Shown one piece after another: positions 1 to 64,000 of a stretch of 64,000 nucleotides of DNA. The DNA comes from Candidatus Cryosericum hinesii (lineage in GTDB: Bacteria > Caldisericota > Caldisericia > Cryosericales > Cryosericaceae), in contig NZ_QXIW01000016.1 of NCBI RefSeq assembly GCF_003570985.1, positions 5,895 through 69,894 of the forward strand, read 5' to 3'. The position numbers and the translations under genes are program-made. The notes below the pieces were generated by a model. That model searched no databases. It saw only the letters and a list, made by a program, of their open reading frames with translations, and was not told the origin of the DNA. Each line of letters begins with the position of its first letter. The stretch's first letter is position 1.

Positions 1-502
1 GCACTCACATCGCGCCGACGACATGATCACCATGGTGCGCATCCGCGACGAGTTTGGTATTCGCATGGTCATCGAGCATGGGACGGACAGTGTCAGGGTG
101 CGCCATGAGCTTGCCAGGGCAGGCGTGGCAGTGATTACGGGCCCGCTCCTCGATGTTTCACCAAAGGTCGAAACGGCTTCATCGTCGTTCAACACACCAC
201 ATCTTCTCCATGAGGCAGGCGTGTTGACTGCCATCATGACGGACCATCCGGTGATTCCGATCGAGTCTCTTCGGCTGGAGGCTGCTATCGCAGCGTATGA
301 GGGCGGGGCGGGAGAACAGGAAGCGCTGGAGTTCATTACGATCAATCCGGCGAAGATCCTGGGGCTCGAGGACCGTATTGGCAGTATCGCCAAGGGAAAG
401 GACGCGGATCTTGTCGTCTGGAACGGCCACCCCTTCAAAGCGAGCAGCGTCGCAGAGAAGACATTCGTGAACGGCAAGCTCGCGTGGGAGGTGAACGCAT
501 GA
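1..502 (+). CDS. Amidohydrolase, imidazolonepropionase-like (5' end outside window)
   Basis: This is the C-terminal part of a metal-dependent amidohydrolase; the reading frame is open from base 2, so the start lies upstream. It enters the window at an H-S-H-R-A-D-D motif, the conserved metal-ligand and substrate region of this family. It then keeps IEHGT and the late active-site TDHPV motif (around base 237). It ends with the family hallmark ILGLEDRIGS-KGKDADLVVW, the strand that closes the composite beta-domain. The catalytic residues visible here look intact. The stop overlaps the ATG of the next gene (ATGA), and that gene is a paralogue, so the two are co-translated and probably arose by tandem duplication. 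The substrate cannot be told from sequence; related proteins act on cyclic amides or dipeptide-like compounds. An internal ATG at 23 is not the real start. Confidence 0.85.
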   Translation, partial: HSHRADDMITMVRIRDEFGIRMVIEHGTDSVRVRHELARAGVAVITGPLLDVSPKVETASSSFNTPHLLHEAGVLTAIMTDHPVIPIESLRLEAAIAAYEGGAGEQEALEFITINPAKILGLEDRIGSIAKGKDADLVVWNGHPFKASSVAEKTFVNGKLAWEVNA

Positions 503-1611
503 TCAGGATAGCTGCTCAGCACCTGTTTGATGGACATGGAATCGTGAACGATACAATCATTACGGTCGATGGACCGCATGTCATTTCGGTGGAGACGTCG
601 AGCCATCCTGGGGAGCGCTGTGACTATTCGGTTGCATGGGTGACCCCCGGCCTCATCGACCTCGACTCCGGTATTGGTCTCAAAGAGGAATCGCTGGGGT
701 TCGAGGGGAACGATCTGAACGAAGCGACGGATGCCGTGATGCCGGAGATGCAGGCGATGGACGGGTTGAGTCCCTACGACACGAGCCTCGAGAAGAGTCT
801 CATGGGAGGCGTGACGACGGCTCTGATCATGCCCGGCAGCAGCAACGTCGTGGGAGGCAGGGGTGCCGTGGTGCATATGGTCGGCGCGACCGCGAATGAC
901 ATGTGTATCAAGGCTCCGTTCGGCATGAAGTTCTCGCTGGGCAACGACCCGAAGCAGACACACGGTGAGAAACGGACGCCCATGACGCGCATGGGTAATG
1001 CGTTCCTGATCCGGGACATTCTCACAAAGGCACGCGAATACCGGGAGAAGAAGAAAGAGTATAACATGAAGTACGAGGCTCTACTTCCTCTACTTGCCCG
1101 TGAAGATGTTGCGTTCATCCAGGCGTTGCGGGCAGACGACATCATGACGGCCGTGCGCCTTGCTGAGGAGTTTGGCCTTCGCTACGTCATCACTGGCGCA
1201 TTTGATGCGGACCGCGTGGCCGACCAACTCAAGGAAAAAGATGTAACGATAGCGTTCGGCCCTATTATCATGTCGAGAAGCGTGGATGAGGCAAAGCGCC
1301 TGCATCCTGAGAATGCCGTTGCTCTCCTCGGGAGTGGAACGCGCACGGCCATCATCGCGGGCCATCCCAACTATCCCGCCAAGTACCTGCGGATCTCGCT
1401 GGGCCTTCTTGTCGGTCGGGGCATCTCTCCTGAACAGGCTCTCGGGTCCGTCACAAGCGTTCCAGCCGGAATCCTTGGCCTGGACGGGTATGGCGAGATA
1501 TGTCCTGGGTCTGTTGCTGATCTGGCGTTGTTCAAAGCGCAGCCATGGGAGCCCGAAGGAGTTACTGAACACACGTTCATCGGTGGAACCGAGGTTTATG
1601 CTCGCTCGTGA
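499..1611 (+). CDS. Amidohydrolase-like protein, second tandem copy, metal ligands apparently lost
   Basis: This 370-residue protein is homologous to the preceding gene and has the same overall fold signatures. These include PGLID near residue 50, GGVTTALIMPGSSNVVGG, MKFSLGNDPK, the TRMGNA helix and ILGLDGYGEI-PGSVADLAL at the end. The metal-binding positions are replaced. The H-x-H after PGLID reads D-L-D-S-G, the H-x-H before RADD reads F-I-Q-A-L, and the TDHPV aspartate motif reads AGHPN. It is therefore probably a non-catalytic or altered partner of the upstream enzyme. I chose the ATG at 499, which overlaps the previous stop and follows GGAGGTG at 487-493. A GTG at 484 would lie on the Shine-Dalgarno. 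A hairpin terminator follows. Confidence 0.8.
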   Translation: MIRIAAQHLFDGHGIVNDTIITVDGPHVISVETSSHPGERCDYSVAWVTPGLIDLDSGIGLKEESLGFEGNDLNEATDAVMPEMQAMDGLSPYDTSLEKSLMGGVTTALIMPGSSNVVGGRGAVVHMVGATANDMCIKAPFGMKFSLGNDPKQTHGEKRTPMTRMGNAFLIRDILTKAREYREKKKEYNMKYEALLPLLAREDVAFIQALRADDIMTAVRLAEEFGLRYVITGAFDADRVADQLKEKDVTIAFGPIIMSRSVDEAKRLHPENAVALLGSGTRTAIIAGHPNYPAKYLRISLGLLVGRGISPEQALGSVTSVPAGILGLDGYGEICPGSVADLALFKAQPWEPEGVTEHTFIGGTEVYARS

Positions 1612-1624
1612 GCCAATAAGAACA

Positions 1625-1644
1625 AGGGCCCCTTCTGGGGCCCT
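1625..1644. terminator. Bidirectional hairpin terminator
   Basis: A perfect 8-bp stem (AGGGCCCC / GGGGCCCT) with a TTCT loop lies between two convergent genes. A T-rich stretch follows on the minus strand. A close copy (ACAAGGGCCCCT start) occurs at 29191-29213. Confidence 0.7.
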
Positions 1645-1672
1645 GACTTCTCTCGCGTATCTGCCGCCGACG

Positions 1673-2344
1673 CTAGGCTGTTGGCGGCAGATTGTTGTCT
1701 CGATAGTGGTCCATGAAGCGGTCGCGCATGCCGTACGCGTAGGTGCGGAACCGTTGCGCGTTGGTATGGAACTGATTGCCCTTGATGAGGACTGAGGCAG
1801 CAAGAGCGACGACGATGACGTAGTCGGGGTACCAGGACCTGTGGAGGACAATCCAGATGGCGATGGGGACAGCCCCGACCGCTGAGATGAACGGAGAGAA
1901 GTGTATCTTGGCCTTGATACGGGGGGCAAGCTTCCAGATAACGCCAGCGACAGCCGCAAAGGGGAGTCCCCACAGGACCGCCACCAGGTACCCCTGTAGC
2001 AGGATTCCCAAGGTTGTCGCGACACCACCTCCACCTCTGAACTGGAAGAAGACTGGCCAGTTGTGCCCGACGATGACAGCCATGAACGAGGCAATCAGGA
2101 CCCAAGAGGGGATGACAATGGAACGCAGGACGAGGCTGAGCAGATAGCCCTTCATCACGTCGAGCAGCCCGACAGTAAGGCCATAGCCCCAACCGTATTG
2201 ACGGACGCTCCCCGAAAGGCCGGGATTATCCTTCAGCCGAATATCTTCGTGCTTGACAACGAAGCTGAGGACAAGGCCCCAGCAAACAGAACCCCACAGG
2301 TACGATGCCACGACCAATGCCCCGTACTTGAGCCAGATGTTCAT
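1673..2344 (-). CDS. Divergent PlsY-family (glycerol-3-phosphate acyltransferase-like) membrane protein
   Basis: This 223-residue polytopic membrane protein resembles PlsY, which transfers acyl groups from acyl-phosphate to glycerol-3-phosphate in phospholipid synthesis. It shows the N-terminal SYLWGSVCWG helix and the central GHNWPVFFQFRGGGGVATTLG segment, matching the PlsY GH-PVF-FKGGKGVAT motif. Two catalytic motifs deviate. The lysine of GGKG is glycine, and the GSGN-GATN motif of the first loop reads NPGLSGSVRQYG. The C-terminus is longer than usual and ends in a basic, polar tail. A strong AGGAGG precedes the ATG. It may be a paralogue with changed or lost acyltransferase activity, with a canonical PlsY elsewhere in the genome. 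Family assignment is good; function is uncertain. Confidence 0.7.
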   Translation of the reverse strand: MNIWLKYGALVVASYLWGSVCWGLVLSFVVKHEDIRLKDNPGLSGSVRQYGWGYGLTVGLLDVMKGYLLSLVLRSIVIPSWVLIASFMAVIVGHNWPVFFQFRGGGGVATTLGILLQGYLVAVLWGLPFAAVAGVIWKLAPRIKAKIHFSPFISAVGAVPIAIWIVLHRSWYPDYVIVVALAASVLIKGNQFHTNAQRFRTYAYGMRDRFMDHYRDNNLPPTA

Positions 2345-2434
2345 CAGGATCCTCCTGAACCGTTACTCGATGCCTGACTATGTTGCCTCTGATCCGCTTT
2401 CACTCGCAATCTGAGTTTATATCAATGTTCCGGC

Positions 2435-2462
2435 TTGTAAAGCAGGCTCTTGCCGGTATACT
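2435..2462 (+). promoter_or_regulatory. Probable sigma70 promoter of mntP
   Basis: TTGTAA at 2435-2440 and TATACT at 2457-2462 are separated by 16 bases. This predicts a leader of about 80 bases before mntP. The leader holds a small hairpin (GTGAT 2513-2517 / ATCAC 2527-2531) but no recognisable yybP-ykoY manganese riboswitch. Confidence 0.5.
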
Positions 2463-2549
2463 TGGCTACGCGATGCAATGCACTCGTACAGCCGTGATCA
2501 TCGTTGTTTCTGGTGATGCGCCTGATATCACACCTGTCGTGGAGGCCGT

Positions 2550-3113
2550 ATGGGTTTCTGGACTGTTTTCGTTATAGCGGTAGGGCTTTCGATGGATGCG
2601 TTCGCTGTGTCTGTGGCGAACGGGTGCCGGATGACGCGGGTGACGCTCCGCGATGCGTTGCGTCCAGGCTGGTGGTTTGGTGGGTTTCAGATGCTCATGC
2701 CCGTGTTGGGCTGGCTCGGGGGCCTCGCGCTCAGAGACCTTATCCAGAGCTTCGGCCATTGGGTTGCATTTGGTCTTCTCGTTTTCATCGGCGGCAAGAT
2801 GCTTGTCGAAGCTGTACGTGGCGGAAAGCATGAGGACGAGTGTGAGGCAGAGAGGCGCAGCACGCGCGATATGCTGGTCCTTGCCATCGCTACAAGTATC
2901 GACGCTTTGGCGGTTGGCCTGAGTTTGTCGGTACTGCGAGTATCGATCTGGTGGCCGGCCCTGCTTATTGGGCTGGTGACATTTGCGTTCTCGCTGGCAG
3001 GCACTCTGCTTGGTTGCAGCATCGGAAAGCTGGTCAAGGGCAAGGCCGAGATTGTGGGTGGCCTTGTCCTTATTGGTATTGGGATCAGGATATTACTCCA
3101 GGGATTGCACTAG
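2550..3113 (+). CDS. mntP: Putative manganese efflux pump MntP
   Basis: This 187-residue membrane protein has six predicted transmembrane segments arranged as an inverted repeat. The two halves carry the related signatures GLSMDAFAVSVANG (residues 12-25) and ATSIDALAVGLSLS; the membrane-embedded aspartates are thought to bind Mn2+. MntP exports manganese and protects against metal overload. A short acidic and basic loop (KHEDECEAERRS) joins the halves. The ATG has GGAGG nine bases upstream. It is transcribed away from the PlsY-like gene and 34 bases ahead of uridine phosphorylase, so the two rightward genes may be co-transcribed. The length is normal for the family. Confidence 0.9.
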   Translation: MGFWTVFVIAVGLSMDAFAVSVANGCRMTRVTLRDALRPGWWFGGFQMLMPVLGWLGGLALRDLIQSFGHWVAFGLLVFIGGKMLVEAVRGGKHEDECEAERRSTRDMLVLAIATSIDALAVGLSLSVLRVSIWWPALLIGLVTFAFSLAGTLLGCSIGKLVKGKAEIVGGLVLIGIGIRILLQGLH

Positions 3114-3147
3114 GACGGATCGCTGCGGAAAGAAGGGAGGCTTATAT

Positions 3148-3927
3148 ATGGCACATACGTTGTTCAATGATGAGTACAAGTATCACATCAAGGTGAAGCG
3201 GGGTGATGTTGGCAGGTACGTTCTGCTGCCCGGTGACCCCGGTCGCTGTGAAGTCATCGCCAGGTGGTTCGACGACCCGGTGAAGGTTGCGCAGAACAGG
3301 GAGTATGTCACATATACGGGAACGCTCCTGGGCGAGAAAGTCTCGGTGACGTCGACTGGAATCGGAGGCCCGTCGACCGCCATTGCAGTCGAAGAACTCG
3401 CGATGGTCGGTGCGGAGACATTTATACGCGTCGGAACGTCAGGCGCAATGCAGCCGGGAATCGGCGTTGGAGATCTGGCGATCGTTACAGCTGCGATCCG
3501 CGACGAAGGGACGACCAGGCAGTACATGCCCATCGAATTTCCGGCAGTCGCCAACATCGACGTCACGCTGGCACTCAGAGCCGCAGCCGAAAAACTGGGT
3601 TTTGTGTTTCACCTGGGTGTGTCTCAATCGAAAGACTCGTTCTACGGCGAGGTTGAGCCTGACCGCCAGCCACTGGCCGAGCAGTTGAACGCTCGTTGCA
3701 GGGCTTGGATTGCCGGTGGAGCTGTGTGCTCGGAGATGGAGGCATCCACGGTGTTTGTGGTATCGAGCATTCTTCACAAGCGTGCCGGTGGCGTCATGCT
3801 CATCGTCAACAACCAGTTTGCGGAGGGCGGACACGAATCCCATCATCCGATACTGGACCGGCTCATATCGACTGGGATCGAAGCAATCAAACTGCTCATC
3901 GAACAGGACCGTGTTGTCCTTCGCTGA
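3148..3927 (+). CDS. udp: Uridine phosphorylase
   Basis: This 259-residue cytoplasmic enzyme of the nucleoside phosphorylase family is predicted to cleave uridine with phosphate to uracil and ribose-1-phosphate. It shows the LLPGDPGRC phosphate-binding motif (residues 27-34), the RVGTSGAMQ strand of the family, and the C-terminal CSEMEAST segment that contacts the ribose hydroxyls. I chose the ATG at 3148, seven bases after GGGAGG. An in-frame start at 2983 would lie inside mntP. The gene fits pyrimidine salvage, consistent with the surface 5'-nucleotidase at 37.4 kb. The following 206 bases to the convergent gene hold no further gene. Confidence 0.92.
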   Translation: MAHTLFNDEYKYHIKVKRGDVGRYVLLPGDPGRCEVIARWFDDPVKVAQNREYVTYTGTLLGEKVSVTSTGIGGPSTAIAVEELAMVGAETFIRVGTSGAMQPGIGVGDLAIVTAAIRDEGTTRQYMPIEFPAVANIDVTLALRAAAEKLGFVFHLGVSQSKDSFYGEVEPDRQPLAEQLNARCRAWIAGGAVCSEMEASTVFVVSSILHKRAGGVMLIVNNQFAEGGHESHHPILDRLISTGIEAIKLLIEQDRVVLR

Positions 3928-4095
3928 GTAACGTTTCTGCACAGGGATAGACCGCAGTTCTTCCTCTGTTTTTCGCTCGGCTGGGATGTAACCGTCCCCG
4001 CTTCCACCGGTCTGTCGTGGTCCAATACCATAACTATTCCGCGCTTGTTTCGCTGAATTGAAAAAACTTCTTCAACGCTATCAACGACAGCCTGG

Positions 4096-4116
4096 TGACG
4101 CCGCTACGTGGCGTCA
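4096..4116. terminator. Possible hairpin between convergent genes
   Basis: TGACGCC at 4096-4102 can pair with GGCGTCA at 4110-4116, between the 3' ends of udp and the MoaD-like gene. The T-tract is weak, so its role as a terminator is tentative. Confidence 0.35.
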
Positions 4117-4133
4117 ATTATCTCGAGGGCCGG

Positions 4134-4358
4134 TCAACCGCCTCCCAGGAACGGGATGATAAAGACGGTATCTTCCTCGTGCAGTTCGGTATTGTAGGGC
4201 GTACGCTGTCCGTTGACAAGTACGAAGCCTGCACGGTCGCGGTCAATGCCCAATGCTGCAAGCAGACCGGCGACATCTGTTCCGGTCGGCACCTGTACAT
4301 CGTGCAGGTCTCCGATCTGATCGGCGACTATGGCGTGCAGTTTGAGCTTTATGAGCAT
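4134..4358 (-). CDS. MoaD/ThiS-like ubiquitin-fold sulfur carrier
   Basis: This 74-residue protein has the beta-grasp sulfur-carrier pattern and ends in the diglycine tail (PFLGGG) that an E1-like enzyme adenylates and thiocarboxylates. Segments such as FVLVNGQRTPYNTELHEEDTVFIIP match MoaD/ThiS proteins. It starts nine bases after glnA, with GAGGAGA before the ATG, so it is the last gene of the deaminase-glnA operon. A likely role is sulfur donation to molybdopterin/tungstopterin, which the divergent aldehyde:ferredoxin oxidoreductase would need. A role in thiamine or another sulfur pathway is possible. A MoeB/ThiF-like activator is encoded at 45.8 kb. Confidence 0.8.
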   Translation of the reverse strand: MLIKLKLHAIVADQIGDLHDVQVPTGTDVAGLLAALGIDRDRAGFVLVNGQRTPYNTELHEEDTVFIIPFLGGG

Positions 4359-4367
4359 CCAGTCTCC

Positions 4368-5801
4368 TCAGCAGTCGTAATACAGCTCGAATTCCTTGGG
4401 ATGAGGCAGGCGGCGGAGTACTTCTGCCTCGTTCTTCTCTTTGTAGGAGCAGAACACTTCAACAAATGCAGGGGGGAAAACACCGTCTCGCGTCAGGAAA
4501 TCGCTGCCACGCCTCAGGGCTGCGAAGGCTTCGGAAAGAGAGGTCGGAAGCACCGGAATCTTGCGGACAATTTTCTCGGACAACTTCTCGATATCGCCCG
4601 TATATGGGCCGAGATGAAGTGCTGTCGGGTCCGTTTGTTTCTCGATGCCGTCGAGGCCGGCAAGAAGCATTGCGCTGATGGCAAGATAGACATTGGTTGT
4701 AGCATCCGGGGGGCGGAATTCGATGCGCTTCTCTGGCGCCGTATCTGCATAGATGGGAATGCGAACCGCTGCGGTGCGGTTGCCCAGCGAGAAGAATGCG
4801 CGGATGGGGGCCTCGAATCCCGGAATGAGCCTCTTGTAGCTTATCGTAGAAGGGTTTGTGATGCCCAGAAGGGCCGACGCGTTATTGAGAATGCCGCCGA
4901 TATAATGGACGGCGAGCGGCGAGAGGTCGTAGGGTTCTCCACCCTTCTGGTAGAACGTGGGTTGTCCTTTCCTGGTCAAATATTGATGGAAGTGCATTCC
5001 TGTTCCAGCCTGACCGGCAATCGGTTTGGGCATGAAGGTTGCCGTCATTCCCATCTGGCGCGCAAGGTTCTTGGCGAAGTACTTGATCTTCTGCGATGCG
5101 TCGCCCATGGCGCGCGGTGTGCAGGGCATAACCTCAAGCTCGATCTGGCCGGTCTCCCCGGCCTCATGATGGTGATAGCGGACGGTTACCCCGACATTCT
5201 CCAGCATCTGAACGAGCGTGCTTCGATAGTCGAAGAGCCGGTCGAGTGGCTGCTCTGCATGGTATCCTTGTCCGTGGCGGATGGCGTAGCCCTGGAGTTG
5301 TGAGTTGTCGAGCGACACCGTGCTTCCTGTCTCCGCACTTTCGATCGAGAAGAAACAGGTGGTCTCCGAGGACTTGAAATCGACATTCTGGAAGACATAG
5401 AACTCGAACTCGGGGGCAAACCAGGCCGTGTCAGCATAGCCCTTAGATTTTAGCAAAGCTTCAGCCTGCTCCGCGATGTATCGAGGGTCGAGAGCGAAAC
5501 GTCGATGGGTGTGGGGCTCAAGGATGTCGCAGAAGACTGCAGCGGTAGGAACTTTGGCAAATGGGTCCAGGAATGCCGTCGACAGATCAAGACGCAGGAG
5601 CATGTCACTGCGCTCAACCGACGCGAATCCGGGAATACTGGAACCGTCGAAAGCAACGCCCTGGGTCAGGAATTCCTGGTCGACGCGGGACAGGGGAACC
5701 GTCACATGATGCAGGCCGCCGAACAGGTCCGTGAATTTCAGGTCGACCTGAACAATCTCGTGTTCCCTCGCGTAGTTCAGAAACTGCTGAAGCGTCTTCA
5801 T
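4368..5801 (-). CDS. glnA: Glutamine synthetase, type I
   Basis: This 477-residue enzyme makes glutamine from glutamate, ammonia and ATP. Visible motifs are FDGSSIPGF (51-59), EFEFYVF, the nucleotide loop MPKPIAGQAGTGMHFHQ, the KRLIPGFEAPI glutamate flap, NRTAAVRIP, and EKRIEFRPPDATTN near the C-terminal catalytic part. The adenylylation-site region of proteobacterial GlnA (the conserved tyrosine loop) is not recognisable, so control by adenylylation is unlikely. The start has GGAGG eight bases upstream. It lies 54 bases downstream of an ammonia-releasing deaminase on the same strand. The enzyme is thus well placed to re-assimilate the ammonia released. Confidence 0.93.
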   Translation of the reverse strand: MKTLQQFLNYAREHEIVQVDLKFTDLFGGLHHVTVPLSRVDQEFLTQGVAFDGSSIPGFASVERSDMLLRLDLSTAFLDPFAKVPTAAVFCDILEPHTHRRFALDPRYIAEQAEALLKSKGYADTAWFAPEFEFYVFQNVDFKSSETTCFFSIESAETGSTVSLDNSQLQGYAIRHGQGYHAEQPLDRLFDYRSTLVQMLENVGVTVRYHHHEAGETGQIELEVMPCTPRAMGDASQKIKYFAKNLARQMGMTATFMPKPIAGQAGTGMHFHQYLTRKGQPTFYQKGGEPYDLSPLAVHYIGGILNNASALLGITNPSTISYKRLIPGFEAPIRAFFSLGNRTAAVRIPIYADTAPEKRIEFRPPDATTNVYLAISAMLLAGLDGIEKQTDPTALHLGPYTGDIEKLSEKIVRKIPVLPTSLSEAFAALRRGSDFLTRDGVFPPAFVEVFCSYKEKNEAEVLRRLPHPKEFELYYDC

Positions 5802-5855
5802 TTCTCTACCTCCAGAGAAGCTGTAGAGCGGCCGGACTTGGTCCGCGGCCTCATA

Positions 5856-7217
5856 CTAGCGTGCCATGAGGTTCGCCGCTATCGTATTCTGCCTGGCAAC
5901 CAGGGCCCGGACGTCAATGTTCGTGAACTGGCCGTTCTCGATGAGAACCTTGCCATTGACCATGTTGAGGCTGACCTGTTTGGCGTCGCACATGACCGGT
6001 GCTGTGAAGGGGTCATGCAGTCCGCCGGCGAACTCGAGAGTGTCGAGGTCCCACATGATCAGGTCGGCAGCCTTCCCGACCTCGATGCTGCCGATGTCTG
6101 AGTCCATGCGTAACACACGGGCACCGCCCATGCTCGCCATGGCCAGAGCTTCGCGTGATGTCAGTGCGTCGGCCCCGTATCTCACCCGCTGGAGCAGCAT
6201 CGCCAGGCGCACCTCACCGATGAACGAATTGGTATCGTTGCTGGAACTGCCATCGACGCCGATGCCGATGCGCATGTTTGTTTGTTTCATGACTGCCACG
6301 GGAGCGATGCCGGAGCCGAGACGCATATTGCTGGCCGGGCAATGGGCCATGCCGCACTCGTGCTCGGACAGCTTATGGATGTCGGCGTCGGATGCCCACA
6401 CGACGTGAGCAAACCACGAGCGAGGGGTGAGCCAGCCGATCTCTTCCATGTAGTCGACTGGTCGGAAGCCAAATGTCTGGAGACAGAATTCTTCTTCATC
6501 CTGCGTTTCGGCAAGATGCGTGTGGAGGAGCACATCCTCTTTCTCCGCCAGAACTGCCGTCTGCTTCATCAGGTCTGTCGTAACCGAAAAAGGGGAGCAT
6601 GGCGCAAGAGCAATGCGGGTCATCGGGTATCGACCGCGGTCGTGATATTGGTGGATGACGCGTTCGGACTCCACCAGGATCTCTTCATCCGTCTGTACTA
6701 CGCTGTCCGGAGGAAGTCCCCCATCCTTCTTGCTCAGTGACATACTGCCGCGCGTGGGATGGAACCGAACGCCGATATCACGAGCTGCCCGTATCTCAGC
6801 GTCGATGATGGCGTTGTTGCCATACGGATACAGATAGAGATGGTCGCTCGTCGTCGTGACACCAGTCTTCAGCATTTCACAGATGCCGACCTGGGCGCTT
6901 GTGTAGACAGCTTCTTCGTCAATGTACTTCCAGTGTTCATAAAGGAACGCCAACCAGTTGAACAGCTTGGCATGTTCGACTTGGGGAACGTTCCGAAACA
7001 GCGTCTGGTAGAGGTGGTGGTGGGTATTGACAAAACCCGGCATCATCAGCATGCGTGCGCCCGAGATGGTGCGGTCTGCAGGGGTATCGAGGACTGGCGC
7101 CCCTGTGCCAATGGCCGTGATGATGTTGTCGTCGACGACAACATACGCATCCTTAAGTTCCTGCCGAATAGCATCGCCCGTCATAAGGAAGGCAATGTCA
7201 GTGATAAGCGTTCTCAT
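5856..7217 (-). CDS. Amidohydrolase of the 8-oxoguanine deaminase / TrzN-AtzA type
   Basis: This 453-residue metal-dependent hydrolase carries the full active-site set: PGFVNTHHHLYQTLFR (HxH at residues 66-68), THLAET, a later histidine in the AHVVWASD region, and the aspartate in GVDGSSSND. The GSSSNDTNSF signature and VRYGADALTSREAL resemble 8-oxoguanine deaminases and triazine hydrolases. Its expected reaction is hydrolytic deamination of a purine or similar heterocycle, releasing ammonia. I chose the ATG at 7217, which follows GGAGG; a longer frame to 7343 would cross the divergent promoter. It is the first gene of an operon with glutamine synthetase. The exact substrate is not provable here. 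Confidence 0.85.
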   Translation of the reverse strand: MRTLITDIAFLMTGDAIRQELKDAYVVVDDNIITAIGTGAPVLDTPADRTISGARMLMMPGFVNTHHHLYQTLFRNVPQVEHAKLFNWLAFLYEHWKYIDEEAVYTSAQVGICEMLKTGVTTTSDHLYLYPYGNNAIIDAEIRAARDIGVRFHPTRGSMSLSKKDGGLPPDSVVQTDEEILVESERVIHQYHDRGRYPMTRIALAPCSPFSVTTDLMKQTAVLAEKEDVLLHTHLAETQDEEEFCLQTFGFRPVDYMEEIGWLTPRSWFAHVVWASDADIHKLSEHECGMAHCPASNMRLGSGIAPVAVMKQTNMRIGIGVDGSSSNDTNSFIGEVRLAMLLQRVRYGADALTSREALAMASMGGARVLRMDSDIGSIEVGKAADLIMWDLDTLEFAGGLHDPFTAPVMCDAKQVSLNMVNGKVLIENGQFTNIDVRALVARQNTIAANLMAR

Positions 7218-7307
7218 GTGCAGCCTCCACTGGTCCTTTCCTATTGTACCGCCATTGAGGCCGCAATCAACGCGCGCAGCTCGCTTGCTTTCATTGCCAC
7301 AGCATCT

Positions 7308-7316
7308 TGCTATAAT
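7308..7316 (+). promoter_or_regulatory. Extended -10 promoter of the ferredoxin-AOR operon
   Basis: TGCTATAAT is an extended -10 element (TG-n-TATAAT), with only a weak -35. It sits in the 140-base divergent region between the deaminase and ferredoxin genes. Confidence 0.5.
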
Positions 7317-7357
7317 CGGGGGCGGATCATATTGTCGTGACAAGGATAGGAGGTCGC

Positions 7358-7750
7358 ATGAGGCATATTGTCGTAAGGCCCGAGAGTTGTACCGGATGCC
7401 GTTTGTGTCAGCTCACGTGCTCGGCTCAGAACTTCAAGCTCAACACACACAAGGCTGCTCACATAGGTATCGTGCCCCGTTTTCCAGAGGGCTATTTTGA
7501 GATTCATCTCTGCAACCAGTGTGGTGCCTGCCAGTCTGTATGTCCGGTTGAAGCGATTTCTGTCGATGCAAACGGAGCCTATGTGATCGACGAGTCCACG
7601 TGTATCGATTGCGGAGCTTGTGTAGACAGCTGCCCGCAGCAAGCGATCTTCAGGTCATCCGCCAGTGCGCATCCCTACATGTGCAATCTTTGTGGAGCCT
7701 GTGTGGCAAATTGTGCGGCACAAGCTCTGACCTGGGAGGAGGGCCAATGA
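7358..7750 (+). CDS. Polyferredoxin, four 4Fe-4S cysteine motifs
   Basis: This 130-residue iron-sulfur protein has four cysteine groups: CTGCRLCQLTC, CNQCGACQSVCP, CIDCGACVDSCP and CNLCGACVANC. These are enough cysteines for up to four cubane clusters. It matches the electron-transfer subunits found next to aldehyde:ferredoxin oxidoreductases. I chose the ATG at 7358 after AGGAGGT (7348-7354) rather than the GTG at 7337. Its stop overlaps the ATG of the oxidoreductase (ATGA), so the two are translationally coupled. It probably accepts the low-potential electrons released by aldehyde oxidation. Confidence 0.88.
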   Translation: MRHIVVRPESCTGCRLCQLTCSAQNFKLNTHKAAHIGIVPRFPEGYFEIHLCNQCGACQSVCPVEAISVDANGAYVIDESTCIDCGACVDSCPQQAIFRSSASAHPYMCNLCGACVANCAAQALTWEEGQ

Positions 7751-9597
7751 TAAATGGCTATGGTGGCTCTATTCTACGTGTCGACCTGACCACCAGGTCG
7801 ATCAAACAAGAGCCCGTGACGCCCGAATTGGCTCACGATTGGCTCGGAGGTCGTGCCTGGATCGCAAAGTATATGTATGAGGAACTTCCTGCGGGCGTAG
7901 ATCCGCTCAGCGCCGCAAACAAAGTGTTTGTGGCGACGGGACCTCTATCGGGTACATTGTGGCCTTCCAGTGCAAAAATCGTGTGGGGCACCAAGTCTCC
8001 ACTGACTGGAGGCTACATCGACAGCAACATGGGCGGCCTGATCATGGCGGAGCTCAAGTACGCTGGCTTGGACATGATCATCCTTGAGGGCGCTTCTGAG
8101 ACTCCGGTATACCTCTGTATCGAAGATGACAAGGTGGAGATACGTGACGCTTCCGGCTATTGGGGCAAGGGCTCCGTCGACACAGAGTATGCCCTGAAGC
8201 GCGATCTTGGGGAGGACTTCCAGATTGCGACTATTGGCCCTGCCGGCGAGAATCTGGTGAGGTTCGCATGCATTACACATGATGTGGGACGTCAGGCCGG
8301 CCGGGGAGGGATCGCGGCGGTCTTGGGCTCGAAGAAGCTCAAGGCAATCGCTGTGCGTGGAACGAAGCCAATCCCGGTCGCCGACATCGAAGGCCTTCAG
8401 AAACACACGACCTCTGTCATCGACTACATCAAGAATACGGCGTTCTTCCCGACCTTCTCCAAGTATGGCACGACGGATATCACCGACTGGTGTGACAGCG
8501 TCGGCGTCATCCCTGTCGACAACTTCCAGCATGCACAGTACCCCAAGAAGGACCGTATCAATGGCAAGTACATGCGAGAGCAGATATATGTACGCGACAA
8601 GGGCTGCTACGCGTGTCCTCTTGGCTGTTCCACCTACACCTATTCGAAGAAGTACGATGTCCACGTCGAGGGTCCCGAGTACGAAACGATCGGCCTGATG
8701 GGTTCCAACCTCAGCATGGACAGCATCGAGGAAATTGCCGTGCTGAACGCCGATGTCGACAATCTCGGCATGGACTCTATCTCTTCTGGATCGGCAGTAG
8801 CCTTTGCGATGGAACTGTATCAACGGGGAATCCTGACAAAGGAGGATTTCGGTGGCCTCGAGATGACTTGGGGAAACGTGGATGCTGTACGCGCATTCCT
8901 CAGGCTCATCGCTGCTCGACAGGGTATTGGAGCGACATTTGCGGAAGGAGCCCTTACTGCTGCACGCATCATCGGCAGGGATACTGAGAAGTATGTCGTT
9001 CACGTAAAAGGGCTCGACTATTCCGCCTACGACACACATGCTGCGCCGGCCATGATGCTGGCATTCATGACGTCGGACATTGGAGCCCAGCACACGAGAG
9101 CCTGGGCGATCGTCCAGGACATCAATATGGGCAGGGATTCGACCGAGGGCAAGGGCAAACTTGTGTACGACCTTCAGCACCTCCGCCCACTGATGGAGGT
9201 TTTTGGCGTCTGTCGCTTCCCATGGCTCGAGGTGAAGGTCGACTGGAAGAACTACGTCACGGCGTTGAACCTGGTCACAGGACAGCACTACACCACGGAG
9301 GAGCTGTTCGCCTTCAGTGAGAAGATATGGAACCTGACGCGAGCGTTCTGGACCCGCGAAGTGGATGGATTTGGGCGTGCCTACGACCAGCCACCAGCCA
9401 AGATGTATGAGGAGATGCCCGATGGACCTACAAAGGGCGCTCACGTGAATCAGGAGATGGTCGACGAGCTCCTGGACGGCTACTACGAGGCATATCACTG
9501 GGACAAGAACGGACTGCCGACCGCCGAGAGGCTGCGCGAGGTTGGCCTGGGCTCGGTCGCGGACGACTTGGTGAAACGGGGACGAATTCTGGATTGA
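7747..9597 (+). CDS. aor: Aldehyde:ferredoxin oxidoreductase (tungstopterin enzyme)
   Basis: This 616-residue protein is close to the usual family length. It oxidises aldehydes to carboxylic acids and reduces ferredoxin, using a tungsten bis-pterin cofactor and one 4Fe-4S cluster. The N-terminal domain (GGRAWIAKYMYEELP, GPLSGT, KSPLTGGYIDSNMGG, GRGGIAAVLGSKKLKAI) is typical. Cluster ligands are C287-x2-C290-x3-C294, with the fourth cysteine C489 in FGVCRFPW. It is coupled to the polyferredoxin upstream and convergent with heliorhodopsin. The likely role is peptide or sugar fermentation, detoxifying aldehydes from amino-acid breakdown. The specific subfamily cannot be fixed. Confidence 0.93.
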   Translation: MINGYGGSILRVDLTTRSIKQEPVTPELAHDWLGGRAWIAKYMYEELPAGVDPLSAANKVFVATGPLSGTLWPSSAKIVWGTKSPLTGGYIDSNMGGLIMAELKYAGLDMIILEGASETPVYLCIEDDKVEIRDASGYWGKGSVDTEYALKRDLGEDFQIATIGPAGENLVRFACITHDVGRQAGRGGIAAVLGSKKLKAIAVRGTKPIPVADIEGLQKHTTSVIDYIKNTAFFPTFSKYGTTDITDWCDSVGVIPVDNFQHAQYPKKDRINGKYMREQIYVRDKGCYACPLGCSTYTYSKKYDVHVEGPEYETIGLMGSNLSMDSIEEIAVLNADVDNLGMDSISSGSAVAFAMELYQRGILTKEDFGGLEMTWGNVDAVRAFLRLIAARQGIGATFAEGALTAARIIGRDTEKYVVHVKGLDYSAYDTHAAPAMMLAFMTSDIGAQHTRAWAIVQDINMGRDSTEGKGKLVYDLQHLRPLMEVFGVCRFPWLEVKVDWKNYVTALNLVTGQHYTTEELFAFSEKIWNLTRAFWTREVDGFGRAYDQPPAKMYEEMPDGPTKGAHVNQEMVDELLDGYYEAYHWDKNGLPTAERLREVGLGSVADDLVKRGRILD

Positions 9598-9623
9598 GCC
9601 TTCGTGTGAAGCTGGAATTGGAA

Positions 9624-9649
9624 AACGCCCAGGCATATGCCTGGGCGTT
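9624..9649. terminator. Bidirectional terminator, 26-base perfect palindrome
   Basis: A perfect inverted repeat (AACGCCCAGGCAT and its complement) lies between the convergent oxidoreductase and heliorhodopsin genes. On the minus strand it runs into four Ts, so it fits best as the heliorhodopsin terminator while also serving the plus strand. Confidence 0.8.
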
Positions 9650-9677
9650 CATCACATTGCGAGAGTGGAGTGTCGGT

Positions 9678-10481
9678 CTATTTGCGAGCCACCGCACCGA
9701 AGAAGATCTGCCAGGCAAGCGCTGACTTGGCGACGAGTGAGAGCAGGACATACACGCGTTCGCCGAAGATGTAGTCGCGCCACTTCCCAACCTTCCGGTA
9801 CTGCAGAACCATGTTGATGGCGAAGCAATTGAAGAAGACGAAGATAGTGCCAAGGATGTAGTAAACGAAGGTGGGGATTGTCCCTGTTGCGCTGGCTGCA
9901 GCACTGAAGAAATACATGCAGATGACGACCCAGGGGACCAGGCCGACGATCGAGCCGAAGATGAACGATGTCCAGTTAGTCCGCGCCGTCGTCTGGTTGT
10001 GCAGTTCCATCATGAGTCCGAACAGGTTCATGGCTGCATTGAGGAAGAAGATCATGATGGCGCTGGAAAGGTCGTACATGCCGGACAATTCGGCGATGAT
10101 GACGATCATGACGGACGAGCTCAATGCGTACTCATACCATCGGATGTAGTTGATGCCATGCCACAGGTTTGCCTTGTACCAGTCAAACACACCGGGAAGG
10201 ATGGTCACAAAGTGGGCGATCGCCGACAGCAGGAGAAACACGGCAATTGCCGGACCCAGTCGAAAGGTGCCTAGCGTTGCCGGAGTAGGGACTGGCATTC
10301 CTCCTGGCCCGCCCGCCTTGAGGTAGTCGGTCGTGATGGGTACTGTCAGTCCCTTCCCCCAGCCGAGAATGACGATGAAGATTGCCTGTCCAAGGTGCAG
10401 AAGACCCATGAGGCTGTTGTAGATGCGCAGCCGGTTGAGGTCATACGATGAATGCTGTGATTCTCGTTTGTCTCTCCCCAT
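9678..10481 (-). CDS. Heliorhodopsin
   Basis: This 267-residue, seven-helix membrane protein belongs to the heliorhodopsin family of retinal-binding photoreceptors, which sit inverted in the membrane compared with type-1 rhodopsins. The retinal lysine is K252 in SLVAKSALAW of helix 7. The counterion glutamate is E117 in the diagnostic RWYEYALSSS of helix 3. Histidines H29 and H90 match the two conserved buried histidines of the family. FVFFNCFAINMVLQY and GKWRDYIFGERVYVLLSL are also typical. The start at 10481 follows GGAGG by six bases; a longer frame upstream runs through a tRNA gene and is not real. It has its own consensus promoter and ends at a palindromic terminator, so it appears monocistronic. 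Its signalling partner is unknown. A carotenoid oxygenase at 46.6-48.0 kb could supply retinal. Confidence 0.95.
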   Translation of the reverse strand: MGRDKRESQHSSYDLNRLRIYNSLMGLLHLGQAIFIVILGWGKGLTVPITTDYLKAGGPGGMPVPTPATLGTFRLGPAIAVFLLLSAIAHFVTILPGVFDWYKANLWHGINYIRWYEYALSSSVMIVIIAELSGMYDLSSAIMIFFLNAAMNLFGLMMELHNQTTARTNWTSFIFGSIVGLVPWVVICMYFFSAAASATGTIPTFVYYILGTIFVFFNCFAINMVLQYRKVGKWRDYIFGERVYVLLSLVAKSALAWQIFFGAVARK

Positions 10482-10526
10482 TGCTTGCCTCCTAATGTTA
10501 GAAATACTAAGAATACTATTACGGTG

Positions 10527-10555
10527 ATTATAGTAAACCATGGAATTTTTGTCAA
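10527..10555 (-). promoter_or_regulatory. Consensus sigma70 promoter of heliorhodopsin
   Basis: On the minus strand TTGACA (10550-10555) and TATAAT (10527-10532) are separated by exactly 17 bases, a perfect consensus. Two tandem 9-base repeats (AGTATTCTT, AGTATTTCT; 10500-10517) lie between the -10 box and the ribosome binding site and could be an operator. Confidence 0.8.
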
Positions 10556-10585
10556 GGGGGATGTGCAGAATTGCTTTCACTGGAA

Positions 10586-10672
10586 TGGTGCCGAAGGAGG
10601 GAATTGAACCCACACGGGTGTTACCCCGGCAGATTTTGAGTCTGCTGCGTCTGCCAGTTCCGCCACTTCGGC
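10586..10672 (-). tRNA. tRNA-Leu (anticodon CAA)
   Basis: An 87-base class II tRNA with acceptor GCCGAAG/CTTCGGC, an encoded CCA, a long variable arm, and anticodon loop CTCAAAA (CAA, reads UUG). It lies on the same strand as, and just upstream of, the heliorhodopsin promoter. Confidence 0.95.
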
Positions 10673-10680
10673 ACAAATCT

Positions 10681-10708
10681 ATTATATGTGCAGGCTGAGA
10701 GCTGTCAA
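10681..10708 (-). promoter_or_regulatory. Consensus promoter of tRNA-Leu(CAA)
   Basis: On the minus strand TTGACA (10703-10708) and TATAAT (10681-10686) are 16 bases apart. Transcription would start close to the tRNA 5' end. Confidence 0.75.
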
Positions 10709-10767
10709 ACTGGTGCTCACACCGCAGCAGGCTGACATCGATTCCTATGCAGAGTGACCCAGATTCG

Positions 10768-10773
10768 TATAAT
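10768..10773 (+). promoter_or_regulatory. -10 box of the ECF sigma operon, predicting a leaderless mRNA
   Basis: TATAAT ends six bases before an ATG at 10780, so the expected +1 is the A of the start codon. There is no Shine-Dalgarno and no convincing -35 box. Confidence 0.5.
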
Positions 10774-10779
10774 GGCTGC

Positions 10780-11367
10780 ATGGATGACATGCCAAAGCTC
10801 GCACAGACTATCGATCAGGTCGTAGCGGGGCGAACCGAGCTGTACGAGGCCATCGTGCGCTACTACGAGGGGTTCGTTTTCTCGGTGGCTGTTCGTGTGA
10901 CTTTCGATCGTGATCTGGCCTATGACGTGACACAGGATACGTTCCTGAAGCTGTACGGAAGTCTCTCCAAGTTCCGGGGGCAGTCCCGGCTTTCGTCGTA
11001 CCTTTATCGCATTGCCACCAATGCCGGCATCGACGCTGCCCGCAAACGGTCCCAGTATCCTGTGAGTTCTGGCGACGCTCAAGCTGACCTGCTGACGGTC
11101 GAGGCGCCCCAGACTGCCAGCGATGGTCCAGATGTTGAAGAGGTCAAGTCCGCCCTTCACGCCGCTCTACAGAAGGTCGACCCCGTGTTCAGAGCGGCCT
11201 TTGCCCTCGTCGATCTGGATGGGCTGAGCTATGAAGATGCTGCGTTCAGGCTCGGAGTTCCCGTGGGAACCGTCAAGAGCAGAGTCTTCCGCGCCCGTGG
11301 TCAACTGCGTGAACTCCTTTCGGGAACCTTGGGACGTCGAGTGCGTCTTAGGGATGGTGACAAGTGA
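10780..11367 (+). CDS. RNA polymerase sigma factor, ECF (sigma-70 family)
   Basis: This 195-residue protein has ECF sigma region 2 (YEGFVFSVAVRVTFDRDLAYDVTQDTFLKLY, with core-binding and -10 recognition helices). It also has region 4 (LVDLDGLSYEDAAFRLGVPVGTVKSRVFRARGQLRELL), a helix-turn-helix for the -35 element. ECF factors direct RNA polymerase to stress or envelope regulons. I favour the ATG at 10780, placed exactly at the predicted +1 of a TATAAT box; an ATG at 10747 would lie upstream of that box. The stop overlaps the start of a single-pass membrane protein, the usual position for an anti-sigma factor. It is transcribed away from tRNA-Leu and heliorhodopsin. Confidence 0.88.
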   Translation: MDDMPKLAQTIDQVVAGRTELYEAIVRYYEGFVFSVAVRVTFDRDLAYDVTQDTFLKLYGSLSKFRGQSRLSSYLYRIATNAGIDAARKRSQYPVSSGDAQADLLTVEAPQTASDGPDVEEVKSALHAALQKVDPVFRAAFALVDLDGLSYEDAAFRLGVPVGTVKSRVFRARGQLRELLSGTLGRRVRLRDGDK

Positions 11368-12044
11368 TGACACATGACATGAGAACAGCTAACCAGACAA
11401 TGAGTGACAACGAGCAGCCTCTTGAGCTGTCTGCAGAGCTGCGCAGCGAGGTAGTGGCGCTGTTTGCCCCGATGGATCGCTCACTGGCAAGTTCAGTCAC
11501 GGCTGTCATTGATGTGCGCCGCTCTCGTCGTCGCTTGCTCCAGGGTCTATGGCTTGGACTCTCGCCAATCATGGCGATCGCCATCGTAGCCGTGTTATAT
11601 GTTGGTGGTGCCGTCATGCAGCTTACGTTGTTGCCTGCCACATCAAGCAGTGCACTCCTCGCGCCGAAGCCGCTGTTTGGCATTGCGAACGTTGCTCCAA
11701 AGGGACTTGTCGGCTCGGAAGACGTGCCAACTCTTGCGACTGCGTGCCAAGTGCCATCTTTTCGCGTCATGCTTAAGGGCGATGTTGCCCGAAGACAGCT
11801 CCTGGCAACGTGGCTGAGAGCCAGGCATACTGACGTTGCTCTCGAGCTCGACACTGCGGTCCCAGGGCATGAGGTCGCCCTGATGCTGCAGCCTGATGAG
11901 GTCCGAGGATTCGTGGCTCTGATGGCGCTACATGGTTTCACGGGACAGGAGCCCTCGGGTCTCAGTACAGTTGCAGGATGTTCGCTGGCATCCTGGGCGT
12001 CCAGCCTGGGCACTTCATCGTTGTCCATCTGTCTTATTCCATGA
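11367..12044 (+). CDS. Single-pass membrane protein, candidate anti-sigma factor
   Basis: This roughly 225-residue protein has a cytoplasmic-looking N-terminus of about 55 residues, then a basic stretch (DVRRSRRRLLQG). One hydrophobic segment follows (PIMAIAIVAVLYVGGAVM), then an extracytoplasmic domain of about 140 residues. I do not recognise a zinc-binding HxxxCxxC anti-sigma motif or any named domain. Position (overlapping the ECF sigma stop) and topology suggest it holds the sigma factor at the membrane; this is inference. GTG at 11364 and ATG at 11367 are both possible starts. The outer domain has two cysteines that might form a disulfide. Confidence 0.6.
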   Translation: MTHDMRTANQTMSDNEQPLELSAELRSEVVALFAPMDRSLASSVTAVIDVRRSRRRLLQGLWLGLSPIMAIAIVAVLYVGGAVMQLTLLPATSSSALLAPKPLFGIANVAPKGLVGSEDVPTLATACQVPSFRVMLKGDVARRQLLATWLRARHTDVALELDTAVPGHEVALMLQPDEVRGFVALMALHGFTGQEPSGLSTVAGCSLASWASSLGTSSLSICLIP

Positions 12045-12086
12045 ACACTTGGCGCCCACGCGCCCATTCCGGATAGGGAGGCACAT

Positions 12087-12986
12087 ATGACTCAATCTCT
12101 GCGAGTACGTCGATTTCTTGTGCTGATTCTCGTCGTCGCTGTCGCGGCCATTGCTGTGACTGGGTGTGCGAAGCGTAGTGCTGTTTCGCCGGAGCCGGGC
12201 GTGCAGACATCCAATGGAGTCCTGAAGGGCTTGCCCGCAGGGACCTCTGGTACGGAATCGTCGGCGCCGGTTCCAAAGACGACAGTCGATCAGCAAGCGG
12301 CGATAGACCGGAAGATCATCTTCAACGCCAGCCTCAGCCTTGACGTGGTCGACGCAGAAAAGGCTTTCAGCGACTGTGAGATCCTTGTTGCCAAGTACGG
12401 TGGTTTCGTGGCACAGTCGTCGCTTCAGAAATCGGACACTCAGGTGCTTGCGACTGCCGTGTTGCGTGTGCCTGCGGCCAAAGCTACTCAGCTCATGAAC
12501 GATCTTGCAGGACTTGGTACCGTTACGAGCCGCAGCAGTGGTTCGGATGATGTTACCTCACAATACATAGATATCCAGGCGCGACTCAAGGTTCTTCGGG
12601 CAGAAGAAGCGCAGCTGGTAGAGTTCCTGAAGAAAGCCACGAACATCAAGGACATGCTGGCAGTTCAGGAACAGCTGGGTTCGGTTCGCACGCAGATCGA
12701 ACAGTATGAGGGGCAACAGCGCTACATGGACAATGCCACGTCGCTGGCCACGGTTACCGCTCAGCTCGCCCAGACGACCGAGGTCTTTGTCGCACCTCGA
12801 GGTTTTGGATCAGCGTTTGTCCAGTCCCTTGCCCGGTTTGGGCACGGACTGGCTGCCTTCTGGACGTGGCTTGGTGGCTCTGCCGTCTTCCTGGTGTTCT
12901 ATGGGCTTCTCATCTGGGCACTCGCATGGATCGTCCTCAGGTTGAGGAAGCGTCACTCGCGCAAGAGCCTGCCACCACAGAACTGA
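12087..12986 (+). CDS. DUF4349-type lipoprotein with C-terminal membrane helix
   Basis: This 299-residue protein has a signal sequence ending in a lipobox (VTGC), so it should be lipid-anchored by the Lgt encoded at 31 kb. The outer domain fits DUF4349: DRKIIFNASLSLDVVDAEKAF, then LRVPAAKATQLMNDLAGLGTV, then DVTSQYIDIQARLKVLRAEEAQL, followed by a helical coiled-coil segment. A transmembrane helix near residues 265-288 and a basic tail (RLRKRHSRK) end the protein. It begins 42 bases after the candidate anti-sigma gene with a GGGAGG site, so it is the third gene of that operon and a plausible member or sensor of its regulon. Biochemical function is unknown. Confidence 0.8.
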   Translation: MTQSLRVRRFLVLILVVAVAAIAVTGCAKRSAVSPEPGVQTSNGVLKGLPAGTSGTESSAPVPKTTVDQQAAIDRKIIFNASLSLDVVDAEKAFSDCEILVAKYGGFVAQSSLQKSDTQVLATAVLRVPAAKATQLMNDLAGLGTVTSRSSGSDDVTSQYIDIQARLKVLRAEEAQLVEFLKKATNIKDMLAVQEQLGSVRTQIEQYEGQQRYMDNATSLATVTAQLAQTTEVFVAPRGFGSAFVQSLARFGHGLAAFWTWLGGSAVFLVFYGLLIWALAWIVLRLRKRHSRKSLPPQN

Positions 12987-13012
12987 CGGAAACGATAGAT
13001 CGCCCTACCACT

Positions 13013-13039
13013 AGCCGAGGCTCAGGGCCTCGGCTTTTT
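13013..13039 (+). terminator. Rho-independent terminator of the ECF sigma operon
   Basis: A 9-bp stem AGCCGAGGC / GCCTCGGCT with a five-base loop is followed by TTTTT. Confidence 0.9.
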
Positions 13040-13090
13040 GTGTGCTCTTGCCCTCACTGAGAGAAAGTCATCAGGATAAGAGCATGCATC

Positions 13091-13118
13091 TTGCGTGCAG
13101 ACTCAAGCGACCTATAGT
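13091..13118 (+). promoter_or_regulatory. Promoter of glmM, predicting a leaderless mRNA
   Basis: TTGCGT (13091-13096) and TATAGT (13113-13118) are 16 bases apart, and the ATG of glmM begins exactly seven bases after the last T. No Shine-Dalgarno is present. Confidence 0.65.
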
Positions 13119-13124
13119 TAAGAC

Positions 13125-14498
13125 ATGGCTAAAAGAAATCTATTCGGAACGGACGGTGTCCGGGGTGTCGTGAATACCCAAATCACGTCCAAGCTTGCCT
13201 TATTTCTGGGAGCGGCTGCATCGATTTACTTTGACGGACGTTTGTCGCGGCAGACAAATCGCACTATCGCAATTGCATGGGATCCACGTATCTCGTCGGA
13301 GATGCTTGCCGCGGCACTTGGTGCCGGTTTTATGGAGACAGGAGTCTCCGTGGACTACCTGGGAGTCCTGCCGACGCCTGGACTCGCGCTCATTCTGGCT
13401 CGCGAGACACGGTACATGGCGGGTGCCATGATCTCTGCGTCACACAATCCTCCGGAGTACAACGGGATCAAGTTCTTTGGTCCTGGCGGCCACAAGCTGG
13501 CAGACGCAGACGAGGAAGCGATCGAGGCGAACCTTGGCCTCGTCGAACTCGGCAATCCCTCGCGAGTGCATGGCGACGAAGTGGGCGGCGCTCGCAGAGT
13601 CGAGAATGCGCGCGAGGAATACATGGACTTCGTCAGGCAGAATAACCCAGGGCTCTCGCTCGAGGGGATCAGGATCGTGGTCGATGGCGCTCATGGGGCA
13701 ACAAGCTATACGACACCTGCGCTCCTGCGACAGCTCGGTGCGCAGGTAATCGAGATGAACACAGACCAGGATGGCAAGCTGATCAACAAGGACTGCGGAT
13801 CCACACATCCTGGCGCCGTTGGGGCGCGGGTGGTCGCCGAGAAGGCGGATCTGGGCGTTGCCCACGACGGTGATGGTGACCGGGTCATTATGGTCGACCA
13901 CACCGGGCGCCGCGTGTCCGGGGATGTCATGCTATACGTTCTTGCTCTGGGATTGGCGGAAGAGGGTCGACTCACTGGAAACACGGTCGTCGGAACAGTC
14001 CTGACCAATCTTGGTCTGGAGAAAGCACTGGAACCTCATGGAATCAGGCTCGAACGCACAAACGTTGGAGACCGTTACATTCTGGACCGTCTGAATGAGG
14101 GCGGTTTCGTGCTTGGCGGTGAGGAGTCAGGACATATTATCAACATGTACCAGAATGTGACGGGCGATGGTCTGGCAACCACCCTGGCAGTGCTGGGATA
14201 CCTTGTCAGGACTGGGCGCGTCCTGTCAGAGATTGTCGACGAGGTCGAGCTCTATCCTCAGATTGCCGAGAATGTCAGGGTGAAAGACAAGTCTATTGCT
14301 TCACACCCGGAGTTTGTGGCTGCGGTCGAAGCGGTGCGCATAGAATTGGGCAACGCTGCCAGACTCGTTGTGCGACCTTCGGGGACAGAACCCCTTGTGC
14401 GTATTTTTCTTGAGGGCAGGGACACTGAGCGCCTGATGGCGCTGGCATACCGACTAAAGTGTGTCCTGTTGTCAGCTGGTCGGCAAGGAGAGGTGTGA
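13125..14498 (+). CDS. glmM: Phosphoglucosamine mutase
   Basis: This 457-residue cytoplasmic enzyme converts glucosamine-6-phosphate to glucosamine-1-phosphate for UDP-GlcNAc and peptidoglycan synthesis. It starts with FGTDGVRGVVN. The phosphoserine is S106 in SASHNPPEYNGIKFF, the Mg2+ loop is DGDGDR, the sugar-specificity loop is GGEESGH, and the phosphate site is RPSGTEPLVR near the C-terminus. The start ATG lies at the predicted transcription start, so the mRNA should be leaderless. It is followed after one base by glmS, the preceding step of the same pathway, and the two form an operon. Confidence 0.95.
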   Translation: MAKRNLFGTDGVRGVVNTQITSKLALFLGAAASIYFDGRLSRQTNRTIAIAWDPRISSEMLAAALGAGFMETGVSVDYLGVLPTPGLALILARETRYMAGAMISASHNPPEYNGIKFFGPGGHKLADADEEAIEANLGLVELGNPSRVHGDEVGGARRVENAREEYMDFVRQNNPGLSLEGIRIVVDGAHGATSYTTPALLRQLGAQVIEMNTDQDGKLINKDCGSTHPGAVGARVVAEKADLGVAHDGDGDRVIMVDHTGRRVSGDVMLYVLALGLAEEGRLTGNTVVGTVLTNLGLEKALEPHGIRLERTNVGDRYILDRLNEGGFVLGGEESGHIINMYQNVTGDGLATTLAVLGYLVRTGRVLSEIVDEVELYPQIAENVRVKDKSIASHPEFVAAVEAVRIELGNAARLVVRPSGTEPLVRIFLEGRDTERLMALAYRLKCVLLSAGRQGEV

Positions 14499-14499
14499 C

Positions 14500-16326
14500 A
14501 TGTGTGGAATCATCGGGTACGTTGGGCCGCGTAAAGCAGTCCCTGTCATCATTGAGGGTCTGCGTAAGCTCGAGTATCGAGGGTACGACTCCGCGGGCAT
14601 GGCCATTCTCGAAAAGGGAGAGCTGGTTGTTGTCAAGAAACGTGGCAAGCTCAAGGCTCTCGAGGAGGCTATCAAGGGGAACGAGTATACAGCCACCACC
14701 GGAATAGGACACACACGATGGGCCACCCACGGCAGGGTTGAGGACAGGAATGCTCATCCACACGTGGACTGCAAGGGTACGATTGCTGTTATCCACAACG
14801 GTATCATCGAGAACTACCAGGTTCTCCGAGATGATTTGATTCAGAGAGGACACGTCTTTGTCTCCGAGACCGACACCGAGGTCATCTCTCATCTTATGGA
14901 GGAGCAGATCGACGCTGGCGCGGACCTGCTCGATGCAGCGCGGAAGACTGCTTTGCAGCTCGATGGAGCCTTCGCATTTCTCGTTCTGGCCAAAGCGTTC
15001 CCTGGCCGTATCGTGGCAATCCGCAAATTATCTCCACTGGTGCTCGGCGTTGGCGACGGGGAGATGATCCTTGGTTCGGATACCCCGGCACTTCTGGAGT
15101 ACACGCACCGGATCATCCCGCTGCACGATGGGGATGTCGTCGAAATCAATGAACAGGGATATGCCTTCTACTCGCTTGAAGACGGACATGCTTTCGATCG
15201 GACACCCATGACCGTTCAGTGGAATGCTTCCGCTGCAGAGAAGCAGGGTTACAAGCATTTCATGTTGAAGGAAATCCATGAACAGCCGGTCGTTATCAGG
15301 GATACGCTGTACGGCCGCATTGATATGGACAGTGGACACGTCGAGCTTGAGGAATTCCAGAGCCAGCCGGTTCCAGACCGTATCTCGATTGTGGCGGCAG
15401 GGACGTCGTACCATGCATCGCGCGTAGGCAAGTACCTTCTGGAGGAAATGGCACGAATCCCGACCGAGGTGAGCTTCAGTAGTGAATATCGCTACCAGCG
15501 ACCCATTGTTCGTCCAGGGACGATGGGGATTGCTGTCACGCAGTCAGGAGAAACGATCGACACACTTGCTGCGCTTCGGCTTCAACGTAGTCTCGGTGCC
15601 AAGGTTGTGGCCATCACAAATCGACCGGAGAGTACCGTTTCACGCGAGTCAGATGTGACATTCGTTACTCAGGCGGGTCTCGAGATCGGCGTTGCAGCCA
15701 CGAAGTCGTTCATGGCCCAACTCATCGCCTTCTATCTCATAGCTCTCAATTTTGGACAGCGCAATGGAACGCTCGATGCAGAGACATCAGCGCACTACGC
15801 GTCGCAGTTGTCCAGTCTCAGCCAGAAGTGTGAACAGGTCCTCGAATACGCAGGCATTATGGAGACGATCGCACGCAAGCTCTACAAAGTTCACGACATG
15901 ATCTATGTTGGGCGCGGTGTCAACTACCCCATAGCATTGGAGGGCGCGCTCAAGATGAAGGAGATCAGTTACATCCACGCTGAGGGATACGCTGCGGGAG
16001 AACTCAAGCATGGCCCCATCGCCTTGCTGGACGAAGATGTCCCTGTGGTGGGTATCCTTCCTCAGGGGGTGCTGTACGAGAAGATCTACTCGAATCTGCA
16101 AGAGTCCATCGCGCGCGATTCACCCCTGGTGGTACTGGCCGACAAGAAGGACAAGAGAGCACAGGACATCGCCACGGACTTCATCCCGATGCCATCGGTC
16201 GAAGAGTTGTTCTCTCCGGTCGTCTATTCATTGCCGCTTCAGCTGCTGGCGTACTACACGGCTGATGGCAAGGGTCTGGACGTGGACCAGCCACGGAATC
16301 TGGCCAAGAGCGTAACAGTGGAATAG
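14500..16326 (+). CDS. glmS: Glutamine--fructose-6-phosphate aminotransferase (isomerizing)
   Basis: This 608-residue enzyme makes glucosamine-6-phosphate from fructose-6-phosphate and glutamine, the first step of amino-sugar synthesis. The start ATG at 14500 gives the required MCGIIGYVG N-terminus with catalytic C2 exposed after methionine removal. AAGGAGAGG lies just upstream. A glutaminase domain (about 1-230) is followed by two SIS sugar-isomerase domains, including the SQSGET-like segment (VTQSGETIDTLAAL). The C-terminal NLAKSVTVE is the conserved tail. Glutamine would come from GlnA. No glmS ribozyme is seen upstream, and the one-base gap to glmM leaves no room for one. Confidence 0.96.
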   Translation: MCGIIGYVGPRKAVPVIIEGLRKLEYRGYDSAGMAILEKGELVVVKKRGKLKALEEAIKGNEYTATTGIGHTRWATHGRVEDRNAHPHVDCKGTIAVIHNGIIENYQVLRDDLIQRGHVFVSETDTEVISHLMEEQIDAGADLLDAARKTALQLDGAFAFLVLAKAFPGRIVAIRKLSPLVLGVGDGEMILGSDTPALLEYTHRIIPLHDGDVVEINEQGYAFYSLEDGHAFDRTPMTVQWNASAAEKQGYKHFMLKEIHEQPVVIRDTLYGRIDMDSGHVELEEFQSQPVPDRISIVAAGTSYHASRVGKYLLEEMARIPTEVSFSSEYRYQRPIVRPGTMGIAVTQSGETIDTLAALRLQRSLGAKVVAITNRPESTVSRESDVTFVTQAGLEIGVAATKSFMAQLIAFYLIALNFGQRNGTLDAETSAHYASQLSSLSQKCEQVLEYAGIMETIARKLYKVHDMIYVGRGVNYPIALEGALKMKEISYIHAEGYAAGELKHGPIALLDEDVPVVGILPQGVLYEKIYSNLQESIARDSPLVVLADKKDKRAQDIATDFIPMPSVEELFSPVVYSLPLQLLAYYTADGKGLDVDQPRNLAKSVTVE

Positions 16327-16362
16327 CTGAGCTCTGAGACCTGTTTTGTGAGGCGCTGAGCC

Positions 16363-16392
16363 AAAGGCCGACCTTGTACAGGGCCGGCCTTT
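16363..16392 (+). terminator. Terminator of glmM-glmS
   Basis: AAAGGCCG pairs with CGGCCTTT around a 14-base loop that can fold further. The 3' end runs into TTTCTG. The loop contains the -35 box of the next promoter. Confidence 0.65.
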
Positions 16393-16402
16393 CTGTTATA
16401 CT
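16374..16402 (+). promoter_or_regulatory. Promoter of tRNA-Arg(CCG), nested in the glmS terminator
   Basis: TTGTAC (16374-16379) and TATACT (16397-16402) are 17 bases apart, with an extended -10 TG. The -35 box sits in the loop of the preceding terminator hairpin. Confidence 0.6.
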
Positions 16403-16413
16403 TGCCGACGTGC

Positions 16414-16490
16414 GCGCCCGTGGCCCAACTGGATAAGGCGATGGCCTCCGGAGCCGTAGATTACAGGTTCAAGTCCTGTCGGGCGCACCA
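16414..16490 (+). tRNA. tRNA-Arg (anticodon CCG)
   Basis: A 77-base cloverleaf with acceptor GCGCCCG/CGGGCGC, anticodon loop CTCCGGA (CCG, reads CGG), a TTCAAGT T-loop and encoded CCA. Confidence 0.95.
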
Positions 16491-16616
16491 GTCTTAATTT
16501 GTCTTCAACCCCTCACGGCTGTTTCATGCCGTTCACCTGCTCTCACGAAGTTCTGTCGTTGACAGCGAGCCTCCTGCTTCTGGAATTGCTTATTCGGGAT
16601 CATCTAAGGCGAGAAG

Positions 16617-16701
16617 AGCCACGGGCAGGCAACGCCGGTCCCAGGTGGCTGTCGACTTGACTTTGTCGACTGAGAAGCCTCAGGCACTTGCCCGAGGTCT
16701 T
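16617..16701 (+). other. Cluster of hairpins upstream of the topoisomerase gene
   Basis: Three inverted repeats lie in the 260-base gap between tRNA-Arg and the topoisomerase gene. They are AGCCAC-GGG (16617-16625) with CCC-AG-GTGGCT (16640-16650), GTCGAC (16651-16656) with GTCGAC (16665-16670), and CCTC-a-GGC (16678-) with GCC-c-GAGG (to 16697) followed by TCTTTT. The last looks like a terminator. The whole may be the 3' part of the tRNA transcript or a small RNA. It matches no riboswitch I know. Confidence 0.35.
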
Positions 16702-16750
16702 TTGTGTGTATAATGAGGGCCGTTACTGTCGAGGCATCCAAGGAGTAGCC

Positions 16751-19306
16751 GTGAAGAAGCTTGTCATAGCAGAGAAGCCGAGTGTGGCCGAGCAACTTGC
16801 CGCGGTCATTGATCACTGCAAGAAGACCCGTGACTATTACGAAGGCGAACACTACATAGTTTCGTGGGCGGTGGGCCACCTTGTTGGATTGGCAGAGCCC
16901 GAAGACTATGATAAGAAGTACAAGCAATGGCTGCTTTCCTACCTGCCGATCATCCCTGAGGCGTTCAGGTTCTCCGTTCTCGAGGGTGCCGAGGAGCGCT
17001 TCAACGCACTCAAGAAGCTGATCGTCTCCAAGGAAGTGGACGAAGTCATCAATGCGTGCGATGCAGGTCGCGAGGGTGAGCTGATCTTCCGCAACATCTA
17101 TGCACAGGCCGGGGGGAAGAAACCTTCGTCACGCTTGTGGCTATCCTCCTACACAGATGAAAGTATCCGTGATGGATTCAAGCGCATCCGTCCCGAATCT
17201 GGATATGATGACCTGGGCAGGGCGGCGCTGGCGCGTTCTGAGGCAGACTGGCTGGTTGGCATCAACGCCACCCGGGGACTGACGAGGCGCAATGGGTCGC
17301 TTGTCACGGTGGGGCGCGTGCAGACACCAGTTCTGGGACTCATCGCGAAGCGCGAGAAGGAAGTCCAGGCATTCATCCCCGTGCCCTATTTCGAGGTCGA
17401 CGCCGAGTTCAAGGTCGTGCCGCATGGTGAACCGACTTATGCGGGGCTATGGCATCGGGGATCAGAGAGCAGACTCGCCGACCAAGCCGCCGCCGAAGCC
17501 ATTGCAAAGAAGTGTTCAGGGCACAAAGGGGTGGTTGCGTCGGTTGCTCAGAAAGAGAACCGTATGCAGGTACCGTACCTGTATGATCTTGGACTGCTGC
17601 AGCGAGAAGCAAACGGCCTGAACGGTTTGAGCGCGAGCCGAACGCTCAGGGCAGCACAGTCTCTCTATGAAGAGAAACGCGCCATAACGTATCCGAGAAC
17701 AGACAGCAAGTATCTGCCCAAGGCACTTCGCAAGGAAGTCGTCACGGTGCTCGGCGACCTGGGGACGGGGGAATATGCCTCGTACGTGCAACACGTGCAA
17801 CACGAGGGGTGGAAGATGCGGCCCTTCGTCTTCAACGACGAGAAAGTCAGCGATCACTACGCCATCATTCCGACTGGCACGCGGCTGGACCGAAGCACGC
17901 TCTCTCATGACGAGAGTGTGGTCTATGACCTGGTTGTACGCCGATTCCTCGAACAGTTCTACCCTGAAGCCGTTCTGATGCTTACCCGTGTCGAGACTGT
18001 TGTCGAGGGTGAGACATTTGGCAGTGACGGCAGAATCGTAAAGACCTCGGGATGGCTGGAGGTCGCTCCACGTGAGGCCGACAGCAAGGATTTGCCGGAC
18101 CTCAAGGAGAAGTTGAGCGTCCAGGCGTTCAGGGTTGAGAGCGAACATAAGCTGACCAAGGCTCCGCCGCGGTTTACGGACGCCTCCATTATCGCTGCCA
18201 TGGAGACGGCGGGGAAATTCGTTGATGACGAGGAACTGGCTGAGGCAATGAAAGAACGTGGCCTGGGGACTCCTGCCACACGTGCAGAGATCATTGAGAA
18301 GCTTATCCGGACCGGCGTTGTCGAGCGGAAAGCTCGGAGCCTGGTCGCCACAAGGCGTGGTGTTGACCTGATTGATCTCCTTGAGGCGATCCAGTTGTCA
18401 GATCTTGTGGCTCCGGACCTTACCGGTGACTGGGAAATGAGTCTGCGCAAGATAGAGAAGGGGTCATTGGACAACGTGGAATTCCTGGACCGTATCGAGA
18501 CGTTCACGCGTCAGATGATCGAGAAGATCAAGGGGTACGAAGCACCCACGCAGATCGGCATCGAGTCGGCGGAACCACTGGGTGTATGTCCCATCTGCGG
18601 CGGCAACGTGCTTGAGCACCCTTCATCGTATGTCTGCGAACACCATGGCCGCAAGAAGACGGACTGCAAGTTCAGCATTCCGAAGGTGATTCTCAGACGC
18701 CCCATCAGTCGTGAAGAGGCCTTGCAGCTTATGACCGAGAAGAGGACGGAGATGCTCGATGGATTCGTGAGCAGGCGCGGGTTCAAGTTCAGTGCGCGGC
18801 TTCTGCTCAAGCCCGACAACAAGCTGGAATGGGAGTTTGCCGAGGGGTCGGGCGGCAGTTCTGCGGCTACCGAACCCGTCGTCAATGAGGAGTCATTGGG
18901 TCGTTGTCCCGTGTGTCAGGGTTCAGTGGTAGAGACTGCGGAGCACTACCGGTGCGCTACAACCGACTGCCGTTTCCAGATGAAGAAAGTGTATGCTGGC
19001 AAGACTATTGACCGTGACATGGCCCGTAACCTGCTCGAGAAGGGCAAGACAGAGCTCATTGAGGACTTCGTGTCGAAGTACAACAGGCCTTTCTCGGCCT
19101 ACCTGAAGCTTGGAGACAAGGGTAGAGTAGAGTTCGAGTTCCTGAACAAGGGACCACGGGCGAGGAGACGGCCAACCGGTCAAACAGCGAAGGCAGGAGC
19201 CTCCACAACGAAGACAACGAAGTCAATGGCTTCGACAACGAAGAAAGGGACCTCCACGAAGAAGGCAACCCCGAAGACATCTAAAGGCAAAGGTGGTGCA
19301 TCATGA
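16751..19306 (+). CDS. topB: Type IA DNA topoisomerase (topoisomerase III-like) with zinc ribbons and basic tail
   Basis: This 851-residue enzyme relaxes or decatenates DNA through a transient 5'-phosphotyrosine. The N-terminal Toprim domain starts KKLVIAEKPSVAEQ and has the acidic motif NACDAGREGELIFR. The catalytic tyrosine is Y314 in ITYPRTDS. The C-terminus has two similar modules, each a cysteine cluster (CPICGG...CEHHG...C, then CPVCQG...C...C) plus an EE-L-TEK-T---GF-S--G-F-A repeat. It ends in a lysine/threonine/serine-rich tail rich in TTKK and TSTKK, probably for DNA binding. The start is GTG at 16751 with AGGAG five bases before. Its stop overlaps the next ATG. Membership in TopB rather than TopA is by N-terminal similarity. 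Confidence 0.9.
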   Translation: MKKLVIAEKPSVAEQLAAVIDHCKKTRDYYEGEHYIVSWAVGHLVGLAEPEDYDKKYKQWLLSYLPIIPEAFRFSVLEGAEERFNALKKLIVSKEVDEVINACDAGREGELIFRNIYAQAGGKKPSSRLWLSSYTDESIRDGFKRIRPESGYDDLGRAALARSEADWLVGINATRGLTRRNGSLVTVGRVQTPVLGLIAKREKEVQAFIPVPYFEVDAEFKVVPHGEPTYAGLWHRGSESRLADQAAAEAIAKKCSGHKGVVASVAQKENRMQVPYLYDLGLLQREANGLNGLSASRTLRAAQSLYEEKRAITYPRTDSKYLPKALRKEVVTVLGDLGTGEYASYVQHVQHEGWKMRPFVFNDEKVSDHYAIIPTGTRLDRSTLSHDESVVYDLVVRRFLEQFYPEAVLMLTRVETVVEGETFGSDGRIVKTSGWLEVAPREADSKDLPDLKEKLSVQAFRVESEHKLTKAPPRFTDASIIAAMETAGKFVDDEELAEAMKERGLGTPATRAEIIEKLIRTGVVERKARSLVATRRGVDLIDLLEAIQLSDLVAPDLTGDWEMSLRKIEKGSLDNVEFLDRIETFTRQMIEKIKGYEAPTQIGIESAEPLGVCPICGGNVLEHPSSYVCEHHGRKKTDCKFSIPKVILRRPISREEALQLMTEKRTEMLDGFVSRRGFKFSARLLLKPDNKLEWEFAEGSGGSSAATEPVVNEESLGRCPVCQGSVVETAEHYRCATTDCRFQMKKVYAGKTIDRDMARNLLEKGKTELIEDFVSKYNRPFSAYLKLGDKGRVEFEFLNKGPRARRRPTGQTAKAGASTTKTTKSMASTTKKGTSTKKATPKTSKGKGGAS

Positions 19307-19797
19307 TTCCATTCAGTGCGATTTTCAGTACCGACTTTTTCTTCAATCTTGGGTACGTGGTCCTGTCGATAGCGGGGCTGGTGCTGGCAATCTCCTACAG
19401 GCGCTCTCAGGAAGGGAAAGTGAGCCTGTTCCTCCTGCTTACGACCGCGCTGGTAGCCGCCTACTATACCATGCAGTGGCTATTGGGCAGCTTCATTTCC
19501 TTCTATGTCAGCAACTACGCAGCATCCCATCCCACCTTCCAGATGGCGGCATGGGTGAACGTGGCTCTCGTCATCCTGTTTACTACCGTGAACTACGCGT
19601 TCTTGCTGACGCTGGGACTGACCGCTTGGTTTGCAGTCGGGAAGAATCGTACAGAGAGACTTGCAATCACTCAGGGTCCCAAGGAGATGAGCTCTGAAGA
19701 GCTGACCTCCGAATCTGCCGTGGATGTCGAGCAGTCTGGGACGACCGACGACAGTGCAGCTCCAGTCGAACCGTCCGTCCCTGGGCCCGAAGCATAG
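19303..19797 (+). CDS. Hypothetical membrane protein, three transmembrane segments
   Basis: This 164-residue protein has hydrophobic stretches at about residues 10-30 (FFNLGYVVLSIAGLVLAIS), 40-66 and 82-108. A polar acidic tail of about 50 residues follows, rich in E, S, T and P. No domain is recognised. The ATG overlaps the topoisomerase stop (ATGA), so it is translationally coupled to it. It is followed after three bases by an HD-domain gene. The tight spacing suggests an operon, but no shared function is apparent. Confidence 0.6.
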   Translation: MIPFSAIFSTDFFFNLGYVVLSIAGLVLAISYRRSQEGKVSLFLLLTTALVAAYYTMQWLLGSFISFYVSNYAASHPTFQMAAWVNVALVILFTTVNYAFLLTLGLTAWFAVGKNRTERLAITQGPKEMSSEELTSESAVDVEQSGTTDDSAAPVEPSVPGPEA

Positions 19798-19800
19798 TCC

Positions 19801-20352
19801 ATGGACCGTGAGGACCTGTATCAGATCATCGTCGAGAGGACACCTTCGCGAAATCTGATCAACCACATGCTCGCCGTCGAGGCTATTATGCGTGGCCTTG
19901 CAGTGCACTTCCATGAGGACGTCGAGAAGTGGGGCTTGGCAGGCCTCGTCCATGACATCGATTATACCGAGACCAAGGACAAGCCAAACCTGCACAGTAT
20001 TATCGGATCAGAGCAACTGCATCTGATGGGAGTGTCTGAGGACATCTGCTATGCGGTGCGCGTCCATAACGCGCTGCATGGCCTGACGCGTAAGAGCATG
20101 ATGGACAAGGCATTGTACGCTGCGGACCCATTGTCTGGCCTCATTGTCGCGTGCGCTCTCATTCGACCGGAGAAGAAACTTGCGCTCCTTGATACTGACT
20201 TTGTCATGGTTCGCTTCAAGGAGAAGCGTTTTGCTGCTGGAGCAAACCGGGATCAGATGCTTGCCTGTCAGGAGATGGGACTCGATTTGTACAAGTTCGT
20301 TGCGATCGGCCTGAGTTCCATGAAGGAGATCGCTGCCGAAATCGGTCTCTAG
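19801..20352 (+). CDS. HD-domain protein (HDIG-type metal-dependent phosphohydrolase)
   Basis: This 183-residue cytoplasmic protein has the HD metal-binding pattern: the first histidine in LINHMLAVEA (about residue 22), HD in GLVHDIDYTE, a further histidine in VHNALHG, and the last aspartate in ALYAADPLSGL. Small HDIG proteins of this kind hydrolyse phosphate esters of nucleotides or similar compounds; the substrate is unknown. It starts three bases after the previous stop without a clear Shine-Dalgarno, so translation probably depends on coupling. A strong terminator follows. Confidence 0.85.
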   Translation: MDREDLYQIIVERTPSRNLINHMLAVEAIMRGLAVHFHEDVEKWGLAGLVHDIDYTETKDKPNLHSIIGSEQLHLMGVSEDICYAVRVHNALHGLTRKSMMDKALYAADPLSGLIVACALIRPEKKLALLDTDFVMVRFKEKRFAAGANRDQMLACQEMGLDLYKFVAIGLSSMKEIAAEIGL

Positions 20353-20383
20353 ATCAGACTCACCAGTCTAATTGACACTCGAC

Positions 20384-20406
20384 GCCCGCCTCTACGGCGG
20401 GCTTTT
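20384..20406 (+). terminator. Rho-independent terminator of the topoisomerase operon
   Basis: GCCCGCC / GGCGGGC stem with a five-base loop TCTAC, then TTTT. Confidence 0.9.
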
Positions 20407-20505
20407 CGTTGTACCTAATAGGGGTATACTTCATTGGTAAGTAGTCTCGTATGTTCTGTGCAATGGACACTTGCCGAAAAATCATCACAATGCGGAGGCA
20501 TATCG

Positions 20506-21714
20506 ATGTCGTTGAACGCAGAAGAGTTGTTCTCAGAACGGGCACTGGGTTTTAGGCCATCCGAGATTCGGGAGCTCCTCAAACTCGTCGACAGTCCGGA
20601 AATCATCTCATTGGCAGGAGGCATGCCGGATGGTCGTTTCTTTCCCATCGACCGAGTTATTGAGGCAAGCACGTTTGCGCTCAGGGAATACGGCAAGAAG
20701 GCACTCCAGTATGGATCTACCGAGGGTATCAAGAAGTTGCGTGTTCTGCTCATGGATCGCATGGAGAAAGAAGGCGTCAGCGGCATCGATCTGGACAATG
20801 TCATCATCTCCACCGCTTCACAGCAGGGTCTCAGCCTGGTGGCACAGGTTTTTGTAAACCCAGGCGACACCGTCATTGTAGAAGAGCCATCCTATCTCGG
20901 AGCAATCCAGGCCTGTGCAAGCATGCAGGCTGAGTTCTGCACGGTTCCGCTGGACAAGGACGGCATGCAGATGGATATTCTTGAGGACAGGCTCAAGGAA
21001 CTGCAGAAGGCGCATATCCGCCCGAAGTTCGTCTACACGGTGCCCAACTTTCACAACCCTGCCGGTGTCACCATGACGCTGGAACGGCGCAAGAAGCTGA
21101 TTGAGCTGGCTCACACGTATGATCTGCTCATTATCGAAGACGATCCATACGGGGAGATTCGTTTTGAGGGTGAGTCAATTCCCTCGCTGCTGGCGTTAGG
21201 CGGCAAGGATCGTATCGTAGCACTCCGCACGTTCTCGAAGATCAGTTTCCCTGGGCTTCGCCTGGGGTGGATCGTCGCCCGCGAAGACATCATGAACAAG
21301 ATCATCGTTGGAAAGCAGGCGGCGGACCTTTGTTCTCCGGCCTTGACTCAATATATATCGTACGAGTTTGTCAGCCGTGGCTGGCTGGATGATTACGTCG
21401 CCGTCGTTCGGCGCGAGTATCCCAAGAAGAAGAATGCAATGATTGCCGCTCTTGAACAGTATTTCCCGGCCGGCAGCAGTTGGACTGACCCTCAGGGCGG
21501 TCTGTTTGTATGGGCAAAGGTACCGGAGGCCATCGACACTGCGGCGATGTTCCGCGAGGCGATCAGTGCCAAGGTTGCATATGTTGTGGGCATTGCCTTC
21601 TATCCTCATCGGAATGACAATTGCCATATGCGGTTGAACTTCTCGGCCGTGGATCCAGAGCACATCACCGAAGGGATCCATCGGCTGGGCGACTTGCTCA
21701 AGTCGAAGATGTAG
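20506..21714 (+). CDS. PLP-dependent aminotransferase, class I/II (2-aminoadipate/aromatic type)
   Basis: This 402-residue fold-type I aminotransferase resembles the LysN/MocR-like group but lacks the N-terminal DNA-binding domain. It has SLAGGMPDGRFFP near residues 37-49, the nucleotide-like loop STASQQGLSLV, the PLP-phenol contacts NFHNPAG and IIEDDPYGEI, and the Schiff-base lysine in RTFSKISFPGLRLGW. HMRLNFS near the C-terminus binds the substrate carboxylate. I chose the ATG at 20506, after CGGAGG. It probably moves amino groups between amino acids and 2-oxo acids in amino-acid fermentation or synthesis. The preferred substrate cannot be read from sequence. It is monocistronic, ending at a long hairpin. 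Confidence 0.88.
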   Translation: MSLNAEELFSERALGFRPSEIRELLKLVDSPEIISLAGGMPDGRFFPIDRVIEASTFALREYGKKALQYGSTEGIKKLRVLLMDRMEKEGVSGIDLDNVIISTASQQGLSLVAQVFVNPGDTVIVEEPSYLGAIQACASMQAEFCTVPLDKDGMQMDILEDRLKELQKAHIRPKFVYTVPNFHNPAGVTMTLERRKKLIELAHTYDLLIIEDDPYGEIRFEGESIPSLLALGGKDRIVALRTFSKISFPGLRLGWIVAREDIMNKIIVGKQAADLCSPALTQYISYEFVSRGWLDDYVAVVRREYPKKKNAMIAALEQYFPAGSSWTDPQGGLFVWAKVPEAIDTAAMFREAISAKVAYVVGIAFYPHRNDNCHMRLNFSAVDPEHITEGIHRLGDLLKSKM

Positions 21715-21739
21715 CAACAAATCGAGACAGAAGTTTGTG

Positions 21740-21779
21740 AAACGACCCTTGCCATGCGTCATGTGGGCAGGGGTCGTTT
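21740..21779 (+). terminator. Terminator of the aminotransferase gene
   Basis: A 14-bp stem, AAACGACCCTTGCC with GGCAGGGGTCGTTT, contains one wobble pair and a 12-base loop. It also faces the convergent nuclease gene. Confidence 0.8.
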
Positions 21780-21802
21780 GGTATCTGAGAGAGAGGTAAG
21801 AA

Positions 21803-22576
21803 CTAGATACGGCGGAATACAGGGCAGACGTCTCGGTAGTCGCAAGAAAAGCACTTGCTGCCACGTTTTCCACGAAAATCACCCTGAAGAATCCGGTGGG
21901 CGGTTGTTGCCAGAACCTCTCGGGACTTGGCAATACAGTTTTCTGCGCCCTCATCCATCTCCGCCTTGAGGTTTTCGCGGAGATAGTAGGTCTGAAGGAT
22001 GAACCGCTTGCCCTCAAACTCTTTCAGCTGACCCAGTGCCGAAGCATACAGCGCCACCTGGAACCGATGAGATGTCAGTGTTGACGCTTCTCTCGGTTTC
22101 GCGGACTTGTAGTCGACGATGCGTAGCACACGGTCGCTGATTTGGTCGATTCGGTCCACAATGCCTGTAAACGGGATGCCATCGATCTGCGTGTTGATGA
22201 GGTGCTCCACGTAGATCATCTCTGTCCATGTGGACTGGAATACCGGGAAGAATTCTGTAAGTACACGCAGGGCCTGACGCCGTTTCTTATCTTCATCACT
22301 GGGGTCGGTATACCCCTCTGTCAACCAGTTCTCGTCCAGAAGCTGGGAGAGAGAAGTGGGGAAGAGAGCTGCATCATCCCCGTACAGTTGCCCGTCTTCT
22401 CCCAGGTGGCATGAGAGCAGTCTCTCGAGAACTGCGTGGATACTCTTGCCATAGCTGAAATACCAGTGGGAAGGCTCCTGGATCTTCTGAATATACTTGA
22501 GCTCGAATTTTCTGGGGCACTCGTTGTACGTCGATACCCTCGAGTAACTCAGCGGTTCTGTAAGCGCGTTTTCCAA
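21803..22576 (-). CDS. PD-(D/E)XK nuclease with 4Fe-4S cluster (RecB/Cas4-like)
   Basis: This 257-residue protein matches the stand-alone RecB-type nuclease domain of the PDDEXK_1 group. It shows SYSRVSTYNECPRKFEL at the N-terminus, GKSIHAVLE, the active-site pair GIVDRID and IVDYKSAKP, and QVALYASAL. Four cysteines (C20, C242, C245, C251) match the iron-sulfur arrangement of AddB and Cas4. It is expected to bind or cut DNA ends. It is the last gene of the comEA-comEC-polA-coaE series; its start overlaps coaE by 28 bases. No helicase or CRISPR gene is adjacent, so it is not a Cas4 of a local system. A role in repair or in processing incoming DNA is possible. Confidence 0.85.
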   Translation of the reverse strand: MENALTEPLSYSRVSTYNECPRKFELKYIQKIQEPSHWYFSYGKSIHAVLERLLSCHLGEDGQLYGDDAALFPTSLSQLLDENWLTEGYTDPSDEDKKRRQALRVLTEFFPVFQSTWTEMIYVEHLINTQIDGIPFTGIVDRIDQISDRVLRIVDYKSAKPREASTLTSHRFQVALYASALGQLKEFEGKRFILQTYYLRENLKAEMDEGAENCIAKSREVLATTAHRILQGDFRGKRGSKCFSCDYRDVCPVFRRI

Positions 22577-23148
22577 AGCATCTCCACCTGTTTTCGAGTC
22601 TGCTCGACGTCCATCGTGTTGTCGATGATGACGTCGGCGTACGCCAGTTTCTGAGCCAGAGGCATCTGTGCCTCAATACGGCTGATGGCTTCGTCGCGCG
22701 CAAGATGATCGCGCGTCATGAGGCGTTCCAGTTGTTCGTTCTTCGATGCTTTCACAACCCAGATCTCATCGACCAGGTTCTGCCAGCTGGCCTCGATCAG
22801 AATCGCCGCGTCCAGGACCACGACGGTTGATGTTCGGTGAAGGATTGTGATCTCATTGGCGACCAGTCTTGTCATAATGGGCACCATGATATCGTTGAGT
22901 TCCTTCAGGAGATCGGGATGTCCGAAGACAAGATTGCCGAGGAGATGGCGATTGAGTTGCTTTCCATCGAAGATACCATCGCCAAAGGAAGAACGCACTT
23001 GCTCAAGCGCCCCTTCAACGTTGTTGGCAAGGACATTCTTGCCCACTAAATCTGCGTCCAGCACTGCTGCTCCGTACTCCCGTAACATGCCGGAGATCAT
23101 GCTCTTGCCAGAGGCAATGTTGCCGGTGAGTCCAACGTCGATACTCAT
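22549..23148 (-). CDS. coaE: Dephospho-CoA kinase
   Basis: This roughly 200-residue P-loop kinase catalyses the last step of coenzyme A synthesis, phosphorylating the 3'-hydroxyl of dephospho-CoA. The P-loop is GLTGNIASGKS at the N-terminus, followed by DADLVGKNVL and the lid region around LMTRDHLARDEA. I chose the ATG at 23148, which overlaps the polA stop (ATGA), over an ATG nine codons upstream inside polA. Placing coaE after polA is common in bacteria. The pathway's first enzyme, CoaX, is at 54.7 kb in this window. Confidence 0.93.
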   Translation of the reverse strand: MSIDVGLTGNIASGKSMISGMLREYGAAVLDADLVGKNVLANNVEGALEQVRSSFGDGIFDGKQLNRHLLGNLVFGHPDLLKELNDIMVPIMTRLVANEITILHRTSTVVVLDAAILIEASWQNLVDEIWVVKASKNEQLERLMTRDHLARDEAISRIEAQMPLAQKLAYADVIIDNTMDVEQTRKQVEMLWKTRLQNR

Positions 23149-25730
23149 TGGAGGTCCCGCAGGTTCGAGCCGCAAGAAAGGTGAGTCACGAGGGGGATCG
23201 AAAGGTGTATCGCTGATTCCATGGACCTCTGCATCATCCCGCGGACACGTTCGAGTTCGTCGGGTGGCGTGTCGACGACGATTTCGTCGTGTACCTGAAG
23301 GACCATGCGTGCCTTGAGAGGCTGAAGGTCCTTGCTCAGTGATATCATGGCCATCTTGATGACGTCGGCGGAGCTCCCTTGGACGACGGCGTTGAACCCT
23401 TGCCGAATGGCTTCCTGTCGCTCCATGTTGTTGCGACTGTTGATGTGCGGAACTCTCCGCAGGTGTCCAAGAATCGTCTTTACATAGCCATCGCGCTGGG
23501 CTGCCTCGACGACACGGTCACGGTAGTTCCGGATGCCGGGGAACCGCTCCATGTAGCGTTCGATATATTGTCGAGCCTCTTCGCCACCGATGCCGAGCTG
23601 TCGTGAGAGACCATATGGAGAGATGCCGTAGATGATACCGAAGTTGATAGTCTTGGCACGCTTTCGCATCTCGGGAGTCACGGCTGATTCTGGAACGTCA
23701 AAGACCTGCGAAGCCGTGTGCAGGTGAATGTCTTCGCCCTGGGCAAATGCATTGCACAGGTTCGCGTCCGCAGAAAGATGCGCAAGCATCCTCAGGTCGA
23801 TCTGGGAGTAGTCTGCCGAGACAAGGACCCAGCCGTCGTGACTGGGTATGAATGCTTGTCTGATTTCGCGCCCGACCTCGGTTCTGGCTGGGATGTTCTG
23901 CAGGTTGGGGTCGATACAGCTGATACGTCCCGTCGACGTGCCGGTCTGGAGGAAGGTGGGATGAATCTTCCCGTCCGGCGCGACATATCGCACCAGCGAA
24001 TCTGTATAGGTTCCCTTGATCTTGGTCAACTGACGGAGTTCCAGGATAAGCGGAATCGCCGGGTGTTCCTTCTGGATTGCTTCCAGGGATTCGACGTCGG
24101 TACTCAAGCCTGTCTTGGTTTTCTTGGTCGGAGCAAGTCCCAGCACGTCGAAGAGGAGTGTGCCCAGCTGTTTTGGAGACTGAAGGCTGTAGTCGTGTGT
24201 GCCGACGAGCTCGTACGCCTGGCGCTCCAGTTCAGCAATACGAATGCCGAGCTTCGCTCCGAAGGTTCGCAGGTAAGCGGTATCCGTGCGTATGCCTGCC
24301 ATCTCCATGTCTGCGAGCACCGCTGCAAACGGAATCTCCATTTCGTTCAGGGTACTCATAAGATGCGATTCCTCGAGCGCCGCGTCGATGGGGTAGGAGA
24401 CATGATAGACAAGGTCGGCCAATCCCTCGGCAGTCGAGGTGTCTCCAGCCAGTCCCCATGCGTCACCGATGCGGTCAAGACCCCAGGCTTTCTGGTCAGG
24501 ATCCAGCAGGTACTGTGCAAGCATGATGTCACGAATAGGAGCAGGAGCGGCCAGGCCAAACGGTGCAAGGGTGTGACAGAGTCTCTTGTAGTCGTAGACA
24601 TACGTCATGGACGCACTGTCTGAATGGAGGGCCTCGGGAAGAGAACCGAACATGGCGTCGATGTGTGTTGAGGAAGCGTTGTCCTTCGTTCGACGAGCCA
24701 CCGTGAACCCCTGTCCTTCGATATCAGACACGACCGCCAGAGCGGTTCGGTCGTCATGGACGACATTCGTCGCCTGTGGAAGAACCGAAGTGGCCGTTGC
24801 TGGGCGAGCGCCGGAGTCGAAAAGATCGCCGCGATGGTCCGGTATCGGCGCCACTGCAAGCGATGGCATGCCGAGGACCTTCGATGCACGCCGGCTCAGC
24901 GTCGCAAAGGACAACATCTGGAACAGCTGGGCGCTCAGCTCAACATCGGGGGTGCTGCGGTCCAGATCAGCGATCCTGGTCGGTTCGTCCAGGTTCATCT
25001 GGATCGTGACCAGCGAGCGGTTGCGCATGACGAGATCCCGGTTCTCGGCCAGCAGGGTCCTGTAGCGTTCGGGGCCGCCATTCTCGAGCAATGCCTGTAC
25101 TGAACCGAACTCCTGAACCAGTTTCAGGGCGGTCTTCTCGCCGATGCCGCGTACCCCGGGGATGTTGTCGGACGAATCCCCCTTGAGTGCTTTCACGTCG
25201 ATCAGTTGGGGGGCTGTGAGGCCGAACTCCTCGAGAATTGCCGCAGGAGTATACTCTCTGATCTCCTTCACTCCCTTGACTGTAATGCGTACTGACGTGT
25301 TGCCATCTGTCAACTGGAGCAGATCGTTGTCCCCGGAATAGATGATGCAGGGGACCCCCGCCTGGCTGGCGACCTTGCTGTAGATACCGATGAAATCGTC
25401 TGCTTCGAACCCATCCTTTTCGCGCGTGACGATCCCCAGGGAACGGATGAGTTGTTTGAGGTTGACGAGCTGGCTGACGAGTTCGTCGGGCATGACCTCT
25501 CGATTGGCCTTGTACTCTTCGAACATCTCGTGGCGATAGGTCGCTGCCTTGCGGTCAAAGAAGACACCCATGTACTGTGGTTGAAGCTCCTCGATGATGG
25601 TCAGCAGCATCGTCGTGGTTCCCAGAATCGCTCCGGTGGGGACGCCGGTGGCGGTGCTGAGATGGGGCATGGCAAAAAAAGCCCGGTACAGAATCGAACT
25701 TCCATCGACAAGCACTACTCGGTTCGTCAT
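23145..25730 (-). CDS. polA: DNA polymerase I
   Basis: This 861-residue enzyme has the 5'-3' exonuclease domain (about 1-290: VVLVDGSSILYRAFFA, DGFEADDFIG, GDNDLLQ, GVRGIGEKTA), a central 3'-5' exonuclease-like domain and the polymerase domain. Polymerase motifs are SADYSQIDLRMLAH (A), RAKTINFGIIYGIS (B) and QVHDEIV (C). The central domain lacks the DTET and other acidic proofreading motifs, so proofreading is probably absent, as in Taq-type enzymes. The start at 25730 lies exactly six bases after a TACAAT box, so a leaderless transcript is predicted in addition to read-through from comEC. Confidence 0.96.
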   Translation of the reverse strand: MTNRVVLVDGSSILYRAFFAMPHLSTATGVPTGAILGTTTMLLTIIEELQPQYMGVFFDRKAATYRHEMFEEYKANREVMPDELVSQLVNLKQLIRSLGIVTREKDGFEADDFIGIYSKVASQAGVPCIIYSGDNDLLQLTDGNTSVRITVKGVKEIREYTPAAILEEFGLTAPQLIDVKALKGDSSDNIPGVRGIGEKTALKLVQEFGSVQALLENGGPERYRTLLAENRDLVMRNRSLVTIQMNLDEPTRIADLDRSTPDVELSAQLFQMLSFATLSRRASKVLGMPSLAVAPIPDHRGDLFDSGARPATATSVLPQATNVVHDDRTALAVVSDIEGQGFTVARRTKDNASSTHIDAMFGSLPEALHSDSASMTYVYDYKRLCHTLAPFGLAAPAPIRDIMLAQYLLDPDQKAWGLDRIGDAWGLAGDTSTAEGLADLVYHVSYPIDAALEESHLMSTLNEMEIPFAAVLADMEMAGIRTDTAYLRTFGAKLGIRIAELERQAYELVGTHDYSLQSPKQLGTLLFDVLGLAPTKKTKTGLSTDVESLEAIQKEHPAIPLILELRQLTKIKGTYTDSLVRYVAPDGKIHPTFLQTGTSTGRISCIDPNLQNIPARTEVGREIRQAFIPSHDGWVLVSADYSQIDLRMLAHLSADANLCNAFAQGEDIHLHTASQVFDVPESAVTPEMRKRAKTINFGIIYGISPYGLSRQLGIGGEEARQYIERYMERFPGIRNYRDRVVEAAQRDGYVKTILGHLRRVPHINSRNNMERQEAIRQGFNAVVQGSSADVIKMAMISLSKDLQPLKARMVLQVHDEIVVDTPPDELERVRGMMQRSMESAIHLSIPLVTHLSCGSNLRDLQ

Positions 25731-25736
25731 ATGCTC

Positions 25737-25765
25737 ATTGTATCAACGTCTCGGGTCGGGCGCAA
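25737..25765 (-). promoter_or_regulatory. Promoter of polA, predicting a leaderless mRNA
   Basis: On the minus strand TTGCGC (25760-25765) and TACAAT (25737-25742) are 17 bases apart. The polA ATG starts at the predicted +1. The promoter lies within the last codons of comEC. Confidence 0.6.
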
Positions 25766-27893
25766 CCCAGCAGCGTGAGGCACGGGTGAATATAGAGATG
25801 CAGCCGGTCTGATTGAGAGACAGGTTCGATGCCGAATCTGTCGTGAGAACCTGAACCGTCCCGGTAGAAGTATCATACGCAAATCCGGGAGAGTTGGGTG
25901 GAAGCAGCATCGTGGGGCTTGCCGCTCCGACAAGAGCGGCTGTGACGAGCGCCATTGATGGACCAGACTGACTGGCGTTTCCTGCCTGGATGGTCGCGCC
26001 ACCCACCTCGACGGAGACCATCTTACCGGTATCGAGCGATGCAATAGTTTGTTGAAAGCGAGTATCGAGTCCAGGAATAGGGGTGCGGCAATATTGGGAG
26101 GGAAGGTACACGTGGCTCGGGGTGAGGAGTCCGAACAATGTATCAAGTTGGTCTGGGACATCTGCAGGGGTCCCAGCGACTACGACGACGTCCAGCGTGT
26201 TCACGCCGAGTGCTGCGAGCGCTTGGGCCGCCCGGTTGGCAGCTTTGCCGTCTGTATCGAACAGACAGAGCCACGTGCCAATGTCTCGGCTGCGGACAAG
26301 GATAACGCTGCCCTGTTCGACGACTGGGAAGGTCACACGCGTATCGAACGGGACAGCACCGAACACCCAGACGAGTAAGACCAGGATGGCCGCCACAGCC
26401 ACGGGGACTCCCGCGTGGTGGCGCTGACTGAGTCTTGGCCGGTTGTCTGCAGACAGGATGACGACCCCGAACAGAATCCCGAGGGAAAGGAGCAGCAATG
26501 GTGAAGGTGCAGGGAAGTTGCGATGTGACCCGGGAAGACGAGCGAGCAATTCAAGACAGCCAAACAGGACACTTGAGGCGCCGTTGATGATTGGTGCCAG
26601 CAGTGCGCTGAGTGATGGGATCGTAAGGAGCAGCGCAGACCATGCCAGGAGGCCTATCAGCAGCAGGGAGACCGCGGGAATGGCCACAACGTTTGCCAGA
26701 AGAGCAACTGGGGCAAGGACATGAAATGCTGACACGGCAAGCGCTGCCGTGGGCAGAGACGCTCCAGTCGTCGAACAGAGGGATGAGAGGAGCCCTCGGG
26801 CAAAGCGGCCGCTGACTCGAACGAGATGGGACAGAGGCTCGCCGATGAAACAGAGACCGGCTACCGAAACCAACGAGAGCTGCAGTCCGATGTCGAAGAC
26901 GGAGGCAGGATCAATTACCGTGAGAATGAGTGCGGCCCAGGAGAGCGATGCGAGTCTGCCAGTGTGTCCGCCGAACATGCGGGTCACCGTGAAAACGCAC
27001 AGCATCACGAATGCTCGATCGGCACTCAGGGGGAAATCGATGAATGCCAGGTAGACGAAGGTGGCGACGAGTGGAGCTAGTGTCTTGCCGATACTTCTCT
27101 CAGAGAACATCAGACCAAGGAGCATCGACATCACGGCGAAAACCAGTGAGAGGTGAAGACCAGAAATGGCGAGCAGATGGCTGGTACCAGTGATCGAGAA
27201 GAGATGGCGGTCGACTGTTCCAAAGAGTCTGCGATGAAGAAGGAGCTCTTCGAGAAATCCGAATGCCTTATAGCTCAACAGCTGCCGCGCACGGAGTTCG
27301 ATGAGGTCTCGTGCGTGTCCCGTCAATCGACCCCACCGTGCTGCAAGAGAGTGGCTGGGAAGGGCCTGGATGTCTTGTCCGAGAAACAGCGCCGGGGGTG
27401 GCGGACCGGGCCGTTCCTCTCCCGGATTGAGAGCGGGGTTGGTTGTGCCAATCTTCCCCGAGACACGTATCTGTTGACCAAATGTCGGACCAGCGCGGCG
27501 ATCGGGCATCAATACCTGGACGGTCACCGGGCGGCTGAGGGGGATGCCGTTTGCCGTCATTGTTGACAGTTCAAACCCCATGCCTCCGGTACTTCGTGCA
27601 ACAGAAGGCGTAAGAGCTGTGCCAGTGACAACTGACGTATCGAGACTGAGCTGCCCCGAGGCAGAAGATTGAATAACTCTCTTTGCCATGGCAAACGACG
27701 GCCAGAAGAGAGAGAGTGCGAGCACGACGCGGATAAGATTGAGCCGTGGATGTCGAGTTTGTACGACATAGACTACGCCCAGACTAGCCAGAACAGCAAA
27801 GGCGAGTATTGCCGTGACTCCTTTGGTTCCAGCCGACAGAGCCCCAGCTACGACCGTCAGGGCTACGAGCGTGACGAGTCGCAGTCTTATCAC
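25743..27893 (-). CDS. comEC: ComEC/Rec2-type DNA uptake channel
   Basis: This 716-residue polytopic membrane protein is the predicted channel that moves single-stranded DNA across the membrane in natural transformation. N-terminal helices are followed by an OB-like outer domain and the Competence domain, with the diagnostic TGTSHLLAISGLHLS (around residues 231-245) and further helices. The C-terminal region, from about residue 520, aligns with the metallo-beta-lactamase-like domain. It lacks the HxHxDH metal motif: the corresponding segment reads VVVVAGTPADVPDQLD. That domain is thus probably non-catalytic. comEA ends five bases upstream on the same strand. Confidence 0.9.
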   Translation of the reverse strand: MIRLRLVTLVALTVVAGALSAGTKGVTAILAFAVLASLGVVYVVQTRHPRLNLIRVVLALSLFWPSFAMAKRVIQSSASGQLSLDTSVVTGTALTPSVARSTGGMGFELSTMTANGIPLSRPVTVQVLMPDRRAGPTFGQQIRVSGKIGTTNPALNPGEERPGPPPPALFLGQDIQALPSHSLAARWGRLTGHARDLIELRARQLLSYKAFGFLEELLLHRRLFGTVDRHLFSITGTSHLLAISGLHLSLVFAVMSMLLGLMFSERSIGKTLAPLVATFVYLAFIDFPLSADRAFVMLCVFTVTRMFGGHTGRLASLSWAALILTVIDPASVFDIGLQLSLVSVAGLCFIGEPLSHLVRVSGRFARGLLSSLCSTTGASLPTAALAVSAFHVLAPVALLANVVAIPAVSLLLIGLLAWSALLLTIPSLSALLAPIINGASSVLFGCLELLARLPGSHRNFPAPSPLLLLSLGILFGVVILSADNRPRLSQRHHAGVPVAVAAILVLLVWVFGAVPFDTRVTFPVVEQGSVILVRSRDIGTWLCLFDTDGKAANRAAQALAALGVNTLDVVVVAGTPADVPDQLDTLFGLLTPSHVYLPSQYCRTPIPGLDTRFQQTIASLDTGKMVSVEVGGATIQAGNASQSGPSMALVTAALVGAASPTMLLPPNSPGFAYDTSTGTVQVLTTDSASNLSLNQTGCISIFTRASRCWVAPDPRR

Positions 27894-27898
27894 GACGG

Positions 27899-28498
27899 CT
27901 AAAGGGTGATGAGGGATTTCAGGTCTTCGTAGGTTTTGGTGCCGATGCCCTTGACGTTCTGAAGGTCTTCAAGTCGTTTGAACAAGCCGTGTTGCGCCCG
28001 GTAATCCAGAATGGCCTGCGCTTTCGCCGGCCCAATGCCAGGAAGCGTATCGAGATCGGCCAGTGTTCCGTGGTTGATACTGATTCGTGCATGGACGCTT
28101 GAAGAGGGCGATGTGGAAGACACTACGGTGCTGGCACCATCTGCTGACTTTACCGGGACCGTGACTTGTTCACCATCGTCCAGTTGAGCTGCCAGGTTGA
28201 CCGCAATGAGATCTGCGTCGCTCGTAGCCCCTCCCGCAGCCGCCACTGCATCCCGGACAATGGAGCCTTCCGGCAGCGCGTATACGGCTGCATGGAGGAC
28301 AGCACCAGTCACATACACATTGATGGAAACCGGAGCCGCAGGTACGATATCCGTCGTCGACGGATTATCGACAATCTGTGGGAGTGGTTTGGGTGCAGAT
28401 TTGTAGAGACGCGAGCCGACAAACAACCCGGCGCCCATTCCCAAGGCGAGAACAGCCATGATCAGGACAATTATCTGATGCTTCGAGAGTTTCTCCAT
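27899..28498 (-). CDS. comEA: ComEA-type DNA receptor (SLBB plus helix-hairpin-helix)
   Basis: This 199-residue protein has an N-terminal membrane anchor (IIVLIMAVLALGMGAGLFVG). A linker and an SLBB domain follow (INVYVTGAVLHAAVYALPEGSIV..AAGGAT), then a C-terminal double helix-hairpin-helix (LDTLPGIGPAKAQAILDYR, LQNVKGIGTKTYEDLK). It binds double-stranded DNA outside the membrane and passes it to ComEC, encoded directly downstream. The arrangement and length are normal. Together they suggest competence for DNA uptake, though pilus genes are not in this window. Confidence 0.93.
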   Translation of the reverse strand: MEKLSKHQIIVLIMAVLALGMGAGLFVGSRLYKSAPKPLPQIVDNPSTTDIVPAAPVSINVYVTGAVLHAAVYALPEGSIVRDAVAAAGGATSDADLIAVNLAAQLDDGEQVTVPVKSADGASTVVSSTSPSSSVHARISINHGTLADLDTLPGIGPAKAQAILDYRAQHGLFKRLEDLQNVKGIGTKTYEDLKSLITL

Positions 28499-28570
28499 TA
28501 GAATGGAGACCCGCTACTTGTCGAGCGCACGGCCTCCCACCTCCTTCGTCGGCGTCGAAGATTTCAGCTC

Positions 28571-29128
28571 CTAGTGGGAGCCTCCCATGACTGCGAGAAG
28601 ATCGTATAGCTCCAGGAAGTCGGTGACCATGCCCTCGGTCTGCTGAGGAACTGGAGTCTCAATGATACTGACCGGCGTTCCTGTCGGGATCATTGGGAAG
28701 GCTTTCGTCACGTCGGCATTCTGGTGGCGTACGCACCCATGCGATACGTCCTTGCCGATGCTAAATGGCTCGTCCGTTCCGTGCAACCCGTACGATGGGA
28801 GCGAAATGCCGATCCAGCGAACCCCCAGACCATTTGCCTTATCTTGAAGGTAAGGGGCGTATACCTTGCCTTCCCAGTGCCAGCTCGGGTTGGCTTGCTT
28901 CTCAGTCACCTTGTATGTGCCGACAGGAGTGGCACTGTCGCCAGTGGTTCCGGTCGCGTCCGGAAATACGAGAGTGCCAGATGCGGTTCTCAGGACCGTG
29001 ATGTGGAATGATTTGTCGACGAGAACCTCAGTGGCCGTGGCGCCTCGGGCTGACGGTATGGCCACAACGACAAGAGCCACGGCAAGGGCTGCAATGCAAA
29101 AGAAACGTGAGCGACGGTAATCTTTCAT
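28571..29128 (-). CDS. L,D-transpeptidase (YkuD family)
   Basis: This 185-residue exported protein has an N-terminal signal sequence or anchor (residues 9-28, ending SARGA). Its YkuD domain has the catalytic motif H116-G and S129-H-G-C132 (HGTDEPFSIGKDVSHGCVRHQNAD). Such enzymes form 3-3 crosslinks in peptidoglycan or attach proteins to it, which implies a peptidoglycan wall. I chose the ATG at 29128, because TATAAT ends ten bases before it and the predicted transcript starts only about four bases upstream. An in-frame start at 29152 would precede the promoter. Confidence 0.9.
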   Translation of the reverse strand: MKDYRRSRFFCIAALAVALVVVAIPSARGATATEVLVDKSFHITVLRTASGTLVFPDATGTTGDSATPVGTYKVTEKQANPSWHWEGKVYAPYLQDKANGLGVRWIGISLPSYGLHGTDEPFSIGKDVSHGCVRHQNADVTKAFPMIPTGTPVSIIETPVPQQTEGMVTDFLELYDLLAVMGGSH

Positions 29129-29138
29129 AGTAACTCCC

Positions 29139-29166
29139 ATTATAGACAGCACTGGCCTGATGGCAA
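29139..29166 (-). promoter_or_regulatory. Promoter of the L,D-transpeptidase
   Basis: On the minus strand TTGCCA (29161-29166) and TATAAT (29139-29144) are 16 bases apart. The predicted +1 near 29132 gives a leader of about four bases, so the GGGAG seen upstream of the ATG would not be transcribed. Confidence 0.6.
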
Positions 29167-29194
29167 CGAGGCCGGAGCAGACGGATAATCACAA

Positions 29195-29212
29195 GGGCCC
29201 CTCTCGGGGCCC
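29195..29212 (-). terminator. Hairpin terminator downstream of tRNA-Leu(CAG)
   Basis: A 7-bp GGGCCCC/GGGGCCC stem with a four-base loop is followed on the minus strand by TTGTGATT. It is nearly identical to the hairpin at 1625-1644. Confidence 0.65.
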
Positions 29213-29267
29213 ATAATGTCAAGACAGTGCTCCAACATCATAAGAATCAGTGTATCTTCTCGCCAAG

Positions 29268-29353
29268 TGGTGCGGGGAGAGGGAGTTGAACCCTCACGAC
29301 CTTGCGATCACTAGGACCTGAACCTAGCGCGTCTGCCATTTCGCCACCCCCGC
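29268..29353 (-). tRNA. tRNA-Leu (anticodon CAG)
   Basis: An 86-base class II tRNA with acceptor GCGGGGG/TCCCCGC, anticodon loop TTCAGGT (CAG, reads CUG), a long variable arm and encoded CCA. It lies 15 bases downstream of the RNase J stop on the same strand and may be co-transcribed with it. Confidence 0.95.
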
Positions 29354-29368
29354 CTGAAGGGTTTGAGA

Positions 29369-31057
29369 CTAGCGCTCCAGAATGACCGGGATGACGATAG
29401 GCCGCCGGCGCGTCTTGTCGTATATATATTTAGCCAGGAATTTGCGTAAGTCAAGCTGCAAATCAGGCGTGGTGCCTGCATCCTTGCTGCGATGGGTTAC
29501 GAGGTAGGTCTTCATCTCGCGAGTCAGGTCGGTCAGGATCTGGTCGTCGTCGGTCACAACACCCTTCGTCACGAGTTCCGGACCGGCAAGGATCTTTCCT
29601 GTCATGCGGTCGATGCTCACGACTGAGACGAGAATGCCGTCCTTGGACAGGCGCGCGCGGTCGGTGAGGATAGGACTATCGGGCAACCCCAAGGCGAGAC
29701 CGTCGATCAGCAGCCCTTCGGCGGGTATGCGCTTGAGGGCGGTCAGGTGTTCGCTGTCAACAGTGAAACACTGGCCGTTTTCGAGGATGAACACATGTGA
29801 GCCGGGAATGCCGACGCTCTCGGCGAGGCGCTTGTTCCAGAGAAGATGCCGATACTCCCCGTGAACAGGCACGAAGAACTTGGGACGCGTCAGTGAGAGC
29901 ATCAGCTTGAGGTCACCTTGGGCGCCATGGCCGGACACGTGAACCTTGTCCTCGCGGCGGTAGAACACATTGGCGCCTCGGCGGAACAGGTTGTCGACCG
30001 TCCGAGCCACCATCTCCTCATTACCGGGGATAGGATCGGCAGACAAGACCACGGTGTCGCCTTTTGTGATCTTCACAAAGTCGTGTTCGCCACGAGCAAG
30101 ACGTGACAGACCGCTCATGGGCTCGCCCTGAGTTCCGGTCGTGACAATAAGCAGCTTGTCCTTGGGGACGTTTCCCATCTCATCTTGCTGGATGAACACG
30201 TTTTCCGGCATCTCCATGATCTTGACCTTGCGGGCTACCTTGACGGAGCTGATGATGCTCCGACCGTCCACGAAGATCTTGCGACCCTGAGGAGCTACAG
30301 CATCCATGATTTGTTGAATCCGGTGGATGTTGCTGGAGAACGTACTGAAGATGATACGGCCTTTGGATTCGTGGACAATGGTGTCGAATGTCGACCGCAG
30401 GTCGCGTTCTGAACCCGCGAAGCCCGACTCCTCGGCGTTCGTCGAGTCAGACAGAAGCAGGAGTATCCCCTCGCGCCCAAGAGCGCTGAACTTCTGAAGG
30501 TCGATGGGCTTGTCGTCGACTGGAGTCTGATCGATCTTGTAGTCGCCCGTGTGAAGGATGATTCCCTCAGTCGTGCGGATAGCAACGGCCATGCTCTCGG
30601 GCACCGAATGGGTGACGCGAACGAACTCGACATCCATGTTGCCTATCCTGATGCGGTCGCCTGCCTGCACTGCCCTGGTTTCGTAGGGCTTCATCCGGCC
30701 AGGGATGACGTCATCGATGATTCCGAGGGCGAACTTGCTGGCATAGATGGGTGCGCGGACATGCTCCAGCGTGTAGCCGAGTGCTCCGATGTGATCCATA
30801 TGCGAATGAGTGATAAGGATTCCGCGGATCTTGTCCTTGATCTGGTCGAGGTAGTCCATGTTGGGAATGACGTAGTCGATCCCCTGCATGTCGTATTCGG
30901 GGAACTTGAACCCCGCGTCAACAATTACTGCGTCGTCATTGACCTCATAGACGGTCATATTCTTGCCAATCTCCCCGAGACCTCCAAGGGGAGTAATGCG
31001 GATGATGTCGTGATGTCGTGATGTGTGTTCGGTGTGTTGCGATTGTGTCTTAGTCAT
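29369..31057 (-). CDS. rnj: Ribonuclease J
   Basis: This 562-residue metallo-beta-lactamase/beta-CASP nuclease processes and degrades RNA from the 5' end and internally. It has GGLGEIGKNM, the metal motif HSHMDH (84-89), HTGDYKID, SDSTNAE, the beta-CASP segment, and the late SGHGAQGDL and PVHGEYRHL motifs. The C-terminal dimerisation region is present. RNase J with no RNase E in view fits Firmicutes-, Actinobacteria- or deep-branching-type RNA decay. On the minus strand TACACT ends six bases before the ATG, so a leaderless mRNA is predicted. RNase J degrades 5'-monophosphate ends, so leader structure may matter for its own regulation. Confidence 0.95.
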   Translation of the reverse strand: MTKTQSQHTEHTSRHHDIIRITPLGGLGEIGKNMTVYEVNDDAVIVDAGFKFPEYDMQGIDYVIPNMDYLDQIKDKIRGILITHSHMDHIGALGYTLEHVRAPIYASKFALGIIDDVIPGRMKPYETRAVQAGDRIRIGNMDVEFVRVTHSVPESMAVAIRTTEGIILHTGDYKIDQTPVDDKPIDLQKFSALGREGILLLLSDSTNAEESGFAGSERDLRSTFDTIVHESKGRIIFSTFSSNIHRIQQIMDAVAPQGRKIFVDGRSIISSVKVARKVKIMEMPENVFIQQDEMGNVPKDKLLIVTTGTQGEPMSGLSRLARGEHDFVKITKGDTVVLSADPIPGNEEMVARTVDNLFRRGANVFYRREDKVHVSGHGAQGDLKLMLSLTRPKFFVPVHGEYRHLLWNKRLAESVGIPGSHVFILENGQCFTVDSEHLTALKRIPAEGLLIDGLALGLPDSPILTDRARLSKDGILVSVVSIDRMTGKILAGPELVTKGVVTDDDQILTDLTREMKTYLVTHRSKDAGTTPDLQLDLRKFLAKYIYDKTRRRPIVIPVILER

Positions 31058-31063
31058 AGCTAT

Positions 31064-31069
31064 AGTGTA
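31064..31069 (-). promoter_or_regulatory. -10 box of RNase J, predicting a leaderless mRNA
   Basis: TACACT on the minus strand is exactly six bases upstream of the ATG at 31057. A TTTTCA 16 bases further upstream is a weak -35. No Shine-Dalgarno is present. Confidence 0.45.
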
Positions 31070-31114
31070 CCCACTTTGTTAGCGTTGAAAAGCAATGCAT
31101 TGTGGAGAGTCGTG

Positions 31115-31948
31115 TCAACCGTCAGACTCCTCGCTATTCTGCGTCGTCTCAGGGAGTGTCTCAGATTCTTCAGGGAACGTGGAACGGACCGGGCGGCGCC
31201 TGAGAATCACTGAGGCGATGATCCCCAATATGATGATCGTGATGTCCGTCCACTGGTTAGGGGTCAAGCCGAGCATGTGGACGGGAATGTAGCGGAAGAA
31301 TTCTACGACGAAACTCGTGGCGCCATAGAGGTACAGATACCAGATGAAGACTTGGCCATCATAGTGTTTGTGTTTTCGGACGACCCAGAACAGAATGGCA
31401 AACACGAGAAAGCCGGAAGCGGAGTTGAACAGCTGAGCCGGCCAGACCTTCTGATTGAGAATATCGGACTCGGACACGGGGTTGGTGAAGATGACGCCTA
31501 GCCACGATGTCGTGGCTGTTCCGTTGCAGCAGCCATTGAGCCAGCAACCGATCTTGCCAATACCGAAGGACAGGGCAAGCAGGGGCGCCACGATGTCAGC
31601 CATCTGCCAGAATCTCATCCGGCGACGCCGAATCAGCCAGTTGGCAGAGACGACACCGCCAAGGATGCCTCCAAAATAGGAGAGGCCTCCTTCCCAGATC
31701 GCAAGAATGTGGAGGGGGTGAGCGAAATACCATAGGATAGTCGGAGACGTCATGATCCAGCCGATACGAGCCCCCAAAATGCCGCCGATAACTGCGACGA
31801 TGGCCATGTCCAAGACGTCATCGGTGTTGAGGCCCTGGTGTCGTGACTCGATGTATATGACGGTGATACTTATGGCGATCGAGACAGCGATCATGATACC
31901 ATACCAGCGGATAGTGAGGCCTCCAATGACAAAAGCTATGGGATGCAT
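31115..31948 (-). CDS. lgt: Prolipoprotein diacylglyceryl transferase
   Basis: This 277-residue membrane enzyme transfers diacylglycerol from phosphatidylglycerol to the lipobox cysteine of lipoproteins. It shows the start motif GGLTIRWYGIM, the first signature GGLSYFGGILGGV, and the second signature GIGKIGCWLNGCCNGTATT. The last helices follow (SFVVEFFRYIP, with the conserved glutamate and arginine). The arginine usual in G-R-I-G is lysine here, a conservative change at an important site. I chose the ATG at 31948, after AAAGGAG; the frame is open further upstream but the family start fits here. Its acceptor could include the DUF4349 lipoprotein at 12.1 kb. Confidence 0.92.
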   Translation of the reverse strand: MHPIAFVIGGLTIRWYGIMIAVSIAISITVIYIESRHQGLNTDDVLDMAIVAVIGGILGARIGWIMTSPTILWYFAHPLHILAIWEGGLSYFGGILGGVVSANWLIRRRRMRFWQMADIVAPLLALSFGIGKIGCWLNGCCNGTATTSWLGVIFTNPVSESDILNQKVWPAQLFNSASGFLVFAILFWVVRKHKHYDGQVFIWYLYLYGATSFVVEFFRYIPVHMLGLTPNQWTDITIIILGIIASVILRRRPVRSTFPEESETLPETTQNSEESDG

Positions 31949-32264
31949 CGATTTCTCCTTTGTTGGTTTGTGAGCGTTCCGCATCAGGATTATAGTGCTA
32001 AATGCTGGATGTGCCAGTCCATTTTGTCTCGATTCCTGATGCTGCAATACGCTATTGGATGAGAAGGGAACAAAGGAGGAGATACTTACGCGCTCGCATT
32101 GGAGTTCGGGGTTTGGCAATTGTGAACGATAGCACAACCATCTTTGCGACATTGAAGCTCAGAGACGTCAACGTGTTCAATCGACGAATCTGTTACGGAC
32201 GTATATGGTGCAGATTCAAACCTTCGCGTTGCGTTGACCGCTCTGCGGTGCTATAACCTCAATC
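31949..32264. other. Divergent intergenic region between lgt and rarA
   Basis: This 316-base region holds the ribosome site of lgt (AAAGGAG) and a probable minus-strand -10 box TATAAT near 31992. At its right end it holds the rarA promoter. An 84-codon open frame at 32002-32256 has no recognisable product and no ribosome site and overlaps the promoters, so I do not call it a gene. Confidence 0.5.
32229..32257 (+). promoter_or_regulatory. Promoter of rarA, predicting a leaderless mRNA
   Basis: TTGCGT (32229-32234) and TATAAC (32252-32257) are 17 bases apart. The rarA ATG at 32265 is at the predicted +1 or +2. Confidence 0.6.
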
Positions 32265-33476
32265 ATGGAAGATACGCAACGCATATTTCAGGGATTTGAA
32301 CCGTCGAGTCTGGACGAGTTTGTGGGTCAGACTTCGGTTGCAGGGTCTGGCACGCCGCTTCGAAAGTTCATTGGTGACCACGTGCCGTTCAGCGCGATCA
32401 TATGGGGACCTCCGGGGTGTGGGAAGACGACGTTTGCGCGGCTGCTGGCGGCACAGTTGAGCGAGGAGTTGGAGTACGTGTCCGCTGTCTCGGCGGGCGT
32501 GCCTGAGTTACGTCAGATTGTAGCTCGCCACGCGGGGCATCCTTTCCTCCTGGTCGTAGACGAAGTTCACCGATTCAACCGGGTTCAGCAGGACTTCCTT
32601 CTGCCCATGCTGGAAAACCGGCTGATGACATTTGTCGGCCTGACAACGGAGAGCCCCTACGCTGCATTGTCGCCTGCCTTGCGCTCGAGGATCTTCATGT
32701 TGCGATTTGCGCCCCTGACCACGCCCGAGATCGCCCATATTCTCGCTCAGGGATGTGAGAAAGCGGGGATTCAGGTGGGTGGGACCGTGTTGAATCGCAT
32801 TGCGGCCTTCAGTTCCGGGGACGCGCGCGTCGCTATCAATGCTCTGGTATGGCTATACCAGTCAGGAAGCCTTGTAGAGGGAGTAGACCTGACCGAGCTT
32901 CTTAAGGAGGTTCCAGTAGCCAAGAACTTCGAGCAGGAGCACTATGACCTTGCCTCGGCATTCATCAAGTCGATGCGCGGATCTGATCCGGACGCTGCGC
33001 TGTACTACATGGCGCGCATGATTGACGCAGGAGACGACCCTCTCTTCGTGGCTCGGCGCATGATCATCTTCGCGGCAGAGGATATCGGCCTGGCGAATCC
33101 CTTTGCTGTTGTAATGGCGACAGCAGCGTACGATGCAGTGCATGCGGTGGGGTTGCCGGAAGCGATGCTCAACCTGACAGAAGCCGTCATTTATCTTGCG
33201 GGAAGCCGCAAGAACAATTCGGTACTGGGTGCCATGCGCCGTGCACGGGAACTTGCGCAACAGACGAAGAACGTTGATACGCCGATTCAGCTCAAGAACA
33301 GCCGCACCGGGCAAGCAATGTACAAGTATCCGCACAGTTTTCCTGGCAACTGGGTGGCTCAGGAGTACTTCCCTGATGAGGTGCATGACCGAGCCATCTA
33401 TCTACCCACTGGAGCGGGGTACGAACATGTGATCATCGGGTATTTGAAATCGCTTCGTGCGAAAAAGCCGGAATAG
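32265..33476 (+). CDS. rarA: Replication-associated recombination protein A (MgsA/RarA AAA+ ATPase)
   Basis: This 403-residue AAA+ ATPase acts at stalled replication forks. It has a Walker A GPPGCGKTT (48-56), Walker B VVDEVHRFN, the sensor segment TTESPYAALSPALRSR, and the C-terminal tetramerisation part typical of RarA (GSDPDAALYYMARMIDAGDDP, RRMIIFAAEDIGLANP). The C-terminal YKYPHSFPGNWV-QEYFP is a strong family marker. It begins at the predicted transcription start without a Shine-Dalgarno. The alanyl-tRNA editing gene follows 17 bases downstream. Confidence 0.96.
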   Translation: MEDTQRIFQGFEPSSLDEFVGQTSVAGSGTPLRKFIGDHVPFSAIIWGPPGCGKTTFARLLAAQLSEELEYVSAVSAGVPELRQIVARHAGHPFLLVVDEVHRFNRVQQDFLLPMLENRLMTFVGLTTESPYAALSPALRSRIFMLRFAPLTTPEIAHILAQGCEKAGIQVGGTVLNRIAAFSSGDARVAINALVWLYQSGSLVEGVDLTELLKEVPVAKNFEQEHYDLASAFIKSMRGSDPDAALYYMARMIDAGDDPLFVARRMIIFAAEDIGLANPFAVVMATAAYDAVHAVGLPEAMLNLTEAVIYLAGSRKNNSVLGAMRRARELAQQTKNVDTPIQLKNSRTGQAMYKYPHSFPGNWVAQEYFPDEVHDRAIYLPTGAGYEHVIIGYLKSLRAKKPE

Positions 33477-33493
33477 GTACAGGGGAGTCCGAC

Positions 33494-34675
33494 ATGCAGA
33501 AAGGGTACTGGGAGGAAGGCAGCAAGCTCCAATTCGATGGAATCGTGACTGCAACCGTGGAGACGGAGCGCGGCCTTGTCGTCCGGTTCGAGAAAACATA
33601 CTTTTATCCGGAGTGCGGTGGGCAACTCGCTGACGGAGGAACAGTCGGTGACATAACCATCCTTGACGCTCAACAGGATGAAGCCGGTCCATATGTTGTA
33701 CTACCTCTGGGATCCTCTGCTGACGTCGGTCTGCATCTGCTCTGCGTTGTCGACGCCGAGAGACGGGGCCGTCACACGCAGCTGCATTCGGCTCAGCACA
33801 TTCTAAGCAGGTTGCTGGATGACAGGGGCATTCGGACGCTGTCCTTTCACATGACCGAAGAGGAAGCCAGTATAGAGGTCGAGGCCACAGCGGTCAGCGG
33901 CAGTGTCCTGACAGAGATCGAAGACGCCGTAGAACGAGCCATCTGGCGGTGTCTACCGGTCGAGACGTTGTTCGTGGACGTGGCGGACATCGCTGCGTAC
34001 GATGTGCGCAAGGTACCCGAACTTGCAGGTGGACCGCTCCGCCTTGTCCGGATTGGGGATCTGGACACCAATCCGTGTGGCGGGACCCACGTTGCGTCGA
34101 CCGGCGAGATCGGTGCGTTTGCCATCATACGAAGTGACAAAGTGCGTGGCAATACTCGTCTCTACTTTGTTGCAGGGCGGACAGCGACGGCATATTACAG
34201 GCAAAACGACGCTGTGCTTCGGGAAATCGAACAGCAGCTGACATGTGGGCTTGGCGATATCTCGGCTTCGATTGCGAGGTTGCAGCAGCGCGACCATGAC
34301 GCAGCCAGGCAGGTCAAGGGTCTGCTGGCGATGGCTGCGGATGAGCTTGCTCACCAGGCTCTGGACGAGATCGCCTCACATGGTGTTGCCGTGATGGTTC
34401 TCGATGGGGTCCCCACCGAGCTCGCCCGCATGGTGACAGCCAAGTTGACTTCGGCTTCGGGTCCACTATGCATTCTCGTCTACCCCGGCGGCGGCACTGA
34501 TGGGCAGTTCGTCTGCTCGGTGCCGACCGGCGGTGAGGCACTGCTGGCAACTTTCAGTGCACGGATGAAGGAGACCTTCGGTGCCAAATCGGGCGGTGCA
34601 GGAAGAGTCATTCAGGGAAAGGTTGACACACGCATGACTCTGGATCAGCTGAAACCTCTTCTGGTGACAGAATGA
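33494..34675 (+). CDS. Alanyl-tRNA editing protein, AlaX long type with DHHA1 domain
   Basis: This 393-residue protein is a free-standing relative of the AlaRS editing half. It removes serine or glycine wrongly attached to tRNA-Ala. The zinc site is H98-x3-H102 (HSAQH) and CGGTH near residue 195. The N-terminal FEKTYFYPECGGQLAD barrel motif is present. A DHHA1 domain follows (SCI-like KSGGAGRVIQGKVDTR near the C-terminus). The length matches AlaX-L proteins of Firmicutes. GGGGAG precedes the ATG. It is probably co-transcribed with rarA. Confidence 0.9.
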   Translation: MQKGYWEEGSKLQFDGIVTATVETERGLVVRFEKTYFYPECGGQLADGGTVGDITILDAQQDEAGPYVVLPLGSSADVGLHLLCVVDAERRGRHTQLHSAQHILSRLLDDRGIRTLSFHMTEEEASIEVEATAVSGSVLTEIEDAVERAIWRCLPVETLFVDVADIAAYDVRKVPELAGGPLRLVRIGDLDTNPCGGTHVASTGEIGAFAIIRSDKVRGNTRLYFVAGRTATAYYRQNDAVLREIEQQLTCGLGDISASIARLQQRDHDAARQVKGLLAMAADELAHQALDEIASHGVAVMVLDGVPTELARMVTAKLTSASGPLCILVYPGGGTDGQFVCSVPTGGEALLATFSARMKETFGAKSGGAGRVIQGKVDTRMTLDQLKPLLVTE

Positions 34676-34750
34676 GCGTTGCCGGCGGGCAAACGGCAGG
34701 TCATTGATTGCATTAGCGTTCCAACTACACTGCTCGAAAAGGAGATGAAT

Positions 34751-35602
34751 ATGGGATCAATCATGGAAGCATCATTGTTTACTCGTAAGATCGAGGCTGA
34801 AATCGTCAAGGAGGTCGAGCGCCTGAAGTCAGAGGGACACAACCCTTCGCTCAGCGTGATTGTTGTTGGGAACAGCCCGTCGACAATGGTCTACTTCAAA
34901 AATATGTCGCACAAGGGCGTGGAACTTGGGTTCTATGTTGAGCTCCGAAAGATCGATGAGTCAATCGGAGCTGCCGAGGTGCTTGATCTCATCCACAGGT
35001 TGAACGAATCGAAGGACGTCGACGGCATCCTGGTTGGGCTTCCCTTGCCAAAAGAATATGATGTGGATTCGATCTTGCACGGCATCAGTCCCGACAAGGA
35101 CGTTGATGCTTTCCACCCCTTCAACATGGGGCAGTTAATGATTGGTAAGCCTCGTTTTGTCCCGGCCACCGCAAGATCGATCATTTCCCTCTTGGAGAAC
35201 TATGGCGTTCGCATCCAGGGCAAGAGCGCAGTCGTCGTCGGTCGCAGCAACATTGTGGGAAAGCCAGTCGCCTCCCTGCTGCTGCAGCGTGACGCTACTG
35301 TCACGGTGTGTCACTCCAAGACCGTCGACCTTGCCAAGTACACGCGTGAAGCAGATATCCTGGTCGTCTCGATGGGGAGACCCAGGGCGATTACGGCTGA
35401 CTATGTCAAGGAAGGCGCTGTCGTCATCGACGTAGGCATCAATGACGTCAATGGGAAAATTGTGGGTGATGTCGATTTCGAGGGCGTTCGCCCGAAGGCA
35501 TCGCTGATAACACCGGTGCCTGGTGGAGTCGGTGTACTGACGACTCTTATGCTGTTTGACAATGTCCTGAAGGCGGCCCGGTTGAACAGCGACAAGCACT
35601 GA
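34751..35602 (+). CDS. folD: FolD-like methylenetetrahydrofolate dehydrogenase/cyclohydrolase, catalytic residues altered
   Basis: This 283-residue protein has the FolD fold: an N-terminal substrate domain and a Rossmann domain with VVVGRSNIVGKPVASLL (161-177) and CHSKT. The C-terminal TPVPGGVGVLTTLMLFDN is conserved. In the folate site the usual Y-V-x-x-K lysine is M52 (VYFKNMSHK), the glutamine of VQLPLP is G96 (VGLPLP), and the P-C-T-P-x-G motif reads P-A-T-A-R-S. These residues are needed for the cyclohydrolase reaction, so activity is doubtful or limited to the dehydrogenase step. DVDAFHPFN is retained. I chose the ATG at 34751, six bases after GGAG; the ATG at 34745 is too close. Its neighbour is a degenerate DHPS-like gene. 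Confidence 0.85.
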   Translation: MGSIMEASLFTRKIEAEIVKEVERLKSEGHNPSLSVIVVGNSPSTMVYFKNMSHKGVELGFYVELRKIDESIGAAEVLDLIHRLNESKDVDGILVGLPLPKEYDVDSILHGISPDKDVDAFHPFNMGQLMIGKPRFVPATARSIISLLENYGVRIQGKSAVVVGRSNIVGKPVASLLLQRDATVTVCHSKTVDLAKYTREADILVVSMGRPRAITADYVKEGAVVIDVGINDVNGKIVGDVDFEGVRPKASLITPVPGGVGVLTTLMLFDNVLKAARLNSDKH

Positions 35603-35617
35603 GTCGGCGAGAACTGC

Positions 35618-36331
35618 CTACCAGTCGTAGACGCTTCCGGCGTCCACCTCCGTGAGCGACCCGTCAGGGTTCTTGAGGAGGAGGGCGCCGGTTCTTGACA
35701 GCCCGGTCACCCGGCCCGACTCGCGCTGATCGTTGAATTCCACCGTGACGAGTTCGTCCCGCAGGGCGAGATTGGCGTCCATCCATGAACTGAAGGTATC
35801 AAAGCCACGCAGAATGAGCGAACTTATGTCCAGTTCCACCATGTTCAGGATACTTGCACAGAGGTGCTGTACGTCGATGGTGCACCCCAGTTCTCCTCTC
35901 AGCGAAGTCACACGCAGCAACTGATCCGGGGTTACGACGTTGTTGACGTTAAGACCGATACCTATCAGCAGAGTTGCCATTCCGGACTGAACGAGCGTTT
36001 CAGCAAGGATACCGCAGACCTTGCGACGTTTGACAAGCAGGTCATTAGGCCATTTGACGAGTGCGCGAACGCCGGTCTCAGTCAACACGACGCTTGCCAC
36101 GGCGTGTGCTGCCACCATTGCAGCCTGACGAACTGTCTCAGGCGACGGTACGGCCAGGGCCAGCGTAAGCCACAAGCCTCCTTGTGGCGAATCCCAGCTC
36201 TTGCCACGTCGCCCTCGTCCCGCCGACTGTGTTTCGGCAATGATGGCGAATGGCAGCAAATGACCATCAAGTGCGATCTGGCGTGCAGCGTCCTGCGTCG
36301 ACGCTATGTTCGAATAGGTGACGAGTTCCAT
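35618..36331 (-). CDS. birA: Biotin--[acetyl-CoA-carboxylase] ligase, no regulatory domain
   Basis: This 237-residue enzyme activates biotin with ATP and attaches it to carboxylase carrier proteins. It has STQDAAR, the biotin-adenylate loop GRGRRGKSWDSPQGGLW, VKWPNDLLV and KVCGILAET, plus the small C-terminal SH3-like domain (VTVEFNDQRESGRVTGLSRTGALLL). It lacks the N-terminal helix-turn-helix, so it is the monofunctional form. Its start overlaps the upstream DHPS-like gene by 28 bases, so the two are one transcription unit. It is convergent with folD, only 15 bases apart. Confidence 0.92.
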   Translation of the reverse strand: MELVTYSNIASTQDAARQIALDGHLLPFAIIAETQSAGRGRRGKSWDSPQGGLWLTLALAVPSPETVRQAAMVAAHAVASVVLTETGVRALVKWPNDLLVKRRKVCGILAETLVQSGMATLLIGIGLNVNNVVTPDQLLRVTSLRGELGCTIDVQHLCASILNMVELDISSLILRGFDTFSSWMDANLALRDELVTVEFNDQRESGRVTGLSRTGALLLKNPDGSLTEVDAGSVYDW

Positions 36332-37323
36332 GGATCCTCGCGGATGGTGTCCAGGAGTTCACCGACGTGACGCGGCGCATCCGTGATGAAGATGCGTGCT
36401 CCACGGTCGACGAGACGGGTCAGCACGCATGCTCTCGTACTCACGGAAAGCATAGCGATGTCCTGTTGTCGCACAAGGACGGCATCCAGCCGAGGAAGAC
36501 CGACCGGAACCAGGGCTCCAGAGATTGTGTCGGAAGGGCCGTGGTGAAGCACGACCGTTACGAAAAGCCTTTCAGTGCCAACACCACCTGACACGAGTTC
36601 CTCAATGAGGTCTGCTGCCCCTTCGTCGGTGCACAGAGCCAGGACTGGTCCATCGGTGCCGGACAGCGCGTAGCCTTGTTGAACAATGACAGGCATTGGA
36701 GGCGCCAGAGTGATGGGCTGACTGTTCGGGACCCATGCTGCGATGGGGCACCCAGCAGTACCGACAAGTTTTTGAGCCACGCCCTGTACCATGGAGTTGT
36801 TGGAGCCTGTGACCACAAGAAAGTCCGATCGCTCCTCGAGGAGATTCCACGCGAGAGCAACGGCGTTGGCCACGTAATCGTGGACTCCCGGCGGTCGGAA
36901 GTCGCAGTCGACCAGGCCTCCGATGGCTACATCGGCACCTGTGCCAAACCAGCTCCTGGCAGGACGGGCGGCTGCAAGTCCTGCAAACAGCTGCAACCGC
37001 TTTGCAAGTTCTGACAGCTCGAACGGTTGCTGTTTCAGGATGTCGACTAGTCGAGTGTACTGGGCAAGTGTTCCCATCACGATGCAGTCCACACGTCCTG
37101 CTTCCATGCGCAGAGCCCCCGATGGAACGGCAACCTCACCTCCCTTGGCCAGCATCTCCTGTTTCAGGATGTTGGCAGCCTGTGGGAGTAGACCATTCAC
37201 TCGTATCACAAGGAATACCGCTTTGGCTGCCATGATATCGGCTCCCAAAGAGTAGCATTCCAGACCATTCAGAAGATCATGAGCCTGCTGAGCCGTTGAC
37301 ATATGCAAGAGTGAGAGTTCCAC
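36304..37323 (-). CDS. Degenerate dihydropteroate-synthase-like protein
   Basis: This 339-residue protein begins with a segment matching the N-terminal extension of some dihydropteroate synthases (ADIMAAKAVFLVIRVNGLLPQAANILKQ, EMLAKGGEVAVPSGAL, MGTLAQYTRLVDILKQQPFELSEL). The rest follows the DHPS barrel spacing but with motifs eroded. IGGLVDCDF stands where MGIxNxTPDSF is expected, LLEERSDFLVVTG where the A-x-I-D-I-GG strand is expected, and no DPG or SRK motif is seen. RGARIFITDAPRHVGELLDTIR resembles the C-terminal GA-I-RVHDV-E strand. It is probably non-catalytic or has a new function; homology is inferred by eye. It starts with GTG after AAAGGAG and leads into birA. Confidence 0.5.
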   Translation of the reverse strand: MELSLLHMSTAQQAHDLLNGLECYSLGADIMAAKAVFLVIRVNGLLPQAANILKQEMLAKGGEVAVPSGALRMEAGRVDCIVMGTLAQYTRLVDILKQQPFELSELAKRLQLFAGLAAARPARSWFGTGADVAIGGLVDCDFRPPGVHDYVANAVALAWNLLEERSDFLVVTGSNNSMVQGVAQKLVGTAGCPIAAWVPNSQPITLAPPMPVIVQQGYALSGTDGPVLALCTDEGAADLIEELVSGGVGTERLFVTVVLHHGPSDTISGALVPVGLPRLDAVLVRQQDIAMLSVSTRACVLTRLVDRGARIFITDAPRHVGELLDTIREDPWNSSPIRT

Positions 37324-37371
37324 GGTCGCTCCTTTCCGTCGCGGCCGATCTCTTTCAACCGTGGCTCATAA

Positions 37372-37400
37372 ATTGTATTCTCCTGCCTCGAGACTACAAT
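37372..37400. promoter_or_regulatory. Symmetric divergent promoter
   Basis: On the plus strand TTGTAT (37373-37378) and TACAAT (37395-37400) are 16 bases apart, reading toward the surface nucleotidase. On the minus strand TTGTAG and TACAAT, from the same hexamers read backwards, are also 16 bases apart, toward the DHPS-like gene. Confidence 0.55.
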
Positions 37401-37443
37401 ATTAACAAGTCACGGGTCTATTCTGCAAGTCGGGAGGAATGGA

Positions 37444-40400
37444 ATGAAGAAGCGCCTGTCAGTTCTGCTCAGTGTGATTCTCATACTGGGTCTGGTGTTC
37501 GCGAGCTTCCCGTTCAAGGTAGCCATGGCTGCCACGACCGTGAAGATAACCTTGCTCGAGACAAGTGACGTTCATGGGGTCATCTACCCGTATGATTACT
37601 TCAAGGACGCGCCCGCGAACGGCGGGTTCGCGAAACTGTCGACGCTGGTCAAGGGTGTCAGGGCTGACAACCCGAATACTCTTCTCCTGGATAACGGCGA
37701 CAATCAGCAGGGTACACCGCTGACATACTATTTCAACAAGGTCGACACGACTGGGCCAAACCCGGTGATCGCAGCCATGAACATCATGGGGTACGATGCG
37801 ATGACACTTGGTAACCATGAATTCAATTATGGACTCTCCATCGTCGACAAGGCCCGGTCCGAGTCCAAGTTTCCATGGCTTTCGGCCAATATTTACAAGG
37901 AAGATGGCACGAACTACTTCACGCCGTACATCGTCAAGACAGTTGCCGGTGTCAAGGTCGGCATTCTGGGGCTGACGACCAAGAACATCCCGAACTGGGA
38001 AGTGCCTGCGAATATCAAGGGCCTGGTCTTCAAGGATACGGTCGAAGAGGCCCAGAAGTGGGTCAAGATTCTCAAGGACACCGAGAAGGTCGACTTGGTC
38101 GTGCTCTTGGCACACGAGGGGTTTGAGAAGGACATCGACACCGGCAAGGATCTCGGTACTTCAATTGAGAACCAGGCCTATGCCATTGCGACGGCGGTCC
38201 CTGGCATCGACGTCATGTTGACCGGACATACCCACCTGTCTATCCCGGGCAAGACGCTCAACGGTGTTCTTGTCATGCAGCCAAAGAACGCAGGCGTCGA
38301 GATCTGCAAGGCAGACATTACCATGGAGCAGACTGCCACTGGGTGGAAGGTTGCCACGAAAACCGGAACCAATCTCCCTGTGACTGCCGACACTGTGGCT
38401 GATCAGGCCATTCTGGACGCGACCAAGACTCAGCATGAGACAGCGGTCAGCTATATGAAGCAGCCGATTGGCGAAGCGACGGGGGATTTCCCCGGTGCCA
38501 CGTCTCGGACTGGGGACAGTGCCATCATGGACCTGATTCAGAAGGTCCAGATGAAGTACGCGAACACCGATCTCTCGCTCGCAGCCATGCTGCCTGATCC
38601 CGCCCCCAGTTTCAAGAAGGGCCCACTGACGGTCCGCGATATGTATTCACTCTACATCTACGAGAATACGCTGTTTGCCATCACAGTGACCGGACAGCAG
38701 ATCAAGGATGAACTTGAGTGGTCTGCGAAGTACTTCAACACGTACACGTATAACAAGACAGCCACTACTCTGGTCAACTCCAGCGTGGTGGGCTACAACT
38801 ATGACATGCTGCAGGGAGCCGACTACGTTATCGATACCACGAAACCGGCGGGTCAACGCATCAGCGGCTTGATCTATCATGGCAAGCCCATGGATATGAC
38901 TGCAACGTATACGCTGGCTCTCAACAACTACCGGGCTGGCGGTGGCGGATTCCTTGGGTTCAAGGGCTCACCGATTGTCTACCAGTCCAGTGACGAGATT
39001 CGCAACCTGATGATCCAGTATGTTAAAGATACTGGGAAGATCGATGCAACAGTCGACAACAACTGGAGCCTCGTGCCGGACTATCTCAACTCACAGTATC
39101 GTGCAGCTATCGATACACTCAACAGACAGAGCGCGCTCAGCGAATTCCCCACAGGGGCGTTTGTCCCTGATTCCACAGCGACTCGAGGGGATCTCGCCGC
39201 GATTATTACCGGCTCCTACACCGCGATGGACAGTCGCAATCATGCGAGTTCGTTCGTCGACGTAGCCAGTAACGGCTGGTATGCTCGAGCGATCGGGACG
39301 GTTCAGGCTCGCAAACTGATGAACGGTACATCTGCCAGGACGTTCGCGCCCGATGCTCCAGCCACGACTGAACAGGCAGTCACTGCACTCATGAGAGCAA
39401 GTGGATACGGAAATGATGCTTCCAAGTATGATCTGTGTGCACAGCCTCTCGACAAGGTTCCAAACCTGTTCCGCAATACTGACGGCACGTGGAAATGGGA
39501 AGCCTTGGCAGCAGATACGAAGAAGAATAACGGAGCGACCATCAACATGCGTTCCGGCCAGTCTCTTGGTGGCGTGGAGATGTACGCTATAGCTCTTCCC
39601 GTAGTCCCTGGTATGGTTGTCAACGGCTATCCTACTGGCGGCGATCTCAAGGCATTTACGATGAAGAACGCGAAGTGGCTGCTGGACCGCACTGGATATG
39701 CTCTTGGCACGTGGTACAACAAGGGCAAGACCTATATCGACGTGAGTACGACAATCCCTTGGCGGGACTACGCAGTCACGCTGGGCAAGGAATACGACCA
39801 GATATCGATTTTTGACCTGGCCAACTTTGAGGAGATCCCTACCGGCGGTACGAGTGGCAAGTCCGGCAGGAAACCCAACATGAACCTCATCATCTCGGAC
39901 TGGGCACTGCCATACGTTGCGTTTGCTGAATCGAAGGGATTCATCACGGCCGAGCAGGCCACTGCCCCGAAGCATCAGCTCACGAGGGGTGAACTGGCAG
40001 ACATGGTCGTGAAGATGCGGTTCCCGACGGTGGTTATTCTGCAGACCAACGATTTCCATGGCAACCTGGTGCCAGCGATCGATGCCAACAAGAACAGCGT
40101 AGCGGGGGCGGCTCGTGAGGCTACCATCATCAACAGCATGCGCAGCACATTTGGCAAGGATCATGTTTTGCTCGTGGACGCTGGCGACGCAATCCAGGGC
40201 GCCACGATAGCGAACATGTTCCAGGGCAAGAACGTGATAGAGGTCTACAACGCGATGGGCTACGACGTGGCAACACTCGGCAACCATGAGTGGGACTACG
40301 GCCAGCAGGTCCTGAAGGATCGGATTTCAGAGGCCAAATTCGACTATGTGAATGCCAACGTGACCGGCGTCAATCTGGGCTGGAAGTCGAATGTCATCAA

Positions 40401-41478
40401 GAATGTGGCCGGGATCAACATCGGGCTGTTCGGTGTCATAACGTCCGACCTTCCGACTATCGTTGCGCCGTCAAGTTTGACCGGTGTCGGTGTCGCGGAT
40501 CCAATAGCGACCGCGCAGAACCAGATTGTCGACCTGAAGGGACAGGGAGCACAGTACATCGTTGCTCTGAGCCACTGCGGGTACGAGAATGGCGGCGCTC
40601 CGCTGGACCCCGCTATCGCGGCAGGTGCCCCTGGCATTAACCTGATCATTGGTGGTCACTCTCATACTGTCCTGAAGGTAGAGGTCATGGTTGGCAAGAC
40701 CATGATAACTCAGACCGGCACTGCCGGCGCGTACGTTGGCAAGGAGGTCATCGATTTCACGACGTATCAGGGGAAGATCATCAGGCAGAACGTCTCGTAT
40801 GAACTTGTACCAACTGTAACTTCTGTTCCTGAAGACCCGGCCATCAAGGCTATCGTCGACGGCTATAACAACCAGTTGAAGAGCAAACTGAGTGTCGTCG
40901 TCGGCAAGGCTCTCGTAGCACTTGACGGCGAGCGCGCGGACGTTCGTACGAAGGAAACCAACCTCGGCAACTACGTCACCGACTGGATGCGCATCTCCAC
41001 GGGTGCGGACATAGCGTTCGAGGACGGCGGCAGTATTCGTGTCAGCGTTCCTGCCGGAGACGTCACAGTAGGCAGCATTTATGACGTGCTCCCGTTCGAC
41101 AACTTCCTAGAAGTCCTCGAGATCAAGGGTTCCACGCTCAAGACCGCCCTCGAGAATTCTGTCAGTGCCTATCCCGCCCAAGCCGGTGCGTTCGCTCAGG
41201 TGTCCGGATTCAGCTTCACGTTTGATCCGTCCAAACCAAAGGGTTCGCGCGTCGTCAGCATCACCAGGGACGGTAAGCCGATGGACATGGACGCCACGTA
41301 CAAGCTCTGCGTTCAGGATTACACAGCGCTCGGGGGGGATGGATATGCCATGCTCAAGGGGGAAAAGATCGTCTACAAGTCCAGCGAATGGAATCGGGAC
41401 GGTCTTGTCAACTACATCAAGGCAAACCCCGAGATCAACCCGACGGTCGAGGGTCGAATCACCGTCGTCACTCCATAA
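37444..41478 (+). CDS. Surface-anchored twin 5'-nucleotidase with S-layer homology domains
   Basis: This 1344-residue exported protein has a signal peptide (about 1-29, ending AMA) and two complete 5'-nucleotidase/2',3'-cyclic phosphodiesterase modules. Module 1 (about 33-530) has SDVHG, LLDNGDNQQG, GNHEFNYG and GHTHLS, then a 5'-nucleotidase C-terminal domain. Module 2 (about 860-1340) has NDFHGN, VDAGDAIQGA, GNHEWDYG and GGHSHTV, then its own C-terminal domain. S-layer homology-type repeats lie between them (about 560-660 and 810-860: FVPDSTATRGDLAAII, FVDVASNGWYARAI, LTRGELADMVVKM). The metal ligands of both modules look intact. It would hydrolyse extracellular nucleotides while bound to the cell wall. 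A strong terminator follows. It fits with uridine phosphorylase in nucleoside scavenging. Confidence 0.92.
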   Translation: MKKRLSVLLSVILILGLVFASFPFKVAMAATTVKITLLETSDVHGVIYPYDYFKDAPANGGFAKLSTLVKGVRADNPNTLLLDNGDNQQGTPLTYYFNKVDTTGPNPVIAAMNIMGYDAMTLGNHEFNYGLSIVDKARSESKFPWLSANIYKEDGTNYFTPYIVKTVAGVKVGILGLTTKNIPNWEVPANIKGLVFKDTVEEAQKWVKILKDTEKVDLVVLLAHEGFEKDIDTGKDLGTSIENQAYAIATAVPGIDVMLTGHTHLSIPGKTLNGVLVMQPKNAGVEICKADITMEQTATGWKVATKTGTNLPVTADTVADQAILDATKTQHETAVSYMKQPIGEATGDFPGATSRTGDSAIMDLIQKVQMKYANTDLSLAAMLPDPAPSFKKGPLTVRDMYSLYIYENTLFAITVTGQQIKDELEWSAKYFNTYTYNKTATTLVNSSVVGYNYDMLQGADYVIDTTKPAGQRISGLIYHGKPMDMTATYTLALNNYRAGGGGFLGFKGSPIVYQSSDEIRNLMIQYVKDTGKIDATVDNNWSLVPDYLNSQYRAAIDTLNRQSALSEFPTGAFVPDSTATRGDLAAIITGSYTAMDSRNHASSFVDVASNGWYARAIGTVQARKLMNGTSARTFAPDAPATTEQAVTALMRASGYGNDASKYDLCAQPLDKVPNLFRNTDGTWKWEALAADTKKNNGATINMRSGQSLGGVEMYAIALPVVPGMVVNGYPTGGDLKAFTMKNAKWLLDRTGYALGTWYNKGKTYIDVSTTIPWRDYAVTLGKEYDQISIFDLANFEEIPTGGTSGKSGRKPNMNLIISDWALPYVAFAESKGFITAEQATAPKHQLTRGELADMVVKMRFPTVVILQTNDFHGNLVPAIDANKNSVAGAAREATIINSMRSTFGKDHVLLVDAGDAIQGATIANMFQGKNVIEVYNAMGYDVATLGNHEWDYGQQVLKDRISEAKFDYVNANVTGVNLGWKSNVIKNVAGINIGLFGVITSDLPTIVAPSSLTGVGVADPIATAQNQIVDLKGQGAQYIVALSHCGYENGGAPLDPAIAAGAPGINLIIGGHSHTVLKVEVMVGKTMITQTGTAGAYVGKEVIDFTTYQGKIIRQNVSYELVPTVTSVPEDPAIKAIVDGYNNQLKSKLSVVVGKALVALDGERADVRTKETNLGNYVTDWMRISTGADIAFEDGGSIRVSVPAGDVTVGSIYDVLPFDNFLEVLEIKGSTLKTALENSVSAYPAQAGAFAQVSGFSFTFDPSKPKGSRVVSITRDGKPMDMDATYKLCVQDYTALGGDGYAMLKGEKIVYKSSEWNRDGLVNYIKANPEINPTVEGRITVVTP

Positions 41479-41501
41479 CAGATTATCGACTGATTCGTCA
41501 A

Positions 41502-41525
41502 GGGGGCCGGCAACTGCCGGCCCCC
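41502..41525 (+). terminator. Terminator of the surface nucleotidase gene
   Basis: A 10-bp GGGGGCCGGC/GCCGGCCCCC stem with a four-base loop is followed by TTGTGTTTG. Confidence 0.85.
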
Positions 41526-41575
41526 TTGTGTTTGACCGGTGTTGCACATCTGTCGAAAGAGGAGACAATCCATCC

Positions 41576-42454
41576 ATGAACACAGTGAAGACAATGACAC
41601 ATGAACAGCAGGAACGTCTTCGATCGGCTCTGACCGCGGGTGGTGGCATCGAGGACTCGGAGTTGCCTGCGGGGACGTACTTCCTGGCGAGGAGCGAGGG
41701 TTCGGCCGTGACTGCCTATCGAAGCGGCAAGGTCCTGTTTCAGGGGCACGATTGCGACAGACAGATTCGGCTCGCGGAAGGAATTCTGGCTCACGTCGGA
41801 TCAGAGAACAAGGGTCTCAAATTCCCGATCGTCGGAGGAGATGAATCCGGCAAGGGGGATCTATTCGGTCCACTTGTCGTTGCTGCGTTTGGGGTTCGCA
41901 ACGAGTCAGAGAGACGAGAGGTCGTGCGCGTCGGAGCACGCGACTGCAAGCTCATGACAGATGGTGAAGTGCGTACCGTCGCCAGAAGATTGGGCGGTGT
42001 CGGCGTATCGGGCGTTCGTATCCTTATGCCCGATGAGTACAACGCACAGTATGCTCGCGTGCGCAACGTCAATATCCTGCTCAACGAAATCTACGCAGGG
42101 TTGCTGCTCGAATTGGCGACTGCGTGCAAGGCTCAGACAGTGATCCTTGACAAGTACGGTGGACGGGCGATGGCGCTCTGGAAAACTCCGCAAAGCTTTC
42201 GCTTCGTGGTGGAGACTCATGCGGAACGGTATCCTGAAGTAGCCGCCGCTTCCGTTCTTGCCAGGGCGGCATTTCTCGACGGTCTCGAGCGGACAGCAAG
42301 GGACAGCGGGATTACACGGCTTCCCAAAGGAGCTTCGATGGAAGCCCAGGCGTTCATGCGGCGCCTGGCCTCAGACAAGGGCAAGAACGTGCTTCGATCG
42401 ATCGCAAAGGTGAATTTCGCTCCCGTGAAGGAGTGCCTCGAAAGTCTGTTCTAG
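41576..42454 (+). CDS. rnhC: Ribonuclease HIII
   Basis: This 292-residue enzyme cleaves RNA in RNA-DNA hybrids. The RNase H fold starts with the signature GGDESGKGDLFGPLVVAA; its D-E pair plus later acidic residues (ILDKYGG; ETHAERYPEVAAASVLAR) form the metal site. An N-terminal domain of about 80 residues matches the TBP-like substrate-binding domain of RNase HIII, which separates it from RNase HII. I chose the ATG at 41576, with GGAG eleven bases before; an ATG six codons later is possible. A longer frame upstream overlaps the nucleotidase gene and is not real. Confidence 0.9.
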   Translation: MNTVKTMTHEQQERLRSALTAGGGIEDSELPAGTYFLARSEGSAVTAYRSGKVLFQGHDCDRQIRLAEGILAHVGSENKGLKFPIVGGDESGKGDLFGPLVVAAFGVRNESERREVVRVGARDCKLMTDGEVRTVARRLGGVGVSGVRILMPDEYNAQYARVRNVNILLNEIYAGLLLELATACKAQTVILDKYGGRAMALWKTPQSFRFVVETHAERYPEVAAASVLARAAFLDGLERTARDSGITRLPKGASMEAQAFMRRLASDKGKNVLRSIAKVNFAPVKECLESLF

Positions 42455-42478
42455 ACGAGGCCAGTGATTATCATCTGG

Positions 42479-42506
42479 TTGACAACACGACCCGGCGACG
42501 TAGTAT
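42479..42506 (+). promoter_or_regulatory. Promoter of ileS
   Basis: TTGACA (42479-42484) and TAGTAT (42501-42506) are 16 bases apart. The roughly 40-base leader contains GAGGAG and no T-box structure. Confidence 0.55.
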
Positions 42507-42551
42507 ATATGCTGATTTCCGCAGTGAAACCTTCAGACGAGGAGACGTCTC

Positions 42552-45500
42552 ATGTTTAAACCCGTACTGCCTGCCGACAAGGTTGTCGAGCAGGAGGTGG
42601 CCACCATCCAGTTCTGGGAAACCAGTCATGTCTTCGAGAGGTCGCTCGAACTAAGCAAGGACAAGGAGCGCTTCGTGTTTTTCGAAGGGCCACCGACCGC
42701 TAATGGGAGACCTGGCGTGCATCATGGCCTGGCCCGGGTTTTCAAGGACACGGTCCTGAGATACAAGGCAGGTACGGGTTACTACGTTCCTCGCAAGGGT
42801 GGTTGGGACTGTCAGGGACTGCCGGTAGAGATCGAGGTCGAGAAACGGCTTCACATCAGTGGCAAGCAGCAGATCGAGGAATATGGGGTCGAAGCGTTCG
42901 TGCGGGAGTGCAAGAGCAGCGTTTTCACGTATAAAGCAGAGTGGGAGAAGATGACCAGCCGCATCGGTTTCTGGCTGGATACCGAACATGCGTACGCGAC
43001 CTATACCAACGACTACATCGAATCGGTGTGGCATATCCTGAAAACCTTCTACGACAAGGGGTTGCTGTACCAGGGACACAAGGTCGTGCCCTACTGTCCG
43101 CGCTGTGGGACGGCTCTCTCGATGCACGAGGTCGCGCAAGGCTACAAGAAGGTCACCGAGGAGACAGTTTTCGTCAAGTTCACGCTGGCGTCAGAGGGAC
43201 TGAAGGGTGTCAAGGCGCTGGTCTGGACGACGACGCCATGGACTCTGCCGAGCAACGTCGCGCTTGCAGTCAACCCGAACGTCCAGTACTCGGTCGTCGA
43301 ACTGGAAGGTGAACGGTATCTGCTGGCGTCTGCGCGGCTGGCCGCCGTGTTTGGCCATGACGCGGAGCACGTGACGCTCGTGCGCACATATCTCGGAAGT
43401 GAGCTTGCGGGGGTTCGATATGAGCGACTCTACGACTATGCCAGTCTCGAGCCTGATGAGGCGGCGCGTGGTTGGCGCATTGTCACCGCAGACTACGTAA
43501 CGACGTCGGACGGCACAGGCATCGTTCATCTGGCGCCTGCGTTTGGTGAAGATGATCTCAACGTTGGACTCAAGGAAGGACTCCCGTTTGTCCAGCTTGT
43601 AGACCTCGCCGGCAAGTTTACGGCTGAAGTGACACCATGGGCCGGCAAGGACGCCAAGGGAAGCGACCCGGATATCCGGCGTCAGCTCAAGGCCGACGGG
43701 AAGCTGTTCAAGACGGAGAGGATCGAACACGACTATCCCTTCTGCTGGCGATGCGACACACCTCTTCTCTACTACGCCAAGGACTCGTGGTTCGTCCGCA
43801 CTACGGAGTTCAAGGACCAGATGGTTGCGAACAATCAGGAGATCACCTGGTACCCCGACCACATCAAGGACGGGCGATTTGGCAACTGGCTGGAGAACAT
43901 CAAGGACTGGGCACTATCCCGCGAACGCTACTGGGGAACTCCATTGCCCATCTGGGTCTGCGATTCCTGTGGACACCAGCATGCGGTAGGTTCCATTGCT
44001 GAACTCAACGAGATGGCTGTTAACCCGGATCCCGAGGTCGAGCTGCATCGCCCCTATGTGGACAAGATCGAACTGCGGTGTCCGGTATGCGGTAGCACTA
44101 TGCACCGTGTCCCAGAAGTCATCGACGTCTGGTTCGACTCTGGTTCGATGCCGTATGCACAGTGGCACTATCCATTTGAGAACCAGGACGAGTTCGCAAA
44201 GATGTATCCAGCTGACTTCATCTCTGAAGGAATCGATCAGACGCGTGGGTGGTTCTACACGCTTCACGCTATCTCGACTGCCCTCAACGACAGACCGGCA
44301 TTCAAGCGGTGCATGGTGCTCGAACTGATTCTGGACGAGAAGGGCCACAAGATGAGCAAGCATCTCGGTAATGTCATCGACCCATGGACTATTCTCGACA
44401 AACAGGGGGCGGATGCGTTCCGATGGTCTCTCTACACGAGCACTCCGCCCTGGTACCCGAGGCGATTCGGACCGAATGTGGTTGCCGACGCTCTCAAGAA
44501 CTTCATCATCCCGCTTCGTAACGTCTACAGTTTCTTCGTGCTGTACGCGAATATTGATCACTTCGATCCGAATGTGGCCCAGCTGCCGTTTGACAAGCGG
44601 CCGGAGCTGGACCGGTGGCTTCTGAGTCGGTTCCAGGTGCTCGTTCGGGACGTGCGTGCAGACATGGAGGCGTATGACATCAATCCGGCGACGAAGCGCA
44701 TCCAGGCTTTTGTCGAGGAGTTGAGCAACTGGTACGTGCGACTGAGCAGGCGGCGTTTCTGGCGAAGTGAAAACGATACCGACAAACTGTCGGCGTACGA
44801 GACGCTCTACAGGGTCCTGGTCGACCTAGCCAGACTACTGACACCGTTCACGCCCTTCATGTCGGAGGAGATCTACCAGAACCTGGTTCGGTCGGACAAC
44901 AGTGAAGCCTCGCTTTCCGTGCACTTCCTCGACCTGCCGGAATTTGACAGATCCATGTTTGACCCACAGCTGCCAGGCGCGATGCAGGTGGTCATGGACG
45001 TCGTGTCGCTGGGAAGGTCAGCCAGGAAGCAGGCGGGCGTCAAGACCAGGCAGCCATTGGGCGCAGTGACCGTTTACGTCCATGACGGGCTGGCTCACGA
45101 GGCGCTGATTTCGCATGCCGATATCATCCGCGATGAACTGAACGTCAAGTCTATTGTCGAAGCGAGTCACGTTGCGGATATTGCGGAGTTCACACTCCGG
45201 CCTAACCTGCCCGTACTCGGCAGGAGGGCCGGAACATCGATCCCCGCCATCCAGAGGGCACTGGCCACAGATGCAGAGAGAGTCTATGTTGAGCTTGAGA
45301 CCACTGGCCAAGCTTCTTTGGATCTGGACGGAACGGCATTCCTGCTGACGAAGGATGACGTCATCAGCGCGGTCTCAGGGAAAGGTGGATTGTTTGCAGC
45401 GTCGGCGGCGAACATTGTCGTAGCGGTCGATCCTGCCGTCACACCGGAGTTGCGAGCTGAGTGGTACGTGCGCGAGGTCGAGCACTTTGTTCAGGGACAG

Positions 45501-45713
45501 CGCAAGGACAAAGGCTATCAGGTGACGGATCGTATACGACTTGCTTTGACGTGTACCGATGCTGCAGTCACGGCCGCACTTACCGCTGCGGCGCAGGACG
45601 TGGCCCGGGAAGTCCTCGCAAACGAGGTAACGGTGGTCACTGGCCCGGTCGAGGACAGCGCCGAGGCCCTGGAACTTGAAGGTTCGAAAGTAGCGTGTCG
45701 ACTGGAACAGTAA
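42552..45713 (+). CDS. ileS: Isoleucyl-tRNA synthetase, long type
   Basis: This 1053-residue class I synthetase has the HIGH-equivalent PTANGRPGVHHGL near residue 47 and the KMSKS-equivalent GHKMSKHLGN near residue 600. The CP1 editing domain includes LVWTTTPWTLPSNVALAVNP. Length, the G-x-P-G-x-H-H-G form and the long C-terminal part (with a DUF5915-like end) match the long, type 2 group of bacterial IleRS; mupirocin resistance is known in that group but is not shown here. Zinc-type cysteine pairs occur (CPRCG, CDSCG, CPVCGS). It ends 52 bases from the convergent MoeB/ThiF-like gene. Confidence 0.95.
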   Translation: MFKPVLPADKVVEQEVATIQFWETSHVFERSLELSKDKERFVFFEGPPTANGRPGVHHGLARVFKDTVLRYKAGTGYYVPRKGGWDCQGLPVEIEVEKRLHISGKQQIEEYGVEAFVRECKSSVFTYKAEWEKMTSRIGFWLDTEHAYATYTNDYIESVWHILKTFYDKGLLYQGHKVVPYCPRCGTALSMHEVAQGYKKVTEETVFVKFTLASEGLKGVKALVWTTTPWTLPSNVALAVNPNVQYSVVELEGERYLLASARLAAVFGHDAEHVTLVRTYLGSELAGVRYERLYDYASLEPDEAARGWRIVTADYVTTSDGTGIVHLAPAFGEDDLNVGLKEGLPFVQLVDLAGKFTAEVTPWAGKDAKGSDPDIRRQLKADGKLFKTERIEHDYPFCWRCDTPLLYYAKDSWFVRTTEFKDQMVANNQEITWYPDHIKDGRFGNWLENIKDWALSRERYWGTPLPIWVCDSCGHQHAVGSIAELNEMAVNPDPEVELHRPYVDKIELRCPVCGSTMHRVPEVIDVWFDSGSMPYAQWHYPFENQDEFAKMYPADFISEGIDQTRGWFYTLHAISTALNDRPAFKRCMVLELILDEKGHKMSKHLGNVIDPWTILDKQGADAFRWSLYTSTPPWYPRRFGPNVVADALKNFIIPLRNVYSFFVLYANIDHFDPNVAQLPFDKRPELDRWLLSRFQVLVRDVRADMEAYDINPATKRIQAFVEELSNWYVRLSRRRFWRSENDTDKLSAYETLYRVLVDLARLLTPFTPFMSEEIYQNLVRSDNSEASLSVHFLDLPEFDRSMFDPQLPGAMQVVMDVVSLGRSARKQAGVKTRQPLGAVTVYVHDGLAHEALISHADIIRDELNVKSIVEASHVADIAEFTLRPNLPVLGRRAGTSIPAIQRALATDAERVYVELETTGQASLDLDGTAFLLTKDDVISAVSGKGGLFAASAANIVVAVDPAVTPELRAEWYVREVEHFVQGQRKDKGYQVTDRIRLALTCTDAAVTAALTAAAQDVAREVLANEVTVVTGPVEDSAEALELEGSKVACRLEQ

Positions 45714-45765
45714 GGGCGTTCCGGCAGTAGCAACGCATTCACTTTCCTGGTAGAGTCTCCTGTCT

Positions 45766-46599
45766 TCAGCAGGAACTCTGCCGGGGATCTATTTTCATCG
45801 AGAACAACTCGGTTATGGTTGGTTGGTCACCACACACTCGGCACTGATGGTCACGTTCAAGTGGCACGAGCTCGAAGCGATTGTCCTCTCCATCCATGAG
45901 CAGCAGCTTGCCGGCCAGCCAGTCTCCACAACCCACAATGTACTTGAGCACGTTCTGTGCAACGATGGAACCGATGATGCCGGGAGTGGTGCCGAGAATG
46001 CCGCGAGCTCTCTCCTCGCGTGCCATCGCAGCAGTAGGAGACTTTGGGTACAGGCAACGGAAACAGGCTGTCGTTCGCGGGATGACCGTGAATGCCATTC
46101 CGTGGAGGTTGCTTACCGCACCGACAAACAGCGGCTTGCCAAAAAGAACAGCAGCGTCGGAAACGAGATATCGCGTGCTGTAGTTGTCTGTGGCATCGAC
46201 GACCATGTCGTAGGCGCTGAAAAGAGCATAGGCGTTGTCTGGATCCAGTCGACTGGGATAGGCCTCGACATGTATTTCCGGGTTCAGAGCCACCAACCGT
46301 TCCTTTGCGACAAGAGCCTTGGGTTGGCCGATGTCTCCCGTGGAATAGAGCACCTGCCGATTCAAATTGGACAAGCTCACGGTGTCTCCGTCGACCATTC
46401 CTATCGTACCCACTCCAGCGGCAGCGAGGCACAGCAGGATCGGGGAGCCGAGTCCTCCGGCTCCCACGACCAGAACAGACGCTTTTGCCAGCTTCCCCTG
46501 TCCCCGAGGGCCGACCTGTTTCATCCATAGTTGACGTTCATAGCGACCTCCGTCGGGAACCCCGCACGACGACGCCCGCACGTGTTTCGATGAAGTCAT
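45766..46599 (-). CDS. MoeB/ThiF/HesA-family adenylyltransferase (E1-like)
   Basis: This 277-residue protein adenylates the C-terminal glycine of a ubiquitin-fold sulfur carrier. It has the ATP site VVGAGGLGSP (44-53), DGDTVSLSNLNRQ (70-82), DATDN and two zinc pairs (C179/C182, C253/C256). The cysteine that forms the acyl-disulfide in ThiF is absent from the ARGILGTTPGIIG segment, so it resembles MoeB more. A likely partner is the MoaD-like carrier at 4.1 kb, the only one seen here. The start ATG at 46599 follows GGAGG and overlaps the stop of the carotenoid oxygenase (ATGA), an unusual partnership. The longer frame to 47337 is an artefact. Confidence 0.88.
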   Translation of the reverse strand: MTSSKHVRASSCGVPDGGRYERQLWMKQVGPRGQGKLAKASVLVVGAGGLGSPILLCLAAAGVGTIGMVDGDTVSLSNLNRQVLYSTGDIGQPKALVAKERLVALNPEIHVEAYPSRLDPDNAYALFSAYDMVVDATDNYSTRYLVSDAAVLFGKPLFVGAVSNLHGMAFTVIPRTTACFRCLYPKSPTAAMAREERARGILGTTPGIIGSIVAQNVLKYIVGCGDWLAGKLLLMDGEDNRFELVPLERDHQCRVCGDQPTITELFSMKIDPRQSSC

Positions 46600-47996
46600 G
46601 TTGTTGCCTCCTCCGATACAAAGAGTGCATGCAGTCCGAACGGTAGTGCGCAGGGAAGCCATGCGCGCGCTTGTTCGGTCATTGTTGCAGCATCCAGAAT
46701 CAGGGCAAATGAACGTTTTGCCAGAACATCGAGCACGATAGCCAGTAGCCAGCCTTCTCCTTCTGGGCCGTCCGTGGTCGCGGGAACAAAAATGGGAGCA
46801 CCGGGGAAACAGTTGTCGGACGACCAGGCGATGAATCGGCCGGTCGTCACGTCGGAACGGCACAACCGGTCGATCGGCTCGCCTGTTCTCGTTGGCCCCG
46901 CCGCGAACAGGATGGTGTGTGGGCGCATTGAGAATCTGACGTCTATTGTGCAGAACTCTCCTGGTGGGCACCTCAGTGGTGAGCAAAGGACTCGCTTGTG
47001 CTCCAGGTCGATGATGAGGCGGGTCGCCAGCGGAGCGGGAAAGTCGCCTGCAGGAACCTCTCCATGGTCGAAAGCCAGAGAGTCGAGGATGCTCGGATCC
47101 GGGTAGGCCGCAAGATCGACGATGATCTGATCTCCGTCGTCCCAGGCATTGATATGGTGAAGTGCGAACAGTGGGCGTGTGGAAAGTGTCGCCTTCAATG
47201 CACCGGTCCTCCGGTCGACGACCAGGACCCTGCTTCCTTGTCCCGCATCCCAGACATAATTTCGCAGATATGGACGTCTGGATGAACTCAGCGAGCGCGG
47301 ATATGCCGTGAAGGGCCCTTCGATGAGAATGACCCATCGTGGCGTCACACTGAAGGAGTGCATGTATCCAAGGCGCGAAGACGGGATAGCACAGAGGCGT
47401 CGCGTTCTTCCTTCAGGACTGGTGACTGTAATGACGTATCCAGCAGGATCCCTATTGCAGAGCGACAGGTCGAAGCGCTCTCCGGTGAGCTGGTCGAAGA
47501 CGGGGTGTGGCGAGGAGGCACAGCATCTGTGCAGGTGTGCCCATCGCCTTGTGCGTATTGTCGCCAGCGTTGCGGGATCGATCAAGATGCTCTGTGGCGT
47601 ATCGCCGAGAGCCTCGAGCTCGTGTCTCCAATGAGTGATGTTCATGTTGGCGTTGTCGTCGGAAAGATGACTGCACCGGTGGATGGACTGGGAGTCGAAA
47701 CCGCCAGCCGGCACGGCGTCTTTCGTCAGAGCCCGACGATACCAGGAACTTGCAAGAAAGCGGTTGCTGCAGGTGGCGCCGTGTGATCCAAAAGTTACTG
47801 ATGAGAGGAAGGCAAAGCCATCCAGCCAATGTCCAACACAGTGACCCCCAATCTGGAACCTGCCAGGGCCGATTCTGTACATGGTGCCGACAAGGCCGGG
47901 AGGAACAATTCCCGTAACGCTGAGGGGTACGCTGGACACTTCATCGAGAAGCGAAGTGAAACCAATGCTGTATCTGGGAGCAGATCCTGGGTTCAT
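46596..47996 (-). CDS. Carotenoid cleavage oxygenase (RPE65/ACO family)
   Basis: This 466-residue protein fits the seven-bladed propeller carotenoid oxygenases, non-heme iron enzymes that split carotenoids or apocarotenals, often to retinal. It has the N-terminal MYRIGPGRFQIGG and HWLDGFAFLSSVTF. Four candidate iron histidines are H164 (SPHPVFD), H213 (YMHSFSVTP), H280/H281 (FALHHINAW) and H456 (PFGLHALFV), each in the right family context. GEGWLLAIVLDVLAKRSFALILDA matches the last blade. It needs O2, which contrasts with the anaerobic enzymes nearby. With a heliorhodopsin 36 kb away, retinal synthesis is the obvious candidate role, but the substrate is not proven. It is cysteine-rich for the family. 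No Shine-Dalgarno is clear; its stop is coupled to the MoeB-like gene. Confidence 0.88.
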   Translation of the reverse strand: MNPGSAPRYSIGFTSLLDEVSSVPLSVTGIVPPGLVGTMYRIGPGRFQIGGHCVGHWLDGFAFLSSVTFGSHGATCSNRFLASSWYRRALTKDAVPAGGFDSQSIHRCSHLSDDNANMNITHWRHELEALGDTPQSILIDPATLATIRTRRWAHLHRCCASSPHPVFDQLTGERFDLSLCNRDPAGYVITVTSPEGRTRRLCAIPSSRLGYMHSFSVTPRWVILIEGPFTAYPRSLSSSRRPYLRNYVWDAGQGSRVLVVDRRTGALKATLSTRPLFALHHINAWDDGDQIIVDLAAYPDPSILDSLAFDHGEVPAGDFPAPLATRLIIDLEHKRVLCSPLRCPPGEFCTIDVRFSMRPHTILFAAGPTRTGEPIDRLCRSDVTTGRFIAWSSDNCFPGAPIFVPATTDGPEGEGWLLAIVLDVLAKRSFALILDAATMTEQARAWLPCALPFGLHALFVSEEATT

Positions 47997-48057
47997 GGCC
48001 GCTCGATAGCACGGAGAAATGTGCGAAATGACGATAACTCCAGCATCTGTCTAATGC

Positions 48058-48148
48058 TGGCGGAGAGGGTGGGATTTGAACCCACGAACGAGGGAACCCC
48101 GTCACCTGCTTTCGAGGCAGGCGCTTTCAACCGCTCAGCCACCTCTCC
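48058..48148 (-). tRNA. tRNA-Ser (anticodon CGA)
   Basis: A 91-base class II tRNA with acceptor GGAGAGG/CCTCTCC, anticodon loop CTCGAAA (CGA, reads UCG), long variable arm, G discriminator and encoded CCA. Its first 14 bases are also the last codons and stop of tadA. Confidence 0.95.
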
Positions 48149-48605
48149 GTTTGGACCTGATACGTGCAAAGAACTGCTGCAGGACAGCTTCGGCATCAGC
48201 GCGCAACAAACCAGAAACCACCTCCGGAGCATATCCAAAGATAGGCCGTGTAAGCATGTTGCCATTGCTGCCGACTGCTCCATTGTCGAAATCGTACGCT
48301 GAGAAAACCACCCGCTGTACCCTCGCAAGAGCTATTGCGCCAGCACACATCGGACACGGCTCGAGAGTAACGTACAGGACGCATCCGTCCAAACGCCAAT
48401 CTTGCAGACGCTCGGCACTGGAGCGCAACGCGAGCATCTCGGCATGTGCCGTTGGGTCCTTGGCGCTCTCTCGCGTGTTATGTGCAGAAGCAAGCAATTC
48501 ACCAGCCCTTGTAACAACACATCCCACAGGGATCTCTCCTTCATCAAGGGCACGCCTGGCCTCATCAAGCGCAAGAAGCATGCAATCAACATCAGTGAGA
48601 GCCAT
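48135..48605 (-). CDS. tadA: tRNA-specific adenosine deaminase
   Basis: This 156-residue zinc enzyme deaminates the wobble adenosine of tRNA-Arg(ACG) to inosine. The zinc and catalytic residues are H54-A-E56 and P83-C84-P-M-C87 (LEPCPMCAGA). The N-terminal EIPVGCVVT is conserved. It starts only eight bases after the 3' CCA of tRNA-Arg(ACG), its known substrate, on the same strand, with no Shine-Dalgarno. Its final codons overlap the 5' end of tRNA-Ser(CGA) by 14 bases. Both neighbours are tRNAs to be cut out, so processing would define and perhaps destroy the tadA mRNA. Confidence 0.95.
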   Translation of the reverse strand: MALTDVDCMLLALDEARRALDEGEIPVGCVVTRAGELLASAHNTRESAKDPTAHAEMLALRSSAERLQDWRLDGCVLYVTLEPCPMCAGAIALARVQRVVFSAYDFDNGAVGSNGNMLTRPIFGYAPEVVSGLLRADAEAVLQQFFARIRSKRRGG

Positions 48606-48613
48606 GTCAGGAC

Positions 48614-48690
48614 TGGTGCGCCCGACAGGAATCGAACCTGTAACCTACGGTTCCGTAGACCGTCACTCTATCCAGTTGAGCTACGGGCGC
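48614..48690 (-). tRNA. tRNA-Arg (anticodon ACG), TadA substrate
   Basis: A 77-base cloverleaf with acceptor GCGCCCG/CGGGCGC, anticodon loop CTACGGA (ACG, A34 to become inosine), TTCGATT T-loop and encoded CCA. It is the first gene of the tRNA-tadA-tRNA unit. Confidence 0.96.
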
Positions 48691-48699
48691 GCAACGATG

Positions 48700-48727
48700 A
48701 TTGTATTCCATTTCCCCCGGTTGGCAA
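48700..48727 (-). promoter_or_regulatory. Promoter of tRNA-Arg(ACG)-tadA-tRNA-Ser
   Basis: On the minus strand TTGCCA (48722-48727) and TACAAT (48700-48705) are 16 bases apart, giving a start about three bases before the tRNA. Confidence 0.6.
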
Positions 48728-48779
48728 GAAGAACAGTGAGGATTGCTGAGCAACGTGGCAGTAGTGACGCGCACAAATC

Positions 48780-48788
48780 TGTTATAAT
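48780..48788 (+). promoter_or_regulatory. Extended -10 promoter, four-base leader
   Basis: TGTTATAAT is an extended -10 element. The expected start at 48795 leaves only four bases before the ATG at 48799, and there is no Shine-Dalgarno. Confidence 0.55.
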
Positions 48789-48798
48789 CTACCTGCCG

Positions 48799-50079
48799 AT
48801 GGAAACAAGAGCTGAGGTTTGTGTCATAGGTGGTGGTGCAGCCGGGATGCTGGCGGCATTGTCTGCCGCAAGGCACCTCAAAGCCTGTGGCCACGGTGGC
48901 TCAGTCCTCATCCTGGAACGGAATCGGGTGCTGGGCAGGAAGCTGGCCATCACGGGCAAGGGCAGGGCAAACGTGACCAATGCGCGTTCACTGGACGAGT
49001 TTGTCCAGGCCTTCGGTCCTTCCGGCCGATTCCTCTACCCGGCTTTCGAGTCCTTTTTCTCCGATGACCTTGTCGCTTTCTTTGCCGAAGCCGGCCTGCA
49101 ACTCAAGACGGAGCGGGGTGGTCGAGTGTTCCCTGTGACGGACAAGGCGCAGGACGTTGTCCAGGCTTTCGGGCTGCTGCTCGTGCGAGACGGTGTTGAT
49201 ATCCTCTACTCGGCTCGGGTCCGAAGTATCGATGCCGGGTCCGAGGGTTGGACGATCGGTTTGGAGTCTGGCGGGTTGTTGCACTGCCGGGCCGTGGTCA
49301 TTGCCACAGGTGGAAAATCGTATCCTGGTACAGGGTCGACAGGAGACGGATATGAGCTTCTTGAGCACGTGGGTCATCACCCGGGTCGCCTGCTGCCTGG
49401 CCTGGTTTCCCTGCACTGTCCCGAGAAGTGGCTGAGAGAACTTGCAGGGGTCTCGCTCGAGGGTGTCGCCGTGGAGGCGTGGGTTGGCCCTAGGTTATTG
49501 GCTCGAAGGCAGGGGGAAGTCATGATAACGGACCGAGGGATTGGAGGTCCGGCCGTCCTGTCGCTGAGTCTGGCCGTCACCCCTGCTCTAGCCGAGAGCC
49601 AGGCTGTCGTTCTGTGCTTGGACATGCGGCCCGAGAAGACGTTGGACCAGGAGCTTCATGACATCGAAGCTTGCGGAAATGCCAATGAAATCCTGATGAA
49701 TGTCTCGAGGTTTCTTCCGAAGCGGATGGCGCTTGAGCTGATGCGTATGTGGGGCATTGAGGGGAAGGGCAGCACACCGTTACCCAGGAAAACCCTTGCA
49801 GCAATCGCCCGATCAATCAAGGGAGTGGAGCTGAAATGCACAGGGGCCGACCCTCTCGCCTCCGCGATCATCACACAGGGGGGAGTGCCTCTGCGAGAGG
49901 TTGACCCGCGATCCATGGGATCGAGACTCGTTCCCGGATTGTTCATTGCAGGCGAGCTTCTGGACCTGCAGGCTGTCACCGGTGGCTATAATCTGCAGGC
50001 AGCTTTCTCGACAGGATTTCTCGCCGGAAGGTGTGCGGCCGAATACGTTGCCAAATCACCAAATGACAGTAAACTTTAA
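48799..50079 (+). CDS. HI0933/YhiN/BaiN-family FAD-dependent oxidoreductase
   Basis: This 426-residue flavoprotein starts with the dinucleotide-binding motif VCVIGGGAAGMLAALSAA. Family signatures follow: GRKLAITGKGRANVTN, RGGRVFPVTDKAQDV, VIATGGKSYPGTGSTGDGY, ITDRGIGGPAVLSLS and, near the C-terminus, AGELLDLQAVTGGYNLQAAFSTGFLAGR. Members of this family include a bile-acid flavoprotein, but the general substrate is unknown, so I give no specific function. The ATG at 48799 sits four bases after the predicted transcription start. The pdxS gene follows after 22 bases with its own possible promoter. Confidence 0.9.
   Translation: METRAEVCVIGGGAAGMLAALSAARHLKACGHGGSVLILERNRVLGRKLAITGKGRANVTNARSLDEFVQAFGPSGRFLYPAFESFFSDDLVAFFAEAGLQLKTERGGRVFPVTDKAQDVVQAFGLLLVRDGVDILYSARVRSIDAGSEGWTIGLESGGLLHCRAVVIATGGKSYPGTGSTGDGYELLEHVGHHPGRLLPGLVSLHCPEKWLRELAGVSLEGVAVEAWVGPRLLARRQGEVMITDRGIGGPAVLSLSLAVTPALAESQAVVLCLDMRPEKTLDQELHDIEACGNANEILMNVSRFLPKRMALELMRMWGIEGKGSTPLPRKTLAAIARSIKGVELKCTGADPLASAIITQGGVPLREVDPRSMGSRLVPGLFIAGELLDLQAVTGGYNLQAAFSTGFLAGRCAAEYVAKSPNDSKL
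50048..50075 (+). promoter_or_regulatory. Possible promoter of the pdxS operon
   Basis: TTGCCA (50048-50053) and TAAACT (50070-50075) are 16 bases apart at the 3' end of the preceding gene. GAGGTG before pdxS lies within the short leader. Confidence 0.4.
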
Positions 50080-50101
50080 GGGTTAAAGAGGTGACAACGA
50101 C

Positions 50102-50986
50102 ATGACTGAAATCGGAACGACCAAGGTAAAGCGCGGTTTGGCAGAGATGTTCAAGGGTGGCGTTATCATGGACGTCACGACGGTCGACCAGGCGAAGATT
50201 GCCGAAGAAGCCGGTGCAGTGTCAGTGATGGCACTCGAACGGATTCCGGCCGATATTCGCAGGGAAGGCGGCGTCGCAAGGGCGGCTGATCCAGGGCTTG
50301 TCGAGCAGATCATGGACGCTGTCTCGATTCCTGTCATGGCCAAGGTACGAATCGGGCACATCTCTGAAGCACGGATACTGGAGTATATGGGCATCGACTT
50401 TATTGACGAGAGCGAAGTGCTGACTCCCGCTGATGTCACCTACCATATCGATAAGTGGCAGTTCAAGATCCCCTTTGTATGCGGAGCACGCAATCTGGGA
50501 GAGGCGTTGCGGCGTATTGGCGAGGGAGCTGCGATGATAAGGACGAAGGGCGAGCCGGGCACCGGAGACGTCTCTGAGGCGGTCACCCACATGCGAGCGG
50601 TCATGAACGAGGTTCGCAAGGTGCAATCGATGCTTGAGGATGAACTGGTGGTCGAAGCAAAGGACCTCGGGGTCAATGTTGAGCTACTGCGTGAAGTGCG
50701 CAAGCTGGGGCGTCTTCCCGTGGTCAACTTTGCAGCGGGGGGCATTGCCACCCCTGCCGACGCCGCACTCATGATGACGCTTGGTGCCGATGGTGTTTTT
50801 GTGGGTTCTGGCATTTTCAAGAGTTCAGACCCACTTCCGAGAGCAAAAGCCATCGTGGCGGCAACGACCTACTGGGAAGATCCCAAGGTGCTCTTCGAGG
50901 TAAGCAAGGGCTTGAAGACAGGTATGCCAGGCATAGATGCACGCACGCTTGTCGAGCTGGATAAGATGCAGGTGAGGGATAACTAG
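50102..50986 (+). CDS. pdxS: Pyridoxal 5'-phosphate synthase subunit PdxS
   Basis: This 294-residue TIM-barrel enzyme makes pyridoxal phosphate from ribose-5-phosphate, glyceraldehyde-3-phosphate and ammonia. D24 and K81 (VMAKVRIGH) are the imine-forming region, with the second lysine in [11 protein letters not shown]. The start [16 protein letters not shown] is typical. It is followed two bases later by its glutaminase subunit PdxT. The product serves PLP enzymes such as the aminotransferase at 20.5 kb. Confidence 0.97.
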
Positions 50987-50988
50987 AC

Positions 50989-51579
50989 GTGGTCATTGGC
51001 GTCCTCGCTCTTCAGGGCGATTTTCGAGAACATGCAAACATGGTGCAGTTCCTCGGGGTGGAGGTCCGTCTCGTCCGTCTCCCCGACGAAGTCGATTTGG
51101 TAGATGGGCTGATCATTCCGGGAGGCGAGAGCACGACCATGGGGAAGCTTATGGTCAAGTACGGAGTGGATCGAGCTATCGTCGACCGTTTCAACGCAGG
51201 GAGACTGACGATCTATGGCACATGCGCAGGAATGATCGTTTTGGCCCGGGATATTGAGGGAAGCCAGGCACAGCCTCATCTGGGACTTCTGGATGTGACT
51301 GTTCAGCGGAATGCGTTTGGGCGCCAGAAAGAGTCGAGCGAGGAAGATCTGGAAGTCCAGGGGCTGGACACACCATTGCATGCGCTGTTCATTCGGGCGC
51401 CGGTGATCGTCCGGACAGGACCTTCTGTAGAGGTACTGGCAAGGGTAACACAGGGGCCGGTCTATGTACAGCAGGGAAGGCTCCTTGCTTCTTCGTTCCA
51501 TCCGGAGCTTGGAAGCGATACGAGGATACATGAACATTTTCTGCGATTGACAGAGCATAGCTCAAATCAGGAGGTCTAG
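50989..51579 (+). CDS. pdxT: Pyridoxal 5'-phosphate synthase glutaminase subunit PdxT
   Basis: This 196-residue glutamine amidotransferase supplies ammonia to PdxS. It has LALQGDFREH, PGGESTTMGKL and the nucleophile C79 in YGTCAGMIVLA, with the H/E pair in SSFHPELGSD. The start is GTG at 50989, two bases after the pdxS stop, with GAGG in the pdxS 3' end. It lies immediately before yebC. Confidence 0.96.
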   Translation: MVIGVLALQGDFREHANMVQFLGVEVRLVRLPDEVDLVDGLIIPGGESTTMGKLMVKYGVDRAIVDRFNAGRLTIYGTCAGMIVLARDIEGSQAQPHLGLLDVTVQRNAFGRQKESSEEDLEVQGLDTPLHALFIRAPVIVRTGPSVEVLARVTQGPVYVQQGRLLASSFHPELGSDTRIHEHFLRLTEHSSNQEV

Positions 51580-52335
51580 ATGTCCGGGCATTCCAAGTGG
51601 CACAATATTCAGGCCAAAAAGGGTGTAGAAGACGCCAAGCGTGGTCGTGCTTTCACCAAGATCACTCGTGAGATCATTATCGCGGCGAAGGCAGGTGGAG
51701 GAAGTACCGAAACGAACACGCGGTTGAGGGCAGCTGTAGAAAAGGCCAAGTCAGCAGGTATGCCCAATGACAACGTCAAGAAAGCAATCATGCGCGGAAC
51801 TGGAGAGATGGAGGGTGTCAGCTACGAGGAGACCACGTACGAAGGTTATGGTCCCAATGGCACCGCATTCATCATCCAGGCCTCGACTGACAACAAGAAC
51901 CGCACGACTTCGGAAATCAGAAGAATCCTCTCGCAGCACGGTGGCGCTATGGGAGAGAACGGATCTGTCAGCTGGGGCTTCGAGCGGAAGGGTTCGCTGG
52001 AAATCGATCCGGCTGACAAGGGATACGACGATCTGTTCATGATTGCAGTGGACAGTGGCGCAGAGGACCTCAAGCAGGACGAGGAGACGACGACTGTCGT
52101 CACTGGACCTGAGGATGTCTATAAGGTGCGCCAGGCTCTCGAGGCTGCCGGGATTGTCGTAAAGTCAGCATCTCTCACCATGATTCCCAAGACCCTTGTT
52201 GCAGTCGCCATTGATGATGCGCGAAAAATCGCGCGGCTGGAGGAAGCGCTTGACGAGCACGATGACGTCAGCGACTATTTCTCCAACTATGAAATGAGCG
52301 ACGAGATCATTAAACTGCTGGAGCAGGAAAGCTAG
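51580..52335 (+). CDS. yebC: YebC/PmpR-family protein
   Basis: This 251-residue protein begins MSGHSKWHNIQAKKGVEDAKRG, the family hallmark, and has GYGPNGTAFIIQASTDNKNRT and GSVSWGFERKG. Members have been described as transcriptional regulators and as factors that help ribosomes translate proline stretches. The start follows GGAGG. It lies between pdxT and ruvC, a frequent bacterial order (yebC-ruvCAB), and probably belongs to the same transcript. Confidence 0.95.
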   Translation: MSGHSKWHNIQAKKGVEDAKRGRAFTKITREIIIAAKAGGGSTETNTRLRAAVEKAKSAGMPNDNVKKAIMRGTGEMEGVSYEETTYEGYGPNGTAFIIQASTDNKNRTTSEIRRILSQHGGAMGENGSVSWGFERKGSLEIDPADKGYDDLFMIAVDSGAEDLKQDEETTTVVTGPEDVYKVRQALEAAGIVVKSASLTMIPKTLVAVAIDDARKIARLEEALDEHDDVSDYFSNYEMSDEIIKLLEQES

Positions 52336-52342
52336 AGACTGT

Positions 52343-52858
52343 ATGCTTACTCTGGGAATCGATCCCGGACTGGCACGCATCGGCTACGGTGTCGTCTCAT
52401 CAGACGGCGACACCGTAGCCCTTCTTGACTATGGGTGTCTGGAGACCCATCCTGGCACGCCATATCCGGACAGGCTCAAGTACATCTACGACGGCGTCCG
52501 CCGACTCGTCCGCAGGTACAAGCCGGATGCAGTGGCGCTCGAGTCTCTGTTTTTCTTTCGAAACGCCCGTACGGTCATGAAGGTCAGTGAGGCGCGTGGA
52601 GTCATTGTCCTTGCCATCGGTACATGTCACGTTCCTGCGTTCGAGTACACCCCTCAGCAGGTGAAGCAGGCCGTCTCATCATATGGCATGGAGAGCAAGA
52701 AGAACGTGGAGATTGCTGTGCGCCAGATTCTTGGTGTCGAGGAGCATATTACGCCTGACGATACAGCGGACGCAATTGCCATCGCCCTCTGCCATACGTT
52801 CACGGGGGCCTATCGCGAGGCAGTTCTGGCGGAGGAGACCGATGATTGCTCTGATTAG
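52343..52858 (+). CDS. ruvC: Crossover junction endodeoxyribonuclease RuvC
   Basis: This 171-residue Holliday-junction resolvase has D7 in LGIDPGLARIGYG, E67 in ALESLFFFRN, and the C-terminal acidic pair in PDDTADAIAIALCH. All four catalytic acids are present. It overlaps ruvA by 17 bases, making a ruvC-ruvA-ruvB cluster for branch migration and resolution of recombination intermediates. Confidence 0.96.
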   Translation: MLTLGIDPGLARIGYGVVSSDGDTVALLDYGCLETHPGTPYPDRLKYIYDGVRRLVRRYKPDAVALESLFFFRNARTVMKVSEARGVIVLAIGTCHVPAFEYTPQQVKQAVSSYGMESKKNVEIAVRQILGVEEHITPDDTADAIAIALCHTFTGAYREAVLAEETDDCSD

Positions 52859-53435
52859 GGGGACCGTATATCGCAGATTGGATTCCGCCGTCATCGTTCT
52901 TGTCGGCGACATCGGGTATGAGGTAAGAGTAGTGGATCCCACCATGTTCGAGGTGGGGGAAGAAGTCGAACTGCGGACATACCATGTCGTCAAGGAAGAC
53001 CGGCAGGAGCTCTACGGTTTCGTCGAACAGTTGGACTATGAAGTTTTCGCCGACCTGGTCGAGCATGTTCCAGGCGTTGGCGCTAAGACCGCCCTGAGTC
53101 TTCTACGTGCTGTACCTGCGTCTCGTCTCATCGAGGCAGTGCGGGAACAGAGTGTTGGGTTACTCACTTCCGCGCCTGGCATAGGGAAGAAAAATGCCGA
53201 GCGCATCCTCATCGAACTGCGCCCAATCGTCAACCGCAAGTACGCTGAACTTCTATCCGCAGAGGGCATGACGGGGACGGAACCCACCGTCCTGGCAGAG
53301 GTGGAGATGGCGCTCCGGTCTCTCGGATATTCACAGCGAGAGATCAGTGGCTCTCTCCGGGAGCTTGGTGCTACGAAGGACCGTTCGGCCGAGGAACTCG
53401 TGAGTGATGCCTTGCAGCATCTTTCGAGGAAATAG
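52842..53435 (+). CDS. ruvA: Holliday junction branch migration protein RuvA
   Basis: This 197-residue junction-binding subunit has the N-terminal OB fold (MIALIRGTVYRRLDSAVIVLVGDIGYEV), two helix-hairpin-helix motifs (HVPGVGAKTALSLL, APGIGKKNAERILIEL) and the C-terminal RuvB-contact domain. I chose the ATG at 52842, with GGAGGAG upstream, inside the 3' end of ruvC. It is followed after three bases by ruvB. Confidence 0.95.
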   Translation: MIALIRGTVYRRLDSAVIVLVGDIGYEVRVVDPTMFEVGEEVELRTYHVVKEDRQELYGFVEQLDYEVFADLVEHVPGVGAKTALSLLRAVPASRLIEAVREQSVGLLTSAPGIGKKNAERILIELRPIVNRKYAELLSAEGMTGTEPTVLAEVEMALRSLGYSQREISGSLRELGATKDRSAEELVSDALQHLSRK

Positions 53436-53438
53436 GAT

Positions 53439-54503
53439 ATGGCTGCCGGCGAAGAGAAGCGTGTACGTCGGAAAGTACCTGTTGCTCAAGCTCCACTCTT
53501 GTCGGGGAAACCTGAGGGTGATGCGGTGGGCTCGACGTTGCGGCCGCGACGCCTTGAGGATTTCATCGGACAGGAGCAGCTGCGGCGCAACTTGGCCATT
53601 TTCATCAGGGCCGCGCTCAGCCGCAAGGAGCCTTTGGACCACTGCTTGCTCTACGGGCCTCCTGGTCTGGGCAAGACAACGCTCGCACAAATCATTGCCG
53701 TGGAACTTGGTGTGCGGTTCAAGTACACGAGCGGACCGGCACTCACACGGGCAGGTGATCTTGCCAGCATTCTGGCATCGCTCAGGGAGCGGGACGTGCT
53801 GTTCATCGACGAGATTCATCGTCTGCCTCCCGCGGTGGAAGAAGGGCTCTATGCTGCAATGGAGGATTTTCAACTGCCCATCATTCTCGGGAAGGGGCCG
53901 AGCGCCAAGACACTTACGATACGCCTCAAGCCGTTCACTCTCATAGGAGCGACCACCCGGTTTGGCATGTTGTCCGCCCCTCTTCGCGACAGATTCGGTA
54001 TCGTCATGCGCATGGATCCATACAATGAGGAGGAACTGGCCCAGATTATCTCCAATGCCGCGTGCCGGCTTGATACGGTTGTGGAGCCGACTGCTGCCAG
54101 ACGCATTGCTGGTCGCTCACGTGGCATTCCTCGCATAGCGCTTCGGAACCTGAAACGCATCAGAGACTACCTGGCATACGCGGGGGGACCCGTCGTCGAT
54201 GTCAAGCTGGTCGACGAGGCTTTCTCACGGCTCAACATCGATAAATATGGCTTGCTGGACATCGATCGGCGGCTCCTGGGGGCTATCGATGAAAAGTTCA
54301 GAGGCGGTCCTGTGGGTCTCGACAGCCTGGCTTCTGCAATCAGTGAAGACCCCGAGACGGTGTCCGTCGTCATCGAGCCGTATCTGGTGCAGTTGAATTT
54401 CATCGCGCGGACATCGCAGGGACGCGTAATAACGGACCTGGGCCGGCGATATCTGAAGGGTCATGATAGCATTTCCGGCGGCGGGGAAGATGTGCTATTC
54501 TGA
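53439..54503 (+). CDS. ruvB: Holliday junction DNA helicase RuvB
   Basis: This 354-residue AAA+ motor drives branch migration with RuvA. It has LRPRRLEDFIGQEQ, Walker A GPPGLGKTT (73-81), Walker B LFIDEIHRL, sensor GATTRFGMLSAPLRDRFG and a winged-helix C-terminus (IEPYLVQLNFIARTSQGRV). It is the last gene of the ruv cluster. About 95 bases with a tRNA promoter follow. Confidence 0.97.
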   Translation: MAAGEEKRVRRKVPVAQAPLLSGKPEGDAVGSTLRPRRLEDFIGQEQLRRNLAIFIRAALSRKEPLDHCLLYGPPGLGKTTLAQIIAVELGVRFKYTSGPALTRAGDLASILASLRERDVLFIDEIHRLPPAVEEGLYAAMEDFQLPIILGKGPSAKTLTIRLKPFTLIGATTRFGMLSAPLRDRFGIVMRMDPYNEEELAQIISNAACRLDTVVEPTAARRIAGRSRGIPRIALRNLKRIRDYLAYAGGPVVDVKLVDEAFSRLNIDKYGLLDIDRRLLGAIDEKFRGGPVGLDSLASAISEDPETVSVVIEPYLVQLNFIARTSQGRVITDLGRRYLKGHDSISGGGEDVLF

Positions 54504-54524
54504 CGTCTGCGAAGGCTCTGACCC

Positions 54525-54552
54525 TTGATAATGTGCGGGAAGCCAGTATAAT
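54525..54552 (+). promoter_or_regulatory. Promoter of tRNA-Ser(GCT) and possibly coaX
   Basis: TTGATA (54525-54530) and TATAAT (54547-54552) are 16 bases apart, 47 bases before the tRNA. Confidence 0.65.
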
Positions 54553-54599
54553 TAGCCAGAGCCCGTGCAATAATGCGGGTTTGTCAGTTTCCAAAGCAC

Positions 54600-54691
54600 G
54601 GAGAGATGGCCGAGTGGCTGAAGGCACTCGCCTGCTAAGCGAGTGGGTGGCTAATACCGCCTCCCGGGTCCAAATCCCGGTCTCTCCGCCA
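54600..54691 (+). tRNA. tRNA-Ser (anticodon GCT)
   Basis: A 92-base class II tRNA with acceptor GGAGAGA/TCTCTCC, anticodon loop CTGCTAA (GCT, reads AGC/AGU), long variable arm, G discriminator and encoded CCA. It ends 24 bases before coaX with no terminator between. Confidence 0.95.
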
Positions 54692-54715
54692 TTCTGGTTT
54701 TGAAGGCGCGCCACC

Positions 54716-55495
54716 ATGCTTCTTGCCATTGATGTCGGGAACACCAACATAGTCTGTGGCCTCTTTGACGGTACTGTCCTGCGCGATAGTTGGCGTCTGA
54801 CGACCGACAGGGGCAAGACTGCCGATGAATACAGCGTGTTCATCCGCAGTCTGTTTCAGTTTTCCGATGTCCAGCTGAGGGACGTAGAGTCTGTCGTTCT
54901 GGCTTCTGTTGTCCCGCCACTTACGCCAATCATGCGCCGCCTCGTCGATCGCATGTTTCATCTCCAACCGCTCGTGATCTCGACAGCACTCAACACTGGC
55001 ATCACATGGGAGGTCGAGTCTCCATCAGAGATGGGGGCCGACCGTATTGCTGATTGTGTCGGCGGGTATATGAAATACGGGGGACCTTGTATTATCATCG
55101 ACCTTGGGACTGCGACGACGTTCAACTTTGTGAGTGGTGATGGAAGATACCTTGGGGGGTCCATAGCACCCGGCCTTCTCAACTCGAGCGAATCCCTGTT
55201 TACCAAGACGGCCAAGTTGCCTCGTATCGAGCTTGAACGCCCTGCAACGAGCCTCGGAATCGACACGATCACGCAGATGCAGGTTGGCGTTGTCTGGGGT
55301 GAGATCTACATGGTCGATGGCATGATCCAGCGTATCCGCCAGGACACGAGTTGTCCAGATGCCAGAGTGATTCTGACGGGTGGGCTGTCAGGTGTGGTGG
55401 TTCCTGGCTTGCAGGCAAAGTGTGTGCATGACCCCAATCTCACGCTCGATGGCTTGCGCATCCTCTTTGAGTTGAACAGGGGCGGGACCGAGTGA
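54716..55495 (+). CDS. coaX: Type III pantothenate kinase
   Basis: This 259-residue kinase does the first step of coenzyme A synthesis. It has the N-terminal phosphate loop AIDVGNTN (D6), GADRIADCVGGY, the catalytic-site strand IIIDLGTATTFN, GGSIAPGL, and the adenosine loop LTGGLSG. Type III enzymes are not feedback-inhibited by CoA. It has no clear Shine-Dalgarno and may be co-transcribed with tRNA-Ser. Its stop overlaps the dus GTG. The last enzyme of the pathway, CoaE, is at 22.5 kb. Confidence 0.95.
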   Translation: MLLAIDVGNTNIVCGLFDGTVLRDSWRLTTDRGKTADEYSVFIRSLFQFSDVQLRDVESVVLASVVPPLTPIMRRLVDRMFHLQPLVISTALNTGITWEVESPSEMGADRIADCVGGYMKYGGPCIIIDLGTATTFNFVSGDGRYLGGSIAPGLLNSSESLFTKTAKLPRIELERPATSLGIDTITQMQVGVVWGEIYMVDGMIQRIRQDTSCPDARVILTGGLSGVVVPGLQAKCVHDPNLTLDGLRILFELNRGGTE

Positions 55496-56484
55496 ACATA
55501 GGGCCGTTGAAGCTGGAGGGGCGTGCCTTCCTTGCGCCTCTTGCGGGGTATGGCGATTCCCCCTTTCGCATTCTGTGCAGGCACTATGGTGCAGCCATGG
55601 TATACACAGAGATGGTTTCGTCCCTTGGCATCAAATTCAGTAACACCAAGACATTCGGGATGCTGGTGTTCGATCCTGTTGAGCACCCAGTTGACTTCCA
55701 GATGTTTGGAGCTCGACCTGATGCAATGGCACAAGCTGCAGAGGTTCTGGCGAAGGCAGGGGTCGATGCCATCGACATCAATATGGGATGTCCCGAGCCA
55801 AAAATCGTGAAAACCGGTGCCGGATCGGCGCTGCTGAGGGATCTTCCTCTTATCGATGCAATTACGTCCGCCGTTGTGCAAGCGACGCGGCTGCCGGTGA
55901 CAGTGAAAATACGCAAGGGATTTTTGTTCGACGATAATGTCGCCGAGGAAATCCTGGGCATTTGCGAGAAGAACGGTGTGGCAGCCCTTACGATTCATGG
56001 CAGTACAGCCGTGCAGGGCCGCTCGGGCTCGAAGGACTGGGATGTCATCGCTGCAATAAAAGCGAAGGCAACCATACCAATCATCGCGAACGGAGGCGTC
56101 AAAAAGGCGGAGGACGCGAAGAAATTCCTCGACTACACTGGCGCCGACTATGTGATGGTAGGACGGGCAGCTCTCGGGAATCCGTGGGTCTTCGAGCAGA
56201 TAAACGACGTTCTGGGTGGCAGGAGCCCTCGGGAGCCCGGAGTTGACGAGCGGTTCAGGGTTATGCAGGAACATGTCGACCGCGAGGTCGCTCTCAAGGG
56301 TGAGGTCATTGGAGTCAAGGAGATGCGCAAGCACCTTGCTTTCTATTTCAGGGGCCTCCCTGAGGCAACGACGTATCGAGGACGCATTAACCAGGTGAAG
56401 AAAGCAGACCAGCTGAAGAAGCTGCTGAATGAGTACCGTGCACTGTGCACAGGTGCCAGCGAGGAGGTTCGCCATGATACATGA
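55492..56484 (+). CDS. dusB: tRNA-dihydrouridine synthase
   Basis: This 330-residue flavoprotein reduces specific uridines in tRNA D-loops. The FMN barrel has LAPLAGYGDSPFR, the catalytic cysteine C100 in DINMGCPEPKIVKTGAG, KIRKG, LTIHGST and the phosphate-binding IANGGVKKAEDA with VMVGRAALGNPW. The Q-rather-than-R side motifs cannot be judged, but overall it resembles DusB. The start is GTG at 55492, overlapping the coaX stop (GTGA). It is followed by greA with an 11-base overlap. Confidence 0.93.
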   Translation: MNIGPLKLEGRAFLAPLAGYGDSPFRILCRHYGAAMVYTEMVSSLGIKFSNTKTFGMLVFDPVEHPVDFQMFGARPDAMAQAAEVLAKAGVDAIDINMGCPEPKIVKTGAGSALLRDLPLIDAITSAVVQATRLPVTVKIRKGFLFDDNVAEEILGICEKNGVAALTIHGSTAVQGRSGSKDWDVIAAIKAKATIPIIANGGVKKAEDAKKFLDYTGADYVMVGRAALGNPWVFEQINDVLGGRSPREPGVDERFRVMQEHVDREVALKGEVIGVKEMRKHLAFYFRGLPEATTYRGRINQVKKADQLKKLLNEYRALCTGASEEVRHDT

Positions 56485-57013
56485 TGAAGAAGAGCATTCC
56501 GACGAAGGGATTGAAATGACTAATGTGCGTGAAGATGAGGAGGAGAAACTATATATCAGCCCCTCTCAGCACAGGAAGATGCTTGAAGAGCTCGACAGGC
56601 TGAAGACCAAGGAGCGCCTTCGCATCGCAGAGCGCATCAAGGAAGCCAAAGGATTCGGTGATCTCTCGGAGAATGCCGAGTACGAAGAGGCCAAGAAGGA
56701 GCAAGCGTTCATCGAGGGAACCATCATGGACGTCGAGCGCCAACTCGAGCACTCCGTGGTCGTCGAACCAGGCGATACGGGCACAGGCGAAGTTCACATG
56801 GGTTGCAAGGTCCAGGTACTCGATGTGGAGACTACCAAGACTCGCTGGTTCACTATTGTCGGCAATCTCGAAGCCGATCCAATGGAAGGTCACATTTCCA
56901 TTGATAGTCCGGTGGGCAAGGCTCTCGTGGGGAAACGCGAGAAGGAGACCGTTGCTGTGCGTATTCCTAAGGGTCGAGTCTCATACAAGATTCTCTCTAT
57001 CGAGAAGGTATAG
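56474..57013 (+). CDS. greA: Transcription elongation factor GreA
   Basis: This 179-residue factor stimulates RNA cleavage in backtracked RNA polymerase. The coiled-coil domain includes RIAERIKEAKGFGDLSENAEYEEAKKEQ, whose tip carries the acidic residues for catalysis. The FKBP-like C-terminal domain has SPVGKALVGKREKETVAVRIPKG. It is about 20 residues longer than usual because of an acidic N-terminal extension (DEEEHSDEG and EDEEE). I chose the ATG at 56474 after GAGGAGG. An ATG at 56516 would give the standard length and cannot be excluded. Confidence 0.92.
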   Translation: MIHDEEEHSDEGIEMTNVREDEEEKLYISPSQHRKMLEELDRLKTKERLRIAERIKEAKGFGDLSENAEYEEAKKEQAFIEGTIMDVERQLEHSVVVEPGDTGTGEVHMGCKVQVLDVETTKTRWFTIVGNLEADPMEGHISIDSPVGKALVGKREKETVAVRIPKGRVSYKILSIEKV

Positions 57014-57015
57014 TC

Positions 57016-58488
57016 GTGCTGGAACTCAACGAGGTTGAGCAGAGCCGCAAAGACAAGATCGGGGAGCTTCGCGAACAGGGAATCGACCCGTTCGGACACA
57101 GTTTTGGGGACGCACTTGCGGCAGCCTACATCGCGGAGCACTTTGATGAGCTGGGAGACGGGACGGTTCGTGCCAGAGGGCGCGTCATGGCTGTTCGTGG
57201 CCACGGGAAGGCGTGTTTCCTGGTGTTGGCAGACATGTCCGGGAGGATCCAGCTGTATGTGCGCTCTGACGACCTCAAAGAGCCTGCCTATGACTGGTTC
57301 AAGAAGTATGTCGATTCTGGTGACATCATTGGTGTCGAGGGAACACTGTTCATAACGAAGACCGGAGAGAAGACCATCGCTGTCGCACGACTGTGGGTTC
57401 TGTCGAAGGCGATCCGTACGTTGCCCGAGAAGTTTCATGGTCTCACGGATGTTGAAATCCGCTATCGCCAGCGCTACGTCGATCTCATCGTCAACCCCGA
57501 GGTTCGAGACGCTTTTGAGAAGAGGTCTCGTATGGTTTCGCATATCCGGACATATCTGACGGAGCGAGGGTATCTTGAGGTCGAGACGCCGATGCTTCAA
57601 CCAATTGCAGGCGGTGCAACTGCGCGTCCGTTTGTGACTCATCACAATGCACTTGATCAGGATCTGTTCTTGCGCATTGCCCCGGAATTGTACCTGAAGA
57701 GGCTTCTGGTCGGCGGTTTCGAGAAAGTCTTCGAGATCAACCGGAGTTTCAGGAACGAGGGCATTGACACGATTCACAATCCAGAATTCACGATGATGGA
57801 ACTGTACGAAGCCTATTCAGACCTTGATGGCATGATGAGCCTGACCGAGAACCTCATCCTTGATCTGGTCGACAAGGTCACGGGTATGCCGCAGGTGCAT
57901 ATGGGCGAGCGACTGATCAACTTCACCCGTCCATTTGCACGGACTACGTTCGACGAGGCCATGCAGAAGTACGCGGGCGTTGGTCTGGAAGAGTTGCGTG
58001 ATGAGGGGCTGGCGCGTCGTAAGATCGCAGAATTCGGTATTCATATGGACAAGTCATTCGAATATGCCAACGTCGTGAATGAAGTGTTCGACAAGATGGT
58101 TGAGCCCAACTTCATCGACCCGACGTTTGTGCATGACTATCCCGTGGAAATATCTCCGCTTGCCAAGCGCATGGCGGAACAGCCGCAGAGAGTCCAGCGC
58201 TTTGAGCTTTTTGCCGGCGGGATGGAGCTTGCCAATGCCTTCACCGAACTCAATGACCCCATGGACCAGGAAGAAAGGTTTACGCAGCAGGTTGCCGCGA
58301 AAGCCAGGGGCGATGACGAAAGCCAATCCATGGATTTCGACTACGTGCGTGCTCTGCAGTACGGCATGCCGCCTGCGGGTGGACTAGGTATTGGTATCGA
58401 CAGGCTGGTCATGCTTCTGCTCGGTGTGGAGTCTATCCGTGAGGTTATTCTGTTCCCTCAGCTGAAGCGAAGGGAGCCACAGGACTGA
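57016..58488 (+). CDS. lysS: Lysyl-tRNA synthetase, class II
   Basis: This 490-residue enzyme charges tRNA-Lys. An N-terminal OB-fold anticodon domain (VRARGRVMAVRGHGKACFLVLAD) is followed by class II motif 1, motif 2 (FRNEGIDTIHNPEFTMMELYEAY) and motif 3 (GLGIGIDRLVMLLL). The start is GTG at 57016, two bases after greA. The order greA-lysS is common in bacteria. There is no T-box. Confidence 0.96.
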   Translation: MLELNEVEQSRKDKIGELREQGIDPFGHSFGDALAAAYIAEHFDELGDGTVRARGRVMAVRGHGKACFLVLADMSGRIQLYVRSDDLKEPAYDWFKKYVDSGDIIGVEGTLFITKTGEKTIAVARLWVLSKAIRTLPEKFHGLTDVEIRYRQRYVDLIVNPEVRDAFEKRSRMVSHIRTYLTERGYLEVETPMLQPIAGGATARPFVTHHNALDQDLFLRIAPELYLKRLLVGGFEKVFEINRSFRNEGIDTIHNPEFTMMELYEAYSDLDGMMSLTENLILDLVDKVTGMPQVHMGERLINFTRPFARTTFDEAMQKYAGVGLEELRDEGLARRKIAEFGIHMDKSFEYANVVNEVFDKMVEPNFIDPTFVHDYPVEISPLAKRMAEQPQRVQRFELFAGGMELANAFTELNDPMDQEERFTQQVAAKARGDDESQSMDFDYVRALQYGMPPAGGLGIGIDRLVMLLLGVESIREVILFPQLKRREPQD

Positions 58489-58516
58489 CGTTCTTGTCTC
58501 AACATAGGAGGGCATG

Positions 58517-59923
58517 ATGGCGAAGCCCCAAGTTCAGTACAGGTGCAGCGAGTGTGGACATATCAGTGTCTCGAAACTCGGAAAGTGCTCCGAGTGCGGG
58601 GCTTGGGGCTCCTTTGTTGAGGATGTCCCCGAAATCGAGGTCACGGCACGACCGGCATCGAGAGTGCCGATTTCCGGGATACTGCCCGCTGAGGCGGAGC
58701 TGGAAGTCGCAGTGGAGAATGTTCAGCCTGAGCAGCGAATGGTGACTGACATTGAACCGTGGGACGAAGTACTGGGAGGAGGTCTGGTGGTCGGTTCTGC
58801 CGTCCTTGTGGGAGGGGAGCCTGGCATCGGGAAGTCGACTCTTGTCCTTCAGGCGGCAACGGCTCTAGGGCGACATGGAAAGGTACTATACGTGAGCGGT
58901 GAGGAGTCTCGCTCCCAAATCCTCGGGCGCGTTCGGCGACTGGGACTGGACCCAAAGAACCTTCTCCTGGCTACCACCAATTCGCTTGCTGATGCGCTGG
59001 CCATGGCTGATCGAGCTAGGCCGGTTGCGCTGGTCATGGACTCGCTGCAGTCGTTCTCGACGGAGGAGGATTTCTTCGGATCCGGTACACCGGCTCAACT
59101 GAAGATCACCGCTGCCGCTATTGCCGGGTTCTCCAAGAAGTCTGGAGTGGCAGCGCTGATCATTGGGCACGTGACCAAGGACGGGACGATTGCGGGTCCC
59201 AAGTACGTCGAGCATCTGGTCGACGCCGTCCTCTACATGGAGGGAGACCGATTTGGTGCTTACAGACTGCTAAGGTCAGGGAAGAATCGCTATGGGAAGA
59301 GTGGGGAGACCGGGTTCTTCGAGATGACCTCGACAGGGCTCGTACCCATTTCCGATCCGTCGAGCGCGTTCGTGACCGACGTGCACAACCTTCAGCCAGG
59401 GTCTGTGGTAGTCCCTGCAGCTCAGGGGAGTTTTGCAGTACTCGTGGAGGTGCAGTCTCTGGCCGCTACCAGCTACCTGCCGTCCCCGCGCCGCATTGCG
59501 ACCGGACTGGACTATGGCAGGCTCATGATCGCGCTGGCGATAATCGAACGCAGAGCGGGCACGAGCGCCGGAGGCAGAGACGTGTACGTCAATATCTCAG
59601 GTGATTTTTCGGTTGAGGATCGAGGTATCGACCTCGGCGTCGGCCTGTCGCTGTACAGTGCGATACGTAACGTGGCAATGCGTGACGGGGTCATGCCAAT
59701 CGCGGAGGTCGGTCTCGCAGGAGACCTGCGCCCCGTGTTCAACTTGCACCGGCGCATCGAGCTGGGGGCACGTATGGGGTTCAGGGAGTTCATCGTGAGT
59801 GATAAGGCTCGCGATGACCTTTCGGACCTCCACGGTCTGACGATTCATCGAAAACGCTATGTGAGTGAGGCAATTGCTGCCAGTTTTCCGCGAGTCTCCG
59901 ATGCCGGAGGCGAGTCGCAGTGA
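58517..59923 (+). CDS. radA: DNA repair protein RadA
   Basis: This 468-residue protein combines an N-terminal zinc finger (CSECG...CSECG), a RecA-like ATPase (GEPGIGKST near residue 96, and the RadA-specific KNRYGKSGETG) and a C-terminal Lon-protease-like domain (DVYVNISGDFSVEDRGIDLGV). It helps branch migration during recombination. ATGs at 58514 and 58517 are both possible; spacing from AGGAGG favours 58517. Its stop overlaps the ispDF GTG. Confidence 0.96.
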   Translation: MAKPQVQYRCSECGHISVSKLGKCSECGAWGSFVEDVPEIEVTARPASRVPISGILPAEAELEVAVENVQPEQRMVTDIEPWDEVLGGGLVVGSAVLVGGEPGIGKSTLVLQAATALGRHGKVLYVSGEESRSQILGRVRRLGLDPKNLLLATTNSLADALAMADRARPVALVMDSLQSFSTEEDFFGSGTPAQLKITAAAIAGFSKKSGVAALIIGHVTKDGTIAGPKYVEHLVDAVLYMEGDRFGAYRLLRSGKNRYGKSGETGFFEMTSTGLVPISDPSSAFVTDVHNLQPGSVVVPAAQGSFAVLVEVQSLAATSYLPSPRRIATGLDYGRLMIALAIIERRAGTSAGGRDVYVNISGDFSVEDRGIDLGVGLSLYSAIRNVAMRDGVMPIAEVGLAGDLRPVFNLHRRIELGARMGFREFIVSDKARDDLSDLHGLTIHRKRYVSEAIAASFPRVSDAGGESQ

Positions 59924-61107
59924 AGGCTGTCAGAGCCCATCGACCGAGTCTTGCCGCCATTGTCGTGGCGGCTGGAAGCAGTACCCGGTTTGGAGGGAAC
60001 AAGCTTTTCGCTCCGTTCGCGGGGAAACCGCTCATCTGCACTACCTTGGAGTCAGTATGCCAGGCTCCCGTGTGCCGGCTGGTTCTGGTCTGCAGACCGG
60101 AGGATCGTGCGAAGATGGAGAAATGCGTCACCCGGGCAGCCCTTTCACGCCGCGTGCAGGTGGTTCTGGCGAGCGGAGGCCCAACGCGAGCCGAAAGCGT
60201 TCTCAACGGCCTCAAGACACTCGCAGACAATGGTGCTTCCGATCAGGACTGGGTTCTGGTCCATGACGGGGCTCGTCCCCTGGTCTGCAGAGTGCTTCTC
60301 AAGAGACTGGTCGCGGCCAGGGATACGGGAGACATTGTCGTACCCGTGATTCCAGTGGTCGACTCATTGCGGCGAACGTCGGAAGGCAGGACAGAAATAC
60401 TGGACAGGAGAGGAGTCGTTGCCGTACAGACACCTCAGTTCTGCCGAGTGGCGACTCTGCGGTCTGCGTATCTCAACTGTGCAGATAGTGCATCGTTTGG
60501 TGACGAGGCGGCGCTCATCGAGTCAAGTGGTGGGCAGGTCGTGACTGTTGAAGGCGACGTTCAGAACATGAAGGTGACGGTGCCGGGCGATGCTGAGTTT
60601 CTTGAAGCGGCATTCAGCGCAAGAGCCAGGACCGTGGTCGGGTTCGGTTACGACGTCCATCGGTTCGTTTCCGGGCGACCGTTGATCCTTGGCGGTATCA
60701 GGATCGCCTCGGAACTGGGGCTTGACGGGACATCAGACGCCGACGCTGTCCTGCATGCGGTCATGGACGCTGTCCTCGGGTGCGCTGGGGCGGGAGACAT
60801 CGGCGGCATGTTTCCATCATCAGACGAGCAGTACGTGGGAATCGACAGCACCGTGCTTCTGGGACGCGTCATGGCGGATAGAAGGATTCGCAGACTGAGG
60901 ATCGTTTCGGCGGACATCACTATTGTCGCTGAGAGGCCGAGACTGCGGGATTACCAGGTTCCCATGCAGAGGAGGCTCGCGCGCCTCCTTGGACTTAGGT
61001 CGACTGATGTCGACGTCAAGGTGACGGGTAACGATGCGATAGGCTGGATCGGCAGGGGTGAGGGCATAGCCGTTCTCTGTGTTATGACTGCTCTCCATCC
61101 AAGGTAG
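59920..61107 (+). CDS. ispDF: Bifunctional IspD/IspF isoprenoid enzyme
   Basis: This 395-residue fusion carries two steps of the MEP pathway. Residues about 1-225 are IspD (CDP-methylerythritol synthesis): AAIVVAAGSSTRFGGNK, VHDGARPLV, AVQTPQF. Residues about 235-395 are IspF (MEcPP synthase): GFGYDVHRF with the metal D/H pair, DGTSDADAVLHAVMDAVLG and DIGGMFPSSDEQY. Fused IspDF is known mainly from some proteobacteria, so its occurrence here is a useful taxonomic marker. The product feeds isoprenoids, including any carotenoid that the oxygenase at 47 kb would cleave. The start is GTG, overlapping the radA stop (GTGA). Confidence 0.95.
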   Translation: MKAVRAHRPSLAAIVVAAGSSTRFGGNKLFAPFAGKPLICTTLESVCQAPVCRLVLVCRPEDRAKMEKCVTRAALSRRVQVVLASGGPTRAESVLNGLKTLADNGASDQDWVLVHDGARPLVCRVLLKRLVAARDTGDIVVPVIPVVDSLRRTSEGRTEILDRRGVVAVQTPQFCRVATLRSAYLNCADSASFGDEAALIESSGGQVVTVEGDVQNMKVTVPGDAEFLEAAFSARARTVVGFGYDVHRFVSGRPLILGGIRIASELGLDGTSDADAVLHAVMDAVLGCAGAGDIGGMFPSSDEQYVGIDSTVLLGRVMADRRIRRLRIVSADITIVAERPRLRDYQVPMQRRLARLLGLRSTDVDVKVTGNDAIGWIGRGEGIAVLCVMTALHPR

Positions 61108-61119
61108 GAGGAAGAAAAG

Positions 61120-61386
61120 GCCGTACGCTGAGCACTTGTTGCGCAGACCTCCGGCGTGGTCGACTGTCTCCGGCTCCAGTTGCATCGGGCCACGGCACAT
61201 GTTCTACTCAGTACTGTTGCTTCCTTCCGGACCTGGCAGAGTTCAGAGCTTCCCATTGCATGGTTTGCAGCCTTCAACGCCTTCAACAGGGACTGTTTCG
61301 GAAACGTGCGCCCCGCATGCTCAGCATGGACCCCGGTGAGCGGATTCCGGGCAACAGGGCACCGCTGTCTCCCCGTCCTGTACGGC
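61120..61386 (-). ncRNA. ffs: Signal recognition particle RNA, large type with Alu domain
   Basis: This 267-base RNA starts GCCGTAC and ends GTACGGC, which pair as the closing helix, and is followed by CCTTTTC. The 5' part carries the Alu-domain pattern of Bacillus-type SRP RNA (GGGGAGACAGCGGTGCCCTG near the 5' end). The helix 8 core CCAGGTCCGGAAGGAAGCAA, the Ffh-binding site, lies near 61220-61245. Length is near the 271 bases of the Bacillus form and far longer than 4.5S RNA. It guides ribosomes making membrane proteins to the membrane. Confidence 0.95.
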
Positions 61387-61392
61387 TTCAGT

Positions 61393-61421
61393 AGTATATG
61401 CGCTGAGATGTTCCCAGTCAA
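61393..61421 (-). promoter_or_regulatory. Promoter of the SRP RNA
   Basis: On the minus strand TTGACT (61416-61421) and TATACT (61393-61398) are 17 bases apart. The predicted +1 is exactly the G of the closing helix. Confidence 0.75.
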
Positions 61422-61428
61422 CCTGTCG

Positions 61429-62487
61429 CTACTGCAACTTTGTGAGGGCGATGGAGAGGCGACTCGTCTGTCCTTTGGACACTGTTGCCTCACCCGACCA
61501 TGGAAGATACCCCGGCAGTTCCAGGTCAACCTCATGCGTGCCCTCCTTCAGCTTGCTGAAGGTGAAGGGCGTGATCTGACCTGTAGCCTGACCGTCGATT
61601 GTAATGGACGCTCCAGCAGGATCAGTGGAGATGGCAAGCTCACCGAGCTCAAGGTCGAACTTGTATTGCTTTGCCAGAAGGACCCCTGCTTTAATCGAGA
61701 GCGTGTCGGTGATGTCCGTGCTCCCATCCAGTTTCAGTGTCAGAGCATAGTCACCGACAGGGAGGGAGTCGATCTTCAACGGTGTCACCCCGCGCGACTT
61801 GCCGTCCATGATGACTTGAGCTCCGGTGGGGTCTGATACGATGCTTAGCTTGCCAAAGGCCTGTTTTAGAGCGAAATCCTGCGTGCCCTGTGTTGCATCG
61901 GAAAGGTCGACAGTGCGCGAGATTGCCGCGTAGCCCTTGAGGGAAATCACTAGCCCATAGTTGCGTGGTTTGAGGCCTATCAACGTCAAAGGCGTGATGC
62001 CTTTGTTCGCTCCATCGAGTGTCACTGTTGCACCGGGCGGGGTAGACGTGATGATCAGTGAGTAGGCAGCGTGCGTCATGTTTGCAATGACTTGCGTGGT
62101 GGATCCCCTTGCTGCTGTTGTGGTGCCGTTCCAGGTGTCCCAGCCAGACATGCGGATCTGTATTGCATGGGTCCCCGGGGTCACGTGGGGCAGCACTAGT
62201 GGCGTCGTCCCGACCTGCAGTTCGTCGAGGAACACGGTCGCTCCTGATGGAAATGATCGGATATTCAGGCTGGCTGCTCTTCCCTGGAGAAGAAAGAAGA
62301 CCGCCGCAGCCGCGACTGCAGCGATCAGTACAAACATGATCCAGATCCTGCTTCTGCGAGGGCGCCGTGGAGCTGGTGCGGGCACACTGGTTTCAACAGG
62401 AGTTTGTACCGTGCGTGACTCATGAAGGCTTCCGAGAAGTTCGTCGATGCGGTCAGGTTCCTGAGAATGCCGTTCGGACATGTTCAT
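61429..62487 (-). CDS. PEGA-domain membrane-anchored protein
   Basis: This 352-residue protein has a short cytoplasmic N-terminus and a proline/arginine stretch. One transmembrane helix follows (about 48-66, WIMFVLIAAVAAAAVFFLL), then four PEGA repeats outside (about 73-140, 142-210, 212-280, 283-350). Each repeat has an S-PxGAxVxLDG-x-G-TPL core (for example STPPGATVTLDGANKG). PEGA domains are beta-sandwich modules found in surface and wall-associated proteins; binding partners are unknown. The start ATG follows GGAGG. It is the last gene before the SRP RNA, running in the same direction as tmk. Confidence 0.88.
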   Translation of the reverse strand: MNMSERHSQEPDRIDELLGSLHESRTVQTPVETSVPAPAPRRPRRSRIWIMFVLIAAVAAAAVFFLLQGRAASLNIRSFPSGATVFLDELQVGTTPLVLPHVTPGTHAIQIRMSGWDTWNGTTTAARGSTTQVIANMTHAAYSLIITSTPPGATVTLDGANKGITPLTLIGLKPRNYGLVISLKGYAAISRTVDLSDATQGTQDFALKQAFGKLSIVSDPTGAQVIMDGKSRGVTPLKIDSLPVGDYALTLKLDGSTDITDTLSIKAGVLLAKQYKFDLELGELAISTDPAGASITIDGQATGQITPFTFSKLKEGTHEVDLELPGYLPWSGEATVSKGQTSRLSIALTKLQ

Positions 62488-62494
62488 ACCTCCC

Positions 62495-63103
62495 TTATTC
62501 CAGTCGCTTCAACACTGCCTTGAGCACGTCGCTGAAGACATCATCCACAGGACGAGCCGCGTCGATGGTCACCCATCGTTCCGGCTGGCTTGTGGCCATG
62601 TCCAGAAAGGCGCGGCGCACGACGTCGAGGAATGGGCCTCGTTGTTCGATCCGGTCGAGGTCAGTCTTCCGAGCCAGGGCAACACGCGGATCGATATCCA
62701 GAAGCAGCGTCAGGTCAGGGACCATGCCCGAGGTGACGATATCCATGAGTCGCTCGACTCGTTCTTTGCCGACGTTTCCTGCAATCCCCTGATAGGCAAT
62801 AGATGAATCTGAAAATCTTTCGCCAATGACGATTTCACCGCGTTCGAGTGCAGGGATTATGACCTCATCAATGTCCTGTCTGCGGTCGGCCGCGAACAGC
62901 AGTACTTCAGAGAACAGGGACAGGTTGAGTTCATCATGCACGAGGATCGTTCGGAGCTTACGTCCGAGCATAGTTCCTCCCGGCTCGAATGTGTGCGTGA
63001 CAAGAAATCGTCGCTCGGTCAGGGCCCGCTTGAGCCGTTCAGCTTGCGTGCTCTTGCCGCATCCATCGATTCCCTCGAAGGTCAGAAAGAAGGCGCGTCG
63101 CAT
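62495..63103 (-). CDS. tmk: Thymidylate kinase
   Basis: This 202-residue P-loop kinase phosphorylates dTMP to dTDP. It has FEGIDGCGKST, the FEPGGT motif, the ERFSDSSIAYQG (DR-type) loop and DLTLLLDIDPRVAL. I chose the ATG at 63103, seven bases after AGGAG, overlapping the upstream stop (TGATG). A GTG at 63106 is adjacent. The order AAA/R3H ATPase - tmk - PEGA protein is tight and probably one operon. Confidence 0.95.
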   Translation of the reverse strand: MRRAFFLTFEGIDGCGKSTQAERLKRALTERRFLVTHTFEPGGTMLGRKLRTILVHDELNLSLFSEVLLFAADRRQDIDEVIIPALERGEIVIGERFSDSSIAYQGIAGNVGKERVERLMDIVTSGMVPDLTLLLDIDPRVALARKTDLDRIEQRGPFLDVVRRAFLDMATSQPERWVTIDAARPVDDVFSDVLKAVLKRLE

Positions 63104-64000
63104 CACACTGCTCCTGGTGGCCCTTGAGTCGGCTTCATCGCCGGAGAGTACACGACCACGCGCCGGAATGGCTCGATGCCTTCGCTCTCACTGAACAACC
63201 CAAGTCGTTCTGCCAGTCTGTGTTGCATCCGTCGCTCGAAGGCACCGGAATACGGCAGTTCACGCGAGGTCGAGGAAACGACGGCTTCGCGCATGAGATG
63301 AATCCAGGAAGCATACTGGTCTTTGTCCACGGACATCGAGTGGATGCGTCTGAGGAGGTCCTTGATGGCAGCCAGACTGTTCTTGCTGGTTGTATACAAC
63401 GGCAATCCGAGTGCCTCGGCTCGTTCTACAAGAAATGGCTTCTTGGCTGCGAGTGTGTCACTGAGCAGCACGATGTCTGCATCCTCCATCGTGCGGGCGA
63501 CCCGTACGTCGGCATGCAGACTGTGAGAAGCTCGCTCGATGTAGCTCTGGCTGACTCCCTGGATGTAGAGTCTGACGCTGGAATCCTGCGTCCATAGCTG
63601 CTCGGTGCCAGGTTGTGAAGTGGGAGCCTCTCCCTGATGAGGAGGTTCGATCATAAACTCCTTGCCGGCTGTCCTCCTGCGTATCTCGGGTTGCACGTCG
63701 AAGCCGCGCAGAACTCTGTCGACGACGTCTGCCAGGTCACGATATACAGCCAGAACATCGCGTTCACGCAGTTCTACGAGGACGTCAAATGTGGGAGCAG
63801 ACTTGCGTTCGAGAACGCTCTTCTGTGTCCCGCGGCGCTGTGCTTCTTCATCACCCAGCGTAACCGTCTGGATACCTCCGAGCAAGTCGATGAGGGTCGG
63901 GTTGGTGATAAGGTTGCCCAGATCGTTGCCATGTGCCGTTCCAATGAGTTCGACGCCGCGCTCAGCGATTGTCCGGCATGCTTGCGCCTCTTCGATGCGG
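63103..64000 (-). CDS. AAA ATPase with R3H domain, SpoIIIAA/Ycf45-like (N-terminus outside window)
   Basis: The visible C-terminal 298 residues contain the end of an ATPase domain (IEEAQACRTIAERGVELIGTAHG, then NLITNPTLIDLLGG and VTLGDEEAQRRG). A KSVLERKSAPTFDVLVEL segment and a C-terminal R3H-like domain follow (FERRMQHRLAERLGLFSESEGIEPFRRVVVYSP). This layout matches R3H nucleic-acid-binding ATPases related to SpoIIIAA and Ycf45. The frame is open to the window edge on the minus strand, so the start lies beyond base 64000. Its stop overlaps tmk. Specific function is unknown; single-stranded nucleic acid binding is likely. Confidence 0.85.
   Translation of the reverse strand, partial: RIEEAQACRTIAERGVELIGTAHGNDLGNLITNPTLIDLLGGIQTVTLGDEEAQRRGTQKSVLERKSAPTFDVLVELRERDVLAVYRDLADVVDRVLRGFDVQPEIRRRTAGKEFMIEPPHQGEAPTSQPGTEQLWTQDSSVRLYIQGVSQSYIERASHSLHADVRVARTMEDADIVLLSDTLAAKKPFLVERAEALGLPLYTTSKNSLAAIKDLLRRIHSMSVDKDQYASWIHLMREAVVSSTSRELPYSGAFERRMQHRLAERLGLFSESEGIEPFRRVVVYSPAMKPTQGPPGAV

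Follow-up and report, generated by a model that had tools for sequence, protein, structure and literature searches.

The window analysed, 64,000 nucleotides of Candidatus Cryosericum hinesii (G000:C8:5895-69894), belongs to a genome of 1.94 Mb in 39 contigs that is 80% complete (G000). On its minus strand a tRNA-Arg(ACG) gene is followed at short distance by tadA (encoding tRNA adenosine(34) deaminase), and the end of tadA lies within the gene for tRNA-Ser(CGA) (Table 1), the final tadA codons and the TGA stop being at the same time the start of the acceptor stem and D arm of the tRNA. Both tRNA genes are present in single copy among the 46 tRNA genes of the genome, all of which carry an encoded CCA. 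No Shine-Dalgarno sequence precedes the ATG of tadA in the sequence; neighbouring genes such as pdxS (GAGGTGA) and yebC (AGGAGGT) do have one. This layout, i.e. the 8-nt gap, the missing ribosome-binding site and the 14-nt overlap that includes the stop codon, had been described in the initial annotation of the region and was confirmed by ARAGORN, by Rfam model RF00005 and by the sequence itself. Further downstream on the strand of tRNA-Ser (45766-47996) lie the genes for an RPE65-like carotenoid oxygenase and then a ThiF-family protein. Elsewhere in the window we found a bacterial large SRP RNA (61121-61385, minus strand, RF01854, 102 bits).

Table 1. Features of the tRNA-Arg(ACG)-tadA-tRNA-Ser(CGA) locus, in window coordinates
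Feature	Position	Strand	Evidence
Promoter-like site TTGCCA-16-TACAAT, ahead of tRNA-Arg	48700..48727	minus	promoter scan
tRNA-Arg(ACG), encoded CCA	48614..48690	minus	ARAGORN; Rfam RF00005, 67.3 bits
Spacer GTCCTGAC, 8 nt, from tRNA-Arg CCA to tadA ATG	48606..48613	minus	sequence
tadA, tRNA adenosine(34) deaminase, 156 aa, ATG start, TGA stop	48135..48605	minus	ORF and domains
tadA/tRNA-Ser overlap GGAGAGGTGGCTGA, 14 nt	48135..48148	minus	sequence
tRNA-Ser(CGA), encoded CCA	48058..48148	minus	ARAGORN; Rfam RF00005, 63.7 bits
Possible 7-bp hairpin CCAGCAT-N7-ATGCTGG	48040..48060	minus	sequence
RPE65-like carotenoid oxygenase gene, 61 nt 3' of tRNA-Ser	46596..47996	minus	PF03055, 3.5e-88

The wobble inosine of bacterial tRNA-Arg is made by TadA, and to our knowledge little is known about how the amount of this enzyme is controlled. 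The tadA product scores over the cut-off for two deaminase domains (PF14437, 7e-32 and PF00383, 4e-28), and the HAE and PCxMC residues (zinc motif PCxxC) are invariant in an alignment of 14 sequences. No model scored higher than NF008113 for TadA (132.5 bits, E 1.2e-38), at a score under its cut-off of 150 bits and in a phylum that is distant. The product is the sole TadA match in the genome, and the TadA of the nearest named record ('Caldiserica bacterium' from Lake Pavin, L031) is 96% identical. By its domains and motifs the protein is TadA, with a predicted A34-to-inosine activity; tRNA-Arg(ACG) is its expected substrate and tRNA-Ser(CGA), having C34, is not a substrate. In the genus TadA may have tRNA-Leu(AAG) as a second substrate, since the gene for this tRNA is present in G000 outside the window (G000:C8:94703-94787, minus strand, L299; also L113 and L156) and no tRNA-Leu(GAG) was found in that genome. 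All 11 genus loci that were read have the AAG form, as does most of family f3, and others have the GAG form; tRNA-Leu(AAG) genes have been described as nearly confined to Bacilli, plus Mycoplasma and Prochlorococcus (PMC13249217). Neither protein search nor PF14437 found a TadA in several other genomes (G024, G032, G037, G040, G041, G042 and G046 of family f3, G034 of family f6, and also G028 and G035). In all eight of these genomes of which the tRNAs were read tRNA-Arg(ACG) was kept, and tRNA-Leu(AAG) was found in several.

We observed that the distance between tRNA-Arg and tadA is 8 nt in every one of the 15 genus genomes, with a spacer sequence that varies, and that the 14-nt overlap is present in all 14 in which the 3' end of tadA is readable (in G007, L011, a contig end interrupts the locus). 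This includes G002, where tadA is split across two contig ends and both the spacing and the overlap are kept. Such constancy throughout the genus shows that neither is due to chance. Among the 13 Caldisericota genera that have tRNA-Ser(CGA) beside tadA, nine, from five families, share the 14-nt overlap (outside the genus g2 and g9 of f2, g3, g17 and g6 of f3, g11 of f5, and g20 and g21 of f7). Other states were found as well: in g14 an overlap of 22 nt (L019) and a stop codon abutting the tRNA at a contig end (L018), and gaps of 8 nt (L022, g15), 55 nt (L162, g8) and 42 nt (L328, g5) where there is no overlap. In Caldisericota beyond the genus, tadA mostly lacks an upstream tRNA-Arg; in family f4 tRNA-Arg(ACG) lies 9 nt (g7) or 28 nt (g4, L111) before tadA and no tRNA-Ser adjoins the gene. 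A tight tadA/tRNA-Ser overlap is typical of Caldisericota. The initial annotation had named a lack of the overlap in close relatives as grounds for refutation, and on this count it was not refuted, the overlap going phylum-deep. In the lineages that share the 14-nt overlap the TadA tail past the conserved FF is 6, 7, 10 or 14 residues long, indicating that the position of the stop was kept and the tail was not, and one-step nonsense mutations that could end the overlap are available in all lineages but L112.

The promoter-like site ends 9 nt before tRNA-Arg and would place the start of the RNA near 48693, with a 5' leader of about 3 nt. It was the sole promoter-like site in 47900-48900, where 0.6 would be expected by chance, and its -35 and -10 motifs are conserved in the genus members that have the region, the flanks and, in diverged members, also the promoter spacer having changed. 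Within the cluster the scan gave no such site. A leaderless promoter within tRNA-Arg was considered and rejected, as no TANNNT was seen by eye at the right distance and the scan found none. With a conserved promoter motif only before tRNA-Arg and none evident inside, a single transcript through tRNA-Arg, tadA and tRNA-Ser is likely, and the earlier suggestion that enzyme and substrate are made from one transcript is very probably right. The same evidence bears on the view that tRNA-Ser and tadA are transcribed from weak promoters of their own inside the preceding gene and that the overlap is without effect, which we think distinctly unlikely. The 5' regions of tRNA-Ser genes often hold a TGA that would catch ORFs losing their stop, and overlap lengths differ between unrelated lineages, as neutral packing would have it, but the internal promoters it calls for were not found by the scan, the end of tadA has no extra conservation before the tRNA, and the 8 nt after tRNA-Arg are too short for a terminator.

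Beyond tRNA-Ser no convincing terminator was found. The possible hairpin in Table 1, which has the tRNA-Ser CCA at the start of its 5' arm, is present in most genus members and missing from the more diverged ones, and lacking a T-run it would be a poor terminator; as a conserved terminator it was rejected, being lost in L012-L014 and absent from the terminator predictions. It might impede 3' processing. As there is no clear terminator, the carotenoid oxygenase gene is possibly part of the same operon. On folding of the long RNA the acceptor pairs of tRNA-Ser had probabilities of 0.85-0.99, in context as alone, and those of tRNA-Arg of about 0.5. Neither around the start of tadA nor at tRNA-Ser did the folding show a competing RNA structure or a switch, and a pairing of CCTGAC in the spacer with the T stem of tRNA-Arg was discarded because it is not kept in L014 or L025.

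We also looked for the processing and rescue machinery in the 15 genus genomes. A full-length tmRNA was found above cut-off in nine of them, G000 included, and an RNase J-type protein above cut-off in 12. RNase Z gave no full match in any of the 15 (controls matched 14/14) and RNase E/G gave partial matches only (<20 bits). RNase Z was accordingly dismissed as the enzyme freeing the tadA message. The nearly leaderless tadA mRNA proposed in the initial annotation, which needs an endonuclease cutting at the 3' end of tRNA-Arg, finds no support in these genomes, where neither RNase Z nor RNase E/G was found. At the other end of the gene, 3' exonuclease trimming from the cut at tRNA-Ser could destroy the tadA RNA equally well.

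To place the locus in a wider context, 386 genomes were searched, sampled across the Bacteria and mostly limited to one or a few per family. The set outside Caldisericota consisted of 102 tadA loci (100 fetched loci plus L023 and L030) in which tRNAs were identified with ARAGORN; these loci were drawn from the best-scoring matches, nearly one per family, and the rates that follow are thus not unbiased. A same-strand tRNA-Arg(ACG) was found within 300 nt upstream of tadA in 28 loci. The 400 nt downstream hold a tRNA-Ser in 51 (tRNA-Ser(CGA) in 41), and a tRNA near tadA lies on the opposite strand in only 2. In 21 of the 102 loci both a tRNA-Arg(ACG) upstream and a tRNA-Ser downstream were found, in the same order and on the same strand as in the locus described here, but these clusters usually have spacers of tens of nucleotides and rarely an overlap. 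Several loci have a fuller cluster, Ser(UGA)-Ser(GCU)-Arg(ACG)-tadA-Ser(CGA)-Ser(GGA), to which Ala(CGC) is added in some. In the set of 80 named loci, Elusimicrobia (L074) and Poribacteria (L081) have tRNA-Arg(ACG) before tadA, and many loci have tRNA-Ser(CGA) after it.

Overlaps of tadA and tRNA-Ser outside the phylum were found in three of the 102 loci (L194, -48; L209, -57; L240, -47), all longer than 14 nt, and in the named set in L098 (Planctomycetales, -14) and L110 (Nitrospirae, -23). With start codons assigned by rule, spacings of at most 10 nt between tRNA-Arg(ACG) and the ATG without a Shine-Dalgarno sequence were found in L260 (2 nt), L254 (6 nt), L023 (7 nt), the window (8 nt), family f4 (9 nt) and L175 (9 nt); the remaining tRNA-Arg(ACG)-tadA loci have spacings of 13-231 nt, a few of them with a Shine-Dalgarno sequence. 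As most clusters elsewhere are spaced more widely and do not overlap, function there does not depend on the tight form.

The identity of the upstream tRNA could be taken to suggest that TadA, by binding the unprocessed tRNA-Arg or editing its A34, alters the translation or decay of its own message in cis and that the linkage is kept for this reason. We consider such feedback very improbable. In other phyla 29 loci have an upstream tRNA, and in 27 of these the nearest one is indeed Arg(ACG). Some named Bacillota loci (L064, L068, L084), though, have tRNA-Arg(CCT) in this place, a tRNA that is no substrate of TadA. Ser and Ala tRNAs, likewise unedited by TadA, are frequent members of the cluster as well, so that the linkage is explained simply by an ancestral cluster of tRNAs. 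On a tree of TadA the upstream tRNA-Arg is scattered (23 changes are needed for 31 positives); the protein is short and the tree weakly resolved, and we use it as an indication of wide scatter only and not as a dating of the linkage. Because order and strand are so constant, an ancestral linkage with many losses fits best, repeated gain being the alternative. The order tRNA-Arg(ACG)-tadA-tRNA-Ser represents an old and widespread bacterial cluster that is far older than the overlap. Literature searches by title and full text, with subscription papers mostly outside their reach, gave no description of a tRNA-tadA cluster, and its newness is for that reason provisional; the passages of two TadA papers (PMC3711424 and PMC11472039) around operon and neighbourhood terms likewise contain no such cluster.

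The arrangement is real and deeply conserved, and is most likely a compacted ancestral tRNA operon, i.e. a compacted form of the old tRNA-Arg(ACG)-tadA-tRNA-Ser(CGA) cluster. The promoter directly before tRNA-Arg would give one RNA across the three genes, and probably beyond, from which RNase P and other nucleases would release the two tRNAs. In the order of events that we infer, TadA would be translated from this RNA before or during processing, and the cut of RNase P at tRNA-Ser would leave a stop-less tadA RNA as a dead end, with tmRNA available for ribosome rescue. The overlap would in this way limit the lifetime of the tadA message and bound the TadA output per transcript; with translation early and the RNA a dead end afterwards, TadA output would be low and would track transcription of the substrate tRNA. 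We think it reasonably probable that this limiting effect is a by-product of compaction, tolerated by a catalytic enzyme, and that there is no dedicated switch. The fixed spacing and overlap across the genus, the recurrence of order and strand in many bacterial families, the promoter motif found only before tRNA-Arg, the lack of a competing RNA fold and the presence of tmRNA are all in line with compaction, as are the overlaps of other lengths elsewhere (-22, -23, -47, -48 and -57): the D arm of tRNA-Ser often offers a TGA at which an ORF that has lost its stop is caught, and varied lengths are then to be expected. What counts against it is that the 14-nt overlap extends over several families with tails of 6 to 14 residues although nearly all could leave it by a single nonsense mutation, a persistence greater than simple neutrality might predict, and that the length of the spacer is fixed across the genus.

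That persistence, which is phylum-deep, speaks for a selected switch, in which RNase P cutting at tRNA-Ser would set how much intact tadA message survives, a near-leaderless start after release of tRNA-Arg would tie TadA synthesis to tRNA processing, and the TadA level would be balanced against tRNA maturation. The invariant 8 nt in the genus, the recurrence of short spacings without a Shine-Dalgarno sequence in the unrelated L023, L175, L254 and L260 and in family f4, and the same type of model proposed for selB/tRNA-Sec (PMC8124441) would fit it too. We nevertheless regard a selected switch as unlikely. The overlap is missing in some relatives (g15, g8, g5), most cluster-bearing lineages have wider spacings without overlap, and RNase Z and RNase E/G were not found in the 15 genus genomes. 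Two further objections concern the form given to this model in the initial annotation, in which each transcript yields either tRNA-Ser or an intact tadA message. The stop codon indeed sits within the overlap, so an RNase P cut at tRNA-Ser would take it away and no TadA would be made after the cut, but TadA can be made before the cut and the choice is not a strict one. The built-in balance that was proposed along with it is not supported as one of enzyme and substrate: tRNA-Ser(CGA), the tRNA in the overlap, is no substrate of TadA, and a trade-off with that tRNA does not couple TadA to tRNA-Arg; a balance of enzyme and substrate follows loosely from co-transcription and not from the overlap. 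That processing at both ends sets TadA synthesis, the stop in tRNA-Ser being kept in Caldisericota and the 8-nt start in the genus as parts of a phylum-conserved device on an ancient enzyme-substrate operon, strikes us as rather unlikely.

Mohanty and Kushner are said to have described, in 2008, mixed mRNA-tRNA operons such as secG-leuU of E. coli. As generally understood, that operon resembles the locus described here in having a protein gene and then a tRNA on one transcript, with RNase P separating them; we know of no overlap of reading frame and tRNA there, and the mRNA keeps its stop. The nearest precedent for tadA/tRNA-Ser is tRNA-Sec (selC) overlapping selB. In Alphaproteobacteria, Gammaproteobacteria and Nitrospirae selC is nested in or overlaps selB (Mukai 2021, PMC8124441), and for Dyella and Luteibacter a selB stop inside tRNA-Sec was described; an RNase P cut has been proposed to leave the upstream mRNA nonstop and the downstream one leaderless, and alternative expression of selB and tRNA-Sec has been put forward as a hypothesis (PMC8124441). 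This overlap is conserved yet lost in some relatives, and partial overlaps were described as well (PMC8124441). Common to both cases is a tRNA-related protein gene whose 3' end, with the stop codon, lies in a tRNA gene of the same strand. Unlike a whole tRNA nested in selB, tadA overlaps only 14 of the 91 nt of tRNA-Ser, and the protein's partner is not, as with tRNA-Sec, the tRNA in the overlap but tRNA-Arg, which lies upstream without overlap. In a selCAB operon cited in PMC8124441, the 3' end of tRNA-Sec lies at position -2 relative to the start codon of selA. The same paper cites the compact mitochondrial genome of Armadillidium vulgare, where tRNAs overlap protein genes; going by that citation, the overlap makes tRNA and mRNA compete as it would at tadA, but in an organelle with other processing enzymes and extreme compaction. 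The tadA case further differs from selB/selC in covering most of a phylum with small genomes.

The occurrence of the cluster over many bacterial families represents a simple way in which the supply of an enzyme and that of its substrate could be linked. The overlap of tadA with tRNA-Ser would be a second example, beside selB/tRNA-Sec, of a tRNA-metabolism gene with a message that would be lost when the tRNA at its end matures. This loss is a prediction from sequence, and in the tadA case the arrangement that would bring it about is held over most of the phylum Caldisericota.
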